DNA from: Desulforhabdus amnigena
GTDB taxonomy: Bacteria > Desulfobacterota > Syntrophobacteria > Syntrophobacterales > Syntrophobacteraceae
Direction of reading: 5' to 3'
Assembly (NCBI RefSeq): GCF_027925305.1
Contig: NZ_BSDR01000001.1
Location: forward strand, 3,676,501 to 3,740,500
Length of the DNA stretch: 64,000 nucleotides
The number at the start of each line of letters is the position of its first letter. The stretch's first letter is position 1. Below, one piece after another: positions 1 to 64,000 of the stretch. Under the pieces are notes generated by a model. It did no database searches and had not been told where the DNA came from. It saw nothing but the letters and a program-made list of their open reading frames with translations. Both the position numbers and the translations under genes were made by a program.

Positions 1-234
1 AAACACGATCTGACGTCCAGGCGGTACATCCTCGCCGGATGGAGTGATACGAAGAATCTTCAGTGGGGGTCCGGAAGTGCCTGAGGAAAGGGGGGTATCC
101 TTTGCATGGCCGGGGAGGGCCTCAAGGAGGAAGCCAAGAGACAAAAGCATCGACAAGAGCATCGAGAGCAGGAATATTTTCCCCTTGTACCGATCATCAT
201 GAGACAAATGCGAAATATCCGGGTGTCTTGGCAT
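1..234 (-). CDS. Alpha-2-macroglobulin family protein, N-terminal fragment (runs off left edge)
   Basis: Only the first 78 codons are inside the window; the frame is open to base 1. The protein begins with a basic segment and a strong Leu-rich signal peptide ending near a GHA site. It then enters a segment reading LRITPSGEDVPPGRQIVF. That resembles the start of the first macroglobulin domain of bacterial alpha-2-macroglobulins, periplasmic protease traps. I chose the ATG at 234 because GGAGGTG lies 7 nt upstream; the ATG at 240 would almost touch it. Family assignment rests on this short segment, so it is moderate. A different secreted protein with a similar Ig-like start is possible. Confidence 0.55.
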   Translation of the reverse strand, partial: MPRHPDISHLSHDDRYKGKIFLLSMLLSMLLSLGFLLEALPGHAKDTPLSSGTSGPPLKILRITPSGEDVPPGRQIVF

Positions 235-629
235 TGACATCACCTCCAGGTCATCACTGTGGAGAGGGTTGCCGATCATCTCTTGCCGCAGGCTTCATCG
301 AATGATTCCAAATTGCATGTCCTGACTGAGATAGCACTTTACACTGAATTCACAAGGTGTTCCAAGGATTTTTCCACGGTTTCACCGCAGGCTTTGGTCG
401 AAAAAAAGAGTTTTTGACGATATTTAATTAAAATGCCATGTTCGAATGGCTTGTTTTCAAGACAAAAATCCTGTCTCTTTTTATCCGCAGATTGCATAGA
501 TTCAATAAATCCTACCAACCCAAAGATAGAAAGTTCCTCAATCTGCGAAAATCTGTGTAATCCGCGGATCCATTTAGGCTGATTTTCACCACACACGGTT
601 TGTGTGGCCTGTCCGGTCATGGTGGCTTG
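235..629. other. Intergenic region with one U1 repeat
   Basis: No convincing gene. Bases 483-583 hold a U1 palindrome (ATCCGCAGATT ... reverse complement), also found at 33195-33286 and as a half copy near 50220. Short ORFs here have no ribosome site and overlap the repeat. Confidence 0.5.
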
Positions 630-658
630 TTGACAGATTCTATGCCCGGATGTATAGA
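630..658 (+). promoter_or_regulatory. Sigma-70-type promoter for the small secreted protein gene
   Basis: TTGACA (630-635), 17-nt spacer, TATAGA (653-658). The predicted start is near 665, giving a leader of about 190 nt before the gene at 856. Confidence 0.6.
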
Positions 659-855
659 CTCTTCGAAATATCGCCTGAAAATATTCTCATGGCGCCGGAA
701 AGGCGGGTTGAGAGAACCGTGCGTTCAAGGAGGAACGATTGCCTTTTGGAGCATGGCCGCATTTCGGTATGTGAATTGCTTTACGGCTTTCCCATCGATG
801 AAAGTTTTTTCGTCTGTTCAATTTGCGGTCTTGGCATTTAAAGAGGAGGAGACAT

Positions 856-1191
856 ATGAAGCAAGGCAAGGGAATGATGCGGGCTTTTATGTTCAAGATC
901 ATGTTGTTAATGATACCGGCTCTGCTGCTGGGTGTATCAAAAGCCGGGGCGGGTGGTGTGGATGTCCATGTGGGAATCGATGTGCCGCTTCCCGGCTTTT
1001 ATGTCGCACCGGCGCCCGTATATGTGGCGCCTCCGCCCGTCGTGGTCAGACGCGCTCCCGTAGTGGTAGCGCCTGCGCCGGTAGTGGTCAGGCCTCGCCG
1101 CGTGGTGGTTGTGGAACGTCCCACGGTCGTCGAATACAGGCATGTTCATCCCAGATGGGTAGAGAAGCACTATCATAAAAGGCATCCTTGA
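856..1191 (+). CDS. Small secreted Pro/Val-rich protein
   Basis: 111 residues. A basic start and hydrophobic segment (about residues 8-22, ending SKAGAG) form a signal peptide. The middle (about 35-85) is a low-complexity tract of APAPVYVAPPPVVV-type repeats, followed by a His/Arg-rich tail (HVHPRWVEKHYHKRHP). Proteins with PVVV-type repeats are common exported proteins of unknown function in proteobacteria; a cell-envelope location is likely. The start is fixed by AAGAGGAGGA 7 nt upstream. The His-rich tail could bind metal, which is inference. The gene stands alone behind its own promoter. Confidence 0.75.
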   Translation: MKQGKGMMRAFMFKIMLLMIPALLLGVSKAGAGGVDVHVGIDVPLPGFYVAPAPVYVAPPPVVVRRAPVVVAPAPVVVRPRRVVVVERPTVVEYRHVHPRWVEKHYHKRHP

Positions 1192-1789
1192 GATTGATTG
1201 TCTGGTTTGAGTGCTCTATCGAAAGAACCATACCCGCTTTCAAAAGACAGGGCCTGAAAGAGAACCATTCGCCCAGGCCCCTGTCCTTCCTTCCTGTATC
1301 TATTCCCCCGTTTAACGCAACAACATTGTCACATTAACCACGGAGACACAGAGGGCACGGAGAAAGACCTCCAAATGAAATCTCCGTGTTCTCAGGGTCT
1401 CCGTGGTTCAGATAAAATCCGACAATGTCGAGTTAAACATCCCTCCGAACGGCGACACGCCCTTTCTTCAGTATGGCTTAAAGAGCCTGTTCGATTCCTG
1501 GCGGTTGTTCCTTTCGGGCAAAGTGGAACTGCCCGGAATATGAACGTTCCATTTCCGGGCTTCCAGAGGAGGATTGCTGATATCTGGCGAAAAATAAAAT
1601 TTAGTGATACTTATGCTCGCAATGGTTGATCATTGTATTTTTGCAGGAGTGGCTTCCATTCGCGATTTTCTTGGGAGCCGGCTAATCTCCGAGTCTCCGT
1701 GGTTATGAAATCTGACAATGTCAAGTTCGGTTCTGCAAGGTGTTGCAGTCAGTAAACGACGTTTTTCAAAGTGGGGAGGGTGATGCTCG
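1192..1789. other. Intergenic region upstream of carB with C1 repeats
   Basis: Holds one whole C1 element (1318-1437) and a half copy (about 1683-1736, CTCCGTGGTTATGAAATC then CTGACAATGTC). No gene is supported here. Confidence 0.5.
1318..1437. repeat. C1 palindromic element
   Basis: Ends are inverted: TTGTCACATTAACCACGGAG on the left, CTCCGTGGTTCAG then CCGACAATG on the right, around a short spacer. Related copies or halves occur near 1683, 20898, 29457, 35421, 48307, 48655, 52525, 56097 and 56148. Confidence 0.7.
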
Positions 1790-4700
1790 ATGCCAAGACG
1801 AGAAGATATCAAGAAAGTGATGATCATAGGTTCTGGACCCATCGTTATCGGCCAGGCCTGTGAATTCGATTATTCCGGGACTCAGGCCTGCAAGGCGCTT
1901 CGCAGGCTCGGTTATGAGATCGTGCTGGTCAATTCCAATCCCGCAACCATCATGACCGACCCCGAAATGGCGGATGTGACTTATGTGGAACCACTTACGG
2001 TGGAGACCATGACGAAGATCATCGAAAAGGAGCGTCCCGACGCCATCCTTCCCAATCTTGGGGGGCAAACGGGGCTCAACCTCAGTGCGGAACTGGCTCG
2101 CCGGGGTATTCTGGATCAATACGGTGTAAAAATCATCGGAGTCCAGGCGGACGCCATCGAACGGGGGGAGGATCGCATCGCTTTCAAGCAAACAATGGAT
2201 CGATTGGGGATCGAGATGCCTCGGAGCGAACCGGCTTTCAGCGTGGAAGCTGCCGAGGAAATCGCTTCGCGCCTGGGATATCCCGTGGTGATTCGTCCCG
2301 CCTACACCATGGGGGGAACGGGCGGCGGGCTCGTCTACAATGTTGAAGAGCTGCAGACGGTTGCCAGTCGTGGACTTTCAGCGAGCCTCATCGGTCAGAT
2401 CCTGGTGGAAGAATCCGTGCTGGGATGGGAAGAGCTCGAACTGGAAGTGGTGCGGGATGCCAAAAATCAGCGCATCACGGTCTGTTTCATTGAAAATGTG
2501 GACGCCATGGGGGTCCACACCGGCGATTCCTATTGCACCGCTCCCATGCTCACCATCGATCCGGAACTGCAAAAACGGTTGCAGAAATATTCTTACGACA
2601 TCGTCGAGGCCATTGAAGTGATCGGGGGAACCAATGTGCAGTTCGCGCACGACCCCAAAACGGGGCGGGTGGTGGTGATCGAGATCAACCCCAGGACGTC
2701 CCGCTCATCGGCTCTTGCATCCAAGGCCACCGGGTTTCCCATCGCTCTCATTTCCGCGAGCCTCGCCGGAGGACTCACGCTGGATGAAATCCCCTACTGG
2801 AGGGAAGGCACCCTGGAAAAGTATACTCCCTGGGGGGACTATGTGGTGGTGAAGTTCGCACGCTGGGCCTTTGAAAAGTTCAAGGGAGTGGAAGACCGGC
2901 TGGGGACCCAGATGCGTGCCGTGGGTGAGGTGATGAGTATCGGAAAGACATACAAGGAAGCTTTCCAGAAAGCGATCCGCTCTCTGGAAAACGGGCGCTA
3001 CGGATTGGGTTTTGCCAGGGATTTTCATGAAAAAAACCTCGATGAACTCATGGAGCTTCTCTCCTCCCCCACCAGCGAACGCCAGTTCATCATGTATGAG
3101 GCCCTTCGAAAGGGGGCGTCCGTGGATGCCCTTCATGAAAAGACCCATATCAAGCATTGGTTCATTCAGCAGATGAAGGAGCTGGTGGATCTGGAAGAGG
3201 AAATCCTTCGATATAAGGGGGGGGACCTGCCGGATGAACTGCTGTCTCGGGCGAAGAAGGACGGTTTTGCGGACCGCTATCTTTCGCAGCTCCTGGAGAT
3301 TCCGGAAAAGAAGATTCGAGAGCGCAGGAAAGCTCTCGGAATCCTGCAGGGATGGGAACCCGTTCCTGTAAGTGGAGTGGAAAACGCCGCCTATTACTAT
3401 TCCACCTACAACGCTCCGGACAAGGTGGCGACCAGCGACCGCCGAAAGATCATGGTGATCGGTGGAGGTCCCAACCGGATCGGACAGGGCATCGAATTCG
3501 ATTATTGCTGTGTGCACGCCGCCTTCGCCCTTCGGGACCAGGGCTTTGAAACCATTATGGTCAACTGCAATCCGGAGACGGTTTCAACGGATTATGACAC
3601 TTCCGATAAACTCTACTTCGAACCTATAACCGTCGAGGATGTCCTCAGCATTTATGAAAAGGAAAAGCCGGAAGGGGTCATCGTTCAGTTCGGAGGACAG
3701 ACTCCTCTCAATATTGCGAGAGAACTGGCCGAAGCGGGAGTAAAAATCATCGGCACGACGCCTCAGGCCATTGATCTGGCGGAGGATCGGGACCAGTTCC
3801 GCCGGATGATGGAAAAGTTGGGAATCCCCATGCCGGAATCGGGAATGGCGAGTACCCTGGAAGATGCTCTGGATGTGGCCCGCAGGATCGGGTATCCCCT
3901 CATGGTCCGCCCTTCCTATGTTTTGGGGGGCCGGGGCATGGAAGTCGTTCATGATGAGGAAATGCTCAAGAATTACGTGGCGGCGGCTGTGGGTGTGACT
4001 CCGGATCGCCCCATCCTCATCGACAAATTCCTGGAAAACGCCGTCGAAGCCGAAGCGGATGCCATTGCAGACGGGACGGACGCTTTCGTGCCTGCCGTGA
4101 TGGAACACATCGAGCTGGCGGGCATTCATTCCGGGGATTCCGCCTGCGTGATTCCCCCTATCAGCATTTCCGAAAGGCATATGGAAACGATTCGGGAGTA
4201 CACCCGGAAAATCGCCGTGGAGCTCCATGTCGTCGGGCTCATGAACATGCAGTACGCCATTGCCGACGAAACGGTCTATGTGCTGGAAGCCAATCCCAGG
4301 GCATCGCGTACGGTTCCCCTCGTCTCCAAGGTGTGCAACATCCCCATGGCCCGCATTGCCACTCAGCTGATGCTGGGGAAAAAACTGGCGGAGCAGAAGC
4401 TTGTCACCAGGCATATTCCTCATTTCGGAGTGAAAGAAGCGGTGTTTCCCTTCAACATGTTTCCCGAGGTGGACCCTGTTCTGGGGCCCGAGATGCGGTC
4501 GACGGGCGAAGTATTGGGAATGGCGGATTCATTTGGGCTTGCCTTCTTCAAGGCGCAGGAGGCTGCAGGGGAGCGTCTTCCATCGGAAGGGACCGTCTTG
4601 ATCTCGGTTTCGGACAATGAAAAACAGGCTTCCCTCCAGGTAGCCAGAAGATTTGAAGGCCTGGGATTTAAAATCATGGCGACCCGGGGGACCTGGCGGT

Positions 4701-4990
4701 TCTTTAACGAAAAGGGGATAGCGGCTCAACCCATAGACAAGATGCACGAGGGGCGTCCCAATATTGTGGATGCCATCAAGAATGGGGAAATTCAGCTGGT
4801 CATCAACACCCCCAGCGGCAAGCTGAGCAAATACGACGATTCCTACATTCGCAAGGCGGCCATCAAGTATAAGGTCCCTCATATCACGACCTTGGCGGCG
4901 GCTGTAGCCACGGCCCGGGGAATTGAGGCCTTCAGGCGGGGGGCGAGCGACGTTAAATCCATTCAGAACTATCATGCGGATATTCGCTGA
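1790..4990 (+). CDS. carB: Carbamoyl-phosphate synthase, large subunit
   Basis: 1066 residues, full length for the family (E. coli about 1073). It makes carbamoyl phosphate from bicarbonate, ammonia (from the CarA glutaminase) and 2 ATP for arginine and pyrimidine synthesis. Two homologous halves are visible. The first starts with KKVMIIGSGPIVIGQACEFD (about residues 8-27) and its ATP-grasp carries INPRTSRSSALASKATGFP. The second starts near residue 550 (KIMVIGGGPNRIGQGIEFDY) and carries ANPRASRTVPLVSKV. The last 130 residues are the MGS-like allosteric domain. GGGGAGGG lies about 11 nt before the ATG. carA is not adjacent in the window. Confidence 0.97.
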   Translation: MPRREDIKKVMIIGSGPIVIGQACEFDYSGTQACKALRRLGYEIVLVNSNPATIMTDPEMADVTYVEPLTVETMTKIIEKERPDAILPNLGGQTGLNLSAELARRGILDQYGVKIIGVQADAIERGEDRIAFKQTMDRLGIEMPRSEPAFSVEAAEEIASRLGYPVVIRPAYTMGGTGGGLVYNVEELQTVASRGLSASLIGQILVEESVLGWEELELEVVRDAKNQRITVCFIENVDAMGVHTGDSYCTAPMLTIDPELQKRLQKYSYDIVEAIEVIGGTNVQFAHDPKTGRVVVIEINPRTSRSSALASKATGFPIALISASLAGGLTLDEIPYWREGTLEKYTPWGDYVVVKFARWAFEKFKGVEDRLGTQMRAVGEVMSIGKTYKEAFQKAIRSLENGRYGLGFARDFHEKNLDELMELLSSPTSERQFIMYEALRKGASVDALHEKTHIKHWFIQQMKELVDLEEEILRYKGGDLPDELLSRAKKDGFADRYLSQLLEIPEKKIRERRKALGILQGWEPVPVSGVENAAYYYSTYNAPDKVATSDRRKIMVIGGGPNRIGQGIEFDYCCVHAAFALRDQGFETIMVNCNPETVSTDYDTSDKLYFEPITVEDVLSIYEKEKPEGVIVQFGGQTPLNIARELAEAGVKIIGTTPQAIDLAEDRDQFRRMMEKLGIPMPESGMASTLEDALDVARRIGYPLMVRPSYVLGGRGMEVVHDEEMLKNYVAAAVGVTPDRPILIDKFLENAVEAEADAIADGTDAFVPAVMEHIELAGIHSGDSACVIPPISISERHMETIREYTRKIAVELHVVGLMNMQYAIADETVYVLEANPRASRTVPLVSKVCNIPMARIATQLMLGKKLAEQKLVTRHIPHFGVKEAVFPFNMFPEVDPVLGPEMRSTGEVLGMADSFGLAFFKAQEAAGERLPSEGTVLISVSDNEKQASLQVARRFEGLGFKIMATRGTWRFFNEKGIAAQPIDKMHEGRPNIVDAIKNGEIQLVINTPSGKLSKYDDSYIRKAAIKYKVPHITTLAAAVATARGIEAFRRGASDVKSIQNYHADIR

Positions 4991-5187
4991 CGACGTTTGT
5001 CTCCATATTTCGTGAGTTGGTGTGATGTGGACGGTTTGTTGTCTGAAAATGAGTGTTCCGCGGGGCGAAGACCTCGGGATGTATTGCATTTCTTTTGAGC
5101 GGTCCTTAACAAGAATAAACGGATCGCGGTTTTGCCGGTATTTTTTTCGAGAAGGCAAATAAAGGAAATCGGGGAGGTGCCCCGCTC

Positions 5188-5544
5188 ATGTCCATTCGCC
5201 TGAAACGTGCTTATGATCCTCCTGGGGAAGATGACGGATACAGGGTTCTGATCGATCGGATCTGGCCTCGAGGCGTCGGCAGGGAAGCGGCTCGCCTTGA
5301 CGTGTGGCTAAAGGAGATCGCGCCGAGTGACGAATTACGCAAATGGTTCGGTCACGATCCGAACAAATGGAAGGAATTCAAGAATCGCTACTTTCAGGAA
5401 CTCGATGAGAGGCCCGAAGTCGTGGAAGAACTGATGAAAGCAGCGATAAAACATTCGGTGACTTTGGTTTTTGCCGCCAAAGATCGAGAATTCAATAATG
5501 CCGTCGCACTTGAGGAGTACCTGAAAGAAAGGATGAAAGAATAG
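5188..5544 (+). CDS. DUF488 family protein (YeaO-like)
   Basis: 118 residues, the usual size. The family signature is clear: IRLKRAYDPPGEDDGYRVL near the N terminus, then DRIWPRGVGREAARLDVWLKE, LRKWFGHDP and the conserved late segment LVFAAKDREFNNAVALEEYL. Function of the family is unknown. GGGGAGGTG precedes the ATG by 8 nt. It lies 197 nt after carB and 107 nt before the next gene, same strand; nothing links it to carbamoyl phosphate. Confidence 0.85.
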   Translation: MSIRLKRAYDPPGEDDGYRVLIDRIWPRGVGREAARLDVWLKEIAPSDELRKWFGHDPNKWKEFKNRYFQELDERPEVVEELMKAAIKHSVTLVFAAKDREFNNAVALEEYLKERMKE

Positions 5545-5651
5545 GAAAAATTACGTGACGAAACAGGAGGTCGAGACTTCGTTTGCCCGTTGTGATCGGT
5601 TCGTGATTCATGAGAACGGAGGTTTGTCCGACAAATCGGAAGGAGGAGAAT

Positions 5652-6089
5652 ATGGAATTGCCCGAATATGTGACCAGGGAAGAGGTGCAAAGAGTCTGTA
5701 AGCTGCTCAATATCAGTGACTGGACCCGGTTGACGGACGGCAAGGTATCGCTGGAAGAAGCCCGGATCATTCTTTCCGAACTCAACCCCGAGGGAATGGA
5801 TATTGACCTGGAGCGCTTCCGCATGGGGCTCGAGGTTGAACTGGAGCATGGCATTCAATTTAAAGACGCCAATGTCACCAATAATCATCCCCTCCTGACG
5901 GGCAAAATCGTCATCGCTCATTTCAAAGAAATGCTGGATTATTATGAAAGACTCGAAGTTGCCGAACTGGAGGGTGACTTGCTGAAGGCGGTTCTTGCCA
6001 ATAAGCCGGAAAAGGTGGAATCCTATTATAAAAGGTTGGTGAAAGCGAAGCTTGCCCTCAGTCAAGCGGAAAACGCCGAATTGAAATAG
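5652..6089 (+). CDS. DUF5661-like conserved protein
   Basis: 145 residues, soluble, mostly helical, no cysteines of note. The segment ANVTNNHPLLTGKIVIAHF followed by KEMLDYYERL matches my memory of the DUF5661 family. Biochemical function is unknown. GGAAGGAGGAG precedes the ATG by 4-6 nt, which decides the start over upstream in-frame codons. A strong terminator (6101-6130) follows, so this closes the transcription unit. Confidence 0.7.
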   Translation: MELPEYVTREEVQRVCKLLNISDWTRLTDGKVSLEEARIILSELNPEGMDIDLERFRMGLEVELEHGIQFKDANVTNNHPLLTGKIVIAHFKEMLDYYERLEVAELEGDLLKAVLANKPEKVESYYKRLVKAKLALSQAENAELK

Positions 6090-6100
6090 GCGCATCGAGG

Positions 6101-6130
6101 GCCGGATGCTTCATGCATCCGGCTTTTTTT
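6101..6130 (+). terminator. Rho-independent terminator
   Basis: 9-bp stem GCCGGATGC / GCATCCGGC with a 5-nt loop followed by seven T. It lies 12 nt after the preceding stop codon. Confidence 0.9.
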
Positions 6131-6242
6131 ATGGCTTCAAAAAAACAGTTCCGCGGAAACCGTTTCGAAATGCGGACTTCCCTGGATAACTCCAATGGCT
6201 TGTCTTTTTTTTGTGCAATGTTGCGCAACGATATAAACCGGG

Positions 6243-6271
6243 TTGACATTTGACCGCTATTTCTGTATGAA
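6243..6271 (+). promoter_or_regulatory. Sigma-70-type promoter of the acs operon
   Basis: TTGACA (6243-6248), 17-nt spacer, TATGAA (6266-6271). Predicted start near 6278. It is the best promoter match between the terminator at 6130 and acsD. Confidence 0.65.
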
Positions 6272-6275
6272 AGTA

Positions 6276-6291
6276 TTGACTATCAAGTCAA
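6276..6291. promoter_or_regulatory. Palindromic operator candidate at the acs transcription start
   Basis: TTGACTATCAAGTCAA: 5-bp arms TTGAC/GTCAA with a 6-bp spacer, sitting on the predicted +1. The arm length and spacing are those of CRP/FNR-family sites. The same arms occur at 28323-28338 (TTGACTTTAAAGTCAA). The position would suit repression. The regulator is not identified. Confidence 0.45.
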
Positions 6292-6703
6292 GTGGAACTT
6301 GCCCTCAATGAGGGGAGGCTCGTGTGAGCCCCCCTGAGCTGTCGATCTCCAATTCTTATCGGTTGCTCTTTCTCTTTCTGTGTATTCTGATCCTTTGCTG
6401 TTTTTCTCCTGTTCTTTTTCTTTGCGATTGCAGATTTCCATTCCCGATTTGTTGTAAACCGATAGAGTCTTTTCTAAGCAGTAGAAGAAGAATCTTCTAT
6501 GATATCAATGAATTGCTCCCATGTTTTCTGAGTGTGTTCTGCCGCTGAGCTTTGCGCATTTTGTGCTTGAGCGATAGGGGTTTTTGCGTTCTGCCGTTGC
6601 GTGATTTGTTTCTCAATTGAAAAAAGGAGAAGAGTGTAGGGTTCACAGGTGGCTACCGGTAGAGTCAATCCAACAGGTACTGAATTGAAAGGAGGACCCA
6701 GCC
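6292..6703 (+). other. Long untranslated leader of the acs operon
   Basis: About 425 nt between the predicted start and acsD, with no credible gene. It has a GC-rich hairpin (about 6309-6334, AGGCTC/GAGCC with GGGG/CCCC flanks) and a long pyrimidine-rich tract (about 6360-6430). I saw no cobalamin-box or other riboswitch signature. Confidence 0.4.
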
Positions 6704-7645
6704 TTGGCTTTTCAACCATCGAAACAAGTTTATTCGGGAAAAATTAGGGAAGTGACGCTTGGAGTCGGAGATAAGGCGGTGGTCGTTGGCGGCAAAGCCG
6801 TTTATCCGTTCCATTCCTTCGAAGGTGAGATTCCCAACCCCCCTAAAATAGCTATGGAGATTTGGGACAAGGACCCTTCGGAAGATTGGTGTGAGGCCGC
6901 AAAGGCGCCCTATAAAGATGTTTTGGGGGATCCTGTCGCCTGGGCCAAAAAATGCGTGGAATATGGTGCGGACATTTTGGTCGTCCAGACCAAGAGTGCC
7001 GACCCCAATGCGGACAACAAGCCCGCAGCCGAAGTGGCGGAGGTGGTGAAGAAGGTCGTGGACGCCGTGGATGTGCCCGTGGTGGTTTGGGGTGTGGCCA
7101 ACCACGAGAAAGACACGGAGGTCATGCGTGCTGTTGCCGAGAAGTGCACCGGCAAGCGGTTGGCCATATCCCCGGTGGAAGAAGGGGACTACAAGCAGAT
7201 TGGCGCAGCGTGCCTGGGCTATCAGCACGTCGTGGTTTCTTCCTCCCCCATCGACGTCAATCTTGCAAAACAACTCAATATCTTGCTCGGAAACCTGGGG
7301 GTCAACAACAAGGACATCATCATCGATCCGACCACGGGTGGTTTGGGCTACGGCCTGGAATACAGCTATTCCGTTATGGAAAGAATCGTGCAGGCCGCGT
7401 TGACTCAGGAAGACGACAAACTGCAGCAACCCATCATCGCCAATGTGGGCAACGAAGTGTGGAAGTCCAAGGAAGCCAACCTGAGCGCGGAGGATGCTCC
7501 TCAATTGGGCGATCCCACCCAACGGGCGGTGCTGATGGAAGCCATTACGGCAGTGGATTTGCTCCTGGCTGGAGCGGACGTGGTGATTTTGCGCCACCCT
7601 GAAACGGTGAAGCTGATCAGAGGATACATCCAGAAAATGATGTAG
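6704..7645 (+). CDS. acsD: Corrinoid iron-sulfur protein, small (delta) subunit
   Basis: 313 residues, TIM-barrel type, as in the CFeSP small subunit. With AcsC it forms the corrinoid iron-sulfur protein that carries the methyl group between AcsE and acetyl-CoA synthase. Typical segments include GGKAVYPFHSFEGEIPNPP, VWGVANHEKDTEVM, IDPTTGGLGYGLEYSYSVM and the late PIIANVGNEVWKSKEA. The only usable start is TTG at 6704, with AAAGGAGG 8 nt upstream. First gene of the acs operon, 89 nt before cooS. Confidence 0.95.
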   Translation: MAFQPSKQVYSGKIREVTLGVGDKAVVVGGKAVYPFHSFEGEIPNPPKIAMEIWDKDPSEDWCEAAKAPYKDVLGDPVAWAKKCVEYGADILVVQTKSADPNADNKPAAEVAEVVKKVVDAVDVPVVVWGVANHEKDTEVMRAVAEKCTGKRLAISPVEEGDYKQIGAACLGYQHVVVSSSPIDVNLAKQLNILLGNLGVNNKDIIIDPTTGGLGYGLEYSYSVMERIVQAALTQEDDKLQQPIIANVGNEVWKSKEANLSAEDAPQLGDPTQRAVLMEAITAVDLLLAGADVVILRHPETVKLIRGYIQKMM

Positions 7646-7734
7646 CCGAAGGAAGCTTGTCGAATGACGCCGTGTTTCATTCGGTTTTCGCTCCGGAGCT
7701 TTTAATGACCCCAGGAAGGGGAATGAGGTGCACT

Positions 7735-9693
7735 ATGTCGCAAGAAGAAAAAAAGCAAAAGCCAATCAATTTTCGGGACGTATCTATTTGTGAAGCAACG
7801 ATTCAGATGTTGGAAAAAGCCGCTAAAGACGGGGTGGAAACGGCGTTTACGCGGGCTGCGGAGATGAAGCCTTGCCCCATTGGAGCCGATTCCGCCTGCT
7901 GTAAGCACTGCTTCATGGGTCCCTGCCGTTTGAATTCCAAAGATCCTTATGCAAAAACGGGTATATGCGGGGCGACCATCGATACCATCGCGGCGCGTAA
8001 CTTTGCAAGAATGGTTGCCAGCGGTGCGGCGGCTCATACCGATCATGGAATGAGTATGCTCGATGTCTTCCGCGAAGTGGTGAATGGAAGGATCAAGGAT
8101 TATCAGATCAAAGACGAAACGAAACTGCGCAATGTAGCGGCGAGCATCGGGATTGAAGTGGAAGGCCGCGAGACCATGGATATCGCCAAGGATCTGTACG
8201 AAGAACTGGAGCGGACGTACACTCAGGTGGAAGGGGAAATCCCCTTCGCGAAGCGGGTCCCGCCCAAGACCTTGGAGACGTGGCATAAACTCGGCATCGT
8301 TCCCCGTGGAGCCATGCGCGAAATCATGGAAATCATGCACCGGACCCACATAGGTGTCGATCAGGAATACAACAATATCGTCAAACAATGTTCCAGGACC
8401 GCCCTTTCCGATGGTTGGGGCGGGTCCATGGTGGCCACGGAACTTTCCGATATCCTGTTCGGGACCCCCAAGCCCATCGTGGCCGGCGTCAACATGGGAT
8501 ATCTGAAGGAAGACGAGGTGAACATCATCGTCCACGGTCATGAACCCAACCTCTTCGAATCCATGATCAGTTCGGTCAATGATCCGGCGAACATAGAAAA
8601 GGCCAAGGCCGCAGGGGCCAAAGGCATCAACCTGTTGGGCATGTGCTGTTCTGGGGCCGAGGTGCTGGGTCGCCATGGCATTCCCCATGCGGGCAATTTC
8701 ATGAGCACGGAAGCGGTTATCGTAACGGGTGCGGTGGATGCGATGGCGGTGGATGTGCAGTGTATCATGCAGGCACTTTCCAAGCTTTCGGAATGCTACG
8801 GGACCAGGTTTTTCACCACGAACCCCCGGGCCAAGATCGACGGAGCCACCCACATAGAATTCCACGAACATACTCCCCGGGAATGCACCGACAAGATCGT
8901 TGAAATGGCTGTCAACCGTTTTCAAAACCGTACGGCCCGCATCGAGATTCCCAATCGCCGTGACCTGGGAATCCACGGCTTCTCCCATGAATACGTCAAT
9001 TACATGCTGGGAGGGAAGTTCCGGGGGTCTTATACGCCTCTGAATGAAAATATCATCAACGGGCGCATCCGTGGTGTAGCCGGTGTGGTGGGTTGTACCA
9101 ACATTCGCGTGAAGCATGACTACGTGCATGTGGAATGTGTGAAAGAGTTGATCAAGAACAATGTTCTGGTGGTGCAGACGGGATGTTCCCAGATTTCGTT
9201 GGCCAAAGCAGGGTTGATGAAGCCCGATGCAGCCGTGCTGGCCGGGGATGGTCTGCGGGAAGTCTGTGAAACAGTGGGTATGCCTCCTGTTTTGAGTCTG
9301 GGTTCCTGCGTGGACAACAGCCGTATTCTCATCGCCTGCGCGGAAATGGTCCGCACAGGAGGCCTTGGCGACAGCATTGCCGACCTTCCTGTTGCGGGAG
9401 CGGCGCCTGAATACATGAGTGAGAAGGCGATTTCCATTGGACATTATTTTGTAGCTTCGGGTGTTTACACCATTTTTGGTGTGACCTTCCCCAGTATAGA
9501 GGGGACCAAGTTCCATAAACTACTCTTTGAAGGTCTGGAGGAGCAAGGGCTCGGGAAATGGGACTTTGCGGTAGATCCTATCGAGATGGCTCATAAGATG
9601 ATCGCCCATATCGATAAGAAGAGAATGGCTCTGGGGATCATGGGAGAGCGTGAACGCAAGCTCTTCAGCATGGAAGATCGACGGGTCTCGTAA
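7735..9693 (+). CDS. cooS: Anaerobic carbon monoxide dehydrogenase, catalytic subunit
   Basis: 652 residues. It interconverts CO and CO2 at a Ni-Fe-S C-cluster. In the ACS complex it supplies CO for acetyl-CoA synthesis or oxidises CO released from it. Cys47 and Cys55 fit the inter-subunit D-cluster; Cys56, Cys59, Cys64 and Cys78 fit the B-cluster with exactly the CODH-II spacing. Further Cys-containing segments of C-cluster type follow (HGHEPNLFES, MCCSGAEVLGRHG, QTGCSQISLAKAG, LGSCVDNSRI). The ATG at 7735 has GAGGTG 4-5 nt upstream. An ATG 12 nt earlier nearly touches its SD. This is the bacterial CooS/AcsA type, not archaeal CdhA. Confidence 0.97.
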   Translation: MSQEEKKQKPINFRDVSICEATIQMLEKAAKDGVETAFTRAAEMKPCPIGADSACCKHCFMGPCRLNSKDPYAKTGICGATIDTIAARNFARMVASGAAAHTDHGMSMLDVFREVVNGRIKDYQIKDETKLRNVAASIGIEVEGRETMDIAKDLYEELERTYTQVEGEIPFAKRVPPKTLETWHKLGIVPRGAMREIMEIMHRTHIGVDQEYNNIVKQCSRTALSDGWGGSMVATELSDILFGTPKPIVAGVNMGYLKEDEVNIIVHGHEPNLFESMISSVNDPANIEKAKAAGAKGINLLGMCCSGAEVLGRHGIPHAGNFMSTEAVIVTGAVDAMAVDVQCIMQALSKLSECYGTRFFTTNPRAKIDGATHIEFHEHTPRECTDKIVEMAVNRFQNRTARIEIPNRRDLGIHGFSHEYVNYMLGGKFRGSYTPLNENIINGRIRGVAGVVGCTNIRVKHDYVHVECVKELIKNNVLVVQTGCSQISLAKAGLMKPDAAVLAGDGLREVCETVGMPPVLSLGSCVDNSRILIACAEMVRTGGLGDSIADLPVAGAAPEYMSEKAISIGHYFVASGVYTIFGVTFPSIEGTKFHKLLFEGLEEQGLGKWDFAVDPIEMAHKMIAHIDKKRMALGIMGERERKLFSMEDRRVS

Positions 9694-9823
9694 GGCCGGC
9701 TGAAATGGGGGGGCTGCCGGTTTGAAGCGGCTTTTCCCCCTTCCCTCGAAGAAATGTCGGTTTGAAGCCGATGCAACGGATTTATACGTGAAGGGAAATG
9801 GCCCTTAAGAAGAGGAGTAGAAC

Positions 9824-12037
9824 ATGTCCAGGTTAGTCGCTTTTGCCGCGATTCAAGGCGCATACAATATAGTCTCTAAGGTGGAAGGTGCTTTCAAACG
9901 GGCAATGGACAAATACGGTCCCAATCAGCCGCTGGCTTTCCCCAACACGGCTTATTATCTGCCCGTCATTTATTCGGTTCTGGGTATCAAGGTGGAAAAA
10001 CTGGCCGATGCGGAGGCGGTGCTCAAACAATGTAAGGAGTTGTTGCCGCCTCATATCAAAGGCCCCATTCATGTCCCTTATCTGGGGCACACTCTGGATG
10101 CCGGTATGGCAGCCATCCTGGCTGAGGAAGTCTTTGAAGCCATCCGTTACGTGGAAGACCCTGATTTTTATCTGCTGGGTGAAGATTGTGATGTTGAAAA
10201 CGGCAAGATCTGGCTGGGAGCCGCAGACGATACCATCATGAGAAAGCGCGGTGTTGAATTTGTGGACGGCAGTGCGCCCGGGTTTGCCGCCATCGTGGGG
10301 GCCGCGCCCAATCCTGAAATCGCCAAGATGATCGCCGAAGACTATCAGAAGAAGAACCTCTACATCTTCATGTGCGCCAACCAGTCCGGCACCACCTTCG
10401 CCGAACAGCTGGTGGAAGCCGGCGTGCAGGTCGGATGGGGAACCCGTCTCGTGCCGTTTGGTCCGGATATTTCGGCGGCGGTGTTTGCCCTGGGTTTTGC
10501 CAACAGGGCCGCCATGGCCTTCGGTGGGGTAAAACCCGGCGATTACGCGACGGTGCTCAAGTACAACAAGGACCGCGTCTTCGCCTTCGTGAACGCCCTC
10601 GGTGAAGTCAACGCCGAATGGGCGGCCAATGCCGCGGGCGCCATCAACTGGGGCTTCCCCACCATCGCGGATACGGATATTCCTGAAATTCTTCCCACGG
10701 GTATCTGTACCTATGAGCACGTGGTATCCAGTGTGCCTCATGACCAGATGACGGCCAAGTCCATTGAAGTGCGCGGACTCAAGGTGGCCGTCACGGAAAT
10801 TCCCATCCCCGTTTCTTACGGGCCGGCGTTTGAAGGGGAACGGGTACGCAAGGATGACGTCTACCTGGAATGCGGCGGTGGCAAGACCCCTTGCTGTGAG
10901 CTCGTTCAGATTGCCGATATGAGTGAGGTTGAAGACGGCAGAGTGGAAGTCATCGGTCCCGACATCAAGGATGTCAAGCCCGGAAGCAGGCTTCCCCTGG
11001 CGGTCGTGGTGCAGGTTGCAGGCCGCAAGATGCAGGAAGATTATGAACCCATCCTCGAGCGGCAGATCCACCATTTGGTGAACTATGCCCAGGGGATCAT
11101 GCACATCGGGCAGCGTGACATTGCCTGGTATCGCATCGGCAAACAGGCGGTAGAGAAGGGTTTTACTCTCGAGCACATCGGGAAAATCCTGCATGCCAAA
11201 TATCATCAGGACTTTGGAGCGATTTTCGACAAATGCCAGGTCAAAATCTACACTGATGAAAAGAAGGTCAACGAGATGGTTCCCCTGGCCCAGAAAGCCT
11301 ACAAGACGCGCGATGAGCGCATCGAAGGCATGACGGATGAAGGAACCGAGACCTACTACTCCTGCACGCTTTGCCAATCCTTTGCTCCCACCCACGTCTG
11401 CGTCATCAGCCCGGAACGCACCGGTCTTTGTGGTGCCTACAACTGGCTGGATTGTAAGGCATCCTTTGAAATCAACCCCACGGGTCCCAACCAGCCCATT
11501 CAGAAGGGGGATACCCTGGATGCCAAGCTCGGCAACTGGAAGGGCGTCAACGATTTCGTCTACAAGGCGTCGCGCCAGTCCGTTTCCAGCTACAACTTCT
11601 ACAGCATCGTTTACGATCCCATGACCACTTGCGGGTGCTGCGAATGCATCGCCGCCGTACTTCCCATGTGCAACGGCGTCATGACGGTAAACCGCGACTA
11701 CACCGGTATGACCCCCAGTGGAATGAAGTTCACCACTCTGGCGGGAACCATCGGCGGTGGCAACGTTACGCCCGGCTTTGTGGGTCACAGTAAATACAAT
11801 GTCACCCAGCGCAAGTTCATTGCTGGTGACGGTGGTTTGAAGCGGCTTGTATGGATGCCCAAGATGTTCAAGGATGAGATTCGGGAACGCCTGATGAAAC
11901 GCGGTGAAGAAATTGGAATTCCGAATTTCATCGATATGATCGCCACCGAGGAAAATGGAACCACCGAAGATGAAATCTACGCCTTCCTCGAAAAAGTGGG
12001 CCATCCAGCTTTGACCATGGAATCGATTCTAGGATAG
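9824..12037 (+). CDS. acsB: Acetyl-CoA synthase (CO-methylating), alpha subunit
   Basis: 737 residues, full bacterial length. It condenses CO, the methyl group from the corrinoid protein and CoA at the Ni-Ni-[4Fe4S] A-cluster. All six ligands are present at Moorella spacing, offset by 8: Cys514, Cys517, Cys526, Cys536, Cys603 and Cys605 (motifs SCTLCQSFAP, THVCV, GLCGAYNW and TTCGCCEC). The N-terminal domain that docks onto CODH is present, unlike in archaeal CdhC. AAGAGGAG precedes the ATG at 7-8 nt. It lies 130 nt after cooS and 88 nt before acsC. Confidence 0.98.
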   Translation: MSRLVAFAAIQGAYNIVSKVEGAFKRAMDKYGPNQPLAFPNTAYYLPVIYSVLGIKVEKLADAEAVLKQCKELLPPHIKGPIHVPYLGHTLDAGMAAILAEEVFEAIRYVEDPDFYLLGEDCDVENGKIWLGAADDTIMRKRGVEFVDGSAPGFAAIVGAAPNPEIAKMIAEDYQKKNLYIFMCANQSGTTFAEQLVEAGVQVGWGTRLVPFGPDISAAVFALGFANRAAMAFGGVKPGDYATVLKYNKDRVFAFVNALGEVNAEWAANAAGAINWGFPTIADTDIPEILPTGICTYEHVVSSVPHDQMTAKSIEVRGLKVAVTEIPIPVSYGPAFEGERVRKDDVYLECGGGKTPCCELVQIADMSEVEDGRVEVIGPDIKDVKPGSRLPLAVVVQVAGRKMQEDYEPILERQIHHLVNYAQGIMHIGQRDIAWYRIGKQAVEKGFTLEHIGKILHAKYHQDFGAIFDKCQVKIYTDEKKVNEMVPLAQKAYKTRDERIEGMTDEGTETYYSCTLCQSFAPTHVCVISPERTGLCGAYNWLDCKASFEINPTGPNQPIQKGDTLDAKLGNWKGVNDFVYKASRQSVSSYNFYSIVYDPMTTCGCCECIAAVLPMCNGVMTVNRDYTGMTPSGMKFTTLAGTIGGGNVTPGFVGHSKYNVTQRKFIAGDGGLKRLVWMPKMFKDEIRERLMKRGEEIGIPNFIDMIATEENGTTEDEIYAFLEKVGHPALTMESILG

Positions 12038-12050
12038 GGACTCTGGAAGA

Positions 12051-12071
12051 GCAGGGGGATTTTCCCCCTGC
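12051..12071 (+). other. Hairpin in the acsB-acsC gap
   Basis: GCAGGGGGA / TCCCCCTGC inverted repeat with a tiny loop, 14 nt after the acsB stop. No T-run follows, so an mRNA-stabilising or processing stem is more likely than a terminator. Confidence 0.5.
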
Positions 12072-12125
12072 TTGTCTGCGATGGTCATCTGAGTTGAATG
12101 CGAACTGTGTTGAGGAGAGAAACAG

Positions 12126-13475
12126 ATGGGCTTAACGGGTATACAGATTTTTAAGTTACTTCCCAAAACCAATTGCGGGGAGTGTGGAGTTCCGACCTGC
12201 CTGGCCTTTGCCATGAATCTGGCAGCAGGCAAGGCGGAATTGGAAAAATGCCCCTACGTCTCCGAAGAAGCCAAGGAAAAACTGGCGTCGGAGTCTGCTC
12301 CGCCGATCAGACCCCTGACCATTGGAACCGGCGACTATGCGGTCAAGGTGGGTGGCGAAACCGTTATGTTCCGCCATGAAAAGACCTTCGTGAATCCTCC
12401 GGGGTTGGCCGCCATGGTGAGCACAGATGAGGATGACGCCTCGGTTCAAGGCAAGATGGACCGGTTCAAGGCCGCTCAGTACGATCGTGTCGGTTTGACC
12501 CTGCGGGCCGAGATGTTTCTCGTAAACGACGCATCGGGGGATGCCGCCAAATTCGTTGGATTGGCAAAGAAGGTATCCGATGGAACGGGCGCCAGCCTGA
12601 TCTTGAAATCCGACAAGGTGGATGTGCTGAAGGCCGCCGCATCGGAACTGAAGGACAAGAAGCCGCTCCTTTATGCAGCTACCGCAGCCAATGCCGACGC
12701 TCTCGGGGAGCTGGCCAAGGAAGTGGCCTGTCCCTTGGTGGTCAAGGGGGATGGAAGCCTGGACAGTGTGGCCGCCTTGACGGAAAAACTCACCGGAATG
12801 GGACTCAAGGACCTGGTCATCGACACCGGAAGCCGTGATCTGAAAAAGGTCTTCGAGGAGCAGATCCTCATCCGCCGGGCCGCCTTGAAGGACAAATACC
12901 GCCCGCTGGGTTTTCCCACCATCATCATGGCCCATGAAATGGCGGACGACCTGATGAACGAGTCTCTGGTGGCTGCAACCTTCATCGCCAAATACGGTGC
13001 TGTGATCACCATGAGCGATTTTCAGCCGCACAGTCTCTTTCCGCTTTTCCTGGAGCGGTTGAATATCTATACCGACCCGCAACGGCCCATGACTGCCGAA
13101 CAGGGAATTTATCCCATCAACAATCCCGATGAGAATTCTCCGGTACTGGTTACCTGTAATTTTTCCTTGACCTATTTTATCGTCTCGGGTGAAATTGAAT
13201 CGAGCCGTGTACCTTCCTGGCTTTGTGTTCAGGATACGGAAGGCCTTTCCGTCATGACGGCCTGGGCCGCCGGCAAGTTCTCGGGAGAAAGTGTCGGGAG
13301 TTTTATCAACAAGTGTGGTATCAAAGACAAGGTGAAACACACCAACATCATCATTCCCGGCTATGCGGCGGGCATCAGCGGTGAGCTTGAAGAAGAGCTC
13401 GGCGGATGGACCATAAGCGTGGGACCCAGGGAAGCCAGCCAGATACCTAAATTCCTCAAGGTATGGAAGCCTTAA
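12126..13475 (+). CDS. acsC: Corrinoid iron-sulfur protein, large (gamma) subunit
   Basis: 449 residues. This subunit carries the [4Fe-4S] cluster that activates the corrinoid, and the cobamide-binding C-terminal domain. The cluster motif is at the N terminus: Cys17, Cys20, Cys25 and Cys42 (NCGECGVPTC ... LEKC), matching the Moorella positions. It is followed by a TIM-barrel domain and a C-terminal Rossmann-like domain ending with IIIPGYAAGISGELEEELG. GGAGAGAAACAG precedes the ATG. It sits between acsB and acsE. Confidence 0.97.
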   Translation: MGLTGIQIFKLLPKTNCGECGVPTCLAFAMNLAAGKAELEKCPYVSEEAKEKLASESAPPIRPLTIGTGDYAVKVGGETVMFRHEKTFVNPPGLAAMVSTDEDDASVQGKMDRFKAAQYDRVGLTLRAEMFLVNDASGDAAKFVGLAKKVSDGTGASLILKSDKVDVLKAAASELKDKKPLLYAATAANADALGELAKEVACPLVVKGDGSLDSVAALTEKLTGMGLKDLVIDTGSRDLKKVFEEQILIRRAALKDKYRPLGFPTIIMAHEMADDLMNESLVAATFIAKYGAVITMSDFQPHSLFPLFLERLNIYTDPQRPMTAEQGIYPINNPDENSPVLVTCNFSLTYFIVSGEIESSRVPSWLCVQDTEGLSVMTAWAAGKFSGESVGSFINKCGIKDKVKHTNIIIPGYAAGISGELEEELGGWTISVGPREASQIPKFLKVWKP

Positions 13476-13616
13476 GATTACGAAATTTCGAGCCGGCCAG
13501 CCGTTATCCGAGGGTCGGCTCATTGCTTTCGGCTGCCCTCCATGAGGCAGTCGCGGATAGAAATGAGCAAGCAAGCAGACAAACAATCGTCGCAGTGCCC
13601 GAAGGAGGAAGATGGA

Positions 13617-14501
13617 ATGAAGCTCATTGGTGAAAATTTAAACATTATGAGCAACATATACGGGAAGGCATTAAAGGAAAAAAACGCAAAACCGCTCCAG
13701 GAGCTTGCCATCCAGCAGGCCGAAGCCGGGATGGATTGGATCGATCTCAATATCGGACCTGCAGGGAAGATCGGTGAAGAACTCATGGCATGGCTTGTGC
13801 CTGTTGTGCATGAAGTCGTGGATCTTCCTCTTTCCTTGGACACCTCAAACATCAAAGCCATCGCGGCCGGGCTCAAAGCGCACAAAAAGGGCAGGCCCCT
13901 CATCAATTCCATTATGGTGCGCCCCGAGCGCATGGAAGCCCTGCTTCCCCTGGCCAAAGAATATGACGCCGATTTTGTGGCGCTCCTTTGGGGACCCGAA
14001 GGCATGCCGCGCGATGAAAACGAACGCGGAGCCCTCTGCTCGGAAATCGTATACAAGGCCGAGGGCGAGTTCGGGATTGCCCCCGAACGCATGTATGTGG
14101 ACCCCATCCAAACCCCTGTGAATGTGCAGCAGATACAGATCATGAGCGTTTTGGAGTTCATGAAAATGTTCCAGGACATCGCGCCGGGGTGTCGCAGCAC
14201 CATCGGTCTTTCCAATGTATCCAACGGTCCTCCGGATCACCTGAGGCCCATTTTAAACCAGGTCATGCTGATCATATTGAAGCGGCACGGTCTCTATTCG
14301 GCCATCGTTGACTGTTTTGATAAGAAACTCCACGAGATCGCCAGAGGCAAACATCCCGAACTGGAAGCTCTGGTCCACAAGGTGGAAGACGGCGAAGCCA
14401 TTGACATGAGCTCTCTTTCCAAGGAAGAGGCAGATTATGTCAAGACCGCAAAAGTAATTCTGGGTCACACACTCTATTCTGATTCCTGGCTTGAAGTCTA
14501 A
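13617..14501 (+). CDS. acsE: 5-methyltetrahydrofolate:corrinoid iron-sulfur protein methyltransferase
   Basis: 294 residues (Moorella about 262), pterin-binding TIM barrel. It moves the methyl group of methyl-H4folate to the corrinoid of AcsCD. Visible motifs are the opening MKLIGENLNIMSNIYG, DLNIGPAG near residue 43, LSLDTSN, PLINSIMV and VDPIQTPVNVQQ. The start at 13617 is set by AAGGAGG 8 nt upstream and by homology. An in-frame upstream ATG (13563) would add 18 polar residues and lacks an SD. Last gene of the acs operon. fhs, folD, metF and the maturation factor cooC are not in the window. Confidence 0.96.
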   Translation: MKLIGENLNIMSNIYGKALKEKNAKPLQELAIQQAEAGMDWIDLNIGPAGKIGEELMAWLVPVVHEVVDLPLSLDTSNIKAIAAGLKAHKKGRPLINSIMVRPERMEALLPLAKEYDADFVALLWGPEGMPRDENERGALCSEIVYKAEGEFGIAPERMYVDPIQTPVNVQQIQIMSVLEFMKMFQDIAPGCRSTIGLSNVSNGPPDHLRPILNQVMLIILKRHGLYSAIVDCFDKKLHEIARGKHPELEALVHKVEDGEAIDMSSLSKEEADYVKTAKVILGHTLYSDSWLEV

Positions 14502-14920
14502 GATCAAAAAAATAGCCGGTTCGAATGCCCTCCACTGTTTCATAAATCAACACTTTCTTCCGTACTCCTTCCCCCTCCGGGGGGAAGGTCAAAACCAGGC
14601 AAGCCTTTCCGATTTTCCAAAAGGCCCTTCGGGTCTGTTTTCCTTTCCAAATCATAGGTTTTTACGGGGCAGATCCTCTCTTCCTCATTCAAAAAATAGT
14701 GCATGAGCGGGCAGATGAGGGAATTTTCGATTTTTCGTTGTTGCTATTGTGTCGAAAAGTATTTAATTAAGGCAGACTTGCGCTGCGATTATGATCTTGC
14801 GGCACCTTCCGGACTTGTGGATAATGGTTGGAGGGATCAACAAACAGCTTATCGGAAATTGCCCGTATATTGACTCAAATGAAATGCGAAAAGCTTGCTG
14901 TAAGAGGGGGAGGATACACT
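14502..14920. other. Intergenic region between acsE and ppdK
   Basis: Holds an inverted repeat (14567-14588, CCTTCCCCC/GGGGGAAGG type) without a T-run. An AT-rich stretch (14725-14770) could carry the ppdK promoter, but I found no strong match. No gene is supported. Confidence 0.4.
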
Positions 14921-17671
14921 ATGGCCCATAAATACGTCTACTTTTTTGGTGGAGGAAAAGCCGACGGGAACGCACAAATGAAGAATCTGCTGGGAGGCAA
15001 GGGAGCCAACATAGCGGAAATGACGAACCTTGGAATTCCGGTTCCTCCCGGGTTTACCATCACAACCGAGATTTGCACCTATTATTATCAAAATAATCAG
15101 CAGTATCCACCGGAATTGAAGGGTCAGGTGGAGGATGCTCTGCGCAGACTCGAAGAGATGATGGGGCGCAAATTCGGTGATCCGGACAATCCCCTTCTGG
15201 TTTCTGTGCGTTCAGGCGCAGCGAGCAGCATGCCCGGCATGATGGATACGGTCCTCAACCTCGGATTGAATGATCAAACCGTGCTCGGGCTCATGAAGGA
15301 GACCCGGGACGAACGTTTTGCTTATGACTGTTACCGGCGTTTTGTGGCCATGTACGGCGACGTGGTCCTGGGGTTGAAACCCGTGCACAAGGACGAAATG
15401 GATCCCTTCGACCAGATCATCGAAGAGATGCGAAAACGTCGGAAGGTCGAATTCGACAGCGAACTGCCCGCCTCGGATTTAAAGGAACTCGTGGAGAGGT
15501 ACAAAACACTCATTCGGGCCCACAAGGACGTGGTCTTTCCACAGGATCCCATGGAACAGCTCTGGGGCGCCATTGGAGCGGTGTTCGGTTCCTGGAACAA
15601 TCCGCGCGCCATTGCCTACCGGGAACTGAACAACATCCCGTCTGACATGGGGACCGCCGTGAACATTCAGGCCATGGTTTTCGGTAATATGGGGGAAGAC
15701 TGCGGGACCGGCGTTGGATTCACTCGCAATCCGGCCACTGGAGAAAATGTCTTCTACGGGGAGTACCTCATCAATGCACAGGGGGAAGACGTGGTGGCGG
15801 GGATTCGTACCCCCCAGCCCATCAACAAGGCCCAGAAGACGGATCCGAACACACTCTCCCTGGAAGAAACCATGCCGGAAATCTATCAGCAGTTGGAGCG
15901 TGTGCGCACAACGCTCGACCGGCACTATCGCGACATGCAGGATATCGAGTTCACCATTCAGAAGGGAAAGCTCTGGATGCTCCAGACACGTACGGGAAAG
16001 CGCACGGGGTTTGCTTCCTTCAAGATTGCCGTGGACATGGTGCGGGAGGGAATCATTTCCAAGGACGAAGCCCTCATGCGGGTGGACCCCGACCAGTTGA
16101 ATCAGCTCCTTCGCCCCATTTTCGATCCAAGAGCCAAGGAAGAAGCGGTGAGAAACAAGGCGCTCCTGGCAAAGGGCCTGAACGCGGGGCCGGGCGCCGC
16201 AACAGGCCGTGTGGTGTTCAATGCGCCTGATGCCGAAGAATGGGCCAAGCGGGGAGAGAAGGTCATTTTGGTGCGCTTGGAGACCTCTCCTGAAGACATC
16301 CGAGGGATGCACGCGTCCCAGGGAATCCTTACCGCAAGGGGTGGAATGACCTCTCACGCCGCTCTCGTGGGCCGCCAGATGGGGAAAGTGTGCGTGGTCG
16401 GTTGTAATGCCCTCGAGATCGAATACCGGAATCATCGCATGATGGTGGGCGACCGTATCGTCCGCGAAGGGGACTGGCTCTCCTTGGACGGTACGACGGG
16501 TGAAGTCTTTGTGGGGCAGATCCCCACGCAACCTTCGGAAGTCTTGAGTGTCATCATCGACAAAAAGATGGATTCGGCAAAGTCTCAAGTTTATCAGGAT
16601 TATATGGAACTTCTGGGCTGGGCGGATGAATGTCGCCGCCTGGGCGTCTGGACCAATGCCGATCAGCCCAACCAGGTGGAAGTGGCCCTCGCATTCGGGG
16701 CTGAAGGTATCGGGCTCACCCGGACCGAGCACATGTTTTTTGAAGGCAACCGCATCGACGCAGTTCGTGAGATGATTCTTGCCGATGATGTGGAAGGGAG
16801 AAAGCGTGCCCTGGCCAAGCTGCTTCCCATGCAAAAAGAAGACTTCAAGGGCATTTTTCGGGTGATGAAGGGAAAACCGGTGACCATCCGGACCCTGGAT
16901 CCCCCGCTGCATGAATTCCTGCCGCATGAAGATAAAGATATCCAGAAGCTGGCCACTGAAATGCTGGTTCACGTAGAACGGTTGAAGGCAAAAGTGGAAA
17001 GTCTCCATGAAGCCAATCCCATGCTCGGACATAGAGGCTGCCGGTTGGGCATCGTCTACCCTGAGATAACGGCGATGCAGGCTCAAGCCATCATGGAGGC
17101 TGCCTGTGAAGTGAAAAAAGAGGGAGTGGATGTTCAGCCGGAAATCATGATTCCCCTGGTGGGCCATGTTTCGGAACTGAAAAACCAGCGAAAGGTCGTG
17201 GATGACGTGGCCCGTGAAGTCATGGAACGCTATGGCGTTTCCGTCAATTATCGCGTGGGGACCATGATCGAAGTGCCCCGGGGCGCATTGACGGCGGATG
17301 AAATCGCCGAAGTCGCAGAGTTTTTCTCTTTTGGAACCAATGACTTGACCCAGACGGTTTTTGGGATCAGCCGCGACGATGCGGGCAAATTTCTGCCCGA
17401 TTACTTGGATGCGCGCATCTGGGAATACGACCCCTTTGAAAAACTGGACCAGGTGGGTGTGGGCGGTTTGATGGAAATTGCCGTCAAGAAAGGACGCGCC
17501 ACCAGGCCGGACCTCAAGATCGGGATCTGTGGAGAGCATGGTGGGGAACCCTCTTCCGTGGACTTCTGCCACCGCATCGGATTGGACTACGTGAGTTGTT
17601 CACCGTACCGTGTGCCGGTAGCCCGTCTGGCTGCGGCTCAGGCGGCCATCCGGTCCAAAAACAAGTGCTGA
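14921..17671 (+). CDS. ppdK: Pyruvate, phosphate dikinase
   Basis: 916 residues, full length. It interconverts pyruvate + ATP + Pi with PEP + AMP + PPi, linking acetyl-CoA-derived pyruvate to gluconeogenesis. The N-terminal ATP-grasp opens with [20 protein letters not shown] and [13 protein letters not shown]. The swivelling phosphohistidine is His479 ([13 protein letters not shown]). The C-terminal PEP-binding barrel has [29 protein letters not shown] and the catalytic Cys870 in GICGEHGG. The start at 14921 has AGGGGGAGG upstream and matches the family N terminus. It lies 420 nt after acsE, so separate transcription is likely. Confidence 0.97.
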
Positions 17672-17926
17672 GGGTTCAAGATGGCGGTCACGCAGCCCTG
17701 AATCCAGCTTCCCGTGCTGGAGCATCATGGGCGCGTTGACTTGAGCGAGCAGATTTTCCTTATACCCGGTAGCGCCGCCTTCCATGGCGGCGTTCATTGT
17801 GTCTTGCAAACGGGTATTTATGTGAAAACCGCCATTGCCGGCATTCCATCCCTTCCTGCGCCGCCGTGGAAGGCGGCGCTACCGTTTTGAATGTGGATGG
17901 GGTGTTGAGAACGTTAGGAGATGCAA
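17672..17926. repeat. Gap with two inverted G1 palindromes
   Basis: GGTAGCGCCGCCTTCCATGG (17768 onward) and its inverse GCCGTGGAAGGCGGCGCTAC (to 17887), about 65 nt apart, could pair into a large stem after ppdK. Other G1 copies lie at 37073-37100 and 38502-38530. Confidence 0.65.
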
Positions 17927-18853
17927 GTGGAACAGCCCATTCGCTTACGTCGCTCGATTCTGTCGGTTCCAGCCAACCGTGAAAAGATGGTTCACAAAGC
18001 TTTTACCCTTCCGGTCGACCTTGTCATGCTGGATCTGGAGGATAGCGTCCCCGTTCAGGAAAAGGAAGAAGCCCGCAAACGCGTGGTCGAGGCCCTGAAG
18101 GAACAGGACTGGAAGGACAAGGTGCGCGCTTACCGCATCAATTCCATGGATACTCCCTTTGCCTACAGGGATATCATCGATGTGGTGGAAGCTGCGGGAG
18201 ACCGCCTGGATGTCATCATTGTGCCCAAGGTCAACGATGCCGGCGAGATCAAGGCCATCGACTATCTCCTCACTCAGATCGAAATGCGCATGGGATTCAC
18301 CAAACCCATCGGCCTGGAAGCTTCCATAGAAACAGCCATGGGCATGATGCATGTGGAAGAGATCGCCTTCAGCTCTCCTCGCCTCGAAGCCCTCGTATTC
18401 GGAGTGGCCGATTACGGGGCATCTCTCACCATGAAAAGCAAAGGGGTGAGCGGGCATGGTGACAAGGAAGATTTTTACCCGGGTCACCGCTGGCATTTCC
18501 CCCTCAGCCGCATGGCCATGGCGGCCAAGGCTGCAGGTTTAGCGGCCATCGACGCTCCTTACGGCGACTATAAGGATGAAGAAGGTTTGAAACGCTCCTG
18601 TTTACTTAGCGCCGCTCTGGGTTATGATGGTAAGTGGGTGATTCATCCCAACCAGCTTCAGGTGGTAAACGAGATGTTCACCCCTTCGCTGGAGGATGTG
18701 GAACGGTCGCAAAGGATCCTCGAAGCTTACGGGAAAGCCCAGGCAGAGGGATGCGGTTCGCTCGCCATCGATGGCAAAATGGTGGACGCCGCTTCCATTC
18801 GGGTCGCCAGAGTGGTTTGTTCCCAATGGGAAGCCATCCAGGGGAAAGCGTAA
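17927..18853 (+). CDS. HpcH/HpaI-type lyase (malyl-CoA lyase / citrate lyase beta-like)
   Basis: About 308 residues. Mg-dependent C-C lyase of the CitE/malyl-CoA lyase superfamily; the exact substrate cannot be read from sequence. Signature segments: RRSILSVPANREKMVHKA, VMLDLEDSVPVQEKEEARK, the catalytic Arg/Glu region IGLEASIETAMGMMHVEEIA, VFGVADYGASL and GKWVIHPNQLQVVNE near the end. The GTG at 17927 has AGGAG 6 nt upstream. The ATG two codons earlier (17921) directly abuts that SD, so GTG is preferred. A role in C4/CoA-ester metabolism next to ppdK is inference. Confidence 0.85.
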   Translation: MEQPIRLRRSILSVPANREKMVHKAFTLPVDLVMLDLEDSVPVQEKEEARKRVVEALKEQDWKDKVRAYRINSMDTPFAYRDIIDVVEAAGDRLDVIIVPKVNDAGEIKAIDYLLTQIEMRMGFTKPIGLEASIETAMGMMHVEEIAFSSPRLEALVFGVADYGASLTMKSKGVSGHGDKEDFYPGHRWHFPLSRMAMAAKAAGLAAIDAPYGDYKDEEGLKRSCLLSAALGYDGKWVIHPNQLQVVNEMFTPSLEDVERSQRILEAYGKAQAEGCGSLAIDGKMVDAASIRVARVVCSQWEAIQGKA

Positions 18854-18966
18854 TCGGCTGTTTTCACTCCGCAGCCGCCTGCTATCCCTTTCTGTAAAGG
18901 CCTGTAAAGGAACGATACTCTGCACCGATAAAATTGAGGCTTTTGATCCTCTCATGTTGATCGTCA

Positions 18967-18996
18967 TGCAGGAGCGGCGTCCCCGCCACTCCTGCA
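18967..18996 (+). terminator. Hairpin after the lyase gene
   Basis: TGCAGGAGCGGCG / CCGCCACTCCTGCA, a near-perfect 13-bp stem with a 3-nt loop, followed by AAAAG rather than T. It may act as a Rho-independent-like stop or be a copy of a dispersed palindrome. Confidence 0.35.
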
Positions 18997-19065
18997 AAAG
19001 TGCAATTATCGACCGTTGAGAGCATGATTCAACAACATTGAGGTTGAGAAGTGCCTGGATAGGCA

Positions 19066-20802
19066 TTGAGACAGAGGAACCGGCCCTCGGCATCTTTTAT
19101 TGGATCCTGGGAACACAGTTTTACCCGCATGGCAGAAGATTGGTGTAAGTCGATGGAATCCAATCAACAAAAGTCCTTTTCCTGTCCGATTCTTTCACGG
19201 GAAGCATGCCTGCAGCAACGCTACGAACTGCAAATACTCTACGATATCTCTTCCGCCCTTCATGGTTCCCCTCATCTTCAGGACGTTCTTCAAAAAGCGT
19301 TGATGGCCATTTTGAGCAATCTCGAGTTCAAAATGGGGGCGATCTATCTCCTCAAGGAGGTCCAGGCGGACCAACTGCTGCTGGAATTGGCGGCACATCA
19401 CGGCGTTTCCTACACGCTCGCCAACAGTATCAAATTCCTTTCAGCGCCCAGGAAGCTCATCGAGGGGTATTACTTCAAAAATCCTGTCAGGTGGCTGCCC
19501 ATCGGTAAGATTGTTTTCTCCAGGCTAAGGGATCGTATGAGGGAGGAGGGGATCGAAGAGATCATCTCTATCTCTTTGATGACCCAGAAGAAGGTGTTGG
19601 GCCTTCTCTACGTGACCAACGATGGACCCTTGCAGCTCAAACCGGATCGCAGTGAACTCCTGACGACCATCGGTCAGCAACTGGGGGTGTCCATTGAAAA
19701 TGCGCAACTCTTCGAATCTGTGGAGAGGGCGAAGAGCGAGCTGGAAATCAGTTTTGACGCCATTCAGCACAGTATCTTTCTGGTAGATACGCGGATGCGC
19801 ATCTACCGGGTCAACCGCACCAGTGAAATGGTCTATGGCGATTCGAAAGAACTGATCGGGAAAAAGTACACGAATATTCTTTACAATATGGAGCAGCCTC
19901 ACCCGGAATGCGCCATCTGGGCCTGCCTGTGGAGCGGGCAGCCTGTTCGGCGGGAGGGCCCCCATCCCCGTTGGGGAGGTTACTATCACTTTTACGCGTT
20001 CCCGGTTTTCAATCCGACGGGGACCCTGGAGCGTGTGGTTTATTACGAAAAGGACGCCACGGAGGCCAGAAAGCTGGAGCAAAGGCTTCAGCAGAGCGAT
20101 CGCCTCAAGGCTTTGGGGACCCTGGCTGCAGGAATTGCACACGAGATTCGAAACCCCCTTGCAACCATCAATTTCAATGCACAGATGCTGCTGCGGGAAC
20201 TCTCCCTTGATCCTGCCCAGGAACAGATGTTTGATGATATGGTGCAGGAAATCAAGAAAATCGACCGGATCGTCCAGCAGGTCCTCCTCTTTGCAAGGCC
20301 GCGCGAGCCCCAGTTTCTGCCCAACCAGCTCAATGATGTCGTTCGGTACTGCCATGATCTCGCCAAGGTGCATCTGCGCAAGGCCAACGTGGAAGTGTCC
20401 CTGGAGCTGGAAAAGGATATACCCACTCTTGTCATGGACTTCAGCCAGATCAGCCAGGTGGTGATGAACCTGATCCTCAATGCCATCGAGGCGATGACGG
20501 GTGGGGGGAAGCTCTCCATCAAGACGGAATACCAGAAAGCCCCCACCGCCCTGGTGCTGGAATTGAGTGATACCGGGCCGGGAATTCTGGAAGAGGACAG
20601 GAGCCGGATTTTCGATCCCTTCTTTACGAGAAAACCGGAAGGAACGGGGTTGGGTTTGAGTATTTCCCGCCAAATTCTCGAAAAGCACGGGGCTTATATC
20701 GAGCTGGATTCCACCCCCGGAGAGGGGACGACCTTTCGGATTGTCTTTCCGCTGCCTTCCGGGGAGAGCGGGGCCTTGCCCGTGCAAACGACTGCGACCT
20801 GA
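19066..20802 (+). CDS. Sensor histidine kinase with GAF and PAS domains, cytosolic
   Basis: 578 residues. Order: a GAF-type sensory domain (about 55-225, ending LLTTIGQQLGVSIENAQLF), a PAS domain (about 230-345, IFLVDTRMRIYRVNRTSE), a HisKA domain with phospho-accepting His359 (AGIAHEIRNPLATINFN), and HATPase_c (N box LILNAIEAM, G boxes DTGPGI and GTGLGLSISRQILEKHG). No transmembrane segment, so it senses a cytosolic signal. PAS residues include several Cys/His (HPECAIWACLW) that might bind metal or redox groups; this is inference. No response regulator is adjacent. The TTG start at 19066 is uncertain; ATG codons at 19129 and 19153 are alternatives. Confidence 0.85.
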   Translation: MRQRNRPSASFIGSWEHSFTRMAEDWCKSMESNQQKSFSCPILSREACLQQRYELQILYDISSALHGSPHLQDVLQKALMAILSNLEFKMGAIYLLKEVQADQLLLELAAHHGVSYTLANSIKFLSAPRKLIEGYYFKNPVRWLPIGKIVFSRLRDRMREEGIEEIISISLMTQKKVLGLLYVTNDGPLQLKPDRSELLTTIGQQLGVSIENAQLFESVERAKSELEISFDAIQHSIFLVDTRMRIYRVNRTSEMVYGDSKELIGKKYTNILYNMEQPHPECAIWACLWSGQPVRREGPHPRWGGYYHFYAFPVFNPTGTLERVVYYEKDATEARKLEQRLQQSDRLKALGTLAAGIAHEIRNPLATINFNAQMLLRELSLDPAQEQMFDDMVQEIKKIDRIVQQVLLFARPREPQFLPNQLNDVVRYCHDLAKVHLRKANVEVSLELEKDIPTLVMDFSQISQVVMNLILNAIEAMTGGGKLSIKTEYQKAPTALVLELSDTGPGILEEDRSRIFDPFFTRKPEGTGLGLSISRQILEKHGAYIELDSTPGEGTTFRIVFPLPSGESGALPVQTTAT

Positions 20803-20969
20803 AGGTGAAGGTTCGAGCGGACAAGGCCGTGAATGTGCGGCCCATCTCGGATAGGCTTCAGGCTTAGGGATTTGGCGGATTCCAATATCCCGTTATTCAC
20901 CACGGAGACACGGGGGGCACGGAGAAGATTTTGGAATTCTTCTGGGATTCCTCCGTACAGGGTGTGAGT

Positions 20970-21500
20970 CTATTTGTCCACCTGATAAAGGAAGGAAATC
21001 TCACTGTGTTCCGGGCTGTTTGGCACCTGGGCCCGGACATTTATCGTGTAGATAAAAGCCTCGCTGGTCTCCTTTGTATCGACGATTTTTATGGAAACTT
21101 GGTAATTGCTCAGATTGAGAATCACATCGGGGTCCTTCGTTGGATCTGTGGTCGATGCGTAGTCGGTACAGGAAGGCCAGTTCACTTTGGGAGATGCAGA
21201 AGTAACTTTGGTCAATTTTTGGTACAGGCAGTCGGCGTTGAATGCATCGTCGAGGATGTTGCCCGATGCGATGAGGTCGTCGTTGAGGGTACCGTCATTT
21301 AGAATGGTGTCGATAATGACATACTCTCCACCTTTGGATGCCTCGAGTGCGGTGGAATAGCGTTGCTCGATGCCGGAGATTTTTGTTCCCTGGGTGACCA
21401 GGTGAAGAAGGATCACCACAACGGCGAAGCCCATCACCATCAATAGCAGCGTGGTGATGAGGGCGATGCCTCTCTCATTTTTGGGGGTGTTGTGAGACAT
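20970..21500 (-). CDS. pilX: Minor pilin / PilX-like pilus assembly protein
   Basis: 176 residues. A PilX-type N terminus (KNERGIALITTLLLMVMGFAVVV): short basic leader, Gly before the cut, then a hydrophobic helix. Glu at mature position 5 is not present, as in other PilX proteins. The rest is a small globular domain with two Cys. It lies 4 nt after pilW on the minus strand and is the last gene of the minor-pilin operon. Expected to sit at the pilus tip or priming complex in the inner membrane. Confidence 0.8.
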   Translation of the reverse strand: MSHNTPKNERGIALITTLLLMVMGFAVVVILLHLVTQGTKISGIEQRYSTALEASKGGEYVIIDTILNDGTLNDDLIASGNILDDAFNADCLYQKLTKVTSASPKVNWPSCTDYASTTDPTKDPDVILNLSNYQVSIKIVDTKETSEAFIYTINVRAQVPNSPEHSEISFLYQVDK

Positions 21501-21504
21501 ATTT

Positions 21505-22638
21505 TTATTCCATCAAATTCATTGGCTTGATGGCCAATTGCAGCACTTTCCAACGATAGTGAACAGCATCCCCTGTGGGCGTGAAGCTCCCCAAGGCGGC
21601 AACATCGGACAAATTCAGGCTTCCGGAAAACTGGAAGGTATCGTCTTTTCTCCCTTCGTGGAACAATATGGAAACGCTCACTTGACGCACCTGGTTGCGT
21701 ATTTCGTCTGCGGTTCCGTTTCCATTTGTATCGGCTATGGTGTTCAGATCGGTTATCCATGGTTCCATATTTCGGTCTCCGTCCGTGTCCAGTCCAAAAG
21801 CCACCTGAAAGTCCATGACACAATCCATCAGAGGTTCTTCGTTTCGCGCTCCGTCACCTTGGTTGATCGTGCTCCGATAGAGGATGTAACTGTTCTCGTA
21901 GCATCTGCTCGGGAAGTTGCTATCCGGTTTCTTGAGGTAGTAATCCACCCGGTTGAAGGGCATGCGCAGATTTGTGTCCGGATCGACCCCATAGACCAGG
22001 TTGAGGTTTGCTGTAGTGCCTGGAATAGCCAGAGCTGAGGCATCCGAATAATATGCTGCTAGAAAGGTGAAGTACCAGTTGGTGCTGGTCTTCTGTAAGG
22101 CCCTGGATGTATCCAGTATAATGAACCTGTCTGGATTGCCGAAATCCTGCTCGGTATTGTTCCACTTTTTGATTTTCCACTGGCTGGTGGCGCTGTCGTA
22201 ATAAAGAATGGACCATTTGCGGCTTGTCTTATTGATACCGGCTGCTTGTGATTTGATCACCAGTACGTCGGAGCTATTTTGGCCCTGGTTGTCTGAAAAA
22301 GCGAAGGGTCTGGGAATGTTGTCCGGAGCGTCATTGAACGAGGCCGGGTCCGGTGGATCCGGTGATACTGCTCCATTGGAAACCGCTTCATTGTATTTCG
22401 GACTGCTTAAGTTTGTCAGGTCGTAAGGCAATCCATAGCCGGCCATTTCAATGTCGTACCGCAGAAGTTCCCTCGCAGCCAAATTCTCCGTGTAACTTTC
22501 AGAAACCTTGCTTTGGGTTTTAAACCCTTTCAAAAGCTTCAAATATGCTGCGCCGGCCCCGCCGATGACGATCAGAAGGACGACAAGGCTCACCAGTATC
22601 TCTACAAGGGTCATGCCCTTTTGATCAGCAATTCTCAT
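21505..22638 (-). CDS. pilW: PilW-like minor pilin with a start rewritten by a repeat insertion
   Basis: 377 residues from the ATG at 22638. Prepilin leader MRIADQKG is followed by the cleavage/methylation motif MTLVEILVSLVVLLIVIGGA (Glu5 present), then a large PilW domain. The first codons come from the end of an M2 element (22626-22769). The older start is visible at 22785 as MNYQK, overlapping the pilV stop as ATGA. Because element plus target copy is 153 bp, the frame stays open from 22785 as well, which would add 49 residues and an unusually long leader. No good SD precedes 22638, so which start is used is open. Confidence 0.8.
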   Translation of the reverse strand: MRIADQKGMTLVEILVSLVVLLIVIGGAGAAYLKLLKGFKTQSKVSESYTENLAARELLRYDIEMAGYGLPYDLTNLSSPKYNEAVSNGAVSPDPPDPASFNDAPDNIPRPFAFSDNQGQNSSDVLVIKSQAAGINKTSRKWSILYYDSATSQWKIKKWNNTEQDFGNPDRFIILDTSRALQKTSTNWYFTFLAAYYSDASALAIPGTTANLNLVYGVDPDTNLRMPFNRVDYYLKKPDSNFPSRCYENSYILYRSTINQGDGARNEEPLMDCVMDFQVAFGLDTDGDRNMEPWITDLNTIADTNGNGTADEIRNQVRQVSVSILFHEGRKDDTFQFSGSLNLSDVAALGSFTPTGDAVHYRWKVLQLAIKPMNLME

Positions 22639-22769
22639 TTTGGATGTCTTTCGTGATATCGGCATTTCCGACATCCCCCTCGATCCCCCTTCAAAGGGGG
22701 ATTTTATCTTAAAAATTCCCCCCTCGAGGGGGGTAGGGGGGTGCAGGTTTTTCAAAATGAGAATTGCTG
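22626..22769. mobile_element. M2 miniature element with perfect 9-bp target duplication
   Basis: 144 bp. Terminal inverted repeats CAGCAATTCTCATTTT and AAAATGAGAATTGCTG (16 bp, perfect) surround palindromes of the CCCCCTTCAAAGGGGG and CCCCCTCGAGGGGGG kind. CCTTTTGAT lies immediately outside both ends, a perfect 9-bp direct repeat. No ORF for a transposase; presumably moved in trans. Related copies: 42378-42692 (interrupted), and halves near 38464, 45229, 48122 and 57390. Confidence 0.88.
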
Positions 22770-22781
22770 CCTTTTGATAGT

Positions 22782-23195
22782 TCATTTGTATGGTCTCACT
22801 ACGGTGTTCAGGTTGTATGAGTGGGTTTTGCTTCTGAACGTCCACTGCACGGTGGCTGACACATGGTACAAATCCTTGCCCTTGTCTTTGGGAACGACAT
22901 CCGTCGTTACCTGAAACGGCCGCATGGCTTTTCTGACCTGTCTTTGGACCGTCTCACTGGTCGGCATGGTATCGATAGCGACATCCAGTGTGGCGGAATT
23001 TATATTTCTGATATTTTCCATTCGTTCCTGGGCGATGGTCATGGCTTCATTTCGAAGGAGGTTCCCCAGATTATAATTCAGCGCGGTCATGACCCCGAAG
23101 AGCGACCCCATCAGTCCCAGGAGCAGGATGACCATGGCCACGAGGACTTCTATGAGTGTGAATCCTTTGTCATTTAGGAATGCAGTTTGTTCCAT
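22782..23195 (-). CDS. pilV: PilV-like minor pilin
   Basis: 137 residues. Prepilin leader ending NDKG, then FTLIEVLVAMVILLLGLMGS with Glu5: a class III signal processed by PilD. Short C-terminal domain ending VRPYK. It overlaps the preceding fimT-like gene by 26 nt, and its stop TGA overlaps the ancestral pilW ATG, so the genes were translationally coupled. Likely part of the minor-pilin priming complex with the neighbouring pilins and PilY1. Confidence 0.85.
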   Translation of the reverse strand: MEQTAFLNDKGFTLIEVLVAMVILLLGLMGSLFGVMTALNYNLGNLLRNEAMTIAQERMENIRNINSATLDVAIDTMPTSETVQRQVRKAMRPFQVTTDVVPKDKGKDLYHVSATVQWTFRSKTHSYNLNTVVRPYK

Positions 23196-23685
23196 TCCAC
23201 CTTCCCATTATGATTCTGGTCCGTGAAACCGTCAGGCAGTCCTGTGCCGCGCCGGAAGAGGAGGGAATGTAAAAACTTGCAAGGTTCCTGCTAAAGCCTC
23301 TTCCATTAAATTCCAGCCTGTTGGTTGCATTGTTTGTGGTGGTGATTGAATATTTTGAAGCTACGGTTTCAATGAACTCGTCCGTTCCGGATGCATCGTC
23401 GATGTCCCCGTCCGGCGCTGTCCCTGATGCCGAATCTCCATCTTCTTTCAGGATGTAGCTGGTGAAAGTACTGGAACCTCCCCACCATATTCCGCAGACT
23501 ACTTTGTCACTGTAAGCTTTCATTCTGGTATATTGCAGGTCATTGTAAAGTTTTGATATTTGCCCTTCTGCACTCTGCTTTTTATTCCATGTGGAAAAGG
23601 CTGGGATGCCGAAAGTAATCACGAGGGCAAAAATCGCGAGAACGACCATGGCTTCGATGAGAGAAAACCCGTTATACTTTTTCAT
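23170..23685 (-). CDS. fimT: GspH/FimT-like minor pilin
   Basis: 171 residues. Leader MKKYNG followed by FSLIEAMVVLAIFALVITFG (Glu5 present). The globular domain is of GspH/FimT type (about 35-165) with Cys residues near IWW and at QDCLTV and TNCIPK. The ATG lies inside the pilY1 stop (ATGA overlap), and its own 3' end overlaps pilV by 26 nt. FimT-type pilins are minor pilus components, some linked to DNA uptake; that role here is not shown. Confidence 0.85.
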   Translation of the reverse strand: MKKYNGFSLIEAMVVLAIFALVITFGIPAFSTWNKKQSAEGQISKLYNDLQYTRMKAYSDKVVCGIWWGGSSTFTSYILKEDGDSASGTAPDGDIDDASGTDEFIETVASKYSITTTNNATNRLEFNGRGFSRNLASFYIPSSSGAAQDCLTVSRTRIIMGRWNGTNCIPK

Positions 23686-26600
23686 TTTTCGATCCAATGC
23701 AAAATTTTCCCCGTTTTCAATGAAAAAGGAGGCACCAGGGGAGGGGCGCTTTCGGGCGGAATTCCAGGGATCCATTCCGAGGTCTTCCCGGTCGCATCGG
23801 TGTCTTTTGTTTTTCCGCAGGTGAATGACGAATTGGAAGGATCGGCGCTGATCTTGGTGATCGCTCCGGTGGATGTCTGCAGGTAGATCGCTCCGTCCGT
23901 ATTCCTTACGACATATAAGGGACAGGTTTCGTCGGCGATCGCTTCCCCCGTCGCGCAGTTCAGCCCCCAGATCCTGGACCGGCCTCCGAAGCTGCACGGA
24001 TCGGATGTCGGTTCCGTCGTGGTGAAGTAGACAATGTCTTGGCTTGACACAGTGGGATCCGTGATGCACCGCTCCTTGTAGTAGCCTGTGTCCACCGGTA
24101 TCTCCAACGGCCAGTTCCATGCCATTTGTTGCGCCTTTTTGCTGAGGCTTTCGCAGAATGTGCTGCTTGCGTGTCCGAAATTGATCGTAGAGCAATCTGT
24201 GTCATTGGCGGTACAAAGGAATGGGATTCCATAGATCGAATTCGACTGGTTGTGATCCGGGTTGTCATCCTTGATGAAGTATCTTCCAGTGCCGAAATAA
24301 ACATACCACTGGTTGAAGCACTTCATGGCCTCAACCTTGGCCGTAATGGGCTGCCCTGCGTTATAGAACGGTTCCTTAAATTCCCAGCTTCGGGGCTCCG
24401 GAGTCGTGTCTGTCGTATCGTGATCCCCTGTCCAGAGTTTTATGATGCCTCCGCTGAATGCACCGATAGTTTCTTTTTGATCACCGTCACTGTATCCAAA
24501 GAGCACAAAATCGGTATACCCATCTTCATTTATATCCAAACCGTTGGTGAAAAGCCTTCCTCCAAAGGCGTATTTTGTGTTCGTTCCGAACGTATGAACG
24601 TACAGGCCGTTGGAGGGAAGCTTCAGCTGGTCGTCCAGGGAGAGGATGAAGGCCTTCAGGGTCTGGTTCGAGGTGCCATTCCTCGACGTTGGGCCTGAAA
24701 GAAACATCACGAAGTATTTTTCTGCCAGGTTTCCGGAAGCGGATTTGACCTTTCTGTGGATCACCGCGGGACCCGAATAGCTGTAGCCAAGCTGTGGATG
24801 GCTGAACTCCCACAGCAGTTGCGGCGATTCCGCGTCCGTGATGTCGAGTGCGAAATAGGATGAGAGCCCCACACAATTGCTTGGATTGAAACACGAATCC
24901 CAACTGGTGCAGGATATCGCGGAACAGGTGTCTGAAGGGGCGTCACACGGGATGCCCGTGAGCTGACTCGCATCGCAAGTTCCCCCTCCCAGCCGCATTC
25001 CGCCGATCAGAACCCTCTTGTTTCCCATGGTGACGATGTGGGGAGAAAGGTCCACGTAACTCAAATGGCAGTAGTCGGAATTTGCGAGACACCTTAAATA
25101 GGGAAGGATATTTTTGGGAATGAATGCCCAGAGTTCCTTGCCAAACTCCGTTCCTTCGAGCTTTGCCGCCTGTTTGTCCGACAGCCCGGATTTATTCTTA
25201 CTCAGTATCCCTGTCTTGAAGGCATGCAGCATGCCGTCATTGGCTCCTACAAAGACGACGCTTTCCTTTTTCTTGCATGTTCCAGATGTTCCACACTGTG
25301 TATCCGTTGTGCAGAGAGTGCTGGTGAATTGCTGAGCTGTGCTGTCGTAGCAGTATTTATAATCGCTTTCAACCTTGGGAGTGGAATAGACAATGTCTCC
25401 GAGCTTCCAGGTATAGGTATTTGTGGTGCTTCCTTCCTGGATGGAAAAGCTTCTGTTTCGGCATTCCGCGATGTCGGTGCCGCGTACATAGTCGACAAGA
25501 TTGGCGAGAGTCGCGTTATCATCGGCTCCTTTGAGGCAACCGGCAAAGGAACCGGGAGCGCCCAAATAAGTTTTAAAGTCATCAAGGTTGGCGGCTTTGA
25601 ATTCAACGAGCTGATTTGAAGAGCTTACCGTATAGATTTTTCTGGGATCCGGGGGAGGGGGATCCGAGTCACTATCCAACCCCGAACGCCTGGAAAGCAG
25701 CTCTCCAGCCTCCCAGATAGCGGCAACCTCATCCAGGGTGATGGGATCACCCACTGTTGCATCCTCCGTGAGATTTCCGTCTCCATTGAGATCTTGCCAT
25801 CGTTGTATTAAAAGTTGACTCTTCGCTGTATCGAAATCGAATGTCAGGCCGTAGTCGGCATCGAGATCCAGGATATTGTTCTGCTCGGTATCTTCCCTCA
25901 GATTGGATTCGGTTTTCGATACATAAAACCAGTAATCGTAGAGATACCCCGTCCAGTTCAACCAGTTGTTCGAATCGCCATATTTCTTGGAGGGATAGAA
26001 CACGGCCTGCATCATGTTGGCCCCCTGTTGGGCCTTTTCGGAAAGGATGGATACGGAGGTTCCCGAAGAAGTTTGTGAAAGTATGTTACTGAAAATGGTG
26101 CTCAGTGCATCTATCAGTTTGCCGGGATCATCGGCATAATATGCATGCCCGTTGACGGCGGTGCCTCCGTGGACAGCCATGGTGTCGAGCTGGCTTTTTG
26201 CCGAGTCGGAGAGCCCGACTCCCAGAACATATGTTCTAACATCGAAAGAATAGGTTACCCTATTGTTGTCGACGGCAAAGGGCTTGGTAATGGTGGTGCG
26301 AAGACTGTCCAATTTTTCCAATACGGTGGGCATAAGTGTAACGGCATTGCCGGTTCTGCCGGATTCATCGACGCTGGGCAATCCATCCGTGACGTAGATG
26401 ATGTAATTCTTCTGGCATCTTGCCTGGATAGGACTGTTTGTTTCATCTTTGAAATAATCGAGGGCCGTCTGCAATGTGCCCGCCGTCGGGGTGAGGCCCG
26501 CATTGATGATGTACGAGCACGTGTTTTTGTCGGATGCCGTGCAAAACATGTAAGCGGCCTGGACGTCTGCTTCATTGGCCGTTTCGACATCCGCCGTGGG

Positions 26601-27875
26601 ACCGAGCTTTTCCAATAACGAAGAGTAATTCGTCGTCGTGGTGGTTATGCCGTCGACTATCTCATTCAGCTCACCGACCGGGACGTGCAGGAATCCCCCC
26701 CCCGGCGAACTGTTGGAATACCAGGTTTCACCCACATAGTACCAGGGGATGCGCCTTCCAAAGTCGTGATATCCAAGAGCATAATCCGAATCGGTAGGTC
26801 CGAGCGACACAGGAGCAAGACCATCGGAGTAGCCTGTGGAACCATCGTCTATCCCCACTTTAGTAAGATATGGAATATATGTGTCTCCCCCTTCGTCAGG
26901 ATTATAATTCTCTGAGTAAAAAAAACCGGTTCCCTGGTTCTTTACATCATAGTAAGGATAAGCCTGTTTAACATAAATGTAATTCAAACGGTCCGTGGGA
27001 TTGGGGATGCGCTGCGCCTTCGGGTATACCAGGCTGCAATATCTGTTTCTTCGTTCGCTGTCTGTACTATAGTTGGTTATGATCTCGTCGAAATAATCGG
27101 GATCGAAGAGTTCATTGCCTTTTTTGCATCCGTCCACGCAAGCCGCTTGCTTCGCACTGTCTCCTGTCTGGCAATACTCTACGCATTCTGCCGGTGGATT
27201 GGGGCAGTAGGATTTCGGATTGTATGAAGCAAAATAAGCCGCATTGTGAAGATACCGCTTTTCAACATCGTCCTTCAATTTGTAGGTCATCAACCCTATT
27301 CTCAATTTGTCTTTGAGTTGCGTCACGAATTCTTTCAAAGCCAATCTTGCAACCAGTGACTTACCGGCAAAGGAGTAGGACCCAACCGCTCCTCCCCAGA
27401 AGTTTTCATCCATGCTGTTAGAGTTATCCAATATGATCAAAACGTTGGGCTTTATGTCGCTGCTCGCGAAGGGAGGAGAGTTGCACTGGCAGCTTATGGA
27501 GAATGTGCCGCTTGTGCTGCTGACATCATAAACATTGCTAATGATTTTAATTTTATAGTTATTTCCTGTCGACTGGTTTGATAAGATCGGCCAAATGTAC
27601 GATCCCGTTCCATCACTTCCGGTAGAAGCGGCGCTGCTTATGGTTTGAACTGGAGTGGTCCCGTCAAAAAGTTTGATCGTTACGGTTTCTCCGGGACCAA
27701 CATTCTTGTACTCCCATTGAATGGTCTGAGATGTACCTGCAAGTAAGCTTTCCCCGCCTTGAGGGGAAAGGATTTTGATGGTAGCGGATTTAGAGGGCTT
27801 TGTGGCCCAAGCCACTTTTGCAAAGCACGGAGCCAGGAAAACAATAGTCATGAGACCGATCAGGCTTCTTTTCAT
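23682..27875 (-). CDS. pilY1: PilY1-like pilus tip adhesin / assembly factor
   Basis: 1397 residues with a signal peptide (about 1-24, ending AWA). Residues 32-128 look like a Ser-Thr-rich Kre9/KNH-type beta domain (IKILSPQGGESLLAGTSQTI), unusual before a PilY1 core. A von Willebrand A domain follows with an intact MIDAS DxSxS (Asp150, Ser152, Ser154) and LIILDNSNSMDE. The C-terminal half is the PilY1 beta-propeller (VFVGANDGMLHAFKTG). Candidate Ca-binding loops are DLNGDGNLTED and DINEDGYTDF. Many Cys pairs suggest disulfides. First large gene of the cluster; its stop overlaps fimT. Expected role: pilus biogenesis, retraction control and surface adhesion. Confidence 0.92.
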   Translation of the reverse strand: MKRSLIGLMTIVFLAPCFAKVAWATKPSKSATIKILSPQGGESLLAGTSQTIQWEYKNVGPGETVTIKLFDGTTPVQTISSAASTGSDGTGSYIWPILSNQSTGNNYKIKIISNVYDVSSTSGTFSISCQCNSPPFASSDIKPNVLIILDNSNSMDENFWGGAVGSYSFAGKSLVARLALKEFVTQLKDKLRIGLMTYKLKDDVEKRYLHNAAYFASYNPKSYCPNPPAECVEYCQTGDSAKQAACVDGCKKGNELFDPDYFDEIITNYSTDSERRNRYCSLVYPKAQRIPNPTDRLNYIYVKQAYPYYDVKNQGTGFFYSENYNPDEGGDTYIPYLTKVGIDDGSTGYSDGLAPVSLGPTDSDYALGYHDFGRRIPWYYVGETWYSNSSPGGGFLHVPVGELNEIVDGITTTTTNYSSLLEKLGPTADVETANEADVQAAYMFCTASDKNTCSYIINAGLTPTAGTLQTALDYFKDETNSPIQARCQKNYIIYVTDGLPSVDESGRTGNAVTLMPTVLEKLDSLRTTITKPFAVDNNRVTYSFDVRTYVLGVGLSDSAKSQLDTMAVHGGTAVNGHAYYADDPGKLIDALSTIFSNILSQTSSGTSVSILSEKAQQGANMMQAVFYPSKKYGDSNNWLNWTGYLYDYWFYVSKTESNLREDTEQNNILDLDADYGLTFDFDTAKSQLLIQRWQDLNGDGNLTEDATVGDPITLDEVAAIWEAGELLSRRSGLDSDSDPPPPDPRKIYTVSSSNQLVEFKAANLDDFKTYLGAPGSFAGCLKGADDNATLANLVDYVRGTDIAECRNRSFSIQEGSTTNTYTWKLGDIVYSTPKVESDYKYCYDSTAQQFTSTLCTTDTQCGTSGTCKKKESVVFVGANDGMLHAFKTGILSKNKSGLSDKQAAKLEGTEFGKELWAFIPKNILPYLRCLANSDYCHLSYVDLSPHIVTMGNKRVLIGGMRLGGGTCDASQLTGIPCDAPSDTCSAISCTSWDSCFNPSNCVGLSSYFALDITDAESPQLLWEFSHPQLGYSYSGPAVIHRKVKSASGNLAEKYFVMFLSGPTSRNGTSNQTLKAFILSLDDQLKLPSNGLYVHTFGTNTKYAFGGRLFTNGLDINEDGYTDFVLFGYSDGDQKETIGAFSGGIIKLWTGDHDTTDTTPEPRSWEFKEPFYNAGQPITAKVEAMKCFNQWYVYFGTGRYFIKDDNPDHNQSNSIYGIPFLCTANDTDCSTINFGHASSTFCESLSKKAQQMAWNWPLEIPVDTGYYKERCITDPTVSSQDIVYFTTTEPTSDPCSFGGRSRIWGLNCATGEAIADETCPLYVVRNTDGAIYLQTSTGAITKISADPSNSSFTCGKTKDTDATGKTSEWIPGIPPESAPPLVPPFSLKTGKILHWIEK

Positions 27876-27924
27876 ATGAATCCTTAATCATTGCAGTTAT
27901 TTTAAGAGGCTGCACTGAAAAACC

Positions 27925-28251
27925 CTATTTAATGGATACGGCCACTAATATTCCTCTTTGAAAAAAGAGTTCCGCGATTCGCATTTTGCTGCTGTTTTTA
28001 TCCGAATTATCAATAATTTTAGTGGTGGGGTTGATCTGAAAAGCCTGGCCGTCTCGAGAATAGATGTATCCTCCCTCTATTTTATGTAGCACAATGTTTT
28101 TAACCGCCGTGTGGATGGAAGGTGCCGGTTTGGCATTGATTGCTTGAGATTTGTTCATGGGTCGAATGCCCGTTGCCTTCGTGGTAAAAGCATGAGAAAG
28201 AGATGTTAAGACAGCCAATATGAGTGTTGTGATGCACAGGGCTCTGAGCAT
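27925..28251 (-). CDS. Small exported protein beside pilY1
   Basis: 108 residues. Signal peptide of about 21 residues (ILAVLTSLSHA), then a basic linker and a C-terminal domain (VLHKIEGGYIYSRDGQAFQI ... IAELFFQRGILVAVSIK). I do not recognise a family. Position directly before pilY1 and size recall PilY2 of pseudomonads, but I see no clear sequence likeness. AAGGAG lies about 7 nt before the ATG. Likely co-transcribed with pilY1 (49 nt gap). Confidence 0.7.
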   Translation of the reverse strand: MLRALCITTLILAVLTSLSHAFTTKATGIRPMNKSQAINAKPAPSIHTAVKNIVLHKIEGGYIYSRDGQAFQINPTTKIIDNSDKNSSKMRIAELFFQRGILVAVSIK

Positions 28252-28322
28252 ATGGTCTCCTTCGAGTGCCTCTAAGTTAAAGTCCGATCAAGAGTTCAAA
28301 AAATATTTTGTATGTTGATTTC

Positions 28323-28338
28323 TTGACTTTAAAGTCAA
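28323..28338. promoter_or_regulatory. Palindrome upstream of the pilY1 operon
   Basis: TTGACTTTAAAGTCAA, a perfect 16-bp palindrome 71 nt before the small exported protein gene. The arms (TTGAC-N6-GTCAA) match the palindrome at the acs promoter (6276-6291). It may be a site for the same regulator. Confidence 0.45.
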
Positions 28339-28498
28339 CCGTTTGACGATTTTTTGCGTGGATCGGCTCTGAGCATATCAGTTCTATGTGGTTTTTATTA
28401 TTATAAAAAATCAAAAATTTTTGAATGAGTACATGGTCCGGTTGGTAGAGGTCTGAATAAGCCTTTCCGGGAATCGTTGATCCTGATGCGAAATCCCA

Positions 28499-28972
28499 TC
28501 AATCGAACAGCCATTTGTAAACGGAAAATTTCAAGGCATCTTCATTCAAGACCTTGGGAGTTTGTGTACTGGCGCTGATGATCAATTTATCCGTTTGTGC
28601 ATAGGAGTAGATTTTTCTCGTACTGGCGATTCTGTAATGGGTGGTGCTCGCGTTTTCTATGAAAAACGAATAGTATTTCAACTTGTGTGTGGTTTGAGTA
28701 CAGGCGCTGCAGGAAGCCAGACAGGCAGGGTTTGAGTTGAAGGAGGGCAGGCAGCCGATCGTTCCGGCATATCGGTTGTTGTCCAAAAGGAATTCTTCCA
28801 TCTCTATCCGGGCTGTCAACAGTTGACTTGCCGCTTCACTCTGTTTTACCCGGTTGATGTGGTTGATGTAGGCAGGGACGGCGACGGAAGCCAATATGGC
28901 CGTAATGGCAACGACGACCATGAGTTCCACCAGAGTGAATCCCTCCGTTGAAAATGTGTGACATTTTTTCAT
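28499..28972 (-). CDS. Type IV pilin, PilA/PilE-like
   Basis: 157 residues. Leader MKKCHTFSTEG then FTLVELMVVVAITAILASVA with Glu5 and the canonical N-terminal alpha helix. The C-terminal domain (about 60-157) has four clustered Cys (IGCLPSF, ACLASCSACTQ), more than the usual disulfide pair. Size fits a PilE-type minor pilin or short major pilin. No SD as strong as its neighbours. It lies 247 nt upstream of the rest of the cluster on the same strand, so it may have its own promoter. Confidence 0.88.
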   Translation of the reverse strand: MKKCHTFSTEGFTLVELMVVVAITAILASVAVPAYINHINRVKQSEAASQLLTARIEMEEFLLDNNRYAGTIGCLPSFNSNPACLASCSACTQTTHKLKYYSFFIENASTTHYRIASTRKIYSYAQTDKLIISASTQTPKVLNEDALKFSVYKWLFD

Positions 28973-29862
28973 GGGTAACCTCAGCTGTATGGATTTGCGC
29001 CCGTCTTTTTGTTTATTTGATCTGCCTGTTGCCCCTCTCCCCGTCTTCCTCGGAAAGCTCTCTCACAGATAACCGCATCACAGAGTGTGTTGCTCAGGTA
29101 TGACGTCTTCCGTGTGCGTCCCAAAAATCAGATAATAGGTTTTTGTAATTTTCATGGCCGGTTGTATGGGCTCGATGCCGCCAAATCCGTTTGAAAATCC
29201 GGATCTGTAGCTTCTTGATGGAAAAGATGCCTTTGGAATGATTGCGGGGGGCCAGGAAGAACGTATCGTGGTCGGGCCTCCCCGGCGTGCCTGTCGAAGC
29301 GGTTTGCTTTGCGATGCACATCCCTGAAGGCGCTCCATTCGCCCGGCAACCCCGCTGCCATATCCTGTGAGGATTTAGGCCAGAAGCTTTGCGCCCCAGC
29401 CTTTCGACTGGTTTGCCATTTTCAAACGAACGATATTTTCGAGGTGCTTTCCTTTAAACCACGGAGATACGGAGAACATGGAGATTTCAGTTGGAAAGTC
29501 TTTCTTCGTGTCTCCGTGGCTAATGTGACAATGTCGCATTAGTATTAAGAGCCTATCCAAAAACCTACCTCGGCAGCGGACACCCCCCTTTAATTCCCCC
29601 CTCAAGGGGGGACCAAGGGGGGTGTCGCAAAGTCCACAGGTGGTTTCTGGATAGGTTCTAAAGCAATATTTGTGCCTTCCTTTCTGTTCCATTCGATGAC
29701 GGAAAGGGACCGATTTTCGGTAAGGCTATGGTGACCGAAATTCTTTCGTATCAAAGTACTTGCATTACGAATGGACATGTCCGGTGGGAGTTCTTATATA
29801 AATAAAAGGTTTTCGTTAAGAAGATGGGGGATAGGCATATTTCAACTGTGCAGGAGGGTATC
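28973..29862. other. Gene-poor stretch with C1 and M1 repeats
   Basis: About 890 nt. Overlapping minus-strand frames at 29078-29361 show no recognised family and no SD; they may be debris. A C1 element lies at 29457-29522 and M1 copy 1 at 29547-29661. Confidence 0.5.
29547..29661. repeat. M1 element, copy 1
   Basis: 115 bp. Left end TTAAGAGCCTATCC, right end GGATAGGTTCTAA, with CTACCTCGGCAGCGG and CGCAAAGTCCACAGG arms and a CCCCCCTCAAGGGGGG core. Same structure as copies at 30563, 42492 and 48902. Confidence 0.85.
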
Positions 29863-30408
29863 ATGAGCAATAGTGAATCAGCATCTCTTGACATGTTCTG
29901 TACTGCCGTCGAAATGAAAGAAAAGAAAAAAGCATTGTACGAGGACGCCATGAAATCCTGCCCCGACCAGGTCGGAATAGAGACGTTCCGGATGCTTGTA
30001 AATGCTGAAGATGAACACCTCAAGAGCCTTCAGGCAGCCTATGAAGAGCTCAAGAAGGGGAAAATCGGCCCGGATACCTGCAAGTTTCATGCATTCGAAA
30101 GCGCCGACAAGAAAACGCTTCTCAGGAAAGTGGCCAAGGAACACGGCAAGCTTCCCAAGGCTTGTCTGGACGATGTGGTGGCCATTGAAACGGGCATGAA
30201 CCTGGAAAATGCGACCATCGAATTTTTTGAAAAAGAACTCAAACGGGCAACCGACCCCGTGGAGCGGGCATTGCTGGAGCGGATGATCTCGGAAGAGCGG
30301 GAACACTTCGTGCTCCTTGCCGACCTGAAGCTCTATTATGTGGATACGGAAAACTGGATGATGGAAAAAGGTGGCTGGAGATTGGATGGAGCAGGAGGAG
30401 CGGCCTAA
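29863..30408 (+). CDS. Rubrerythrin/ferritin-like diiron protein
   Basis: 181 residues, four-helix-bundle ferritin-like domain without a rubredoxin tail. Metal-ligand candidates are Glu in EMKEKKKALYEDA, the ExxH of NAEDEHLKSL, Glu in ETGMNLENATIEFFE, and the second ExxH of SEEREHFVLL. Such proteins act in peroxide reduction or iron handling in anaerobes. CAGGAGGG lies 5 nt before the ATG at 29863; an ATG 39 nt earlier lacks an SD. Flanked by M1 copies on both sides. Confidence 0.85.
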   Translation: MSNSESASLDMFCTAVEMKEKKKALYEDAMKSCPDQVGIETFRMLVNAEDEHLKSLQAAYEELKKGKIGPDTCKFHAFESADKKTLLRKVAKEHGKLPKACLDDVVAIETGMNLENATIEFFEKELKRATDPVERALLERMISEEREHFVLLADLKLYYVDTENWMMEKGGWRLDGAGGAA

Positions 30409-30762
30409 GAATTGTCAAGGAATGACTTGTCTGTTTTGAAGGCTCAGCGTTTGGATTCCCGCATGCTTTTGGCGGGAATCCAGAAAACCCAGGTTATTTG
30501 ATTGACACCTCGTGAAAACCTCTATCTGGAAATCTCCTATGGACTTCGGAACACCCCCCTTGGAGCCTATCCGAAAACCTACCTCGGCAGCGGACACCCC
30601 CGCTTTGTCCCCCCTCGAGGGGGAATTGAAGGGGAGTGTCGCAAAGTCCACAGGGGGGGCCGGATAGGTTCTTACCGTGAAAGTACTATGAGCTCTCGGG
30701 AACAGTCCACCATCTCCGCTTTTGGGCGGATTGAAAAAAACCTGAGTTGTGGTAAGGTCTGT
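30409..30762. other. Gap with partial and whole M1 elements before IS110
   Basis: A partial M1 (about 30525-30562, ATGGACTTCGGAACACCCCC) abuts a whole M1 copy (30563-30673). The remaining 90 nt border the 3' end of the IS110 transposase gene and probably contain that end of the insertion sequence. Confidence 0.55.
30563..30673. repeat. M1 element, copy 2
   Basis: 111 bp with ends GAGCCTATCCGAAAACC and GGCCGGATAGGTTCTT around a CCCCCCTCGAGGGGG core. More diverged than copies 3 and 4. Preceded head-on by a partial copy. Confidence 0.8.
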
Positions 30763-31983
30763 TCAGATCGCAGTGGGCAGCATATGGTACTGGCGCAAAG
30801 CCGCGATCCATCGAGGAGCATTGCGCTGAACCATCAGCTCTTTGTAATCCACCTGTGAATCTCGATAAGGTACCCTGCGACTGAGCAGAATGAAAACGAT
30901 TTTCAGAATCTTATGAGCCAAAGCAATAATGGCGCGCTTGTGTCCCCGGCGTATGACAAGCCCCGAATACTTGCTTTGGAACATGCTTTTGGTACGACGT
31001 GCGGCATTGGCCATTTCGCACAACAGTCGTCGTACATATGGGTTGCCCTTGCGAATGCGACCGCTTTTTCGCTTTCCGGCGGATTCGTTATTGCCAGGGC
31101 AGACCCCGGCCCACGAGGCCAGACGCTGTGGGGAGCCGAAGGCCTCCATGTCCAGTCCGATCTCGACGATCAACATAGCCGCACCCACGGCATCGATTCC
31201 AGGTATGGTCTGGAGAAGGTCCAGAGCCCAGCGGTGAGACTCCAGTTCAGCCAGCAATTGGGTGTCGAATCGAGCGATACGGGCCTCGAGCTCACGGATG
31301 TGCTGGAGGATTTCGCGCAGGACGAATCGATGGGCGGGAGTCAAATCGCCATCGAGTGCGTCGAGCAACTCCTCGGGAGTGGCTTTGAGCCTGGAGTTGG
31401 CAAACTCCAGCGCCTGCAGGGGTGTTCCGCCCTCGATCAAACATTCGATCATATGCCGGGCGGCTTGACCGTGAATATCACTGACCACCACGGAAAGACG
31501 TATTCCGCCATCCGTGAGGACTTTATGAAGCCTGTTCTTTTCACTGGCAAGCATCCCAACCAGCTTCTGTCTCTCACGGGAAATCAGACGGAGGTTTCCC
31601 AGTTCTTCTGGAGGAATGAAGCTCCCGCGAAGCAGGCCGCAACGGGCCAGCATGGCCAGCCAGCGACTGTCGGCCACATCCGTTTTGCGACCGGGAACCT
31701 GCTTGACGTGTCGGGCATTGACAACGGCGGCAACGATTCCCTCGCGTTCCAAGGCCGAGTAGATGCTCTTCCAGTAGATGCCCGTGCTCTCCATGACCAC
31801 AATTTCGGGGTTGGCGTCTCTGGCCCACCTGGCCAAAGCTCGCCGATCCCGCTTAAACGTACCGAAAGTCAGTGTTTCCGTGTGGATCGATCCGTCTTCC
31901 TGTTCCGCAATCAGACAGGCCGTCACATGCTTTTGATGAACATCAAGGCCTATAGCGCTCTTGTGGATCGGTTCCAGTTCCAT
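30763..31983 (-). mobile_element. IS110-family transposase gene (full length)
   Basis: 406 residues, intact. The N-terminal RuvC-like DEDD domain has Asp14 (GLDVHQKH), Glu65 (MESTGIYW), Asp102 and Asp105 (RKTDVADSRWLA). The C-terminal Transposase_20 domain has LLQTIPGIDAVGAAMLIVEIG and the serine region CPGNNESAGKRKSGR. IS110 elements lack terminal inverted repeats and use a structured bridge RNA from the flanking non-coding end. The 250 nt upstream (31984-32238) hold hairpins and are the likely place for it. The start codon lies in a 10-bp stem (31981-32030). Confidence 0.93.
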
Positions 31984-32030
31984 GTCCTCGACTCCTCCTG
32001 TAAAATGTATGTTGAGATGGCGAGGACATG
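31981..32030 (-). promoter_or_regulatory. Hairpin that would sequester the transposase start
   Basis: CATGTCCTCG and CGAGGACATG are perfect 10-bp inverted repeats. On the transposase mRNA the ATG is in the 3' arm and its SD (CAGGAGGAG) is in the loop. Read-through transcripts from outside would fold and block translation, a known way IS elements limit impinging transcription. Confidence 0.6.
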
Positions 32031-32238
32031 TTTCGAATCAACCTGCGGGTGCCCGGCACCCGTGGCCCTATTACCGTGCGCTCTCTATAGAAGCAATCCG
32101 GGGTGCGATGCGAAACAATGGGTCTCGTTAGCTGACTGGGTCCAAGCCACGTATTCACTTGCGCGACCTCGCCCTCGCCAGCTCCCTTTATACCACCTTT
32201 CATCATCAGGGGTGCCGCGAACATCTCGGCATGAACGT
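32031..32238 (-). ncRNA. Candidate IS110 bridge-RNA region
   Basis: Non-coding 5' flank of the IS110 transposase, with a GGGTGCC/GGCACCC hairpin (about 32047-32062) and further short stems. IS110-group elements express their bridge RNA from this side. Exact ends and guide loops cannot be assigned without the element boundaries. Confidence 0.3.
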
Positions 32239-32297
32239 TAGCCCCCCTCAAGGGGGGGAAGTGAATGTAGGCGCTGCCGAGGACAGGTTTTCGGCAG
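32239..32297. repeat. M1 half copy at the IS110 / peroxiredoxin junction
   Basis: CCCCCCTCAAGGGGGGG followed by GCGCTGCCGAGG and AGGTTTTCGG, matching the right half of M1. It suggests the IS110 flank meets an older M1 here. Confidence 0.5.
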
Positions 32298-32430
32298 CCT
32301 TCATGGATCAAGCCTTGTTCCTTGTCGATAAAGAGGGTATTGTGCATTATATTGATCTGCATGAGATCAACGAGAAGCCAAACATCGAGGAACCGGTCCG
32401 TGAAATGGAAAATCTTCCCAAGCGATGGAG
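32262..32430 (+). pseudogene. Peroxiredoxin (AhpC/TSA) C-terminal remnant
   Basis: The frame reads MDQALFLVDKEGIVHYIDLH then EINEKPNIEEPV. This is the C-terminal part of a 2-Cys peroxiredoxin (strand ALFLVDKEGI plus the IDLHEIN turn). The N-terminal two thirds, including the catalytic Cys, are missing. Upstream lie M1-like sequence (32239-32297) and the IS110 flank, so the gene was cut by element insertion or recombination. The frame runs on to a stop at 32497, overlapping the next gene. Confidence 0.6.
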
Positions 32431-32469
32431 TGACACGGGGAGACGGGTTAATTTTAGAAGGAAATTCAA

Positions 32470-32664
32470 ATGGCCAAAAAACAAAGGCATAAAGTGACCG
32501 GGCAGTGTCCACAATGTGCGTGTGGTGATGTGTCATTCATTCCTCCAGAGACCATGAAAGAAAAATATATCGGTCCCGAGGAGGAGATTGAAATTTTGTG
32601 TCCTTCTTGTGGGACGAAGATCAAAGGAAAGTTGATTATCGAGGAAGAAGAATCTAAGGTTTGA
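32470..32664 (+). CDS. Small zinc-ribbon protein
   Basis: 64 residues. Two Cys pairs, CPQC at about 13-16 and CPSC at about 44-47, are spaced as in a zinc ribbon. A basic N terminus (MAKKQRHK) and acidic C terminus (EEEESK) follow. AGAAGGAAA lies 7 nt before the ATG. Family not recognised; a nucleic-acid-binding or redox accessory role is possible. It is the first intact gene after the peroxiredoxin remnant. Confidence 0.6.
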   Translation: MAKKQRHKVTGQCPQCACGDVSFIPPETMKEKYIGPEEEIEILCPSCGTKIKGKLIIEEEESKV

Positions 32665-32846
32665 TGAATTCAGGATGAAAGAGGTTGCGGAGTACTCGGT
32701 CGCCGCGTTCCTTCTCTTCTTTTTTGGAAGAAAATCTTTTCAGGGAATGCGCGAATGTACCGCCGAGACCCTGCGACCGTCATCTATAAGAAGTGCGCAT
32801 GAAGTGCATTGGGCCTGTTTCAAACATTCATTGATTGGAGGGAACC

Positions 32847-33056
32847 ATGAACGGTACGACGCCTGCACATTGTCCTGGGTTGGAAAAATTTAAGAACTTG
32901 AGTTCTTTTATTTGCAAATGCCCGAATTGCGGCAAGGAAAAGGAAATTTTCTCCGATGAGTTTGACAAGCCGCATATCTGCCCAGGCTGCAAGAAGGAGA
33001 TCGATTTCACGAAGTGCACCATAGAATCTACAGCGAAAGCAGATGCTCCGCGATAA
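32847..33056 (+). CDS. Small Cys-rich (double CxxC) protein
   Basis: 69 residues. ICKCPNCGKEKEIFSDEF then HICPGCKKEIDFTKC: two CPxC knuckles typical of a zinc ribbon, plus an early CPGLEKF. TGGAGGG precedes the ATG by 5 nt. A terminator at 33127-33160 ends this unit. It resembles the gene at 32470 in design but not in sequence. Function unknown. Confidence 0.65.
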   Translation: MNGTTPAHCPGLEKFKNLSSFICKCPNCGKEKEIFSDEFDKPHICPGCKKEIDFTKCTIESTAKADAPR

Positions 33057-33126
33057 GATCCTGTTCCGAATCTTCTTTGCAAAAATTCCCGCCACCTGTT
33101 CTTCTTCCTGAACTGAAACGTCCCGG

Positions 33127-33160
33127 AAGGGAAAGGGCTAAAGCCCTTTCCCTTCATTTT
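33127..33160 (+). terminator. Rho-independent terminator
   Basis: 12-bp perfect stem AAGGGAAAGGGC / GCCCTTTCCCTT with a TAAA loop, followed by CATTTT. It lies 70 nt after the small Cys-rich protein gene. Confidence 0.8.
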
Positions 33161-33194
33161 CGAGACCTTCGAACAATTGAAATCCTCCTTTTCG

Positions 33195-33286
33195 ATCCGC
33201 AGATTGTGCAGATTTTCGCAGATTGAGAAACTTTACTATCGTGAACTGGATTTATTTAATCTGTGCAATCTGCGAAATCTGCGGAT
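33195..33286. repeat. U1 palindromic repeat
   Basis: ATCCGCAGATTGTGCAGATT on the left and AATCTGCGAAATCTGCGGAT on the right form inverted ends about 50 nt apart. The same arrangement is at 483-583. Confidence 0.7.
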
Positions 33287-33363
33287 CCATTTGGCCTGAT
33301 TTGCACCGCACCGTCATGAGGCCATGAACCATGAGCCTTTTTCTTATAAAGGGAGTAAAACCT

Positions 33364-35421
33364 ATGGCCAATCGTCTCAGTCAGGAAAAGAGTCCCTATT
33401 TATTGCAGCATGCCGACAATCCCGTGGACTGGTATCCGTGGGGAGAAGAGGCTTTCAAAAAAGCCAAAGAGGAGGACAAGCCCGTTTTCCTCTCCATCGG
33501 GTACGCCACATGCCACTGGTGCCACGTCATGGAACATGAATCCTTCGAAGACATGGAGGTGGCGAAGCTTCTCAATGAAAATGCGGTTTGCATCAAGGTG
33601 GACCGGGAAGAACGCCCCGATGTGGACCAGATTTATATGACTGTCTGTCAGGCCCTGACCGGCAGCGGCGGGTGGCCCCTTTCCGTTTTCATGACCCCCG
33701 ACCGGAAGCCCTTTTTTGCCGGCACCTATTTTCCAAAATCGGGGCGGATGGGAATGCCCGGTTTTATGGACATCATCGCACAGGTGGCCGGTCTTTGGAA
33801 AAAGGACCGGCAGCGGCTGTTGAGGGTGAGCGATGAGATCACCAACGCCATTCAACCGAGGAAGCCCACAGGGCAGGGGCCGGCTCTCGATGCCGAAACC
33901 CTGGACAATGCCCACCGCCATTTCAGCAGGTCTTTCGATCACACGTGGGGCGGTTTCGGAGCGGCTCCCAAATTTCCCACCCCCCATCACTTGACTTTCC
34001 TTCTACGCCAGCACAAGCGTGACCCTCAGTCGGAAGCCCTCGATATCGTGGAAAAAACTCTGGACGCCATGCGGGACGGCGGTATTTTCGACCAGGTGGG
34101 ATTCGGGTTTCACCGGTATTCCGTGGATGAAAAATGGCTCGTGCCCCACTTCGAAAAGATGCTCTACGACCAGGCGCTGCTTGCCATGGCCTACACGGAA
34201 GCGTTTCAGGCCGGCGGAAAAGCGAGATTCGCACAGGTGGCCCGCGAAATATTCGAATATGTGCTCCGGGATATGACGGACTCGAAAGGCGGTTTCTATT
34301 CGGCGGAAGATGCCGACAGCGAGGGAAGAGAAGGGCTTTTTTATGTCTGGACGCCTCAAGAAGTGAAGGACATTCTCGGGGCGGAAGCGGGCGATGTCTT
34401 TTGCCGCTTTTATGACATTACCCCCGAGGGGAATTTTGAAGAGAGTCTGAGTATCCCTCACATTTCCAGGTCAGTGGAGCTGATGGCTCCGGGCTTCGGG
34501 ATGGAAGCCGAAGAGCTGGAAAAGCTCCTGGAAAAGGGCAGGCTGAAGCTGTTCGCCGTGCGTGAAAAACGGGTGCATCCCTTCAAAGACGACAAGGTCC
34601 TCACGGCCTGGAACGGGCTCATGATCGCTGCCTTGGCCAAAGGGTACCAGGTCCTGCGCGATCCCGCCTACCTCGATGCGGCTTGCGCCGCGGCCCGTTT
34701 CATTCTGAACACCCTGCGCCGGGAGGGGGGAAGGCTTTTCCGGCGCTATCGCCACGGAGAGGTGGCTCACCGGGGATATGCGGACGACCATGCCTTCCTG
34801 GTATGGGGGCTTCTGGAGCTCTACGAATCCACATTCGATGCGTTCTACCTGGAAGAGGCCGTAAAGGTCCATCAGCAGATGATGGATCTTTTCTGGGATG
34901 AGGAAGAGGGCGGTTTCTTCTACACCGCCGAGGACAATGAGCCGCTCATCGTCCGGGACAAGGAGATTTATGACGCCGCCGTGCCGTCCAGCAATTCGGT
35001 GGGGGTCTTGAACCTCCTTCGACTGGCGCGTATGACGGGAAATACGCAGTGGGAAGAAAAGGCCCAACAGCTCTTCAATAGATTTGCAGGGATGGTCGCG
35101 GATTTTCCCGCGGGGTACACTCAGTTTCTCCATGCCGTGGATTTCGCCCTGGGGCCGGCCCTGGAAATCATCGTGGCTGGAAATCCCGAAGAAGTTTCGA
35201 CACAGGAAATGGTGGAAACCGTTCATGGCTTGTTCCTTCCCCATCGCGTTTTGATGCTGCGGTCCGAAGATGGCCGGAGTGGAGGGATCGAGGAGCTGGC
35301 GCCCTTTGTGAAACCGCTCAAAAGCATCGACGGCAAGCCCATGGCTTATGTCTGCCAGAACTTTGCGTGTAAAGAACCGGTCACAGAGGTGGACGCGTTG
35401 AAAGCGATCCTGGCGCAATAA
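33364..35421 (+). CDS. DUF255 thioredoxin-like / glycoside-hydrolase-like protein (YyaL, SPATA20 family)
   Basis: 685 residues, full length. The N-terminal thioredoxin-fold DUF255 domain has [20 protein letters not shown], then WYPWGEEAF and the [14 protein letters not shown] motif, with CxxC-like CHWC near residue 48. It is followed by [20 protein letters not shown]. The rest is an (alpha/alpha)-barrel resembling N-acylglucosamine epimerases ([32 protein letters not shown]). Biochemical role unproven in the family. The ATG at 33364 has AAAGGGAG upstream and gives the family N terminus; the ATG at 33331 would add 11 residues. The stop overlaps a C1 element. Confidence 0.92.
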
Positions 35422-35553
35422 CCACAGAGGCACGGTGGACACAGAGTGAAGAGCTGATCCTGTCTGCCGCGGAGGTGGCAGACAGGATTCTCCATGCCGA
35501 CTCCCGGCATGGAGAATAGTTGCTTTTCTCCGTGCCCTCCGTGCCTCCGTGGT
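35421..35553. repeat. Large C1 element
   Basis: About 130 bp, with CCACAGAGG/CCTCCGTGG ends and internal palindromes CTGTCTGCCGCGG and ATTCTCCATGCCG. Nearly identical in inverted orientation to 56148-56272. Confidence 0.8.
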
Positions 35554-35652
35554 TTATATGAAAAAAAGGCTCATGGTTCATAGCTCATGGCGGGAATCCA
35601 TAAATCCGCCGAAGAACACCCTGGGGATGGCGGGATTGGCGGTTTTTTGTGG

Positions 35653-35695
35653 CGCAATTATGTCGTTATTTTTGGATTTGACGCGATTATGTCGT
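35653..35695 (+). promoter_or_regulatory. Paired enhancer-type sites upstream of the sigma-54 promoter
   Basis: CGCAATTATGTCGT and CGCGATTATGTCGT (29 bp apart, 13 of 14 identical) lie 89-131 bp before the -24 element. This is where bacterial enhancer-binding proteins bind. An AT-rich stretch (35730-35775) between them and the promoter could allow bending. Confidence 0.55.
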
Positions 35696-35782
35696 GAATT
35701 GAGGGCGCCAGGTGTATGAATTCAGAACCGTTATTTTTTAAAAACAATGTAAATACAATATGATAATGAATATGATTGGAGT

Positions 35783-35798
35783 TGGCATCCTTGTTGCA
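35783..35798 (+). promoter_or_regulatory. Sigma-54 (RpoN) promoter
   Basis: TGGCAT-N5-TTGCA with exactly 10 nt between GG (35784-35785) and GC (35796-35797), an almost perfect match to the -24/-12 consensus. Predicted start at about 35809. Confidence 0.8.
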
Positions 35799-35808
35799 AA
35801 ATAGAAAA

Positions 35809-35879
35809 GCAAAAGAGAAATCAACTCTTTCCTCCTCGAAAAGCTAACCGGTTCTAGCCCCTCCGGTTAGCTTTTTTTT
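35809..35879 (+). ncRNA. Candidate sigma-54-dependent small RNA (about 71 nt) with anti-SD motif
   Basis: Between the sigma-54 start and a strong terminator there is no ORF. The RNA folds as a short hairpin (AAAGAG 35812-35817 with CTCTTT 35825-35830), a single-stranded CCUCCUCG (35831-35838) and the terminator hairpin. CCUCC between stems is a typical seed of trans-acting RNAs that cover Shine-Dalgarno sequences. It could instead be an attenuated leader for the gene at 36052, but that gene has its own SD and lies past the terminator. Confidence 0.65.
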
Positions 35880-35880
35880 A
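35841..35880 (+). terminator. Rho-independent terminator of the small RNA
   Basis: 11-bp perfect stem AAGCTAACCGG / CCGGTTAGCTT with an 11-nt loop, running into eight T. Confidence 0.92.
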
Positions 35881-36051
35881 TCTTCGTTCCTGTTTCCTGG
35901 ATGTTCATCGGCCCTGCCCGTATTCTGTGGTGGGCAGGGAAAAGACTTTTTCCGCTCTGTAATGAATTGATGCTATTCTCGAATTCTTGTTCGCGTATCG
36001 GGCTTTTTAAATTCGGTGGAAGAACCGGCCATTGCCAGGAGAATGATCGAA

Positions 36052-36915
36052 ATGAGGAAAACTCTGTTGGGTTTCGTAGTGTCTCCCAGAAAGTTTGGGA
36101 ATTCCGAGCTTTTTATCAAGGAGCTCTATCGTAGGCTTTCAGGGGAATGGGATTTGAAATTGCTGAGGCTGCCCGAGATGGACATTCAGCCCTGCCGGGC
36201 CTGTTACCAGTGCCTCTTCGGCGAGATGAAATGCCCTCTCGACGACGACTTTCAGTTCATTCTTCAAGCCTTGCTGGAGTCGGATGCCTACGTGGTTGCG
36301 GTCCCCACCTACTTGCTGGGGGCCGTTTCCAGCCTCAAACGGTTTCTGGACCGGGGGCTGAGCTTTTACGCCCATGCGGACCAGCTCTGGGGAAAACCCG
36401 CCGTAGGGGTTGCCATTGCTGGAATTGAAGGGATGGAAGGCTACACCAGGCTCAATGTGGATAGCTTCATCAAGCTGACTCTGGGGGATCATAGGGGATC
36501 GGCGGTGGTCTATGGAGCCCTTCCCGGAGAGATCTTCCTGAAGGAGGGAGGCAAAGAAACGGCACTGCGCCTGGCCCGGGCGCTTGAAACCGGCGAGCGG
36601 GAAAAAGACCCCTCGATCCCGGTCTGCCCCCTCTGTGGGGGAGATACCTTTCGATTCCTTCCCAACGGCCAGGTTCGATGCATGCTCTGCAGCAGCTCGG
36701 GCCCCTACGGGTGGAACGAAAAGAATGCGTTGGAAATCAGGACGACAGCCGGGGAGCACCCTCTTTTCCTCACTCTGCAAGACGTCAAACGCCATGCCGA
36801 ATGGCTGAGGGGCATGAAAGGAGAGTTCATGGCGCGCAGAAAGGAACTCAAGGAGGTTACTCAGGGCTACACCCAGGTAGGTACCTGGCTGAAGCCGAAG
36901 AAAGATGAAAAGTGA
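36052..36915 (+). CDS. NAD(P)H-dependent FMN reductase / flavodoxin-fold protein with C-terminal zinc ribbon
   Basis: 287 residues. The flavodoxin-like fold begins LLGFVVSPRKFGNSELFIKE (FMN phosphate loop) and has PCRACYQCLFGEMKCPLDDD, the Cys-rich segment seen in iron-sulfur flavoprotein-like reductases, then YVVAVPTYLLGAVSSLKRFLDR. After about residue 185 there is a separate ribbon, CPLCGGD ... VRCMLCSSSG, and a basic helix. The start at 36052 has AGGAG 10 nt upstream; the ATG at 36043 is too close to it. Substrate unknown; probably an electron-transfer flavoprotein of the cytosol. Confidence 0.8.
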   Translation: MRKTLLGFVVSPRKFGNSELFIKELYRRLSGEWDLKLLRLPEMDIQPCRACYQCLFGEMKCPLDDDFQFILQALLESDAYVVAVPTYLLGAVSSLKRFLDRGLSFYAHADQLWGKPAVGVAIAGIEGMEGYTRLNVDSFIKLTLGDHRGSAVVYGALPGEIFLKEGGKETALRLARALETGEREKDPSIPVCPLCGGDTFRFLPNGQVRCMLCSSSGPYGWNEKNALEIRTTAGEHPLFLTLQDVKRHAEWLRGMKGEFMARRKELKEVTQGYTQVGTWLKPKKDEK

Positions 36916-37182
36916 AGGATCAAATCCAAAAATCAACAGGTGGAAGTCCTGGTTTGGAGTCCATTGGAATGACATGAATAGTTTTGGTGACCCAATATTG
37001 ATAACGCCGTCTTACATGGCGCCGCTTGAGCGTGGGTGGCAGGAATCTCCGATGCAATCTCCACAACTCAAAAACGCCGCCGTGGAAGGCGGCGCTACCA
37101 TTCTGTTTGAGTGTACTTCTTGCGTCGTTTTAAAAAAGCTGCACCTTTCCTGTGTGCAGCGAGTTCGAAATAGTGCTGTGGT
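36916..37182. other. Gap between convergent genes with dispersed repeats
   Basis: Bases 36923-36995 (CCATTGGAATGACATGAAT core) are repeated in diverged form at 39972-40048. A G1 palindrome is at 37073-37100. No gene. Confidence 0.5.
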
Positions 37183-38112
37183 TCAGCCCCGGTCTGCGAC
37201 CAGACACCTGGTGCCGTCGGGTTCCTCCGTGACGCGAAAGCCGAAAATGGGGACCATTTCGGCGAAGCTTCTTCCGAAAACGAGGTCCAGGGTATCTTCC
37301 GGGATATTCAACTGTTCGGCCGCGAAATGTCGGAAATGGTCTTCGTAGGCGAGGAGCTGGAGCACTTCATCGATGTTTTCCCCTTTGGAATCTTCGAGCT
37401 TCTTGAAAGCCGCATGAAGTTTTGCAAAGGAACAGCGTTCATCATGCTCCTCCATCATCTTCAGCAAAATCTCCACCGATTGCAAAATGTCGCGCCGGCT
37501 CAGGTAGGGCTGTGTCGCGAGTTCCTTTGACTGGCTGGGGTCCCAGCATGCCTGCGCCCGGCATTGGAGGGGACGGTCGGCGTAGATCATGCACTGGTCG
37601 GTGGTGTTGTCGAAAAATACGCATTCCTGAGATCCTTCCTTTTCCCGGAACTTGATCCGCTCGTCCAGCAGAAAAATCAGTTTGTCTTCCTGAGGCGAAC
37701 GAACGGGCTCCCCCTTTCGAAGGGTGAGCAGCTGGTTCCAGGGAATCTTTTCCTGGCGGAGGATTTCGAGGTCTTCCCGGTGCAGTGTGGGAGCGCTCCT
37801 GCGGCAGCACTCACCGCACTGCACACAGGTGGGAAGGATTTCCCGGACAACCTGTTCGCTGGATTCCAGCAGCCGTTTCCACGCATCCAGCCGTTCCGAC
37901 GCACTCATTCTCGGCCATCGGTTTTCTATTTCCTGGTAAGTGATGCTCTGTTCCAGCTGATATTGGACGCGCTTCAAGGGGAGAGACGTTTCCGTCTCTT
38001 TCATGAACGAAGTCAAAAATTCGAGCCAGTTCCGGCGAAGCGTTTCCACGTCCCAGTCGCCCGGGTAACCCATTGTATCCATACGATTTCGAGTGCTGTT
38101 GGAAGAAGTCAT
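37183..38112 (-). CDS. YkgJ-type cysteine-cluster protein
   Basis: 309 residues. The metal-binding Cys cluster of the YkgJ/CxxCxxCC family is clear: CVQCGECCRRSAPTLHREDL near residue 96, then CVFFDNTTDQCMIYADRPLQ, followed by CRAQACWD. Long helical N- and C-terminal extensions (about 90 and 110 residues) frame the core. The family probably binds iron-sulfur or zinc; its function is mostly unknown. Convergent with the flavin reductase gene. Confidence 0.8.
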   Translation of the reverse strand: MTSSNSTRNRMDTMGYPGDWDVETLRRNWLEFLTSFMKETETSLPLKRVQYQLEQSITYQEIENRWPRMSASERLDAWKRLLESSEQVVREILPTCVQCGECCRRSAPTLHREDLEILRQEKIPWNQLLTLRKGEPVRSPQEDKLIFLLDERIKFREKEGSQECVFFDNTTDQCMIYADRPLQCRAQACWDPSQSKELATQPYLSRRDILQSVEILLKMMEEHDERCSFAKLHAAFKKLEDSKGENIDEVLQLLAYEDHFRHFAAEQLNIPEDTLDLVFGRSFAEMVPIFGFRVTEEPDGTRCLVADRG

Positions 38113-38675
38113 AAAGTGCTCTCATTCTCCTTGATAGTCCAGATGGATTGAAGCTTTCCTATTCGTTCCTTCGTGCCGGGATTCCTCTTCCCGACACGGA
38201 TGGAAAAATCTCTCTCGTCATCTCAATCCCCCTTCGAAGGGAGCTTTACCCCGGGAATTCCTTCCTTAGAGATTGTCTGAAAATTTCTCCCTTAGGAGGC
38301 TGTCTGAAAATTCCTCCCTTGAGGGGGGTAGGGGGGTGTCAAGATTTGGCGAACCAGAAAAACACCCCCCTTGGCCCCCCCTCAAGGGGGGGAATCGAAG
38401 CAGGTTCGGCTCCCAAGCAGAGGAATTTTCAGACAGCCTCTTAAAGGAAGGTGTGGGGGCACTTTTTTAAATGAGAACTGCCGATACCCGGTTGTCTTCC
38501 CTGGTAGCGCCGCCTTCCACGGCGGCGTTCGAGGAGATTGAAGGCACAAGCCTTGTTTTCCTCTTCACCATGTAAGGCGGCGCCGCCATTCTTGATTTCC
38601 AGGTCTATATAGCCTATTGTGGCCAAGAGATAAACCTCGGGGTCCACAAAAAAGAGATAAAGCCGCTCTTTGGAA
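38113..38675. other. Repeat-rich gap with M3, M2 half and G1
   Basis: Contains a duplicated left end of M3 (38264-38295), the whole M3 (38296-38440), an M2 end (38464-38482) and a G1 palindrome (38502-38530). No gene is supported. Confidence 0.6.
38296..38440. mobile_element. M3 miniature element with long perfect terminal inverted repeats
   Basis: 145 bp. The left end GAGGCTGTCTGAAAATTCC and its exact inverse at the right form 21-bp perfect repeats. The interior holds CCCTTGAGGGGGG and CCCCCCTCAAGGGGGGG palindromes. The flanks TTAG and TTAA may reflect a short target duplication. No coding capacity. Confidence 0.78.
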
Positions 38676-39509
38676 TCAGCCCCATTCCTTTGCAATTTCT
38701 TCGATTCGGTCTTTGATCCTCCCGGCATGTCGGGGAGATGCCTTTCTCCATCCCAGCCCCAGGCGCAGGAAATCGCAAAAGTCGGGTTCCATGGGCAATC
38801 TGTGCGTGTATACGCTTTCGGGGAGCGTGTCATGGGGAAGACGGATTTCCGGGAGGGATAAAACACGCCGCCGGAGTTCCCGGCAGAGTTCTTCAAAGGG
38901 TTCGTCCGACCCGGTGGTCCCGGGGAATCGTTCGAGGACCAGTCGGAACAGGTACCGGGAGGTTCGAGGCGGCCAGGCGGAATCCAGGAGAAACCGGTGG
39001 CGCTGGAGGAGTTCCGTTTCCGTCCAGTTCATGTAGTGTGCAAGCGTTCGAAGGGGTTCCAGAACATGCGGCCCCCACAGCATCAGGTGAAAGAGCGGGT
39101 TGGCGCGGGGGCTGGAATAGAGGAATGTGTTCAAGCCTCGAACCAGGGGAAGCCAGAATTCCCGGCCTTCGGGGGGCAGCAGGGAAAACATGCGGGATGG
39201 CTCGCAGCTCTCCCGGTGGCACTTGTTTCCGTAGTCGATGAGGTAACGCAAATCCCTTCCCTCGTTCTGGAAGGGGTGCAGGAGGCACCCGGCGCGGCGG
39301 CCCCGCGCATCCAGAAAACCCAGCCCCCAACAGGAATACCCCACGATGGGCCGGTATCGGGGCCCCTCCTGTAAGAAGGTCCGACGGTTCTCGATGAACT
39401 CGCGCCTCAGGCTGCCCGCAAAGTCCAGGGGATCATAATGAGCCGGCCGAATGGGTGGGCAGCAGCCGAAGCAGGCGAGTTCGGGAGTGGGTGCGCAGAG
39501 GGTTTTCAT
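38676..39509 (-). CDS. Uncharacterised Cys-rich protein
   Basis: 277 residues. The N terminus PELACFGCCPPIRPAHYDPL and a later CLLHPFQNEGRDLR, then CHRESCEPS, suggest a YkgJ-like or Fe-S-like cysteine cluster. The rest is helical and rich in Arg/Leu. I do not recognise the family. The start ATG has weak SD spacing. It lies on the same strand as the Cys-cluster protein at 37183, separated by repeats. Confidence 0.65.
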   Translation of the reverse strand: MKTLCAPTPELACFGCCPPIRPAHYDPLDFAGSLRREFIENRRTFLQEGPRYRPIVGYSCWGLGFLDARGRRAGCLLHPFQNEGRDLRYLIDYGNKCHRESCEPSRMFSLLPPEGREFWLPLVRGLNTFLYSSPRANPLFHLMLWGPHVLEPLRTLAHYMNWTETELLQRHRFLLDSAWPPRTSRYLFRLVLERFPGTTGSDEPFEELCRELRRRVLSLPEIRLPHDTLPESVYTHRLPMEPDFCDFLRLGLGWRKASPRHAGRIKDRIEEIAKEWG

Positions 39510-39587
39510 GGTACCGGGGATTATAACGGCTCGGTGCCGCCTGCGTCACGCCTTAAATGTGAGAAAGTAGTGTGTCCTTTTGGGCAA

Positions 39588-39616
39588 TTGACACCCTGAA
39601 TGCCGTTTGTTATTGT
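39588..39616 (+). promoter_or_regulatory. Sigma-70-type promoter for the FmdB-like gene
   Basis: TTGACA (39588-39593), 17-nt spacer, TATTGT (39611-39616), 50 nt before the gene. Confidence 0.5.
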
Positions 39617-39665
39617 TCCCACAGCTTTAAGGTCACTTTTATGGATATCCTCGAGGAGAATCAAA

Positions 39666-39923
39666 ATGCCTATTTATGAATTTCGATGTACCGCGTGTGG
39701 AAATATTCAGGAAATCATCGTTTCGAGCAGTTCCGAGGAAGTGGAAATGAAGTGCAGGGAATGCCAGTGCGAAGACCTGGAACGGGTGCTGAGCCGCGTC
39801 AGCTATATCATGGGGGATTCCGGATCGTCAAAGGGGCAGGCTGCAGGCCCTAGTGTTACGACCAAAAACTGCGGCCCGGGCAACAGCTGCACGACCCTTG
39901 AACTGCCGGGGTACAGCAGGTAA
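39666..39923 (+). CDS. FmdB-type zinc-ribbon regulatory protein
   Basis: 85 residues. MPIYEFRCTACGNIQEIIVS and then MKCRECQCEDLERVLSRVSY: the FmdB/CxxC ribbon of four Cys. C-terminal tail with two more Cys (NCGPGNSC) ending LELPGYSR. Members are putative regulators of formamidase-like genes, but most have no proven role. TCGAGGAGAA precedes the ATG. Short pieces of its 3' end recur at about 40112-40137 and 41482-41510. Confidence 0.85.
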   Translation: MPIYEFRCTACGNIQEIIVSSSSEEVEMKCRECQCEDLERVLSRVSYIMGDSGSSKGQAAGPSVTTKNCGPGNSCTTLELPGYSR

Positions 39924-40394
39924 GAAGGATAAATCCCCATCTGATTTTGGGAGCGGCTCTTTCGGAGTGACGGTCAAATCCCAAAAATCAGGGGGGCCGT
40001 TCCATGCCTGGAATCCATTGGAACGACATGAATCATTTGGGTGATCCAGCATCGTTGCGCCGGGCAAACCGTGCGGACTTTGGAACCTCGTGCCATGAAG
40101 ATCCCTTGAACTGTCGGAGTACAGCAAGTAGCTTAAAGCCGAAAACATCCAACTTCAAAACAAATATTCGATAAAAAAATAATATATTGATTTGGTCCGC
40201 CCTTTTACACTGGAACGAGGCTTTTCGAAGTAAAAATAAGACATTTCAAGGTGCTTTTGATGCCTCAGCCGAGGCATAAGCGATTGGCTGGATCGCCTTC
40301 TTGGACAATCATTTTTTCTATTTGACTATATCAAGGGATGACCCCAGATACCCGCATGCCGGATGCTGTGGGGGGAAGAGCCCCGACTACCCGA
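39924..40394. other. Repeat-filled gap before hicAB
   Basis: Holds the second copy of the CCATTGG/GACATGAAT repeat (39972-40048), a degraded fmdB 3' end (40112-40137) and repeat C copy 1. No gene. Confidence 0.55.
40132..40351. repeat. TA-island repeat C, copy 1
   Basis: About 220 bp, closely matching 43065-43280 (shared CATCCAACTTCAAAACAAAT, TTTCAAGGTGCTT and GCATAAGCGATTGGCTGG). It ends TATATCAAGGGATGACCCC, an inverted form of the GGGGTCAGCCCTTGACATAG header found at 44.5-47 kb. Confidence 0.85.
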
Positions 40395-40715
40395 TCAGCA
40401 GGCATTCTCAAGCCTCTCTGCAATCCATTGGTTCAAGCTCTTGCCCTCTTTGAGGGCACGGACATATACCTTCCGGTGCAAGGTCGGTGGCAGGCGGAGC
40501 ATTAACCGCCCAGAGAATGGTTTATCAGGCTCTTCCCCCCTCTGCTCGCAAAACTCCAGGTAGTCATCAATGGACTCCCGGAAAGCCTGTTCTATTTCTT
40601 CAACGCTTTTTCCCTGGAAAGTGATGACATCCTTCAGATCAAGGACTTCTCCATGGAAGATACCTGCTTCGTCATCATATTCTACATGTCCCGTGTACCC
40701 TTTGTACGTCAGCAT
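40395..40715 (-). CDS. hicB: HicB-family antitoxin
   Basis: 106 residues. The HicB fold starts YKGYTGHVEYDDEAGIFHGE, then VLDLKDVITFQGKSVEEIEQ and SIDDYLEFCEQRGEEP. A C-terminal ribbon-helix-helix domain follows (LMLRLPPTLHRKVYVRALKE). It neutralises HicA and probably represses the pair. It is 5 nt downstream of hicA on the minus strand, the usual order. Confidence 0.9.
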   Translation of the reverse strand: MLTYKGYTGHVEYDDEAGIFHGEVLDLKDVITFQGKSVEEIEQAFRESIDDYLEFCEQRGEEPDKPFSGRLMLRLPPTLHRKVYVRALKEGKSLNQWIAERLENAC

Positions 40716-40720
40716 GCGTT

Positions 40721-40987
40721 TTATTCCTTTGCCTGAATACCTGCTTCTGTCAGAAACCGCCTCAGTGACTTGAGAGCCCCTTTGTCAGTCTCTTTCTGTG
40801 GATGTGGACGGTGAAAAACAGCTCGAACCCCGTTCAGATAGACGCGTACTCTTGAGCCCCGCCCCTCGCTCAGTTCAGCCCCCAAGGCAAGGAGAAGACT
40901 CTCGATACCAGCCCATTCAACATCAGAACGGACAGGATCTTCAAATATGGCACGCAGTGTTTTTAGGTGCCTGCTGCTCAGCTTCAT
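40721..40987 (-). CDS. hicA: HicA-like toxin
   Basis: 88 residues from the ATG at 40987. A dsRBD-like mRNA interferase fold: KTLRAIFEDPVRSDVEW, LLLALGAELSEGRGSRVRVY and the late HRPHPQKETDKGALKSLRRF. The active-site His in the HPQKE region is present. Longer than the typical 60-residue HicA, like the related subgroup whose first helix reads LKTLRAIFE. SD is weak. Paired with hicB. Confidence 0.85.
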   Translation of the reverse strand: MKLSSRHLKTLRAIFEDPVRSDVEWAGIESLLLALGAELSEGRGSRVRVYLNGVRAVFHRPHPQKETDKGALKSLRRFLTEAGIQAKE

Positions 40988-41338
40988 AGTATCATTATAT
41001 GACATCATCCACCAGAGAGGAAGTCCGAATTGATGCGGAAAGGTACGGCATTCGCTATGACTACTAATCACGGCGCTCACCGGTTGGCGGAAGCGCGCCA
41101 GCGCCTGGAGCCAATCCGCTGCACAGCGCTTTGTTGGACCTGCGGTGACTTCGGACTGACAAGGCTTGCTTCGAGTCGGATTTGCTTTGTCTCTAAAGAT
41201 TAAACAGCGCAATCCAAAAACACGGAAGCCTTAAACAAGCATTTTGGAGGTTGAAAAGGGCCTTCTGAGGCTAAAAGTATTCACTCTTAAACAAATATCA
41301 AAGAAGAAACAATATGTTGGTTCGGCCCGACCCCTTTC
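40988..41338. other. Gap with a diverged repeat C fragment
   Basis: AAACAAATATCAAAGAAGAA near 41295 resembles the middle of repeat C. Palindrome-like sequence at 41085-41140 was considered as an attC site and rejected. No gene. Confidence 0.4.
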
Positions 41339-41488
41339 CCATGACCTCCGGATCAAATCTTTGAGAATTTTTTCCATCCCACTGTAGATGCTGTGGATGC
41401 ATCCAGCGATGGCCCTCATGTGGGAAGCCCTGTCTTCCATGTCCTGGGCCGACTCGTACCTCTGGATCTTCCTCCGCATGGCTTCGAA
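41339..41488 (-). pseudogene. HepT-like toxin fragment
   Basis: The frame reads RYESAQDMEDRASHMRAIAG and CIHSIYSGMEKILKDLIR, the central helices of a HepT/DUF86-type ribonuclease toxin. Before it is a short copy of the fmdB 3' end (41482-41510); after it the frame passes into repeat C debris. Both gene ends are missing and no MntA antitoxin is nearby. Confidence 0.55.
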
Positions 41489-41536
41489 CTGCCGGGGTAC
41501 AGCAAGCAGCCAAAACACGAAAGCGTCCTACAGAGG

Positions 41537-42106
41537 TTATCCGGACTCCAACCACAAATCGCCAAGATCGATTTCTATTTCTTGAAAGGGCTCCATGCGC
41601 GCTTTCTCGTGGCCGCCGAAGACACCCGCAGGGACCCAACGATGGGATTCGAGCCTCAATACCTCCAGAGTCATGTGAAAGGGATCGACCAGCCAGAGGT
41701 GCTTTACCCCATGTTGCTCGTAAAGCGTCTTCTTTACCGTACGGTCGCGCAGCGCTGTGCTCGGGGAAAGGACCTCGCACACCCAGTCGGGGGTGACGTC
41801 GATCCAGTTGTATTCCAACTTTTTCGGGAATCTCTCTTTCCTCCAGCCTGCGAGATCCGGGACGACGAGCTGTTCGTCCCATCTGATTTCGACCTCGACA
41901 AGAATGATCCAACCTCCGGGACCACCTCCTTCGCCGAATTGATACGGTGGCAATATCTTGCCCCCCAGCACGGATGTTGAGAGCATGTGCTGCGGGGACG
42001 GCCTCGGAGTGACGATCAACTCCCCGTTGATGATTTCTCCCATCATGTTTTCGGGAATACTGTAGAGATCCTCATAGGTCGCGGTTTTCTTTGCCGGCTC
42101 GGACAT
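41537..42106 (-). CDS. Uma2-family (DUF820) putative endonuclease
   Basis: 189 residues. A PD-(D/E)XK-like fold: YEDLYSIPENMMGEIINGEL, PSPQHMLSTSVLGGKI, EVEIRWDEQLVVPDLAGWRK (catalytic Asp), TPDWVCEVLSPSTALRDRTV (Glu) and KKTLYEQHGVKHLWLVDP. The family is common in mobile and accessory DNA; its targets are not known. GGAG lies 7 nt before the ATG at 42106; the longer GTG start is less likely. Confidence 0.88.
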   Translation of the reverse strand: MSEPAKKTATYEDLYSIPENMMGEIINGELIVTPRPSPQHMLSTSVLGGKILPPYQFGEGGGPGGWIILVEVEIRWDEQLVVPDLAGWRKERFPKKLEYNWIDVTPDWVCEVLSPSTALRDRTVKKTLYEQHGVKHLWLVDPFHMTLEVLRLESHRWVPAGVFGGHEKARMEPFQEIEIDLGDLWLESG

Positions 42107-42377
42107 GACACACTCCTTCACTTCGACCCTGTTTCAATGTGCTCCCTATCGTTGGCGGACAGGGAGATGATTGGCATGCTGGAGGGCCTTTATCAGGGAA
42201 ATGATCGGAACGGTATTTTTCTTACACTCCGTGCAATAAAGACGACAATGCAGTCTTTGGCTAAAGCTGCATAACGTGTTCCCGTGTTGCCGTATTCTAA
42301 AAGCCGACAGATTCTCATTTGCGGAGAACCTCATACAATCATATTGTATTTTTATCTTGATGGCAAAATCGGAGGCG

Positions 42378-42692
42378 CAGCCATTTTCATTTTGGATGTC
42401 TCTCATGATATTGGCATTTCCGACATCCCCCTTGATCCCCCTTCAAAGGGGGAATTTGCCCCTGGAATTCTCGATGGGGTTGGTGTTCAGGTTAAGAACC
42501 TATCCAGAAACCACCTGTGGACTTTGCGACACCCCCCTTGGTCCCCCCTCGAGGGGGGAATTAAAGGGGGGTGTCCGCTGCCGAGGTAGGTTTTCGGATA
42601 GGCTCTAAGCATAAAATTGCTCAATTGAATGTTCAAGTTCCCCCCTTGAGGGAGGGCATGGGAGTATTCACTTTTCAAAATGAGAATTGCTG
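42378..42692. mobile_element. M2-type element interrupted by M1
   Basis: The left end CAGCCATTTTCATTTTGGAT and the following TTGGCATTTCCGACATCCCC match the M2 at 22626. The right end TTTTCAAAATGAGAATTGCT also matches. The internal 117 bp are M1 copy 3. Confidence 0.7.
42492..42608. repeat. M1 element, copy 3 (nested in M2)
   Basis: 117 bp from TTAAGAACCTATCC to GGATAGGCTCTAA with a perfect CCCCCCTCGAGGGGGG core. Inverted in orientation relative to copies 1 and 4. Confidence 0.88.
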
Positions 42693-42771
42693 CCATATAA
42701 GCCGCCATTTGACATATCGCACGGGATCGCGTGACGGAAATATTGTCACGTTCAGGAAGGAAAGGAAATTC

Positions 42772-42957
42772 ATGGCAACGCTTACGGTCGGCGGGGCTCG
42801 CTCGAAGCTTTACCGTCTAGTCGATGAGACAGCGGCTTTTCATCAGCCTATCCTCATTACCGGCAAAAGCGCCAATGCCGTTCTTGCCTCCGGGGAGGAT
42901 TGGAGGACTGTACAGGAAACGGTGTATCTACTCTCCATGCCCGGCATCCGAGAATAG
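42772..42957 (+). CDS. Phd/YefM-type antitoxin, shortened by a stop codon
   Basis: 61 residues: ATLTVGGARSKLYRLVDETA then HQPILITGKSANAVLASGED and WRTVQETVYLLSMPGIRE. This is the Phd/YefM DNA-binding and dimer domain. A TAG replaces the next codon. After it the same frame continues IREGLNTSSEECAKKADW to 43013, which is the usual C-terminal tail that binds the toxin. So the antitoxin has lost its neutralising tail by a nonsense change. AAGGAAA precedes the ATG. It sits directly before a toxin remnant. Confidence 0.8.
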   Translation: MATLTVGGARSKLYRLVDETAAFHQPILITGKSANAVLASGEDWRTVQETVYLLSMPGIRE

Positions 42958-43010
42958 ATCAGGGAAGGTCTGAATACGTCAAGCGAGGAATGTGCAAAGA
43001 AAGCCGACTG

Positions 43011-43070
43011 GTGAAACGGCAGATTGTCTTCACAAAGCAAACTGAGAAGGATGCAAGAAAACTGCTTTAA
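43011..43070 (+). pseudogene. Txe/YoeB-type toxin remnant (first 19 codons)
   Basis: From the GTG overlapping the old antitoxin stop the frame reads MKRQIVFTKQTEKDARKLL, the N terminus of a YoeB/Txe toxin, then TAA where repeat C begins. The catalytic C-terminal region is gone. Confidence 0.7.
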
Positions 43071-43280
43071 AGGCGAAAACATCCAACTTCAAAACAAATA
43101 TTCGAAAAAAATATATTGATTTGGTCCGGCTCTTTATACTGGAATGAGGCTTTTCGAAGTAAAAACAAGGCATTTCAAGGTGCTTCTGATGCCTCAGCCA
43201 AGGCATAAGCGATTGGCTGGATCGACTTCTTGGACAATCATTTTTTCTATTTGACTATGTCAAGGGCTGACCCCAGATAC
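43065..43280. repeat. TA-island repeat C, copy 2
   Basis: About 216 bp, the counterpart of 40132-40351. Its left edge coincides with the point where the toxin gene is cut; its right edge is the inverted GGGGTCAGCCCTTGACATAG header. Confidence 0.85.
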
Positions 43281-43535
43281 ACACTAACCTCTACAGTAGG
43301 GCAGTGACCGTGCTCAGGCAAGTCCTGGCGCGGTTTTTCTAATTATGACCAAGCCTCAACTTATTAACTTAATCTCGGTCCATTCCATTCTTTTTTGGAA
43401 TCTTGGCTGTTCGAACAACCGACTTGCTCCCAGCCACATGTCAGAAGTTAATAAATTAAGGGCGTCCCTCATTTCCCAAAAATCACGGCTATCTGCGAAA
43501 AGCTGAAGGTTTTAATCCACCTGCCGGGCGCACAG
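43281..43535. other. Gap before the PEP-CTERM gene terminator
   Basis: AATTATGACCAAGCCTCAAC and an inverted TTATTAACTT / AAGTTAATAA pair (about 43358-43450) are visible. No gene is supported. Confidence 0.35.
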
Positions 43536-43573
43536 AAAAAAAAGAGGGCAAGGCCACTGCCGACCTCGCCCTC
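43536..43573 (-). terminator. Rho-independent terminator of the first PEP-CTERM gene
   Basis: On the minus strand: GAGGGCGAGG, loop, CCTTGCCCTC, then eight T. It lies about 30 nt after the gene. Confidence 0.85.
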
Positions 43574-43601
43574 GTCGTACAACCTTGCAAATGAACACGA
43601 A

Positions 43602-44210
43602 TCAGTTTAGATATTTCCTCCTGAGTCCAGCCACCCCAATTAATCCAAGACCAAGAAGGAACAAGGTGGATGGTTCGGGCACAGGGGCACCGTTTGTGAC
43701 AAATCCTGTTATGTTGCCTTCAGAATCGGGAATAAAACCGGTGAGGTGAGCAGCAACCATATAACCACTAGCATTCGCAGTCAGAACGTCAGAGTCGGTG
43801 TTCCAGTGGGTTCCGCCTGTAGCAAGCAAGGTGAATGTAACGCTGGAAAACTGATTGCTAGGGTTAAAGTTACCGGTGGTATACTTAGTATTGAAAGAGC
43901 CAAAGCCGTCTTCATTCCCTGCACCTTCTGAAGTGAATGAAGAGTTTGAAGGAGTAATGGTTGCGGTGCCATTTAAGTTGAAGGCGGCTGCTCCTCCATC
44001 GCCCATTTTGTAACCATCAGAGATTGTGAACGTAATGGCTGCGTGCGTGCTATCGGTCAATTCAACGGTTACAGTGCCAAAGTCACCGCTGGCCGGATTC
44101 ACGTTAGAGATGTTAAGATCATAAATCATGGTAGCACTCGCCTGACCGACTACCAGCCCCAGACTCAACAAAATTACGAAGCTAACTGCAAAAAGTCTAT
44201 CGATGCGCAT
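43602..44210 (-). CDS. PEP-CTERM sorting-signal protein
   Basis: 202 residues. Signal peptide about 1-27 (LLSLGLVVGQASA), a beta-rich Ser/Thr/Asn/Gly domain, and a C-terminal PEP-CTERM tripartite signal: VPEPSTLFLLGLGLIGVAGL then basic RRKYLN. Such proteins are sorted by an exosortase to the cell surface and often linked to exopolysaccharide. GGAGG lies 5 nt before the ATG at 44210. A sigma-54-like promoter is upstream (44284-44299), in line with RpoN/PrsR control reported for some PEP-CTERM genes. No exosortase (EpsH) is in the window. Confidence 0.9.
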   Translation of the reverse strand: MRIDRLFAVSFVILLSLGLVVGQASATMIYDLNISNVNPASGDFGTVTVELTDSTHAAITFTISDGYKMGDGGAAAFNLNGTATITPSNSSFTSEGAGNEDGFGSFNTKYTTGNFNPSNQFSSVTFTLLATGGTHWNTDSDVLTANASGYMVAAHLTGFIPDSEGNITGFVTNGAPVPEPSTLFLLGLGLIGVAGLRRKYLN

Positions 44211-44283
44211 AAGATCCTCCATCATTAATTTGTTTCGCTTTTTATAACTTATTTTTTGGCCCTCTTTTTTTTATTTAACAATT

Positions 44284-44299
44284 AACAAGTATTGTGCCA
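44284..44299 (-). promoter_or_regulatory. Sigma-54-like promoter of the PEP-CTERM gene
   Basis: On the minus strand TTGGCAC-N5-TTGTT with 10 nt between GG and GT. The -24 half is perfect; the -12 half has GT for GC. It lies about 75 nt before the start codon. Confidence 0.4.
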
Positions 44300-44664
44300 A
44301 ACTTGCAATTTGTTCAATTATTCTTGTTTCCATATGATATGTCAGTAAGTTATGACGCTACCAAAAATGCAAACCAATCAAAATTCACCTTTCCATATAG
44401 GGCGAAAAATGTAAACATTGGCGACGGTTATTTTGCTTACGCTCCAAAAGGTGTTACCCAAAGCTGGTTTGCCCCAAATTGTAAATCTGTAAAGAAATCC
44501 GACGACGAATGAAAGGCTCTGGTTATTTGGGGTCAGCCCTTGACATAGGACAAAATCAAATAGAAAAAGGCAATTGCCTCAACTCGGTCAAGGACTTGCA
44601 AAGAAAACAGGAGTACTTTCGATGCGTTGTCCGGTAAAGCAGGCAATGTGAAAGGTGAAAGCTT
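44300..44664. other. AT-rich gap, then a partial island header repeat
   Basis: 44528-44612 is a diverged copy of the first 85 nt of repeat A (header GGGGTCAGCCCTTGACATAG). The 72-codon ORF at 44294 has no SD or recognised family and is not called. Confidence 0.45.
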
Positions 44665-44790
44665 CTAAAGAATGGCTTCAATGCCCTTGCGGCGGATTAC
44701 GTTCAGCAAGACGAGCGTTGCGCCTGTCGGCCACTTTACCCCACGTTTCAATTGCGACACGTAGCCGACAGTCAAGTTCAGGTAGTCATT
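44665..44790 (-). pseudogene. HTH (XRE) antitoxin C-terminal fragment
   Basis: The frame reads NDYLNLTVGYVSQLKRGVKW then PTGATLVLLNVIRRKGIEAI and a stop. This is the recognition helix and tail of HigA-like XRE antitoxins. The N-terminal half is missing; the upstream boundary runs into the repeat header at 44791. Confidence 0.55.
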
Positions 44791-44800
44791 CGGGGTCAGT

Positions 44801-45221
44801 CATTCGGGGTCAGCCCTTGACATAGGACAGAATCGAATAGAAAAAGCAATTGCCTCAACTCGGCCAAGGACCCGCAAAGAAGACAGGAAATCCTTGTTTA
44901 AGGCTCACCTGTTTATTGACTTGCGTTCTTCGATGTCTTTTCATCATGAAATGCGCACATCTTTGCTGAGTGTTTCATCCGCCTTCCCGTGGGATGAGCC
45001 CTATATATATTTCACAAGGTATAAATCTGATATAGGATATCAAATACACAGGCGAGTTTGGTGAATGGTGGGATGGCGAGCTGGAAAAGCGCACCGATAT
45101 TTGCATTTCTGCTCTGCGTGCGACGATCGAGGCAATGGGTGGGACACTCGATATGGTGGCTCGTTTCCCCTTTCCCCGATGGAACGGTGAAGATTACGAA
45201 CTTCTCCTCTAGCGGTGAAAA
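44801..45221. repeat. TA-island repeat A, copy 1
   Basis: 421 bp, nearly identical to 46009-46429 (only a few differences, for example near 44829 and 44881). Begins CATTCGGGGTCAGCCCTTGA. Followed by an intact TA pair. Confidence 0.95.
45036..45212 (+). pseudogene. higBA fusion scar inside repeat A (copy 1)
   Basis: The frame reads DIKYTGEFGEWWDG, the start of a HigB/Gp49-like toxin, and joins directly to LEKRTDICISALRATIEAMG, the end of its XRE antitoxin. A large internal deletion therefore fused the two genes. An extra C in a CCCC run then shifts the frame before DGTVKITNFSSSGE. The codon before Asp is a stop where such toxins usually have Trp. The second copy in repeat A' (46244-46420) carries the same lesions. 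Confidence 0.6.
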
Positions 45222-45228
45222 TCCCTCT

Positions 45229-45264
45229 GTGCCAATATCAAGAGAGACATCCAAAATGAGAATT
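45229..45264. repeat. M2 half copy before TA pair 1
   Basis: AATATCAAGAGAGACATCC then AAAATGAGAATTGCTG, equal to one end of M2. Confidence 0.65.
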
Positions 45265-45302
45265 GCTGTATTGTATCCAGCTCATCAGAATGGGAGATTT
45301 AC

Positions 45303-45509
45303 ATGGAAATATGCGTGGATGAAAGTAAACTCAAAGAATTGATGAAGCAGGCTCTCGTGGAGGTCCTTGAAGACCGTAAAGAAGTGATTTACGAAATACT
45401 ATCCGAGGTAATTGAGGATATTGCGCTTGCGCACGCTATTGCGGAAGGCGAGGCTACTCAACCGGCTGATAAACACGAGATACTCGATATCCTTCAGGGC
45501 CGGGAATGA
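45303..45509 (+). CDS. Antitoxin of TA pair 1
   Basis: 68 residues, acidic and helical: MEICVDESKLKELMKQALVE, VLEDRKEVIYEILSEVIEDI, ending HEILDILQGRE. This is the size and composition of the small antitoxins paired with RelE-type toxins. GGGAG lies 7 nt before the ATG. Its stop overlaps the toxin start (ATGA). Confidence 0.75.
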   Translation: MEICVDESKLKELMKQALVEVLEDRKEVIYEILSEVIEDIALAHAIAEGEATQPADKHEILDILQGRE

Positions 45510-45772
45510 AAGTCGAATTCAGAGCCAGCTTTGCCAGGGACCTGAAGCGGGTCAGGGACAAAGAGCTTCATCGGCAAGTTCAGAAAGTAATTGAAGAGAC
45601 TGAATCTGCTCAGACTCTTTCTGATATAGCGAATCTAAAGAAGCTCAGGGTGAAGGGCCACTACTACCGGATAAAGCTCGGCGATTACAGAATCGGTATG
45701 AGCGTGGTGGATGGTACGATTATATTCGTCAGGTTTCTGCATCGAAGCGATATCTATCGGTACTTTCCGTAG
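45506..45772 (+). CDS. RelE/ParE-type toxin of TA pair 1
   Basis: 88 residues, intact. MKVEFRASFARDLKRVRDKE, IANLKKLRVKGHYYRIKLGD, YRIGMSVVDGTIIFVRFLHR then SDIYRYFP. The RelE signature YRIKLGDYRIG and the C-terminal HRSDIYRYFP are present; members cleave ribosome-bound mRNA or block gyrase. Overlaps the antitoxin by 4 nt, so translation is coupled. Confidence 0.88.
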   Translation: MKVEFRASFARDLKRVRDKELHRQVQKVIEETESAQTLSDIANLKKLRVKGHYYRIKLGDYRIGMSVVDGTIIFVRFLHRSDIYRYFP

Positions 45773-45832
45773 TCCAGCCCACAGAAATTCTGGCCTGACA
45801 AAGGGCTGAAGGCGGAACCGAACCACATCGTG

Positions 45833-46005
45833 CATTCGGGGTCAGCCCTTGATATAGGACAAAATCGAATCGGAAAAAATAATTGCCCAGAAGGCGATCG
45901 CTCTGATCCCATCCGCATGAACCTGGTTTGGAGACTTTTGCCGATGAAGGATCTCTCGCTGAAAAGCAAGGGTCTTTCTAAATGTGCATCCACTGGGTTT
46001 TTCTG
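45833..46005. repeat. TA-island repeat B, copy 1
   Basis: 173 bp, repeated at 47019-47203. Starts CATTCGGGGTCAGCCCTTGA, then CCCAGAAGGCGATCGCTCTG and TGAACCTGGTTTGGAGACTT, ending CATCCACTGGGTTTTTCTG. Confidence 0.92.
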
Positions 46006-46008
46006 AAT

Positions 46009-46429
46009 CATTCGGGGTCAGCCCTTGACATAGGATAAAATCGAATAGAAAAAGCAATTGCCTCAACTCGGCCAAGGACCCGCAAAGAGGACAGGAAATC
46101 CTTGTTTAAGGCTCACCTGTTTATTGACTTGCGTTCTTCGATGTCTTTTCATCATGAAATGCGCACATCTTTGCTGAGTGTTTCATCCGCCTTCCCGTGG
46201 GATGAGCCCTATATATATTTCACAAGGTATAAATCTGATATAGGATATCAAATACACAGGCGAGTTTGGTGAATGGTGGGATGGCGAGCTGGAAAAGCGC
46301 ACCGATATTTGCATTTCTGCTCTGCGTGCGACGATCGAGGCAATGGGTGGGACACTCGATATGGTGGCTCGTTTCCCCTTTCCCCGATGGAACGGTGAAG
46401 ATTACGAACTTCTCCTCTAGCGGTGAAAA
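46009..46429. repeat. TA-island repeat A, copy 2
   Basis: 421 bp, the second copy of 44801-45221, offset by 1208 bp. It again precedes a TA pair, but a different one. Includes a second copy of the higBA fusion scar. Confidence 0.95.
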
Positions 46430-46459
46430 AGAGGTGATTACAAGCTAAGGAGGTTTTAT

Positions 46460-46678
46460 ATGAGTACTGCGACTAAAATTTGCCGAGATAAAGTACTGGC
46501 GGAGATAGATGCACTGCCGGAAGAGTATTTGCCATTTCTGTTGCAGATGATGCGTGCTTTCCGGGAGAGTGTTACGCTGAAGCCGGCTGAGGAAAGCTTC
46601 CGGCAGGGGTGGTGTGAGGCTCAAAGCGGCATGACATCCCCGGTGGAAGACTTGTGGGATGATATCGATGCCCAATAA
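46460..46678 (+). CDS. Antitoxin of TA pair 2
   Basis: 72 residues: KICRDKVLAEIDALPEEYLP, FLLQMMRAFRESVTLKPAEE, ending VEDLWDDIDAQ. A helical protein unrelated to the antitoxin of pair 1. AAGGAGG lies 8 nt before the ATG. It overlaps the toxin start by 11 nt. Confidence 0.75.
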   Translation: MSTATKICRDKVLAEIDALPEEYLPFLLQMMRAFRESVTLKPAEESFRQGWCEAQSGMTSPVEDLWDDIDAQ

Positions 46679-47038
46679 TCTTCAAGCGCCAGAGATCGTT
46701 TACACTCCGGAGTTCAAGCGTAATCTTCGGCAGTTGGCCAAGAAGTACCGACGTATAAAATCCGATGTACAACCGCTCATTGAAGATCTAACCCAGGGAA
46801 AGACACCGGGAGATCAAATTCAACATATCCAATACGAAGTTTTCAAGGTCCGAGCCAAAAATTCAGATGCAGCCAAAGGCAAGAGTGGCGCTATCGGATT
46901 ATCTATTATCGACCCAGTAGCGGTCCAATCGTGCTGATAACCATCTATTCCAAGACCGAACAATTGGATATCACACCGGCAGAAATCCGGCGCATTATCT
47001 CAGAATGCGAAACCCAGTCATTTGGGGTCAGCCCATGA
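46668..47038 (+). pseudogene. RelE/ParE-type toxin of TA pair 2, frameshifted
   Basis: The first frame reads APEIVYTPEFKRNLRQLAKK, YRRIKSDVQPLIEDLTQGK and YEVFKVRAKNSDAAKGKSG. One base is missing near 46888 (GGCGC where GGCGGC is expected). The +2 frame continues YRIIYYRPSSGPIVLITIYS then KTEQLDITPAEIRRIIS and stops at 47038 inside repeat B copy 2. In the first frame translation ends at 46937 with 89 residues. The toxin is probably inactive. Confidence 0.75.
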
Positions 47039-47203
47039 CATAGGACAAAATCAAATCGGAAAAAATAATAGCCCAGAAGGCGATCGCTCTGATCTCATCC
47101 GCATGAACCTGGTTTGGAGACTTTTGCCGATGAAGGATCTCTCGCTGAAACTCTCGCTGAAAAGCAAGGGTCTTTCTAAATTTGCATCCACTGGGTTTTT
47201 CTG
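47019..47203. repeat. TA-island repeat B, copy 2
   Basis: 185 bp, copy of 45833-46005 with an extra 12-bp direct repeat (CTCGCTGAAA twice). It overlaps the last codons of the frameshifted toxin. Confidence 0.9.
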
Positions 47204-47377
47204 GGTTTTGCGTGACTCGACAGGGAATAAGATCGACCATTCCGGCCGGGCGACTTCTCCACGATAAAATTGAAGGTTTTTATGGAATCTGCCGATAAGC
47301 ACAAGGATGATGCCGGGCTGATCATAAAAACAAAAAATTTTGTATGGAAGTTATGCTGTCAGAATGGGAGGTCTGCT

Positions 47378-48136
47378 GTGAATACCAGAAGAAAAGCTTT
47401 CGTTAACGGTTTCCTGTTGTTCATTATTCTACTTGGATTGCCGTGGGTTTCCGCCCACGCAGTTCCGGCGTTGGGGGTTGCAACGGATGTGGCATATTCC
47501 GGGCCGGATGGATTTCTGGAAGATTATCAAAACTATTTCGTTGATTCCTACATCAAGCTGGCAAGTGATGAAAAAGGGGAAGGTTTCCTGATCGGGGCTT
47601 CAGGGCACGACCTGGTGCTTTTTACAAGCATTATAGGCAAGGAGATTTACCTGCTCACTTCCCAGGACGTTTACAATCGGAATGCACCGACTTTTCAAGG
47701 AAAATCCCTCGTCAAATACGATTTCGGCAAAGTAAAGGGATACAATTCGGATCCCTATTTTGGATTGAATCTCGGTCCGGTGGACTTGAGCAAGGGGTGG
47801 TATGAACTCACCGGTTTTCCGGGCAACCAAACATTCTATGCCTTGAATGTGAAGCTTCAATACTCCGGCAGTATTGACCCGGGAGACTATTTTTTTGCCA
47901 TGGCTGATGACAGTAACAAAGGTAAGAATCCCACCGGGCTCGATGATAAGGATTCTGCCTCCCCCAAGACTACGAGTGCGACTGGAGGAGCGGTTCCCGT
48001 TCCGGAACCGGGTACGCTATTGCTTTTGGGTTCCGGTATTACGGGCCTGGCAATCTTTCATAGAAAAAAAATTTCCAAGATCCAGTTGAAAGAAAAGCCC
48101 GGCCAACTGGGCTTTGGGCAGCGATTCTCATTTTGA
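47378..48136 (+). CDS. PEP-CTERM sorting-signal protein, second
   Basis: 252 residues from GTG at 47378 (GGGAGG 6 nt upstream; longer upstream frame lacks an SD). Signal peptide NGFLLFIILLGLPWVSAHA, then a globular domain (VATDVAYSGPDGFLEDYQNY, LTSQDVYNRNAPTFQGKSLV, WYELTGFPGNQTFYALNV). The PEP-CTERM signal is VPVPEPGTLLLLGSGITGLA followed by IFHRKK. About 20 residues lie beyond the basic cluster, more than usual; the last few are encoded by an M2 half copy (48122-48180). This suggests the original stop was lost to the insertion. Confidence 0.85.
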   Translation: MNTRRKAFVNGFLLFIILLGLPWVSAHAVPALGVATDVAYSGPDGFLEDYQNYFVDSYIKLASDEKGEGFLIGASGHDLVLFTSIIGKEIYLLTSQDVYNRNAPTFQGKSLVKYDFGKVKGYNSDPYFGLNLGPVDLSKGWYELTGFPGNQTFYALNVKLQYSGSIDPGDYFFAMADDSNKGKNPTGLDDKDSASPKTTSATGGAVPVPEPGTLLLLGSGITGLAIFHRKKISKIQLKEKPGQLGFGQRFSF

Positions 48137-48403
48137 AAAACCTGCCCCCCCTGGCCCCCCTCAAGGGGGGAGTTTTAATCTTCACTGGAAGGGTTCTGCG
48201 CGCACCTTATCGTTTTCTGGAAAGAAATCTAGACGTTCGGGGTAGCGGATTAAATGAGAGGGTTGGTCATAATTGGAACCGGACACTGGGATTGGTTGAT
48301 GGAAGAACCACGGAGACACGGAGGGCACAGAGTTGGATTCTTTTTTGCCGGCCGGGAGGCGGCCGGCAAAAAGGATCTCCTTTGCTAACAGGTGGAGGCC
48401 CTT
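48137..48403. other. Gap with M2 half and C1 copy
   Basis: M2 half at 48122-48180 and a C1 copy at 48307-48392 with a GCCGGCC...GGCCGGC palindrome. No gene. Confidence 0.55.
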
Positions 48404-48905
48404 ATGGATTCTGACCGCTCTGCAACCCCGATTCCTTCCGAGCTCAATGAACTCGTCGGCCAGGTGATCGGCGCAGCCATAGAAGTCCACAAAGCCTTGG
48501 GGCCCGGACTCCTCGAATCCGCCTACGCAACCCGCCTCTGCAGGGAACTGGACCTCCGATCCATTCCCTACGAAAAAGAAAAGCCTCTCCCTATCGACTA
48601 CAAGAGAACAAAACTCGACTGCGGATACCGCATGGACCTGCGTCCCTTTGACCTCAGACCCTGAAGGCAAGCCTTCTTACCGGCCGCCTCCCGGCCGGTA
48701 AAAAAAGATTCCTGCTCCGTGCCCTCCGTGCCTCCGTGGTGCGACAACTCTTCCTGGAACTCAAATCCTGCGACCGCCTTCAACCCATCCACGAAGCCCA
48801 GTTCCTTGCTTACCTTAAACTCACGGGCATCAGAGCGTGGATCCCCTCATGAACTTCAACGTCTCCCTCCTCAAGCGCAGAATAAAACGACTGTCCCTCG
48901 ATTAA
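48404..48905 (+). pseudogene. GxxExxY protein, interrupted by a C1 element
   Basis: Begins intact: NELVGQVIGAAIEVHKALGP then GLLESAYATRLCRELDL (the GxxExxY motif) and LDCGYRMDL at about 48640. There the frame enters a C1 copy (48655-48742) and stops at 48664. The missing part resumes at 48751 as FLELKSCDRLQPIHEAQFLA then YLKLTGIR. A further frameshift precedes MNFNVSLLKRRIKRLSLD and the final TAA at 48905. The family, unknown in function, usually runs about 125 residues without a break. Confidence 0.8.
48655..48742. repeat. C1 element inside the GxxExxY gene
   Basis: GGCAAGCCTTCTTACCGGCC ... CTCCGTGCCTCCGTGGT. It is the inverse of the copy at 48307-48392, so the first part of the gene lies between two inverted C1 copies. 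Confidence 0.75.
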
Positions 48906-49018
48906 GAGCCTATCCGAAAACCTACCTCGGCAGTGGACACCCCCCTTGGTCCCCTCTCGAGGGGGGAATTAAAGGGGGGTGTCGTAAAGTCCATAGGTGG
49001 TTTCCGGATAGGTTCTAA
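48902..49018. repeat. M1 element, copy 4, between two stop codons
   Basis: 117 bp from TTAAGAGCCTATCC to GGATAGGTTCTAA. The left end supplies the TAA of the GxxExxY pseudogene (48903-48905); the right end supplies the TAG of the convergent CoA-enzyme gene (49015-49017). Confidence 0.88.
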
Positions 49019-50196
49019 ATCGCACCCTTGGATCGCAGCGTTTTCAGTTGTTCCCGGGAATATTGCAGGCTCTCCAGGATCTGGTCCGTATGTTCCCCGA
49101 GCTCGGGTGCGTGGGTGCGGATGCTCCCCGGGGTGAGGGAAAACTTGGGGGCGATGCCGAGCTGTTTGTAGGCCCCCCAGCTTTCGTGGACGAGTTCCAC
49201 CACCATCCGGCGCGCCTGTGTTTGAGGGTTGTCCATCACTTCGGCAAGATTCAGGATGGGTTCGCAGCAGCAGTCGCTCTCTTTGAACTGTTCGATCCAC
49301 TCGGCCTGGGTTTTTTGCTTGAAGAATGCGGCGATCTCTTCCTGGAGAGTTTTTTGATGCGGGCCGGGTTCGAAGTAATGGGGCTGCTCCCATTCTGGGC
49401 GGCCGGCGGTTTGACAGAAGGCTTTCCAGAACTGGGGTTCGAGAGCGCCGAGGGACATGTGCCGCCCGTCCCGGGTTTCATAGATGTTGTAGCAGGCAAA
49501 GCCGTGGTTGAGAAAATCGTCCCCGGGGGAGGGGACTTTTCCATCGGCCAGGAATTTTCCCCACCGCAGGCAGTTCCAGGTGAGAGCTCCGTCGGTCATG
49601 GAGATATCGATGAACTGGCCTGTTCCCAGCCGTTCCCGGGCGAGGAGGGCGGTCACGATGCTGAAGGCGGCGAGAAGGCCGCCTCCACCCAGGTCTGCGA
49701 TCTGAACGCCCGTGAGAGTGGGTTGCCCATCTTTGCCGCTGTAGGAGAGGACTCCGTTCAGTGCCAGGTAGTTGATGTCGTGGCCGGCCTTGAGGGCGAG
49801 AGGGCCTTCGCAGCCGTAGCCGGTGATGGCGCAATAGACCAGGCGTGGGTTGAGTTCTTTGAGCGTTTCGTAATCGAGCCCCAGCTTCCGCATGACTCCC
49901 GGCCGGAAGCCTTCCAGCACCACATCGGCATCCTTGACCAGTTTTCTAAAGATTTCCTTGCCTTCGGGGGCCTTGAGATTCAGGGTCAGGGAGCGCTTGT
50001 TCCGGTTGAGCACCACGTGGAATCCGCTGTTTTTTCCGATTTTCGGGGGCCACCAGCGGATGTAGTCTCCCAGCTTCGGATCTTCCACCTTGATGACATC
50101 GGCTCCCATATCGGCCAGCAGCATGGAACAGAAAGGGCCGGGAAGGAGGCGGGACAAGTCGAGGACCTTGAAACCGGAAAGCGCTCCTGTCGTCAT
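49015..50196 (-). CDS. CaiB/BaiF-type CoA enzyme, alpha-methylacyl-CoA racemase-like
   Basis: 393 residues. Class III CoA-transferase fold with GFKVLDLSRLLPGPFCSMLL, ADMGADVIKVEDPKLGDYIR, LNRNKRSLTLNLKAPEGKEI and GHDINYLALNGVLSYSG. The last segment carries the catalytic Asp and matches the racemase subgroup better than formyl-CoA or carnitine transferases. It either epimerises 2-methylacyl-CoA or swaps CoA between acids. The start at 50196 is set by AAAGGATCC; a longer frame to 50274 lacks support. Its stop lies in M1 copy 4. Confidence 0.88.
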   Translation of the reverse strand: MTTGALSGFKVLDLSRLLPGPFCSMLLADMGADVIKVEDPKLGDYIRWWPPKIGKNSGFHVVLNRNKRSLTLNLKAPEGKEIFRKLVKDADVVLEGFRPGVMRKLGLDYETLKELNPRLVYCAITGYGCEGPLALKAGHDINYLALNGVLSYSGKDGQPTLTGVQIADLGGGGLLAAFSIVTALLARERLGTGQFIDISMTDGALTWNCLRWGKFLADGKVPSPGDDFLNHGFACYNIYETRDGRHMSLGALEPQFWKAFCQTAGRPEWEQPHYFEPGPHQKTLQEEIAAFFKQKTQAEWIEQFKESDCCCEPILNLAEVMDNPQTQARRMVVELVHESWGAYKQLGIAPKFSLTPGSIRTHAPELGEHTDQILESLQYSREQLKTLRSKGAI

Positions 50197-50346
50197 TTTG
50201 GATCCTTTCGTGTGTTTTTTATCCGCAGATTGCGCAGAAAGGGGAAGTTGGACCGCTTCTTGAGTTTCCTCCATACCCTTTGCTCATTGCGTTCTCTGGG
50301 GTGAATGTTTGCTCCGTGCGGGGGCGGGCCCTGGTTCCGGCGCTTC

Positions 50347-51564
50347 TCAAAAGAGCGCCCGCGCGAACTCTTCCGCATCGAAGGGCCTCAAATCTTCCAT
50401 GCCTTCGCCAATGCCGATGTAGCGCACGGGGACCTGGAGTTCGTCGCAGATGGCGACCACGATGCCGCCCTTGGCCGTGCCGTCGAGCTTGGTCAGAATG
50501 AGACCCGTGAGCCCTATGGATTCCTTGAACAGCCTGGCCTGGGAGAGAGCGTTCTGGCCGGTGGAGGCGTCCAGGACCAGGAAAATTTCATGGGGGGCCG
50601 CGGGCATTTTTTTGTTGATGGTGCGTTGAACCTTCTTGAGTTCTTCCATGAGGTTCACCTTGGTGTGCATGCGGCCGGCCGTATCCATGAGGACGACGTC
50701 CGCATCCCTGGAAACTGCGGCGTCCATGGCATCGAAGGCCACGGCGGAGGGGTCGGAGCCGCTCTTTTGCTTCACGACGGGAACGCCCGCGCGTTCTCCC
50801 CAGAGGCTGAGCTGTTCCACAGCGGCGGCGCGGAATGTGTCCCCGGCGACGAGCATGACTTTCAATCCCTGTTCCTTCAGTTGATGCGCCAGCTTTCCGA
50901 TGGTGGTGGTCTTGCCCACTCCGTTCACGCCGATCACCATGACCACGAAGGGATGATCCGCCCTGAAATCCAGAGGAGTGATCGTCCGGGAGAGTATCCC
51001 GCTGATTTCCTCCCGCAATTGATCCCGCAGTTTCTGAGGATCTTTCAATTCCTTGCGCTTGATCTTTTCCGTGACTTTCTGGAGGAGCAGTTGTGTCGTA
51101 TGCACGCCGAGGTCCGAGGTGATGAGGACCTCTTCCAGTTCATCCAAAAGATCCAGGTCGATGGTTTTCCTGCCGAGAACCAGGCGGTCCATGCGGTCGG
51201 AAAATTGTTCGCGGGTCTTGTGGAGGCGTTCGCGAAGCCGCTTGAAATAGCGCTTTTCCTCCCGCTCCGTTTCTCCTTCGGGTTCCATTTCCTGAACTGC
51301 GGGCTCAAGGGATGGGATGTCGGTCCCCTCACCGGGTGCGGACTCGTCCGCAGAAGGGGGAGAGGGTTCTTCCTCTGTTTCATCGATCCTTTCGTCCATC
51401 TCTTCGGCATGAAAAGATTCTGCAGGAGGAATCGAAGTAAGATCCGGGATGATCTCTTCCTGGGTGGGGCCTTCCTGATCCTGTACAAGGTCCTCCCGGA
51501 TTCCCGTGTCCGATTCCAGCGCCGGTTTGCCTTTTTTGTTCTTACGTTTGAACCATTTGATCAT
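50347..51564 (-). CDS. ftsY: Signal recognition particle receptor FtsY
   Basis: 405 residues. The acidic N-terminal A domain (about 15-105, rich in Glu/Asp/Pro) is of a length normal for Gram-negatives. The N domain is followed by the SRP GTPase G domain: [20 protein letters not shown] (P-loop), [48 protein letters not shown] and [20 protein letters not shown]. It docks ribosome-SRP complexes at the inner membrane. Single gene on the minus strand, 150 nt from the CoA enzyme. Confidence 0.98.
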
Positions 51565-51765
51565 GAAATCTGACTTTCCTTGCTAACGGCAGAAGCGTTT
51601 CGTAATTTTCGGAAATATCCTCGTCTTTGAAAGATGGGATTCTTCCTGGCTATGTGCTACAAGTATAGAGGTTCATCTCTCAGAAATACAAGGCAAAATG
51701 AAACGATTTTCCTATCTGTTCGGCTGTTGTGTCTGCAGTTTTCAGCAAGGGGAGAGCACCGCTTT

Positions 51766-52407
51766 ATGATGAAAGAAGAAAACAGATTGCGTTATGATTT
51801 GATTGCCGTCTGCAAGAGGCTGGAAGAAAAGGGGCTGGTGGCCGCCGCGGATGGCAATGTGAGTTGTCGGGCGGGAAAAAACAGTCTTCTCATTACCCCA
51901 AGTGGGCGGGCCAAGGGGGAGCTTTCGCCGTTGGATCTTCTCCTGGTGAATCTCGAAGGGGAGGTGCTCGCGGGGCAGGGGCGTCCCTCCAGTGAAATCC
52001 GCATGCACCTCCTGGTCTATGAAAAGCGGCCGGATGTCATGGCTGTCGTGCATGCTCATCCCCCCATGCTGACCGCCTTCACTCTTGCGGGCATTCCCTT
52101 CCGCTCCGATGCGCTTCCAGAAGTGTGGATGCACTTCGGTCCGGTGCCCACGGCACCCTACGCGACACCGTCCACCCGGGAAGTGCCCGATTCCCTCGCT
52201 CCTCATTTAGAGGGAAGCCATGCCATCCTGCTGGAGCGCCACGGTTCCCTGACTCTGGGGCGGGACTTGAACGAAGCCTGCCAGCGCCTGGAAAAACTGG
52301 AACATGCGGCTCACACTCTCTACTATGCCCATCTCATGAACCGGAGCGCTCCCGAACCCCTTGCGCCGGAAGCGCTCATAAAGCTGAACAAAATAAAGCA
52401 CGGGTGA
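51766..52407 (+). CDS. Class II aldolase / L-fuculose-phosphate-aldolase-like
   Basis: 213 residues. Zn-dependent aldolase fold: GLVAAADGNVSCRAGKNSLL, ITPSGRAKGELSPLDLLLVN, RPSSEIRMHLLVYEKRPDVM (catalytic Glu in SSE), AVVHAHPPMLTAFTLAG (Zn His pair in HAH) and LLERHGSLTLGRDLNEAC (third His). Substrate not decidable; relatives act on sugar phosphates or ribulose-like compounds. AAGGGGAG lies about 10 nt before the ATG at 51766. Confidence 0.88.
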   Translation: MMKEENRLRYDLIAVCKRLEEKGLVAAADGNVSCRAGKNSLLITPSGRAKGELSPLDLLLVNLEGEVLAGQGRPSSEIRMHLLVYEKRPDVMAVVHAHPPMLTAFTLAGIPFRSDALPEVWMHFGPVPTAPYATPSTREVPDSLAPHLEGSHAILLERHGSLTLGRDLNEACQRLEKLEHAAHTLYYAHLMNRSAPEPLAPEALIKLNKIKHG

Positions 52408-52591
52408 CAGGGCCGACCTACCGGTTGAAGCCTTGACTTTAGGAGCGACTGAAAGCCGCGACTCCCTTGGGAGCAGGCCTTTTCTTGTCGCGGCTGGAAG
52501 CCGCTCCTACGGGGGCATCTCTATGTTCTCCGTGTCTCCGTGGTTCAGATGAAATCCGGCAATATCGCTTCAATCGTGGAATCTCTTCCCG
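52408..52591. repeat. Inverted repeat and C1 half copy
   Basis: AGGAGCGACTGAAAGCCGCG ... CGCGGCTGGAAGCCGCTCCT (52440-52506) is a long palindrome after the aldolase. A C1 half (CTCCGTGTCTCCGTGGTTCAG region, about 52525-52570) follows. Either could end the convergent transcripts. Confidence 0.6.
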
Positions 52592-54601
52592 CTACGCCTT
52601 GAGAATGCGGGCGTCCACGACCACGATCCCTTCGGCGTAGGCGAAGATGGGGTTGAGGTCGATTTCCACGATGTCTTCATGTTCTTCGGCGATTTGGGCC
52701 AGCTTAAGCAGGCCGTCCACGATGGCTTCTTCGTCGACCTTCTGCCGGCCCCTGTAACCCTTGAGCAGGGGAGCCGCCTTGATTTCACCGATCATGGCCA
52801 GGGCCTCCTTCCGGTCCAGCGGAAGCAGCCGCATGGAGATATCCCTGAAAAGCTCCACGGTAATGCCTCCCAGCCCGAAAATCACCACGGGGCCGAATTG
52901 CGGGTCCCGGTTCATGCCCAGAATGAGCTCCAATCCGGGAGAAGCCATGGCACTCACGATCACCCCGTTGATCTTTGCATCGGGGTAGCAGGCATGGGCC
53001 TGTGCCGTCATTTCGCTGTAAGCCGAACGGACATCCCTGGCGGACTGGAGATTGAGACGGACGCCGCCGCAGTCGGATTTATGCAGGATGTCTGGAGAAT
53101 CGATCTTGAGGCATACGGGAAAACCCAACTGGTGCGCCAGGTGGACCGCCTTGCCCGGACTGTCGGCGGATCTGCTGAAAATGCAGTCGAATCCCCTGGA
53201 TTCCAGGAACTTGAAGCTGTCGTACAATCCCATCTGGGAACGCCCTTTGGCCACGGGGAAGGTGTGTTTCGCCCGTTCCGCCTTCATCTCCGGGGGAATC
53301 AATTGTGCGAGCGTTCTGACGGCCCGCTCCGGGGTAGGGAAGACGGGGATATCCATCTGATGCATTTTCAATTTTTCCGCCCGTTCGACGTCGGCGCCGC
53401 CGAGATAGATGATGAGTTCATTGGCGTTGGCCGTCACCACCTGGGAGGCATCGACGATGGGGTCTCCGAAGATGATCCCCAGGGTGTCGTAATGAGGATG
53501 TGCCCGCTGGATGACTTCGTGGAACATCTTTGCGTTGGCGTCCCCTGTGAGGTCCAGTGGGTTGGCGTGTATGGCGTGGGCTGGAATGACCCCTTTCAAC
53601 TGCTCGGCCAGTTCCGGCGGAAGGGGCGAGACATTCAAACCCTCCTGCTCGGCGGCGTCGGTGGCGAGAATGGCCGATCCCCCCGAGGTCGTGATGAAAA
53701 GAATCCTGTTTCCGGCAGGCGGTTTCAGATAGGCCAGCCCCTTGGCAAGATCGTAGAATTCCTCGATGGTGTCCGCCCGGTATACGCCATGCCGGCGAAA
53801 GAGGGAAGAATAGATCGCATCCGCCCCTGCAAGGGACTTGGTGTGGGATTCCGCGGCCACGCGTCCGCCGGGGGTCCGGCCCGATTTGAGCACCACCAGG
53901 GGCTTGGTGAGCGTCTTCAGAACGTTCTGGAAACGCACCGGATCCTTCACGCCTTCAAGATAGACGGCGATGACCCGGGTATTGGGGTCTTCTTCAAAAT
54001 ATTCGATGAGATCGATTTCATCCACATCCGCCCGGTTCCCGAGGCTCACGAAGCTGGAAACCCCCAGTTGCTCCTCGGAAAACCAGTCCATCATGGCCGC
54101 TCCCACCGTGCCGCTCTGGCTGATGATGGCCACGCGCCCTTTCCTGGTGAGGAGGGGCCAGGAAGCGCACAACGGATGATAGGGGTTGTTGATGCCCTGA
54201 CAGTTTGGCCCGATGATGCGCACGCCGTATTCCGCGGCAACGGCCGCCGCCTCTTTCTGAAGGGCTTCACCCTCGGGGCCCGCTTCACTGAATCCTCCCG
54301 TGACGATGACGACTCCCTTCACGCCCTTTTCCCCGCAATCCCTGATGGCACCGGGTACGAAGCGGGCGGGAATGATTATGACCGCCATCTCGACGTTGTC
54401 GGGGATTTCCTTCACATTCTTGAAGCACGTCAGGCCGAGAATGCGTTCACTCTTGGGATTGATGGGATAAAGGGCGCCGGGAAATCCTCCCTGGACCAGG
54501 TTCTTGAGGATTTCGTGCCCCAGCTTGTCGGGACTTTCTGATGCGCCTATGACGGCAACGCTGGACGGGTGAAAAAAGGACCATAATTTTCTGGCGGGCA
54601 T
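52592..54601 (-). CDS. ADP-forming acyl-CoA synthetase (acetate-CoA ligase family)
   Basis: 669 residues, alpha and beta domains fused. The CoA-binding domain opens LWSFFHPSSVAVIGASESPD; the ligase domain has GPNCQGINNPYHPL, AIISQSGTVGAAMMDW and the active-site His segment AAESHTKSLAGADAI. The C-terminal ATP-grasp has SFKFLESRGFDCIFSRSADS and VVIFGLGGITVELFRDIS. It makes ATP from acyl-CoA + ADP + Pi, or the reverse, in anaerobes. The start at 54601 has GGAAGGAG 8 nt upstream; earlier in-frame codons do not. Just downstream of the thioesterase on the same strand. Confidence 0.92.
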   Translation of the reverse strand: MPARKLWSFFHPSSVAVIGASESPDKLGHEILKNLVQGGFPGALYPINPKSERILGLTCFKNVKEIPDNVEMAVIIIPARFVPGAIRDCGEKGVKGVVIVTGGFSEAGPEGEALQKEAAAVAAEYGVRIIGPNCQGINNPYHPLCASWPLLTRKGRVAIISQSGTVGAAMMDWFSEEQLGVSSFVSLGNRADVDEIDLIEYFEEDPNTRVIAVYLEGVKDPVRFQNVLKTLTKPLVVLKSGRTPGGRVAAESHTKSLAGADAIYSSLFRRHGVYRADTIEEFYDLAKGLAYLKPPAGNRILFITTSGGSAILATDAAEQEGLNVSPLPPELAEQLKGVIPAHAIHANPLDLTGDANAKMFHEVIQRAHPHYDTLGIIFGDPIVDASQVVTANANELIIYLGGADVERAEKLKMHQMDIPVFPTPERAVRTLAQLIPPEMKAERAKHTFPVAKGRSQMGLYDSFKFLESRGFDCIFSRSADSPGKAVHLAHQLGFPVCLKIDSPDILHKSDCGGVRLNLQSARDVRSAYSEMTAQAHACYPDAKINGVIVSAMASPGLELILGMNRDPQFGPVVIFGLGGITVELFRDISMRLLPLDRKEALAMIGEIKAAPLLKGYRGRQKVDEEAIVDGLLKLAQIAEEHEDIVEIDLNPIFAYAEGIVVVDARILKA

Positions 54602-54758
54602 GGAATGATCTCCTTCCTGGGGTTGCGGGTGTCCCGGACGCAGTCCGGCCACAGTGATGTGTGGTTTTGGAAAAAACTTCGCTCGATGCCCGGGCACGAG
54701 TCGTGAGAAGACCGGGCCGGAAAGTCCGGAAAAGAAAAAGTCGGAGAAGGAACCCGGA

Positions 54759-55163
54759 TCAGGCCATCTTTTTGGCTTTTTCCGCTACACGCGCATTGAA
54801 TTTGTCGGCTTGGATGATGAAACGCTCGTGGGATGCCTCCCCGATTTTTTCCACTTCGTCGTAAGCTTCCAGATGGAAAGTCAATTTTCGTCCTTCCACT
54901 GCGGTGATTTCTGTCTTGACCCGGACTTCCATTCCCAGGGGAGTCGCCGCCATGTGCTTAAGATCCATGGAAATTCCTACGGATTGTTCCCCCGGCTGCA
55001 GATGTTCATCGATCAATTCGGCCGAAACCCTTTCCATCAGTCCTCCCAGGGCAGGCGTGGCGAATACGTTAGGGAGATTGGCATAAAATTTCTGCGCTGA
55101 ATCCGACGGTTGGGATTTGATCTTCAGTTCGCGGGACATGCCTACCTTAAACGGTGTACTCAT
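54759..55163 (-). CDS. Hotdog-fold thioesterase
   Basis: 134 residues. Hotdog helix and strand pattern: VFATPALGGLMERVSAELID, EQSVGISMDLKHMAATPLGM, KTEITAVEGRKLTFHLEAYD, IGEASHERFII. The ATPALGGLME and KHMAATPLGM segments and late H in ASHERF resemble fluoroacetyl-CoA thioesterase-like proteins. Probably hydrolyses a short acyl-CoA. AGGAGG lies 4-5 nt before the ATG. Likely co-transcribed with the acyl-CoA synthetase (157 nt gap). Confidence 0.85.
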   Translation of the reverse strand: MSTPFKVGMSRELKIKSQPSDSAQKFYANLPNVFATPALGGLMERVSAELIDEHLQPGEQSVGISMDLKHMAATPLGMEVRVKTEITAVEGRKLTFHLEAYDEVEKIGEASHERFIIQADKFNARVAEKAKKMA

Positions 55164-55534
55164 ACTACCTCCTCATTGATTCTCATTGGATGCGTTTGAT
55201 GGGAAGATTCCTCAAAGCCGCCACATCGGCTTCGAGACGGTCGGTCTGAAAAGATCTCTATCTGCCGTCGATCCCACCGGACAGAGGTTTCTGCCCGGTT
55301 GTATTCTTTAAATTAATGCATCGTTCGAAAAGAATCAAAAACAACCATCAATTGACTTTGATTCATGCGTTTCTTAACTTCCTTCTACTGCAAAGGGATG
55401 GGCATTGTCATTTACGTTCCATCTTCTTGAGAAGATGGATGGGGTGAGAAAAGCTATTGTGGCGAAAAAACGTGGAGCGTTCGTGCCGTGAGGTGACGGG
55501 CGCTTGATCTGGGAACCATTGAAAGGAGAAAAGC
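55164..55534. other. Gap upstream of rubrerythrin
   Basis: A weak promoter candidate is TTGACT (55352-55357), 17-nt spacer, TAACTT (55375-55380). A hairpin CCATCTTCTTGAGAAGATGG (55420-55439) sits in the leader. No gene. Also serves as the divergent upstream region of the thioesterase. Confidence 0.35.
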
Positions 55535-56029
55535 ATGTCGAAGACGGAAAAGAACTTGAGAGAAGCGTTTGCAGGAGAATCGCAAGCCAATCGCAGATAC
55601 CTTGCCTATGCTGAAAAGGCTGAAGATGAATTTTTTCATGGGGTTGCCAAACTCTTCCGCGCCGTGGCCGCCGCAGAAACCATTCACGCCCATAAACATC
55701 TGCGCACCCTCGGCGGCGTCAAGAGCACCAAGGAAAACATTCAGGATGCACTCTCAGGCGAAATCCACGAGTTCAAGAACATGTATCCTCAGATGATTGC
55801 CGATGCCAAAGAAGAGGGGAACAAGTCCGCCGAGATCAGCTTCACCTATGCCAATGCAGTGGAACAGATCCACGCGGAGCTTTATACCAAGGCCCTGGAA
55901 GATCCGGAGAAATTTCCCGTCAAGGATTACTACGTCTGCAAAATCTGCGGCTACACCATAGCCGATGCCCCTCCGGAAAAATGCCCGGTTTGCGGTGCCA
56001 ATCCGAAAGCATTCTTCAAAGTCGATTAG
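55535..56029 (+). CDS. rbr: Rubrerythrin
   Basis: 164 residues. N-terminal diiron four-helix bundle (LREAFAGESQANRRYLAYAE, FRAVAAAETIHAHKHLRTLG, ALSGEIHEFKNMYPQMIADA, ANAVEQIHAELYTKALE) with the ExxH ligands ETIHAH and EQIHAE. C-terminal rubredoxin-like Fe(Cys)4 domain: VCKICGYTIADAPPEKCPVCG. Cytosolic NADH peroxidase that protects anaerobes from H2O2. GAAAGGAG lies 7 nt before the ATG. Confidence 0.97.
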   Translation: MSKTEKNLREAFAGESQANRRYLAYAEKAEDEFFHGVAKLFRAVAAAETIHAHKHLRTLGGVKSTKENIQDALSGEIHEFKNMYPQMIADAKEEGNKSAEISFTYANAVEQIHAELYTKALEDPEKFPVKDYYVCKICGYTIADAPPEKCPVCGANPKAFFKVD

Positions 56030-56337
56030 GACGTGCATGATCCCCATCGAGCGGTTCGTTCCGTAAGGGAGTGAGTCGCTCTTGAAATCCTCATTTACCA
56101 CGGAGGCACAGAGATCACAGCGCGGCCAAAGCCGCAACCAAATATTCACCACGGAGGGCACGGAGAAAAACCACTATTCTCCATGCCGGGAGTCGGCATG
56201 GAGAATCCTGTCTGCCGCCTCCGCGGCAGACAGGATCATCTCCTCACTCTGTGTCCTCCGTGTCTCCGTGGTGAATAACGGGATATTGGAACCCGCCAAT
56301 TCCCTAACCATTGAATTTTCCATTCCGAGATATCCCC
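56030..56337. repeat. C1 elements after rubrerythrin
   Basis: A C1 half (56097-56120) and a large C1 element (56148-56272) whose sequence is the near-exact inverse of 35421-35553, with the same internal CATGCCGGGAGTCGGCATGG palindrome. No gene. Confidence 0.75.
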
Positions 56338-56853
56338 TTATTCCCTCATCTTTATGGGATTTCTAATCCCATTGAGTTCCAGGCAGAAATCTCCGGATTC
56401 AGGGTCTTCCTGAATCCATTCCGCCAGCTGGTAATAGGCGGGCCGCGAAAACCGTGCCGGAAATTGCCCCCCACGGATGCGGCAGTAAAGGACATTTTCC
56501 TTGCCGACATAAAGAGTCGATGGGTCCAGTGTTTCCTTTGTAGAGAGATGTCGCAAAGACAAAACGATTTCTTCCTCGATGTTTCCCTCTTTCTTATCCG
56601 ACTTTATTCGATCCACTCTCGCAATGACAAAGGGGGTGTCTGCGACTTCGAGGCTGCAGAGATTTCTGTTCCATTCAATGAGAAATCTATTGTCTGAAGA
56701 GAGACGAATACAATTCAAAAACAATTCGAGAATGTCATCCCGAATGATTTTGTTTCCTTTGTAGAACCAGTCGCCTTCCACATCCACAGAGATGTCTGAC
56801 GGGTAAAAGCCTTCTGCATTCTTGGAAGGAGCCGTGAAATCGGGCAGATCCAT
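56338..56853 (-). CDS. DUF1285-like protein
   Basis: 171 residues. EGFYPSDISVDVEGDWFYKG and NKIIRDDILELFLNCIRLSS, then FLIEWNRNLCSLEVADTPFV. The order of a DxxGDWFYxG turn and an E-rich strand set resembles DUF1285. Function unknown. AGGGAG lies 7 nt before the ATG at 56853. It is 48 nt downstream of dtd on the same strand; co-transcription is likely. Confidence 0.65.
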   Translation of the reverse strand: MDLPDFTAPSKNAEGFYPSDISVDVEGDWFYKGNKIIRDDILELFLNCIRLSSDNRFLIEWNRNLCSLEVADTPFVIARVDRIKSDKKEGNIEEEIVLSLRHLSTKETLDPSTLYVGKENVLYCRIRGGQFPARFSRPAYYQLAEWIQEDPESGDFCLELNGIRNPIKMRE

Positions 56854-56901
56854 TTTTCTTCTCCCTGCAGTAAGTGAAAATTCATGTAAATTCAAACCGT
56901 T

Positions 56902-57351
56902 TCAAAAAAGCTTCCGGCTGTCCAGAAGAAGTGTAACGGGTCCGTCATTGATCAGGTGCACCTGCATCATCTCCTGGAATTTTCCCGTTGCCACGTGAGG
57001 CGAATAGCGCTTCACCTCCGCTACGAAGCTTTCGTAAAGAGTCCTGGCCAGGTCCGGCGGAGCCGCCCCTGCATAGGACGGTCTCCTCCCTTTGCGGCAG
57101 TCTCCCCAAAGAGTAAATTGCGAAACCACCAGGATCCCACCCTCCATATCCAGGACGGAGAGGTTCATTTTGTCGTTTTCATCGGAAAAAATACGAAGAT
57201 GGACCACCTTTTCAGCCAGGTATTGACAATCTTTTTCATTGTCCTGCGGTCCGACTCCCAAGAAGATCAGAATTCCCCTGCCGATTCTCCCCGTTTCTTC
57301 CCCACGGACCGAAACACTCGCCTCCAGAACCCTCTGCACCACAGCTCGCAC
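56902..57351 (-). CDS. dtd: D-aminoacyl-tRNA deacylase
   Basis: 149 residues, usual length. It removes D-amino acids and glycine from mischarged tRNA. Both catalytic motifs are present: [17 protein letters not shown] (SQFTL) and [14 protein letters not shown] (the Gly-cis-Pro NxGPVT). The start is the GTG at 57351, giving [14 protein letters not shown], with AGGAGG about 10 nt upstream. The longer frame to 57435 reads into an M2 half copy (57390-57446) and is not part of the protein. Confidence 0.95.
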
Positions 57352-57680
57352 CGTCCAAACACCTCCTCTTTTTCGATGACGTTTTCTACCAGCAATTTTC
57401 GTTTTGAAAAGTGAACTCCCCCCATGCCCCCTCAAGGGAGGAATTTTTAGGATAAAACCTCTCTTTAGTGATTGGATTCAAGCTGCATGTTGGAATTGGG
57501 AGTCCCAATATGCATCCCAGCACGTAGGCCGCTTCTTCCAATCACTTTGGATTGCACCCGCTGCATTTCTTCGATTTGACCCCTGAATGGGAAAGCGATA
57601 TAAGACTGTGGTCCGTTCCATTGCGGCGCATGAAATCGGCACAAAGACTCGTGACAATTCATATCTTATTGATAGGTACC
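57352..57680. other. Divergent gap with an M2 half copy
   Basis: CAGCAATTTTCGTTTTGAAA starts an M2 half copy (57390-57446) next to the dtd start. The rest may hold divergent promoters for dtd and the radical SAM gene; none is strong. Confidence 0.45.
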
Positions 57681-59045
57681 ATGTCAAAAGCCCCTTTTAT
57701 CCTTTTGGTCAATCCCTGGACGACAGACTTTGCCGCGTATGATCTCTGGGCCAAGCCTTTGGGATTGCTTTTACTCGGTGGGTTGTTGAAAGAGGGAGGA
57801 TGTGGAGTCGCCTTTATCGATTGCCTGGACCGGTACGATCCTCTGAGCCGCACATGCGGGGAGATGCTTCGGGGGGAAGAACGAAAGTTCGGAACCGGCA
57901 AGTATTCGAGGACCCTCATTGAAAAGCCGCAGGCTTACGGGGACATTCCCCGCCGCTACTATCGCTATGGAATTCATCCCGAAAGCTTTCGCAAACAGTT
58001 GCAGGTCATCCAGGAGCCGGATCTCATCTGGGTGACATCCGTCATGACCTATTGGTACCCGGGGGTTCAAGAGACCATAGAGGTTCTGCACGAGGTTTTT
58101 CCGAAAGTGCCCGTCTGGCTGGGGGGCATCTACGCAAGCTTATGCACCGGGCATGCAGAGAAAAACAGCGGAGCGGACCAGGTCATCACACTCCCCCTGG
58201 AAAAACTTCCAGGGAGGATCGAAGCCGCCACGGGGTTTGCCGTGAAGAATATTCCTTCCTGGGGGAATTTTAGACAAGCGCCCTTGCCGGCGCTGGAATT
58301 CATTTCGCATCCCACTTACGCTCCCATCATGACCGGCAGGGGATGCCCTTTTCGCTGCCCCTACTGTGCGTCGGGAATTTTGCAGCCCCGGTGGGAGCGC
58401 AGGAGCGCCGATGCCGTTTACGAGGAAATCCTCCACTGGCATGAAACCCTCGGAGTGGTCGATTTTGCCTTCTATGACGATGCCCTTCTCTTGCAGGCCG
58501 AAACCTCTTTGAAACCGGCGTTGGAAAGGCTCTGCAGGGAAGGGTTGCGGCTTCGCTTTCACACACCGAACGCCCTGCATGTGCGGGCTCTCACTTCAGA
58601 CTGGTGCAGGCTGCTTTTTGAAAGCGGTTTTACCACCCTGCGGCTGGGCCTTGAAACGACGCGGGCGGACAAACAGCGGGAGTGGGGAGGGAAAGTGGAA
58701 ACCCGGATGTATCGGGAGTCGGTCGAAAGACTTCGGATGGCGGGGTTTTCCAGAGACCAGATCGGCGTTTACCTGCTCTGCGGGCTTCCGGGGCAAAGCC
58801 CCGAAGATGTGGCGGAAGCCATCGAAGTGGTGGCTGAAAGCGGTGCGCAGCCTCACCTCTGCGAGTATTCTCCTGTCCCGGGAACCGCCATGTGGTCGGA
58901 AGTCTGCGCCTTATCGCGTTATGACATCGCGAAGGAACCTCTCTTTCAAAACAATTCCTTTTTTGCCTGCCGGCGCTCGGATTTTTCCTACGACGACCTT
59001 CTCCGACTCAAGGAATTGGTCCGAAGGGTTCGACGCCTTCCGTAA
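57681..59045 (+). CDS. B12-binding radical SAM protein
   Basis: 454 residues. An N-terminal cobalamin-binding-like Rossmann domain (ILLVNPWTTDFAAYDLWAKP, LGLLLLGGLLKEGGCGVAFI, then VPVWLGGIYASLCTGHAEKN) is followed by the radical SAM core with CPFRCPYC (CxxxCxxC, near residue 222) that binds the [4Fe-4S] cluster and SAM. The AdoMet barrel continues VVDFAFYDDALLLQAETSLK, RLGLETTRADKQREWGGK and YLLCGLPGQSPEDVAEAIEV. Substrate not determinable; relatives methylate or rearrange carbon skeletons. The SD before 57681 is weak. Confidence 0.9.
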   Translation: MSKAPFILLVNPWTTDFAAYDLWAKPLGLLLLGGLLKEGGCGVAFIDCLDRYDPLSRTCGEMLRGEERKFGTGKYSRTLIEKPQAYGDIPRRYYRYGIHPESFRKQLQVIQEPDLIWVTSVMTYWYPGVQETIEVLHEVFPKVPVWLGGIYASLCTGHAEKNSGADQVITLPLEKLPGRIEAATGFAVKNIPSWGNFRQAPLPALEFISHPTYAPIMTGRGCPFRCPYCASGILQPRWERRSADAVYEEILHWHETLGVVDFAFYDDALLLQAETSLKPALERLCREGLRLRFHTPNALHVRALTSDWCRLLFESGFTTLRLGLETTRADKQREWGGKVETRMYRESVERLRMAGFSRDQIGVYLLCGLPGQSPEDVAEAIEVVAESGAQPHLCEYSPVPGTAMWSEVCALSRYDIAKEPLFQNNSFFACRRSDFSYDDLLRLKELVRRVRRLP

Positions 59046-59247
59046 TCCGTCGTTCACCACCCTTCGCATATCCGGCAAGTGTTCATCATGGAGGCAGGGA
59101 GAATGCAGAGATTTCATTCGATTGTCCCCCTTTTTCCCTTGACGCGCTTGATTATTTTGGTATTATGCTTCCCTAATCTTAACCTATTGTAATTATTAAA
59201 TAAATGATCATAAGATGCTTTCATTGCCAAAAGAGGTGTTCAGCTCG

Positions 59248-59550
59248 ATGCTTTTTGATCCGGAAAATGGTTTGTATATTTTTGAAGTGTCTATAGGCTT
59301 TAAGGCCAATGGAGAGAAACAAAGCAGCGCCTCGTGCCTCATTCAGGCGGACGACCTGGAGGAAGCTGAGGAAAAGGTGATGGAATACCTGGATAATCTG
59401 GATCTGGATCAAAGATTCTGGATTGAAGAGATCAGCGATCCATACAGTATCGAAGAATACCAGCAGCAGCTCGAAGAAGATGAGAGCGAGCCTTTTCCCC
59501 TGCTGGATGAGATGACCGAAGATGAATTCGTTGAATTCCTGGGCTTTTAG
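59248..59550 (+). CDS. Small acidic protein of unknown family
   Basis: 100 residues from the ATG at 59248, which has AGAGGTG about 9 nt upstream (the ATG at 59215 lacks an SD). Beta strands LYIFEVSIGFKANGEKQSSA are followed by helix ADDLEEAEEKVMEYLDNLDL and a strongly acidic C terminus (LEEDESEPFPLLDEMTEDEF). No recognised family. Lies alone after the radical SAM gene. Confidence 0.6.
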   Translation: MLFDPENGLYIFEVSIGFKANGEKQSSASCLIQADDLEEAEEKVMEYLDNLDLDQRFWIEEISDPYSIEEYQQQLEEDESEPFPLLDEMTEDEFVEFLGF

Positions 59551-59703
59551 CTTGCGCTAAAGGCCTGTGCAAAAATCCCCTGGCAGAAAGTGATCGCCCT
59601 GAGGTATCGAAGAGTGAGCGAAAGGCTTTCGTACTTCGATACCTCGGCGCGAGCGATCTGCACGGAATTCCGCACGGAATATCGAGCCCTCCGGCATAGA
59701 AGC
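59551..59703. other. Gap with a large hairpin
   Basis: TGAGGTATCGAAG and CTTCGATACCTC (59600-59648) form a 12-bp stem around a 22-nt loop between convergent genes; it may serve as a bidirectional stop. Confidence 0.5.
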
Positions 59704-60162
59704 CTAGACGGCGATGAGCCTGGAAACCTGCTTGTTTACACAGTGGTAAATATCCTCATCGGTCCCGTAAATTTCAACGATGCACTTGTGATGGATCAAT
59801 TTATCGATAATGAAAGAGGTCACATAGAGGCTGATGAAATTGGGGCGCGCCACCAGGGTTCTCAAGTCGGCGGTCTGTAGCTGGACTTCGAACTCTTCGG
59901 CATTGAGCAGCGTTTCCAGGGCGAAGTGGATCTGGTTTTCCATTTCCGCGTTGCTCGTTGTTTCTACCAGCCTGTCTTCCAAAAGTTTCATGACAATCCG
60001 TGAACTCAGATCGTCGATCTTATCGCGAAGAAGATTCAAGGCGGTGATCCGCTGTGACTCTTTTGCGTGATCCAACTTTGAAATGACGGCAGATTCTCTT
60101 GCATTCGGTCTATATTCTCTAGCCACCGCGGTGTTCCTTTCGTTCCTCATAAAACTGTCCAT
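59704..60162 (-). CDS. Conserved-looking helical protein of unknown function, downstream of larB
   Basis: About 152 residues from the ATG at 60162 (a second ATG at 60150 is possible; neither SD is good). Helical, charged: KLDHAKESQRITALNLLRDK, IDDLSSRIVMKLLEDRLVE, MENQIHFALETLLNAEEFEV, then SLYVTSFIIDKLIHHKCIVE. No domain recognised. It begins 20 nt after larB ends, so it likely belongs to the waaA-larB transcript. Confidence 0.55.
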   Translation of the reverse strand: MDSFMRNERNTAVAREYRPNARESAVISKLDHAKESQRITALNLLRDKIDDLSSRIVMKLLEDRLVETTSNAEMENQIHFALETLLNAEEFEVQLQTADLRTLVARPNFISLYVTSFIIDKLIHHKCIVEIYGTDEDIYHCVNKQVSRLIAV

Positions 60163-60181
60163 AAGATATATCGGAAGCAGC

Positions 60182-60973
60182 TCACTGGTCTGACGTGGTA
60201 TTCTGCGATACAGAGACGGTTTCAACCACCGAGTTCTGATTGATGATTGCAGCCAGGTAGCCTGCTCCAAAACCATTGTCGATGTTTACCACCGAGACTC
60301 CGGGTGCACAGGTGTTGAGCATTCCCAGCAATGCGGCCAATCCGTTGAAGTTCGCGCCATAGCCTACACTGGTGGGTACGGCGATGACGGGACGTTCTAC
60401 CAGCCCTCCAACCACGCTGGGGAGGGCGCCCTCCATTCCGGCTACCACAATGTAGACCGAAGCCTCCTGTAATTCCTCCCAAAGACTCAGCAATCGATGC
60501 AGCCCCGCCACTCCGACATCGAAAAAGCGTTTGACCCTGTTTCCCATGAACTCGGCCGTGACAGCCGCTTCCTCCGCCACGGGAACATCGGATGAACCGG
60601 CGCAGAGAACCTGAATGACGCCGCGGGATTGCCGGTTGACCGGTTCTTTTCCCAAAGTGAGCATTCTTGCTTCAGAATGATAAACCATCCCGGGAACGGA
60701 GGCCATAATCATTTCCGCTTTTTCTGCATCGATGCGGGTAGCGAGAATGTTGCTCCCGTATGCTTCCATGGCGCGGATGATATCTGCAACCTGCCCGGCT
60801 GTTTTTCCTTCTCCGTAGATTACCTCGGGATATCCGCGGCGAAGGCCACGGTGATGATCCACCCGTGCAAAAGAGAGGTTTTCATAGGGGAGCTTCCGCA
60901 GGAAATTGAGGACGTTTTCCATGTCTCTCTTCCCGTCTTTGTATTCTTGCAGAATGCTTTCAAGTTTTGTCAT
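60182..60973 (-). CDS. larB: Nickel-pincer cofactor biosynthesis protein LarB
   Basis: 263 residues. LarB carboxylates and hydrolyses nicotinic acid adenine dinucleotide in the first step of the nickel-pincer cofactor of lactate racemase. PurE-like AIR carboxylase fold: RVDHHRGLRRGYPEVIYGEG, VLCAGSSDVPVAEEAAVTAE, FDVGVAGLHRLLSLWEELQE, VIAVPTSVGYGANFNGLAAL and NTCAPGVSVVNIDNGFGAGY. Its start overlaps the waaA stop (ATGA). larC, larE and larA are not in the window. Confidence 0.93.
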   Translation of the reverse strand: MTKLESILQEYKDGKRDMENVLNFLRKLPYENLSFARVDHHRGLRRGYPEVIYGEGKTAGQVADIIRAMEAYGSNILATRIDAEKAEMIMASVPGMVYHSEARMLTLGKEPVNRQSRGVIQVLCAGSSDVPVAEEAAVTAEFMGNRVKRFFDVGVAGLHRLLSLWEELQEASVYIVVAGMEGALPSVVGGLVERPVIAVPTSVGYGANFNGLAALLGMLNTCAPGVSVVNIDNGFGAGYLAAIINQNSVVETVSVSQNTTSDQ

Positions 60974-62391
60974 GATCGGCTCGCGCCGCTCCTTTTTCGT
61001 TCCGCAAGGACGGCCATGATGATTTCAACCTGCCTGTCTGCCACCCCGGCCATCTTCAAGAGCGCTTCCTTTGCCTTCTCCCCATGGACTTTGAGGGCCG
61101 GCAAATGCTGAATCCAGTATGTCCATTGCTGCAGGAGCTCATGCTTGTCCCGTACAGGAAAGCTTCCCTGCAAAGAATGCAGGATACTATGTTCATCGAG
61201 GACTTTTTGCAAGCAGGGACCGTAAAAAACGGGCTTTCTCCACGCTGCGGGTTCCAGTATATTGTGGCCACCGATGGGTTCGAGTGTTCCGCCGCAAAAG
61301 ATGAGGTCACCCAGGGAGTAAAGCTCAAACAGGATTCCTATGCGGTCCACGAGCACAATGGATGCCCGCCTTTTCTCTCTGGTCTTTTCCAGGTGGGAGA
61401 GCATTTGAAAATCGATTCCTCTCTCCTGCAGCCAGAGAACCATATTGGGAATCCGTTCCAAATGCCTCGGCGCAAAAATCCCTACCGCCTGCGGCTCAAC
61501 TTGAAGGAGTGATTGAAAAACCTCGAGGATTTGAATGCACTCGGAACGGCGAAGGCTTCCGCCCACGACGACGGGAAGATGGAGAGGAAGGTTCAATTTC
61601 TCTCGCCACGTGGATGTTTTCGAGGGATCGACACGCTGCAGAAGCCCATCGTATTTGGAGCTCCCGAGCACCAGGGTCCGTTCCTTGGAAACACCCAGCC
61701 CGAGAATGTTTTGACGATCTTCTTCGGAATGCATGCCCAGACATTTGAACTGCCGGAAGATGGGGAAAAACAAAGACTTCAGAAGAGCGTACCGTTTGGC
61801 TGAGCGGCTGGAAAGCCTGCCGTTCAAAAGAATGGAAGGGATTTCCCTTTCCCTGAGATACCTGAAGAGGTTGGGCCAGAATTCACTTTCCATAGCCACA
61901 TAGAGATCCGGCTGCAGGGACTGGAAGGTTCTCTTCAGAATCCAGGGAAAGTCCAGGGGAAAGGGGACGACCCGGACCCATCGAGGAAGTTGAGCCTGGG
62001 CGAAATGGTATCCCTGGGGCGTTCCGGTGGAGAGGAAGATGGAAGATTCTGGGAGGCGTTCGTGAAGAGCGCAAAGGGTGGGAACGGCACCGGTTACTTC
62101 GCCCACGGATACGGTATGGAACCAGATTCGTGGCCTTCCCTGTTGCTGGTCCGCGTGGATTTCATACCGCCCCAGTCTGCCCTTGAAGAAGGTGGGATCG
62201 AGCTCGGACTTTTTCCATACAAATGGGATGATCCCATATCCCACCGTGTTCAAGACGATATTGTAAATGTACTCGACTGTTTGCAATAGCAGGTCTTTCG
62301 TGAATTTGAAAAAAAATGAGCTTCCAGGAACCGTTCTCGTGATCGAATACAAGAACATCGGATTCTCTTCAGTGCAAGGTTTATAAAGCAT
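60970..62391 (-). CDS. waaA: 3-deoxy-D-manno-octulosonic acid (Kdo) transferase
   Basis: 473 residues. It adds Kdo to lipid A in the inner membrane, the first LPS core step. N-terminal membrane anchor (about 25-50, VEYIYNIVLNTVGYGIIPFV), then glycosyltransferase halves: PRIWFHTVSVGEVTGAVPTL, PDLYVAMESEFWPNLFRYLR, VVVGGSLRRSE and GDLIFCGGTLEPIGGHNILE then PAAWRKPVFYG (Kdo site). The GGHNILE motif is diagnostic. A start at 62358 is possible instead of 62391. Its stop overlaps larB by 4 nt. Shows that the cell makes LPS. Confidence 0.95.
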   Translation of the reverse strand: MLYKPCTEENPMFLYSITRTVPGSSFFFKFTKDLLLQTVEYIYNIVLNTVGYGIIPFVWKKSELDPTFFKGRLGRYEIHADQQQGRPRIWFHTVSVGEVTGAVPTLCALHERLPESSIFLSTGTPQGYHFAQAQLPRWVRVVPFPLDFPWILKRTFQSLQPDLYVAMESEFWPNLFRYLREREIPSILLNGRLSSRSAKRYALLKSLFFPIFRQFKCLGMHSEEDRQNILGLGVSKERTLVLGSSKYDGLLQRVDPSKTSTWREKLNLPLHLPVVVGGSLRRSECIQILEVFQSLLQVEPQAVGIFAPRHLERIPNMVLWLQERGIDFQMLSHLEKTREKRRASIVLVDRIGILFELYSLGDLIFCGGTLEPIGGHNILEPAAWRKPVFYGPCLQKVLDEHSILHSLQGSFPVRDKHELLQQWTYWIQHLPALKVHGEKAKEALLKMAGVADRQVEIIMAVLAERKRSGASRS

Positions 62392-62615
62392 ATCTTCAAA
62401 TTGGCAATCAAATTCACTCCATTTTGAGTTATTTTTTGGCGGGGGAAGGAGGTTCCTTTGAGACCATTTTGCATCCTTGTGGTATGACCGTGAAGCTGAT
62501 AAAACTCTTGTTCCAAAAGGGAGAAGGGAGGATTATCGAGATATCGCTGCTTGTCATCCAACGGATTGGATTGTAATGATGTTTGTATGCAGCCACGAAG
62601 AAAGGGCATGGACTC
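62392..62615. other. Divergent gap between waaA and asnS
   Basis: 224 nt, expected to hold promoters for both genes. No strong sigma-70 match; GGAGAAGGGAGG near 62520 and TTGGATTGTAATGAT (62565-62580) are the only notable features. Confidence 0.35.
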
Positions 62616-64000
62616 ATGAAAAAGGCCATACGCATCGCCGACCTTTTCAGGCGCGAACAGGAGCTGCTGGGCCGGACCGCAAGGGTTCGGGGCTGGGTGC
62701 GCACCCGCAGGGATTCCAAGGCGGGAATCAGTTTCATTGAACTCAATGACGGATCCTGTCTCAAAAACCTCCAGATCATTGTAGACCTCAACCTGCCTCA
62801 ATTGACTGAAACCGTTCAGAAAGTGAGCACCGGTTCCAGCATGCAGGTGGAGGGTGTCGTGAATGCTTCCCCCGGAAAGGGGCAGTCCATCGAGCTGCAC
62901 GCCTCGGGGATTGAGCTCTACGGGGGGGCGGATCCCGCCACCTATCCCCTGCAAAAAAAGAGGCATTCCTTCGAGTTCCTGCGCCAGATCGCTCACCTGC
63001 GGCCTCGCACCAACACTATTGGGGCCGTGGCGAGGGTACGCAATCGATTGAGTTATGCGATCCATCAGTTTTTTCAGGATCGGGGATTTTATTATGTCCA
63101 CACTCCCATCATCACTTCCAGCGACTGTGAAGGCGCCGGCGAGGTTTTTCGAGTCACCACGCTGAAGCCCGAAAACATGGTGGGAAACGAAGCCGGTGAA
63201 GCTGCTGCGGGAGATTTTTTCGGAAAGCCGGCTTACCTCACGGTGAGCGGACAGTTGCAGGCAGAAATATACGCTCTGGCTCTTGGGAACGTTTACACCT
63301 TCGGGCCGACTTTCCGGGCTGAAAATTCCAATACGAGCCGGCACTTGGCGGAATTCTGGATGGTGGAGCCGGAAATGGCCTTTTGCGATCTGGAAGAGGA
63401 TCTCGAGATAGCTCAGGCTCTGATCCAAAGGCTCGTGGAGGTGGTTCTGACGGATTGCAGGGAGGACCTGGACTTTTTTGTACGGTTCATCGAACCCACT
63501 TTGCGTGATACCCTTGAAAAGGTCGTGGAGAGCCCCTTTGAAACGGTTTCCTACACGGACGCCCTGGAACTCTTGAAAAAATCCAGGGAGTCTTTTTCTT
63601 TTCCTGTGGATTGGGGAAGCGACCTGCAGGCGGAACATGAACGCTACCTCACGGAAAAAGTCTTCAAGAAACCGGTGGCTGTCGTCCATTTCCCGCGGTC
63701 ATTGAAGCCGTTTTATATGAGGGTGAACGACGACGAGAAAACCGTGGCCGCAATGGATATTCTGGTTCCCGGCATTGGAGAAATCGTCGGCGGTTCCCAG
63801 AGGGAAGAGCGTTTGGACGTACTTTTGGAACAGATGAAGCTCAAGGGGGTTTCGCCCGATGACTACCGCTGGTACGTGGAACTGAGGGAATATGGCTCTG
63901 TTCCCCATGCAGGCTTTGGGTTGGGATTGGAACGCCTCCTCCAGTTTACTACGGGGCTTCCGAACATACGTGAGGTCATTCCTTTCCCAAGGACCCCGGG
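62616..64000 (+). CDS. asnS: Asparaginyl-tRNA synthetase (3' end outside window)
   Basis: 461 codons to the window edge; only the last few residues (about 6) are missing, since E. coli AsnRS is 466. OB-fold anticodon-binding domain ([40 protein letters not shown]) and the class II core: motif 2 ([20 protein letters not shown]) and motif 3 ([20 protein letters not shown], then [10 protein letters not shown]). Charges tRNA-Asn. GAAAGGG lies about 9 nt before the ATG at 62616. Confidence 0.97.

Follow-up and report, generated by a model that had tools for sequence, protein, structure and literature searches.

Introduction

The Qrr1-5 RNAs of Vibrio have a sigma-54 promoter, several paralogues, a single-stranded pairing segment between structures, and a terminator. 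The CCUCCUCCC 'cuckoo' RNAs of alphaproteobacteria are short repeated hairpin RNAs with stress promoters. To our knowledge, small RNAs have been little studied in sulfate-reducing and syntrophic bacteria. In Salmonella, omp mRNAs are targets of the sigma-E RNAs RybB and MicA (PMC1804206), and in Vibrio, VrrA base-pairs with ompA in its 5' region (PMC2628432). The 84-nt RNA NcS25 of Burkholderia cenocepacia is complementary to a 7-nt stretch in the Shine-Dalgarno (SD) sequence of a porin, which is repressed, and no motif of sigma-54 type was detected before ncS25 (PMC10117139). In Desulfovibrio vulgaris, non-coding RNAs have been assigned to the sigma-54 regulators DVU0653, DVU0679, DVU1419, and DVU2359; for one sigma-54-linked RNA, of unknown function, expression was confirmed by tiling array (PMC4641369, PMC3333781).

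Here, we analyzed a stretch of 64,000 nucleotides from Desulforhabdus amnigena (the window), in which a first-pass annotation had proposed a sigma-54-dependent small RNA with an exposed anti-SD segment. Comparative evidence (conservation, promoter boxes, and a pattern recurring across the phylum) supports this proposal. The locus is likely a sigma-54-controlled gene for a trans-acting small RNA that silences a porin mRNA by pairing at its translation start.

Results

Promoter, predicted RNA, and terminator

Analysis of the plus strand revealed a near-consensus sigma-54 -24/-12 promoter, TGGCAT-N5-TTGCA with the correct spacing, at 35783..35798 (TGGCATCCTTGTTGCA), which bears out the near-perfect promoter of the first-pass annotation. 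With the RNA start placed by inference approximately 11-12 nt downstream of the -12 GC, the predicted small RNA is approximately 72 nt long and occupies 35808..35879 (+), as judged from conservation, fold, and the terminator T run taken as its end. The RNA is presumably transcribed, and by sigma-54. Its core CUCUUUCCUCCUC (35825..35837, +) is complementary to the porin SD region and is common, with few changes, to all three RNA classes described below. The core is followed by the extension GAAAAGCU (35838..35845, +), which runs into the terminator stem and is complementary to AGCUUUUU, a stretch preceding the porin SD. The intrinsic terminator (35839..35879, +) consists of a perfect inverted repeat (arms 35839-35851 and 35863-35875), an 11-nt loop (UUCUAGCCCCU, with a conserved GCCCC), and a T run; the stem had rightly been noted as perfect, but its arms give it 13 bp rather than 11 bp.

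The minimum free energy of the RNA is -23.8 kcal/mol, compared with -11.0 kcal/mol (sd 2.7) for shuffled sequences (z -4.75, single-sequence fold). In this fold the CCUCCUC stretch is unpaired, and CCUCC is conserved among the homologues, in agreement with the exposed segment that had been claimed. The short 5' hairpin of the earlier description also appears in the single-sequence fold but is absent from the alignment consensus, and is thus unsupported as a feature of the family. The promoter and terminator, both present and conserved, predict a free-standing short transcription unit.

Putative enhancer array

Sites of the TGGCGYGATT type lie upstream of the promoter on the plus strand. The two direct sites 29 bp apart that had been reported are found, with starts at 35650 (TGGCGCAATT, 35650..35659) and 35679 (TGACGCGATT, 35679..35688, one mismatch), but these putative enhancer sites are part of a longer phased array. 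The array also includes an exact putative site, TGGCGGGATT, at 35628..35637, with similar sites recurring upstream of homologues, and perhaps a possible site with one mismatch, TGGCGGGAAT, at 35588..35597. A looser form of the motif, derived from the same 47 loci in which it was counted, gave 87 sense-strand sites against 7 on the opposite strand, which served as the control. At least one site was present in 42/47 loci and at least two in 30/47; L067 and L081, which have no exact sigma-54 box, were left out of this count, and L003 duplicates L001. Many spacings fall at 11, 20-22, 30-32, and 41 bp, near multiples of the helical turn, and together with the sense-strand bias they fit binding of an activator along a single face of the helix.

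A strict two-site array pattern matched 37 times in 22 of the 39 order genomes (control, 0), and 35 of the 37 are positioned immediately before, and read in the same direction as, one of these RNA genes. Because the strict array stands almost only before these RNA genes in the home order, it suggests an activator that may be used there almost only for small RNAs. Among the RNA loci scanned, the motifs GAFTGA, ES[EQ]LFG, and GE[ST]GTGKE gave no credible match to an activator gene. The two strict matches unaccompanied by one of these RNAs are G003:C72 and G002:C170. In the latter (L158), the array stands approximately 225 bp from a sigma-54 box that reads the other way, toward a gene resembling a NiFe-hydrogenase small subunit (by eye); a single-domain response regulator, also named by eye, is nearby.

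Conservation of the RNA in the order and beyond

A plain DNA search found the element in 36/59 genomes, the window genome included, all from one order. A covariance model built from 31 loci extended this to 37/39 genomes of the order, again including the window genome, with 1 to 6 copies each, and to 40/55 genomes of the class. The window genome contains four copies, at 3712305, 896810, 2171388, and 4135624 (the last with E 0.001). The matches fetched were a subset, comprising 31 loci in the first set and then 40 chosen lower-scoring ones. The first-pass annotation had named a covariance search in relatives as a check and the loss of both the -24/-12 boxes and the CCUCC segment there as evidence against a regulatory RNA; since these boxes and the CCUCC segment, along with the terminator, are what the homologues conserve, conservation does not speak against it. 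In the first alignment, 5/10 pairs of the terminator stem are changed on both sides.

At E <= 0.01, the model matched 49/395 genomes of the phylum, 14 of them from the home order, and the weakest of these matches may be chance. An exact sigma-54 box is present in 14 of the 20 distant loci fetched, most of which end in a terminator of unrelated sequence (by eye); two TGGCGYGATT-type sites were found in none of the 20. The pattern TGGCA-N6-TTGC followed by CTCTTTCCTCC gave 30 matches in 23/395 phylum genomes, compared with 0 for the reversed-pattern control. A pattern scan of stretches bearing organism names returned 44 stretches: 14 Syntrophobacteraceae, 11 'Deltaproteobacteria', 4 'Desulfobacteraceae', 4 'Desulfarculales', 3 Desulfoferrobacter, 3 Desulfacinum, 2 'Syntrophobacterales', 2 Desulforhabdus, and 1 'Desulfohalobiaceae'. 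The match in the 'Desulfohalobiaceae' contig (L133) was taken as chance because it has no sigma-54 box within reach.

Three genomes from other families of the same class carry diverged copies with sigma-54 boxes. Upstream of the RNA, L292 (G043) has five TGGCCGGATT and L293 (G039) has three TGGCGCGATT, each 11 bp apart, and no enhancer-type site was found upstream of the third copy. The site variants in L292 suggest that the activator in G043 may have a variant specificity.

No Rfam 15 covariance model (4227 families) matched the RNA at the gathering cut-off, and the only bacterial small RNA below threshold was PrrF (16.4 bits of 90, E 1.6). Among the open-access papers listed in a literature search, no description of this RNA was found; PMC12316311 mentions neither sRNA, small RNA, Desulfobacterota, nor Syntrophobacter, and the passages considered from the papers on RybB/MicA, NcS25, and the D. 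vulgaris RNAs do not describe the RNA.

Three RNA classes

The homologues fall into three classes. Class 1 (the window RNA) and class 2 carry the sigma-54 boxes TGG[CT]A-N6-TTGC, which are present in 31/31 order loci of the first set; in a second, non-class-3 set they are exact in 17/19 loci, with one locus showing one mismatch and one lacking them. The 21 class 3 loci fetched are without sigma-54 boxes and instead have TTGAC-N7-GTTATNAT (within two substitutions) before a GGAAAG hairpin. They comprise L064 (G000:C1:2171388) and 20 others (L073-L079, L090-L102). The bipartite class 3 element stands just before the RNA, and its spacer is far too short for sigma-70. Across all 60 aligned sequences CUUUCCUCCU is invariant, and the full core shows few changes. 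Inspection by eye indicated that the terminator loops of classes 1 and 2 keep GCCCC, and that a second CCUCC occurs in 20/21 class 3 loops, being absent from L064 of the window genome. A combined model of all classes was set aside, as it yielded no consensus pairs.

Predicted pairing with porin leaders

The complement of the core followed by a start codon, GGAGGARAGAGATG, gave 38 matches in the 39 genomes (control, 3). Among 30 fetched matches, 14 begin one porin family, as checked against a homology search; the porin leaders are homologous, and the common motif therefore does not represent 14 independent events. By protein homology the porin was found in 30/39 genomes, and the query had no match in the other 9, seven of which belong to one genus (g7) with a strongly conserved RNA. 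The family is related to DESULF_POR1: NCBIfam NF033939 aligned to the G011 homologue over residues 1-325 with 101.1 bits (E 5.7e-29) against a cut-off of 250, so that the porin name rests on a match below the cut-off, by which the family is not a member. The porin query matched no Pfam family and no PDB sequence.

In the window's family, porin leaders vary around GUUAGCUUUUGAGGAGGAAAGAG-AUG, which is complementary to the core plus the first arm of the terminator, although a good ribosome site by itself accounts for part of this match. Among 113 leaders, that of the window genome's own porin, which was identified through homology, gives the strongest predicted duplex (-37.3 kcal/mol, compared with a mean of -18.9, sd 5.8), a ranking that includes three leaders added by motif (L241, L260, and L230). 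Many of the compared loci had been fetched for their core-like sequence, a bias that counts against a high rank of the porin. With G-U pairs allowed, this leader shows 18 nt of continuous pairing, whereas none of 107 other leaders in the same genome exceeds 12. The longest runs on the same basis are 28 nt in G011, 22 in G009, and 21 in G006 and G003, and those of the other 15 genomes paired are 10-15 nt. Counting only Watson-Crick pairs, the pairing extends up to 21 bases, into the terminator stem. In 9/15 family leaders (by eye), such as L277, L279, L286, and L287, a second GGAAAGAG precedes the porin SD by approximately 30 nt, and as the complement of CUCUUUCC in the RNA it is a possible second site.

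Comparison of cognate and shuffled RNA-leader pairs gave 0/5000 shuffles as good over 19 genomes, and within the family a value of 0.036 over 12 genomes, which is marginal; both are uncorrected for kinship. For this comparison 28 porin leaders were read, a class 1 RNA was at hand for 20, and G014 was left out of the 19-genome shuffle. Joint changes of RNA and leader are seen in G029 and G031 (CCCUUUCC with GGAAAGGG) and in G009, where AGACUAA (AAAGACUAA) goes with UUAGUUUUU. The co-variation is partial: the core-adjacent stretch is mismatched in G005, G019, G021, and G024, where pairing is uninterrupted for 13-14 nt. The porin leader motif is retained in G036 and G032, though no RNA copy was found there. 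The leader fetched from G014 pairs poorly, that of G001 has only a 10-nt run, and another porin fragment in G014 starts just behind GAGGAGGAAAGA. The complementarity between RNA and mRNA is conserved and co-varies, marginally within the family and with these counter-examples. This outer-membrane porin family is the best-supported predicted target.

Other candidate targets

Three of the 30 fetched GGAGGARAGAGATG matches begin an alanine-rich small lipoprotein. The lipoprotein of the window genome resembles Lpp/OprI below the cut-off, and its leader, picked by its motif, shows a 19-nt run with the RNA. In 61 genomes of the order of G373, the pattern GGAGGAAAGAG-N0-3-ATG gave 85 matches, compared with 15 for the control, and two of the 85 are the reverse strand of RNA genes. 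Judged by eye, approximately ten of 29 such matches fetched start barrel-like outer-membrane proteins, and one starts an Lpp-like lipoprotein. Genes of exported appearance make up 23/28 hits in the home order and 16/24 in the order of G373, compared with 10/107 other genes of the window genome; the significance of these counts is overstated, because some of the hits are homologous to one another and the rule can err (L335). Export was judged by our own simple signal-peptide rule, and proteins shorter than 60 aa were left out (28/30 and 24/29 kept). Less surely than the porin, other exported or outer-membrane proteins may be further targets. In a separate observation, L177 (G036:C130) has an LpxC-like gene (by eye) whose GAGGAGGAAAGA ribosome site lies behind TGGCATGGCAATTGC, a possible sign of sigma-54 control of lipid A synthesis; no RNA copy was found in G036.

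Neighboring genes

Upstream of the array, on the plus strand, is a DUF255/thioredoxin-domain gene (PF03190, 33331..35421), a synteny marker, and downstream is an FMN reductase gene (PF03358, 36052..36915, +, start chosen by eye), separated from the RNA end by approximately 170 nt. The DUF255 gene is upstream in 15/29 class 1 loci. Between this gene and the array, the segment 35420-35554 has 32-nt arms (35420-35451 and 35523-35554, 81 percent) enclosing two perfect hairpins of 12-13 bp, and looks like a repeat element. Elsewhere in the window, a c-di-GMP-I riboswitch lies on the minus strand at 29342-29427 (80.7 bits); the next minus-strand frames of at least 130 aa are type IV prepilin-like (28499-28972) and PilY1-like (23682-27875), both named by eye.

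Alternative explanations

The downstream reductase raises the question of whether transcription from the sigma-54 promoter begins an FMN-reductase operon, with the RNA as its cis-acting leader, the terminator as a regulated attenuator, and CCUCC serving only that switch. An FMN reductase homologue follows in the same direction in 16/29 class 1 loci, and 10 of the 16 show a gap of 9-43 nt between the T run and the beginning of the match, which leaves little room for another promoter. In the other 13/29 loci there is no reductase match, though some of these loci are short, and the class 2 copy of the window genome faces a convergent gene. It is the core that is conserved, and an attenuator would leave the fit to the porin leader unexplained. 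In the short-gap loci, the reductase is likely also expressed from this promoter by read-through, which would be compatible with a role in trans; as the sole role of the RNA, attenuation of FMN reductase was judged unlikely. The minus strand was also considered, since GAGGAGGAAAGAG-UUG there resembles a ribosome site and start codon, and in the window it opens a frame of 28 aa, as though a small protein were encoded behind GAGGAGG. The UUG frames of homologues have 8, 17, 24, 38, 49, or 53 aa, several copies have none, and any likeness between the frames is confined to the first few residues, where they overlap the conserved RNA. Both the sigma-54 box and the terminator are also oriented the opposite way. 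With neither frame length nor sequence conserved, we rejected this protein, to which we give almost no credence.

A further explanation concerns the range of targets. The first-pass annotation had expected many genes with GAGGAGG-type SDs to be targets; the anti-SD character of the RNA stands, while the primary target indicated by extended complementarity, and by some co-variation, is one porin family. A broadly acting RNA would compete with 16S rRNA at purine-rich ribosome sites and damp many genes, with the porin as one strong site. The core resembles the 16S anti-SD sequence, GGAGGAAAGAG-N0-3-ATG stands before varied genes in other orders, and the gene for HU has a GAGGAGGAAAGA site in the window genome, G024, G026, and G028. 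However, porin pairing in the home family exceeds the SD on both sides, and the fetched hits are rich in exported proteins by our own heuristic, although they are not independent. We regard such broad competition as improbable, and retain silencing of the porin mRNA in trans as the preferred explanation.

Discussion

The promoter, array, terminator, conservation, paralogues, complementarity, and some co-variation of this RNA are computed observations. In the mechanism that we propose, a sigma-54 activator would bind the TGGCGYGATT array and, on the activator's signal, the RNA of approximately 72 nt would be transcribed and end at its own terminator. The exposed CUCUUUCCUCCUC and the 5' arm of the terminator stem would then pair with the translation start region of the porin mRNA, from upstream of the SD to just before the start codon, so that ribosome binding would be blocked and porin synthesis would fall. 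We infer the production of the RNA, the activator and signal as drawn here, and repression by pairing. The family has no Rfam 15 match; both its promoter class and its target are predicted, and its pairing can be tested.

A wider proposal, possible but rather doubtful, is that Desulfobacterota possess an old circuit for envelope homeostasis, in which sigma-54 activators would use a family of anti-ribosome-site RNAs to govern the composition of the outer membrane. The activators of the home order would be devoted almost only to small-RNA genes, a parallel RNA class would use a different promoter, and the RNA and porin leader would co-evolve. None of the 20 distant copies fetched was found to be preceded by the TGGCGYGATT array, which leaves one common activator unsupported. 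If the circuit exists, sigma-54 does in these bacteria what sigma-E with RybB, MicA, and MicL does in enteric bacteria.

Among described systems, the window RNA resembles Qrr1-5 in its sigma-54 promoter, paralogues, free pairing segment, and terminator, but its predicted targets are envelope genes and, unlike Qrr1-5, it has no Rfam match. With the CCUCCUCCC cuckoo RNAs it shares an exposed CCUCC anti-SD segment between stems, whereas it matches no Rfam family at the gathering score. The D. vulgaris RNAs are likewise sigma-54-linked in a sulfate reducer; three of the four are near their regulator gene, whereas none was seen nearby by motif in the scanned loci of the window RNA family. In comparison with NcS25, the window RNA belongs to another lineage and has longer pairing. 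As with RybB, MicA, and VrrA, an RNA under an alternative sigma factor is predicted to lower an outer-membrane protein mRNA or its translation. In contrast to these three, the window RNA has sigma-54 boxes, an enhancer array, and no Rfam match, and its pairing reaches 21 Watson-Crick bases and enters the terminator stem; the place expected for its promoter is occupied by the sigma-54 boxes rather than by a sigma-E promoter. The window RNA is thus probably an analogue of the sigma-E-dependent porin-repressing RNAs, but under sigma-54, and if so, signal-controlled porin silencing arose under a sigma factor other than the well-known sigma-E.
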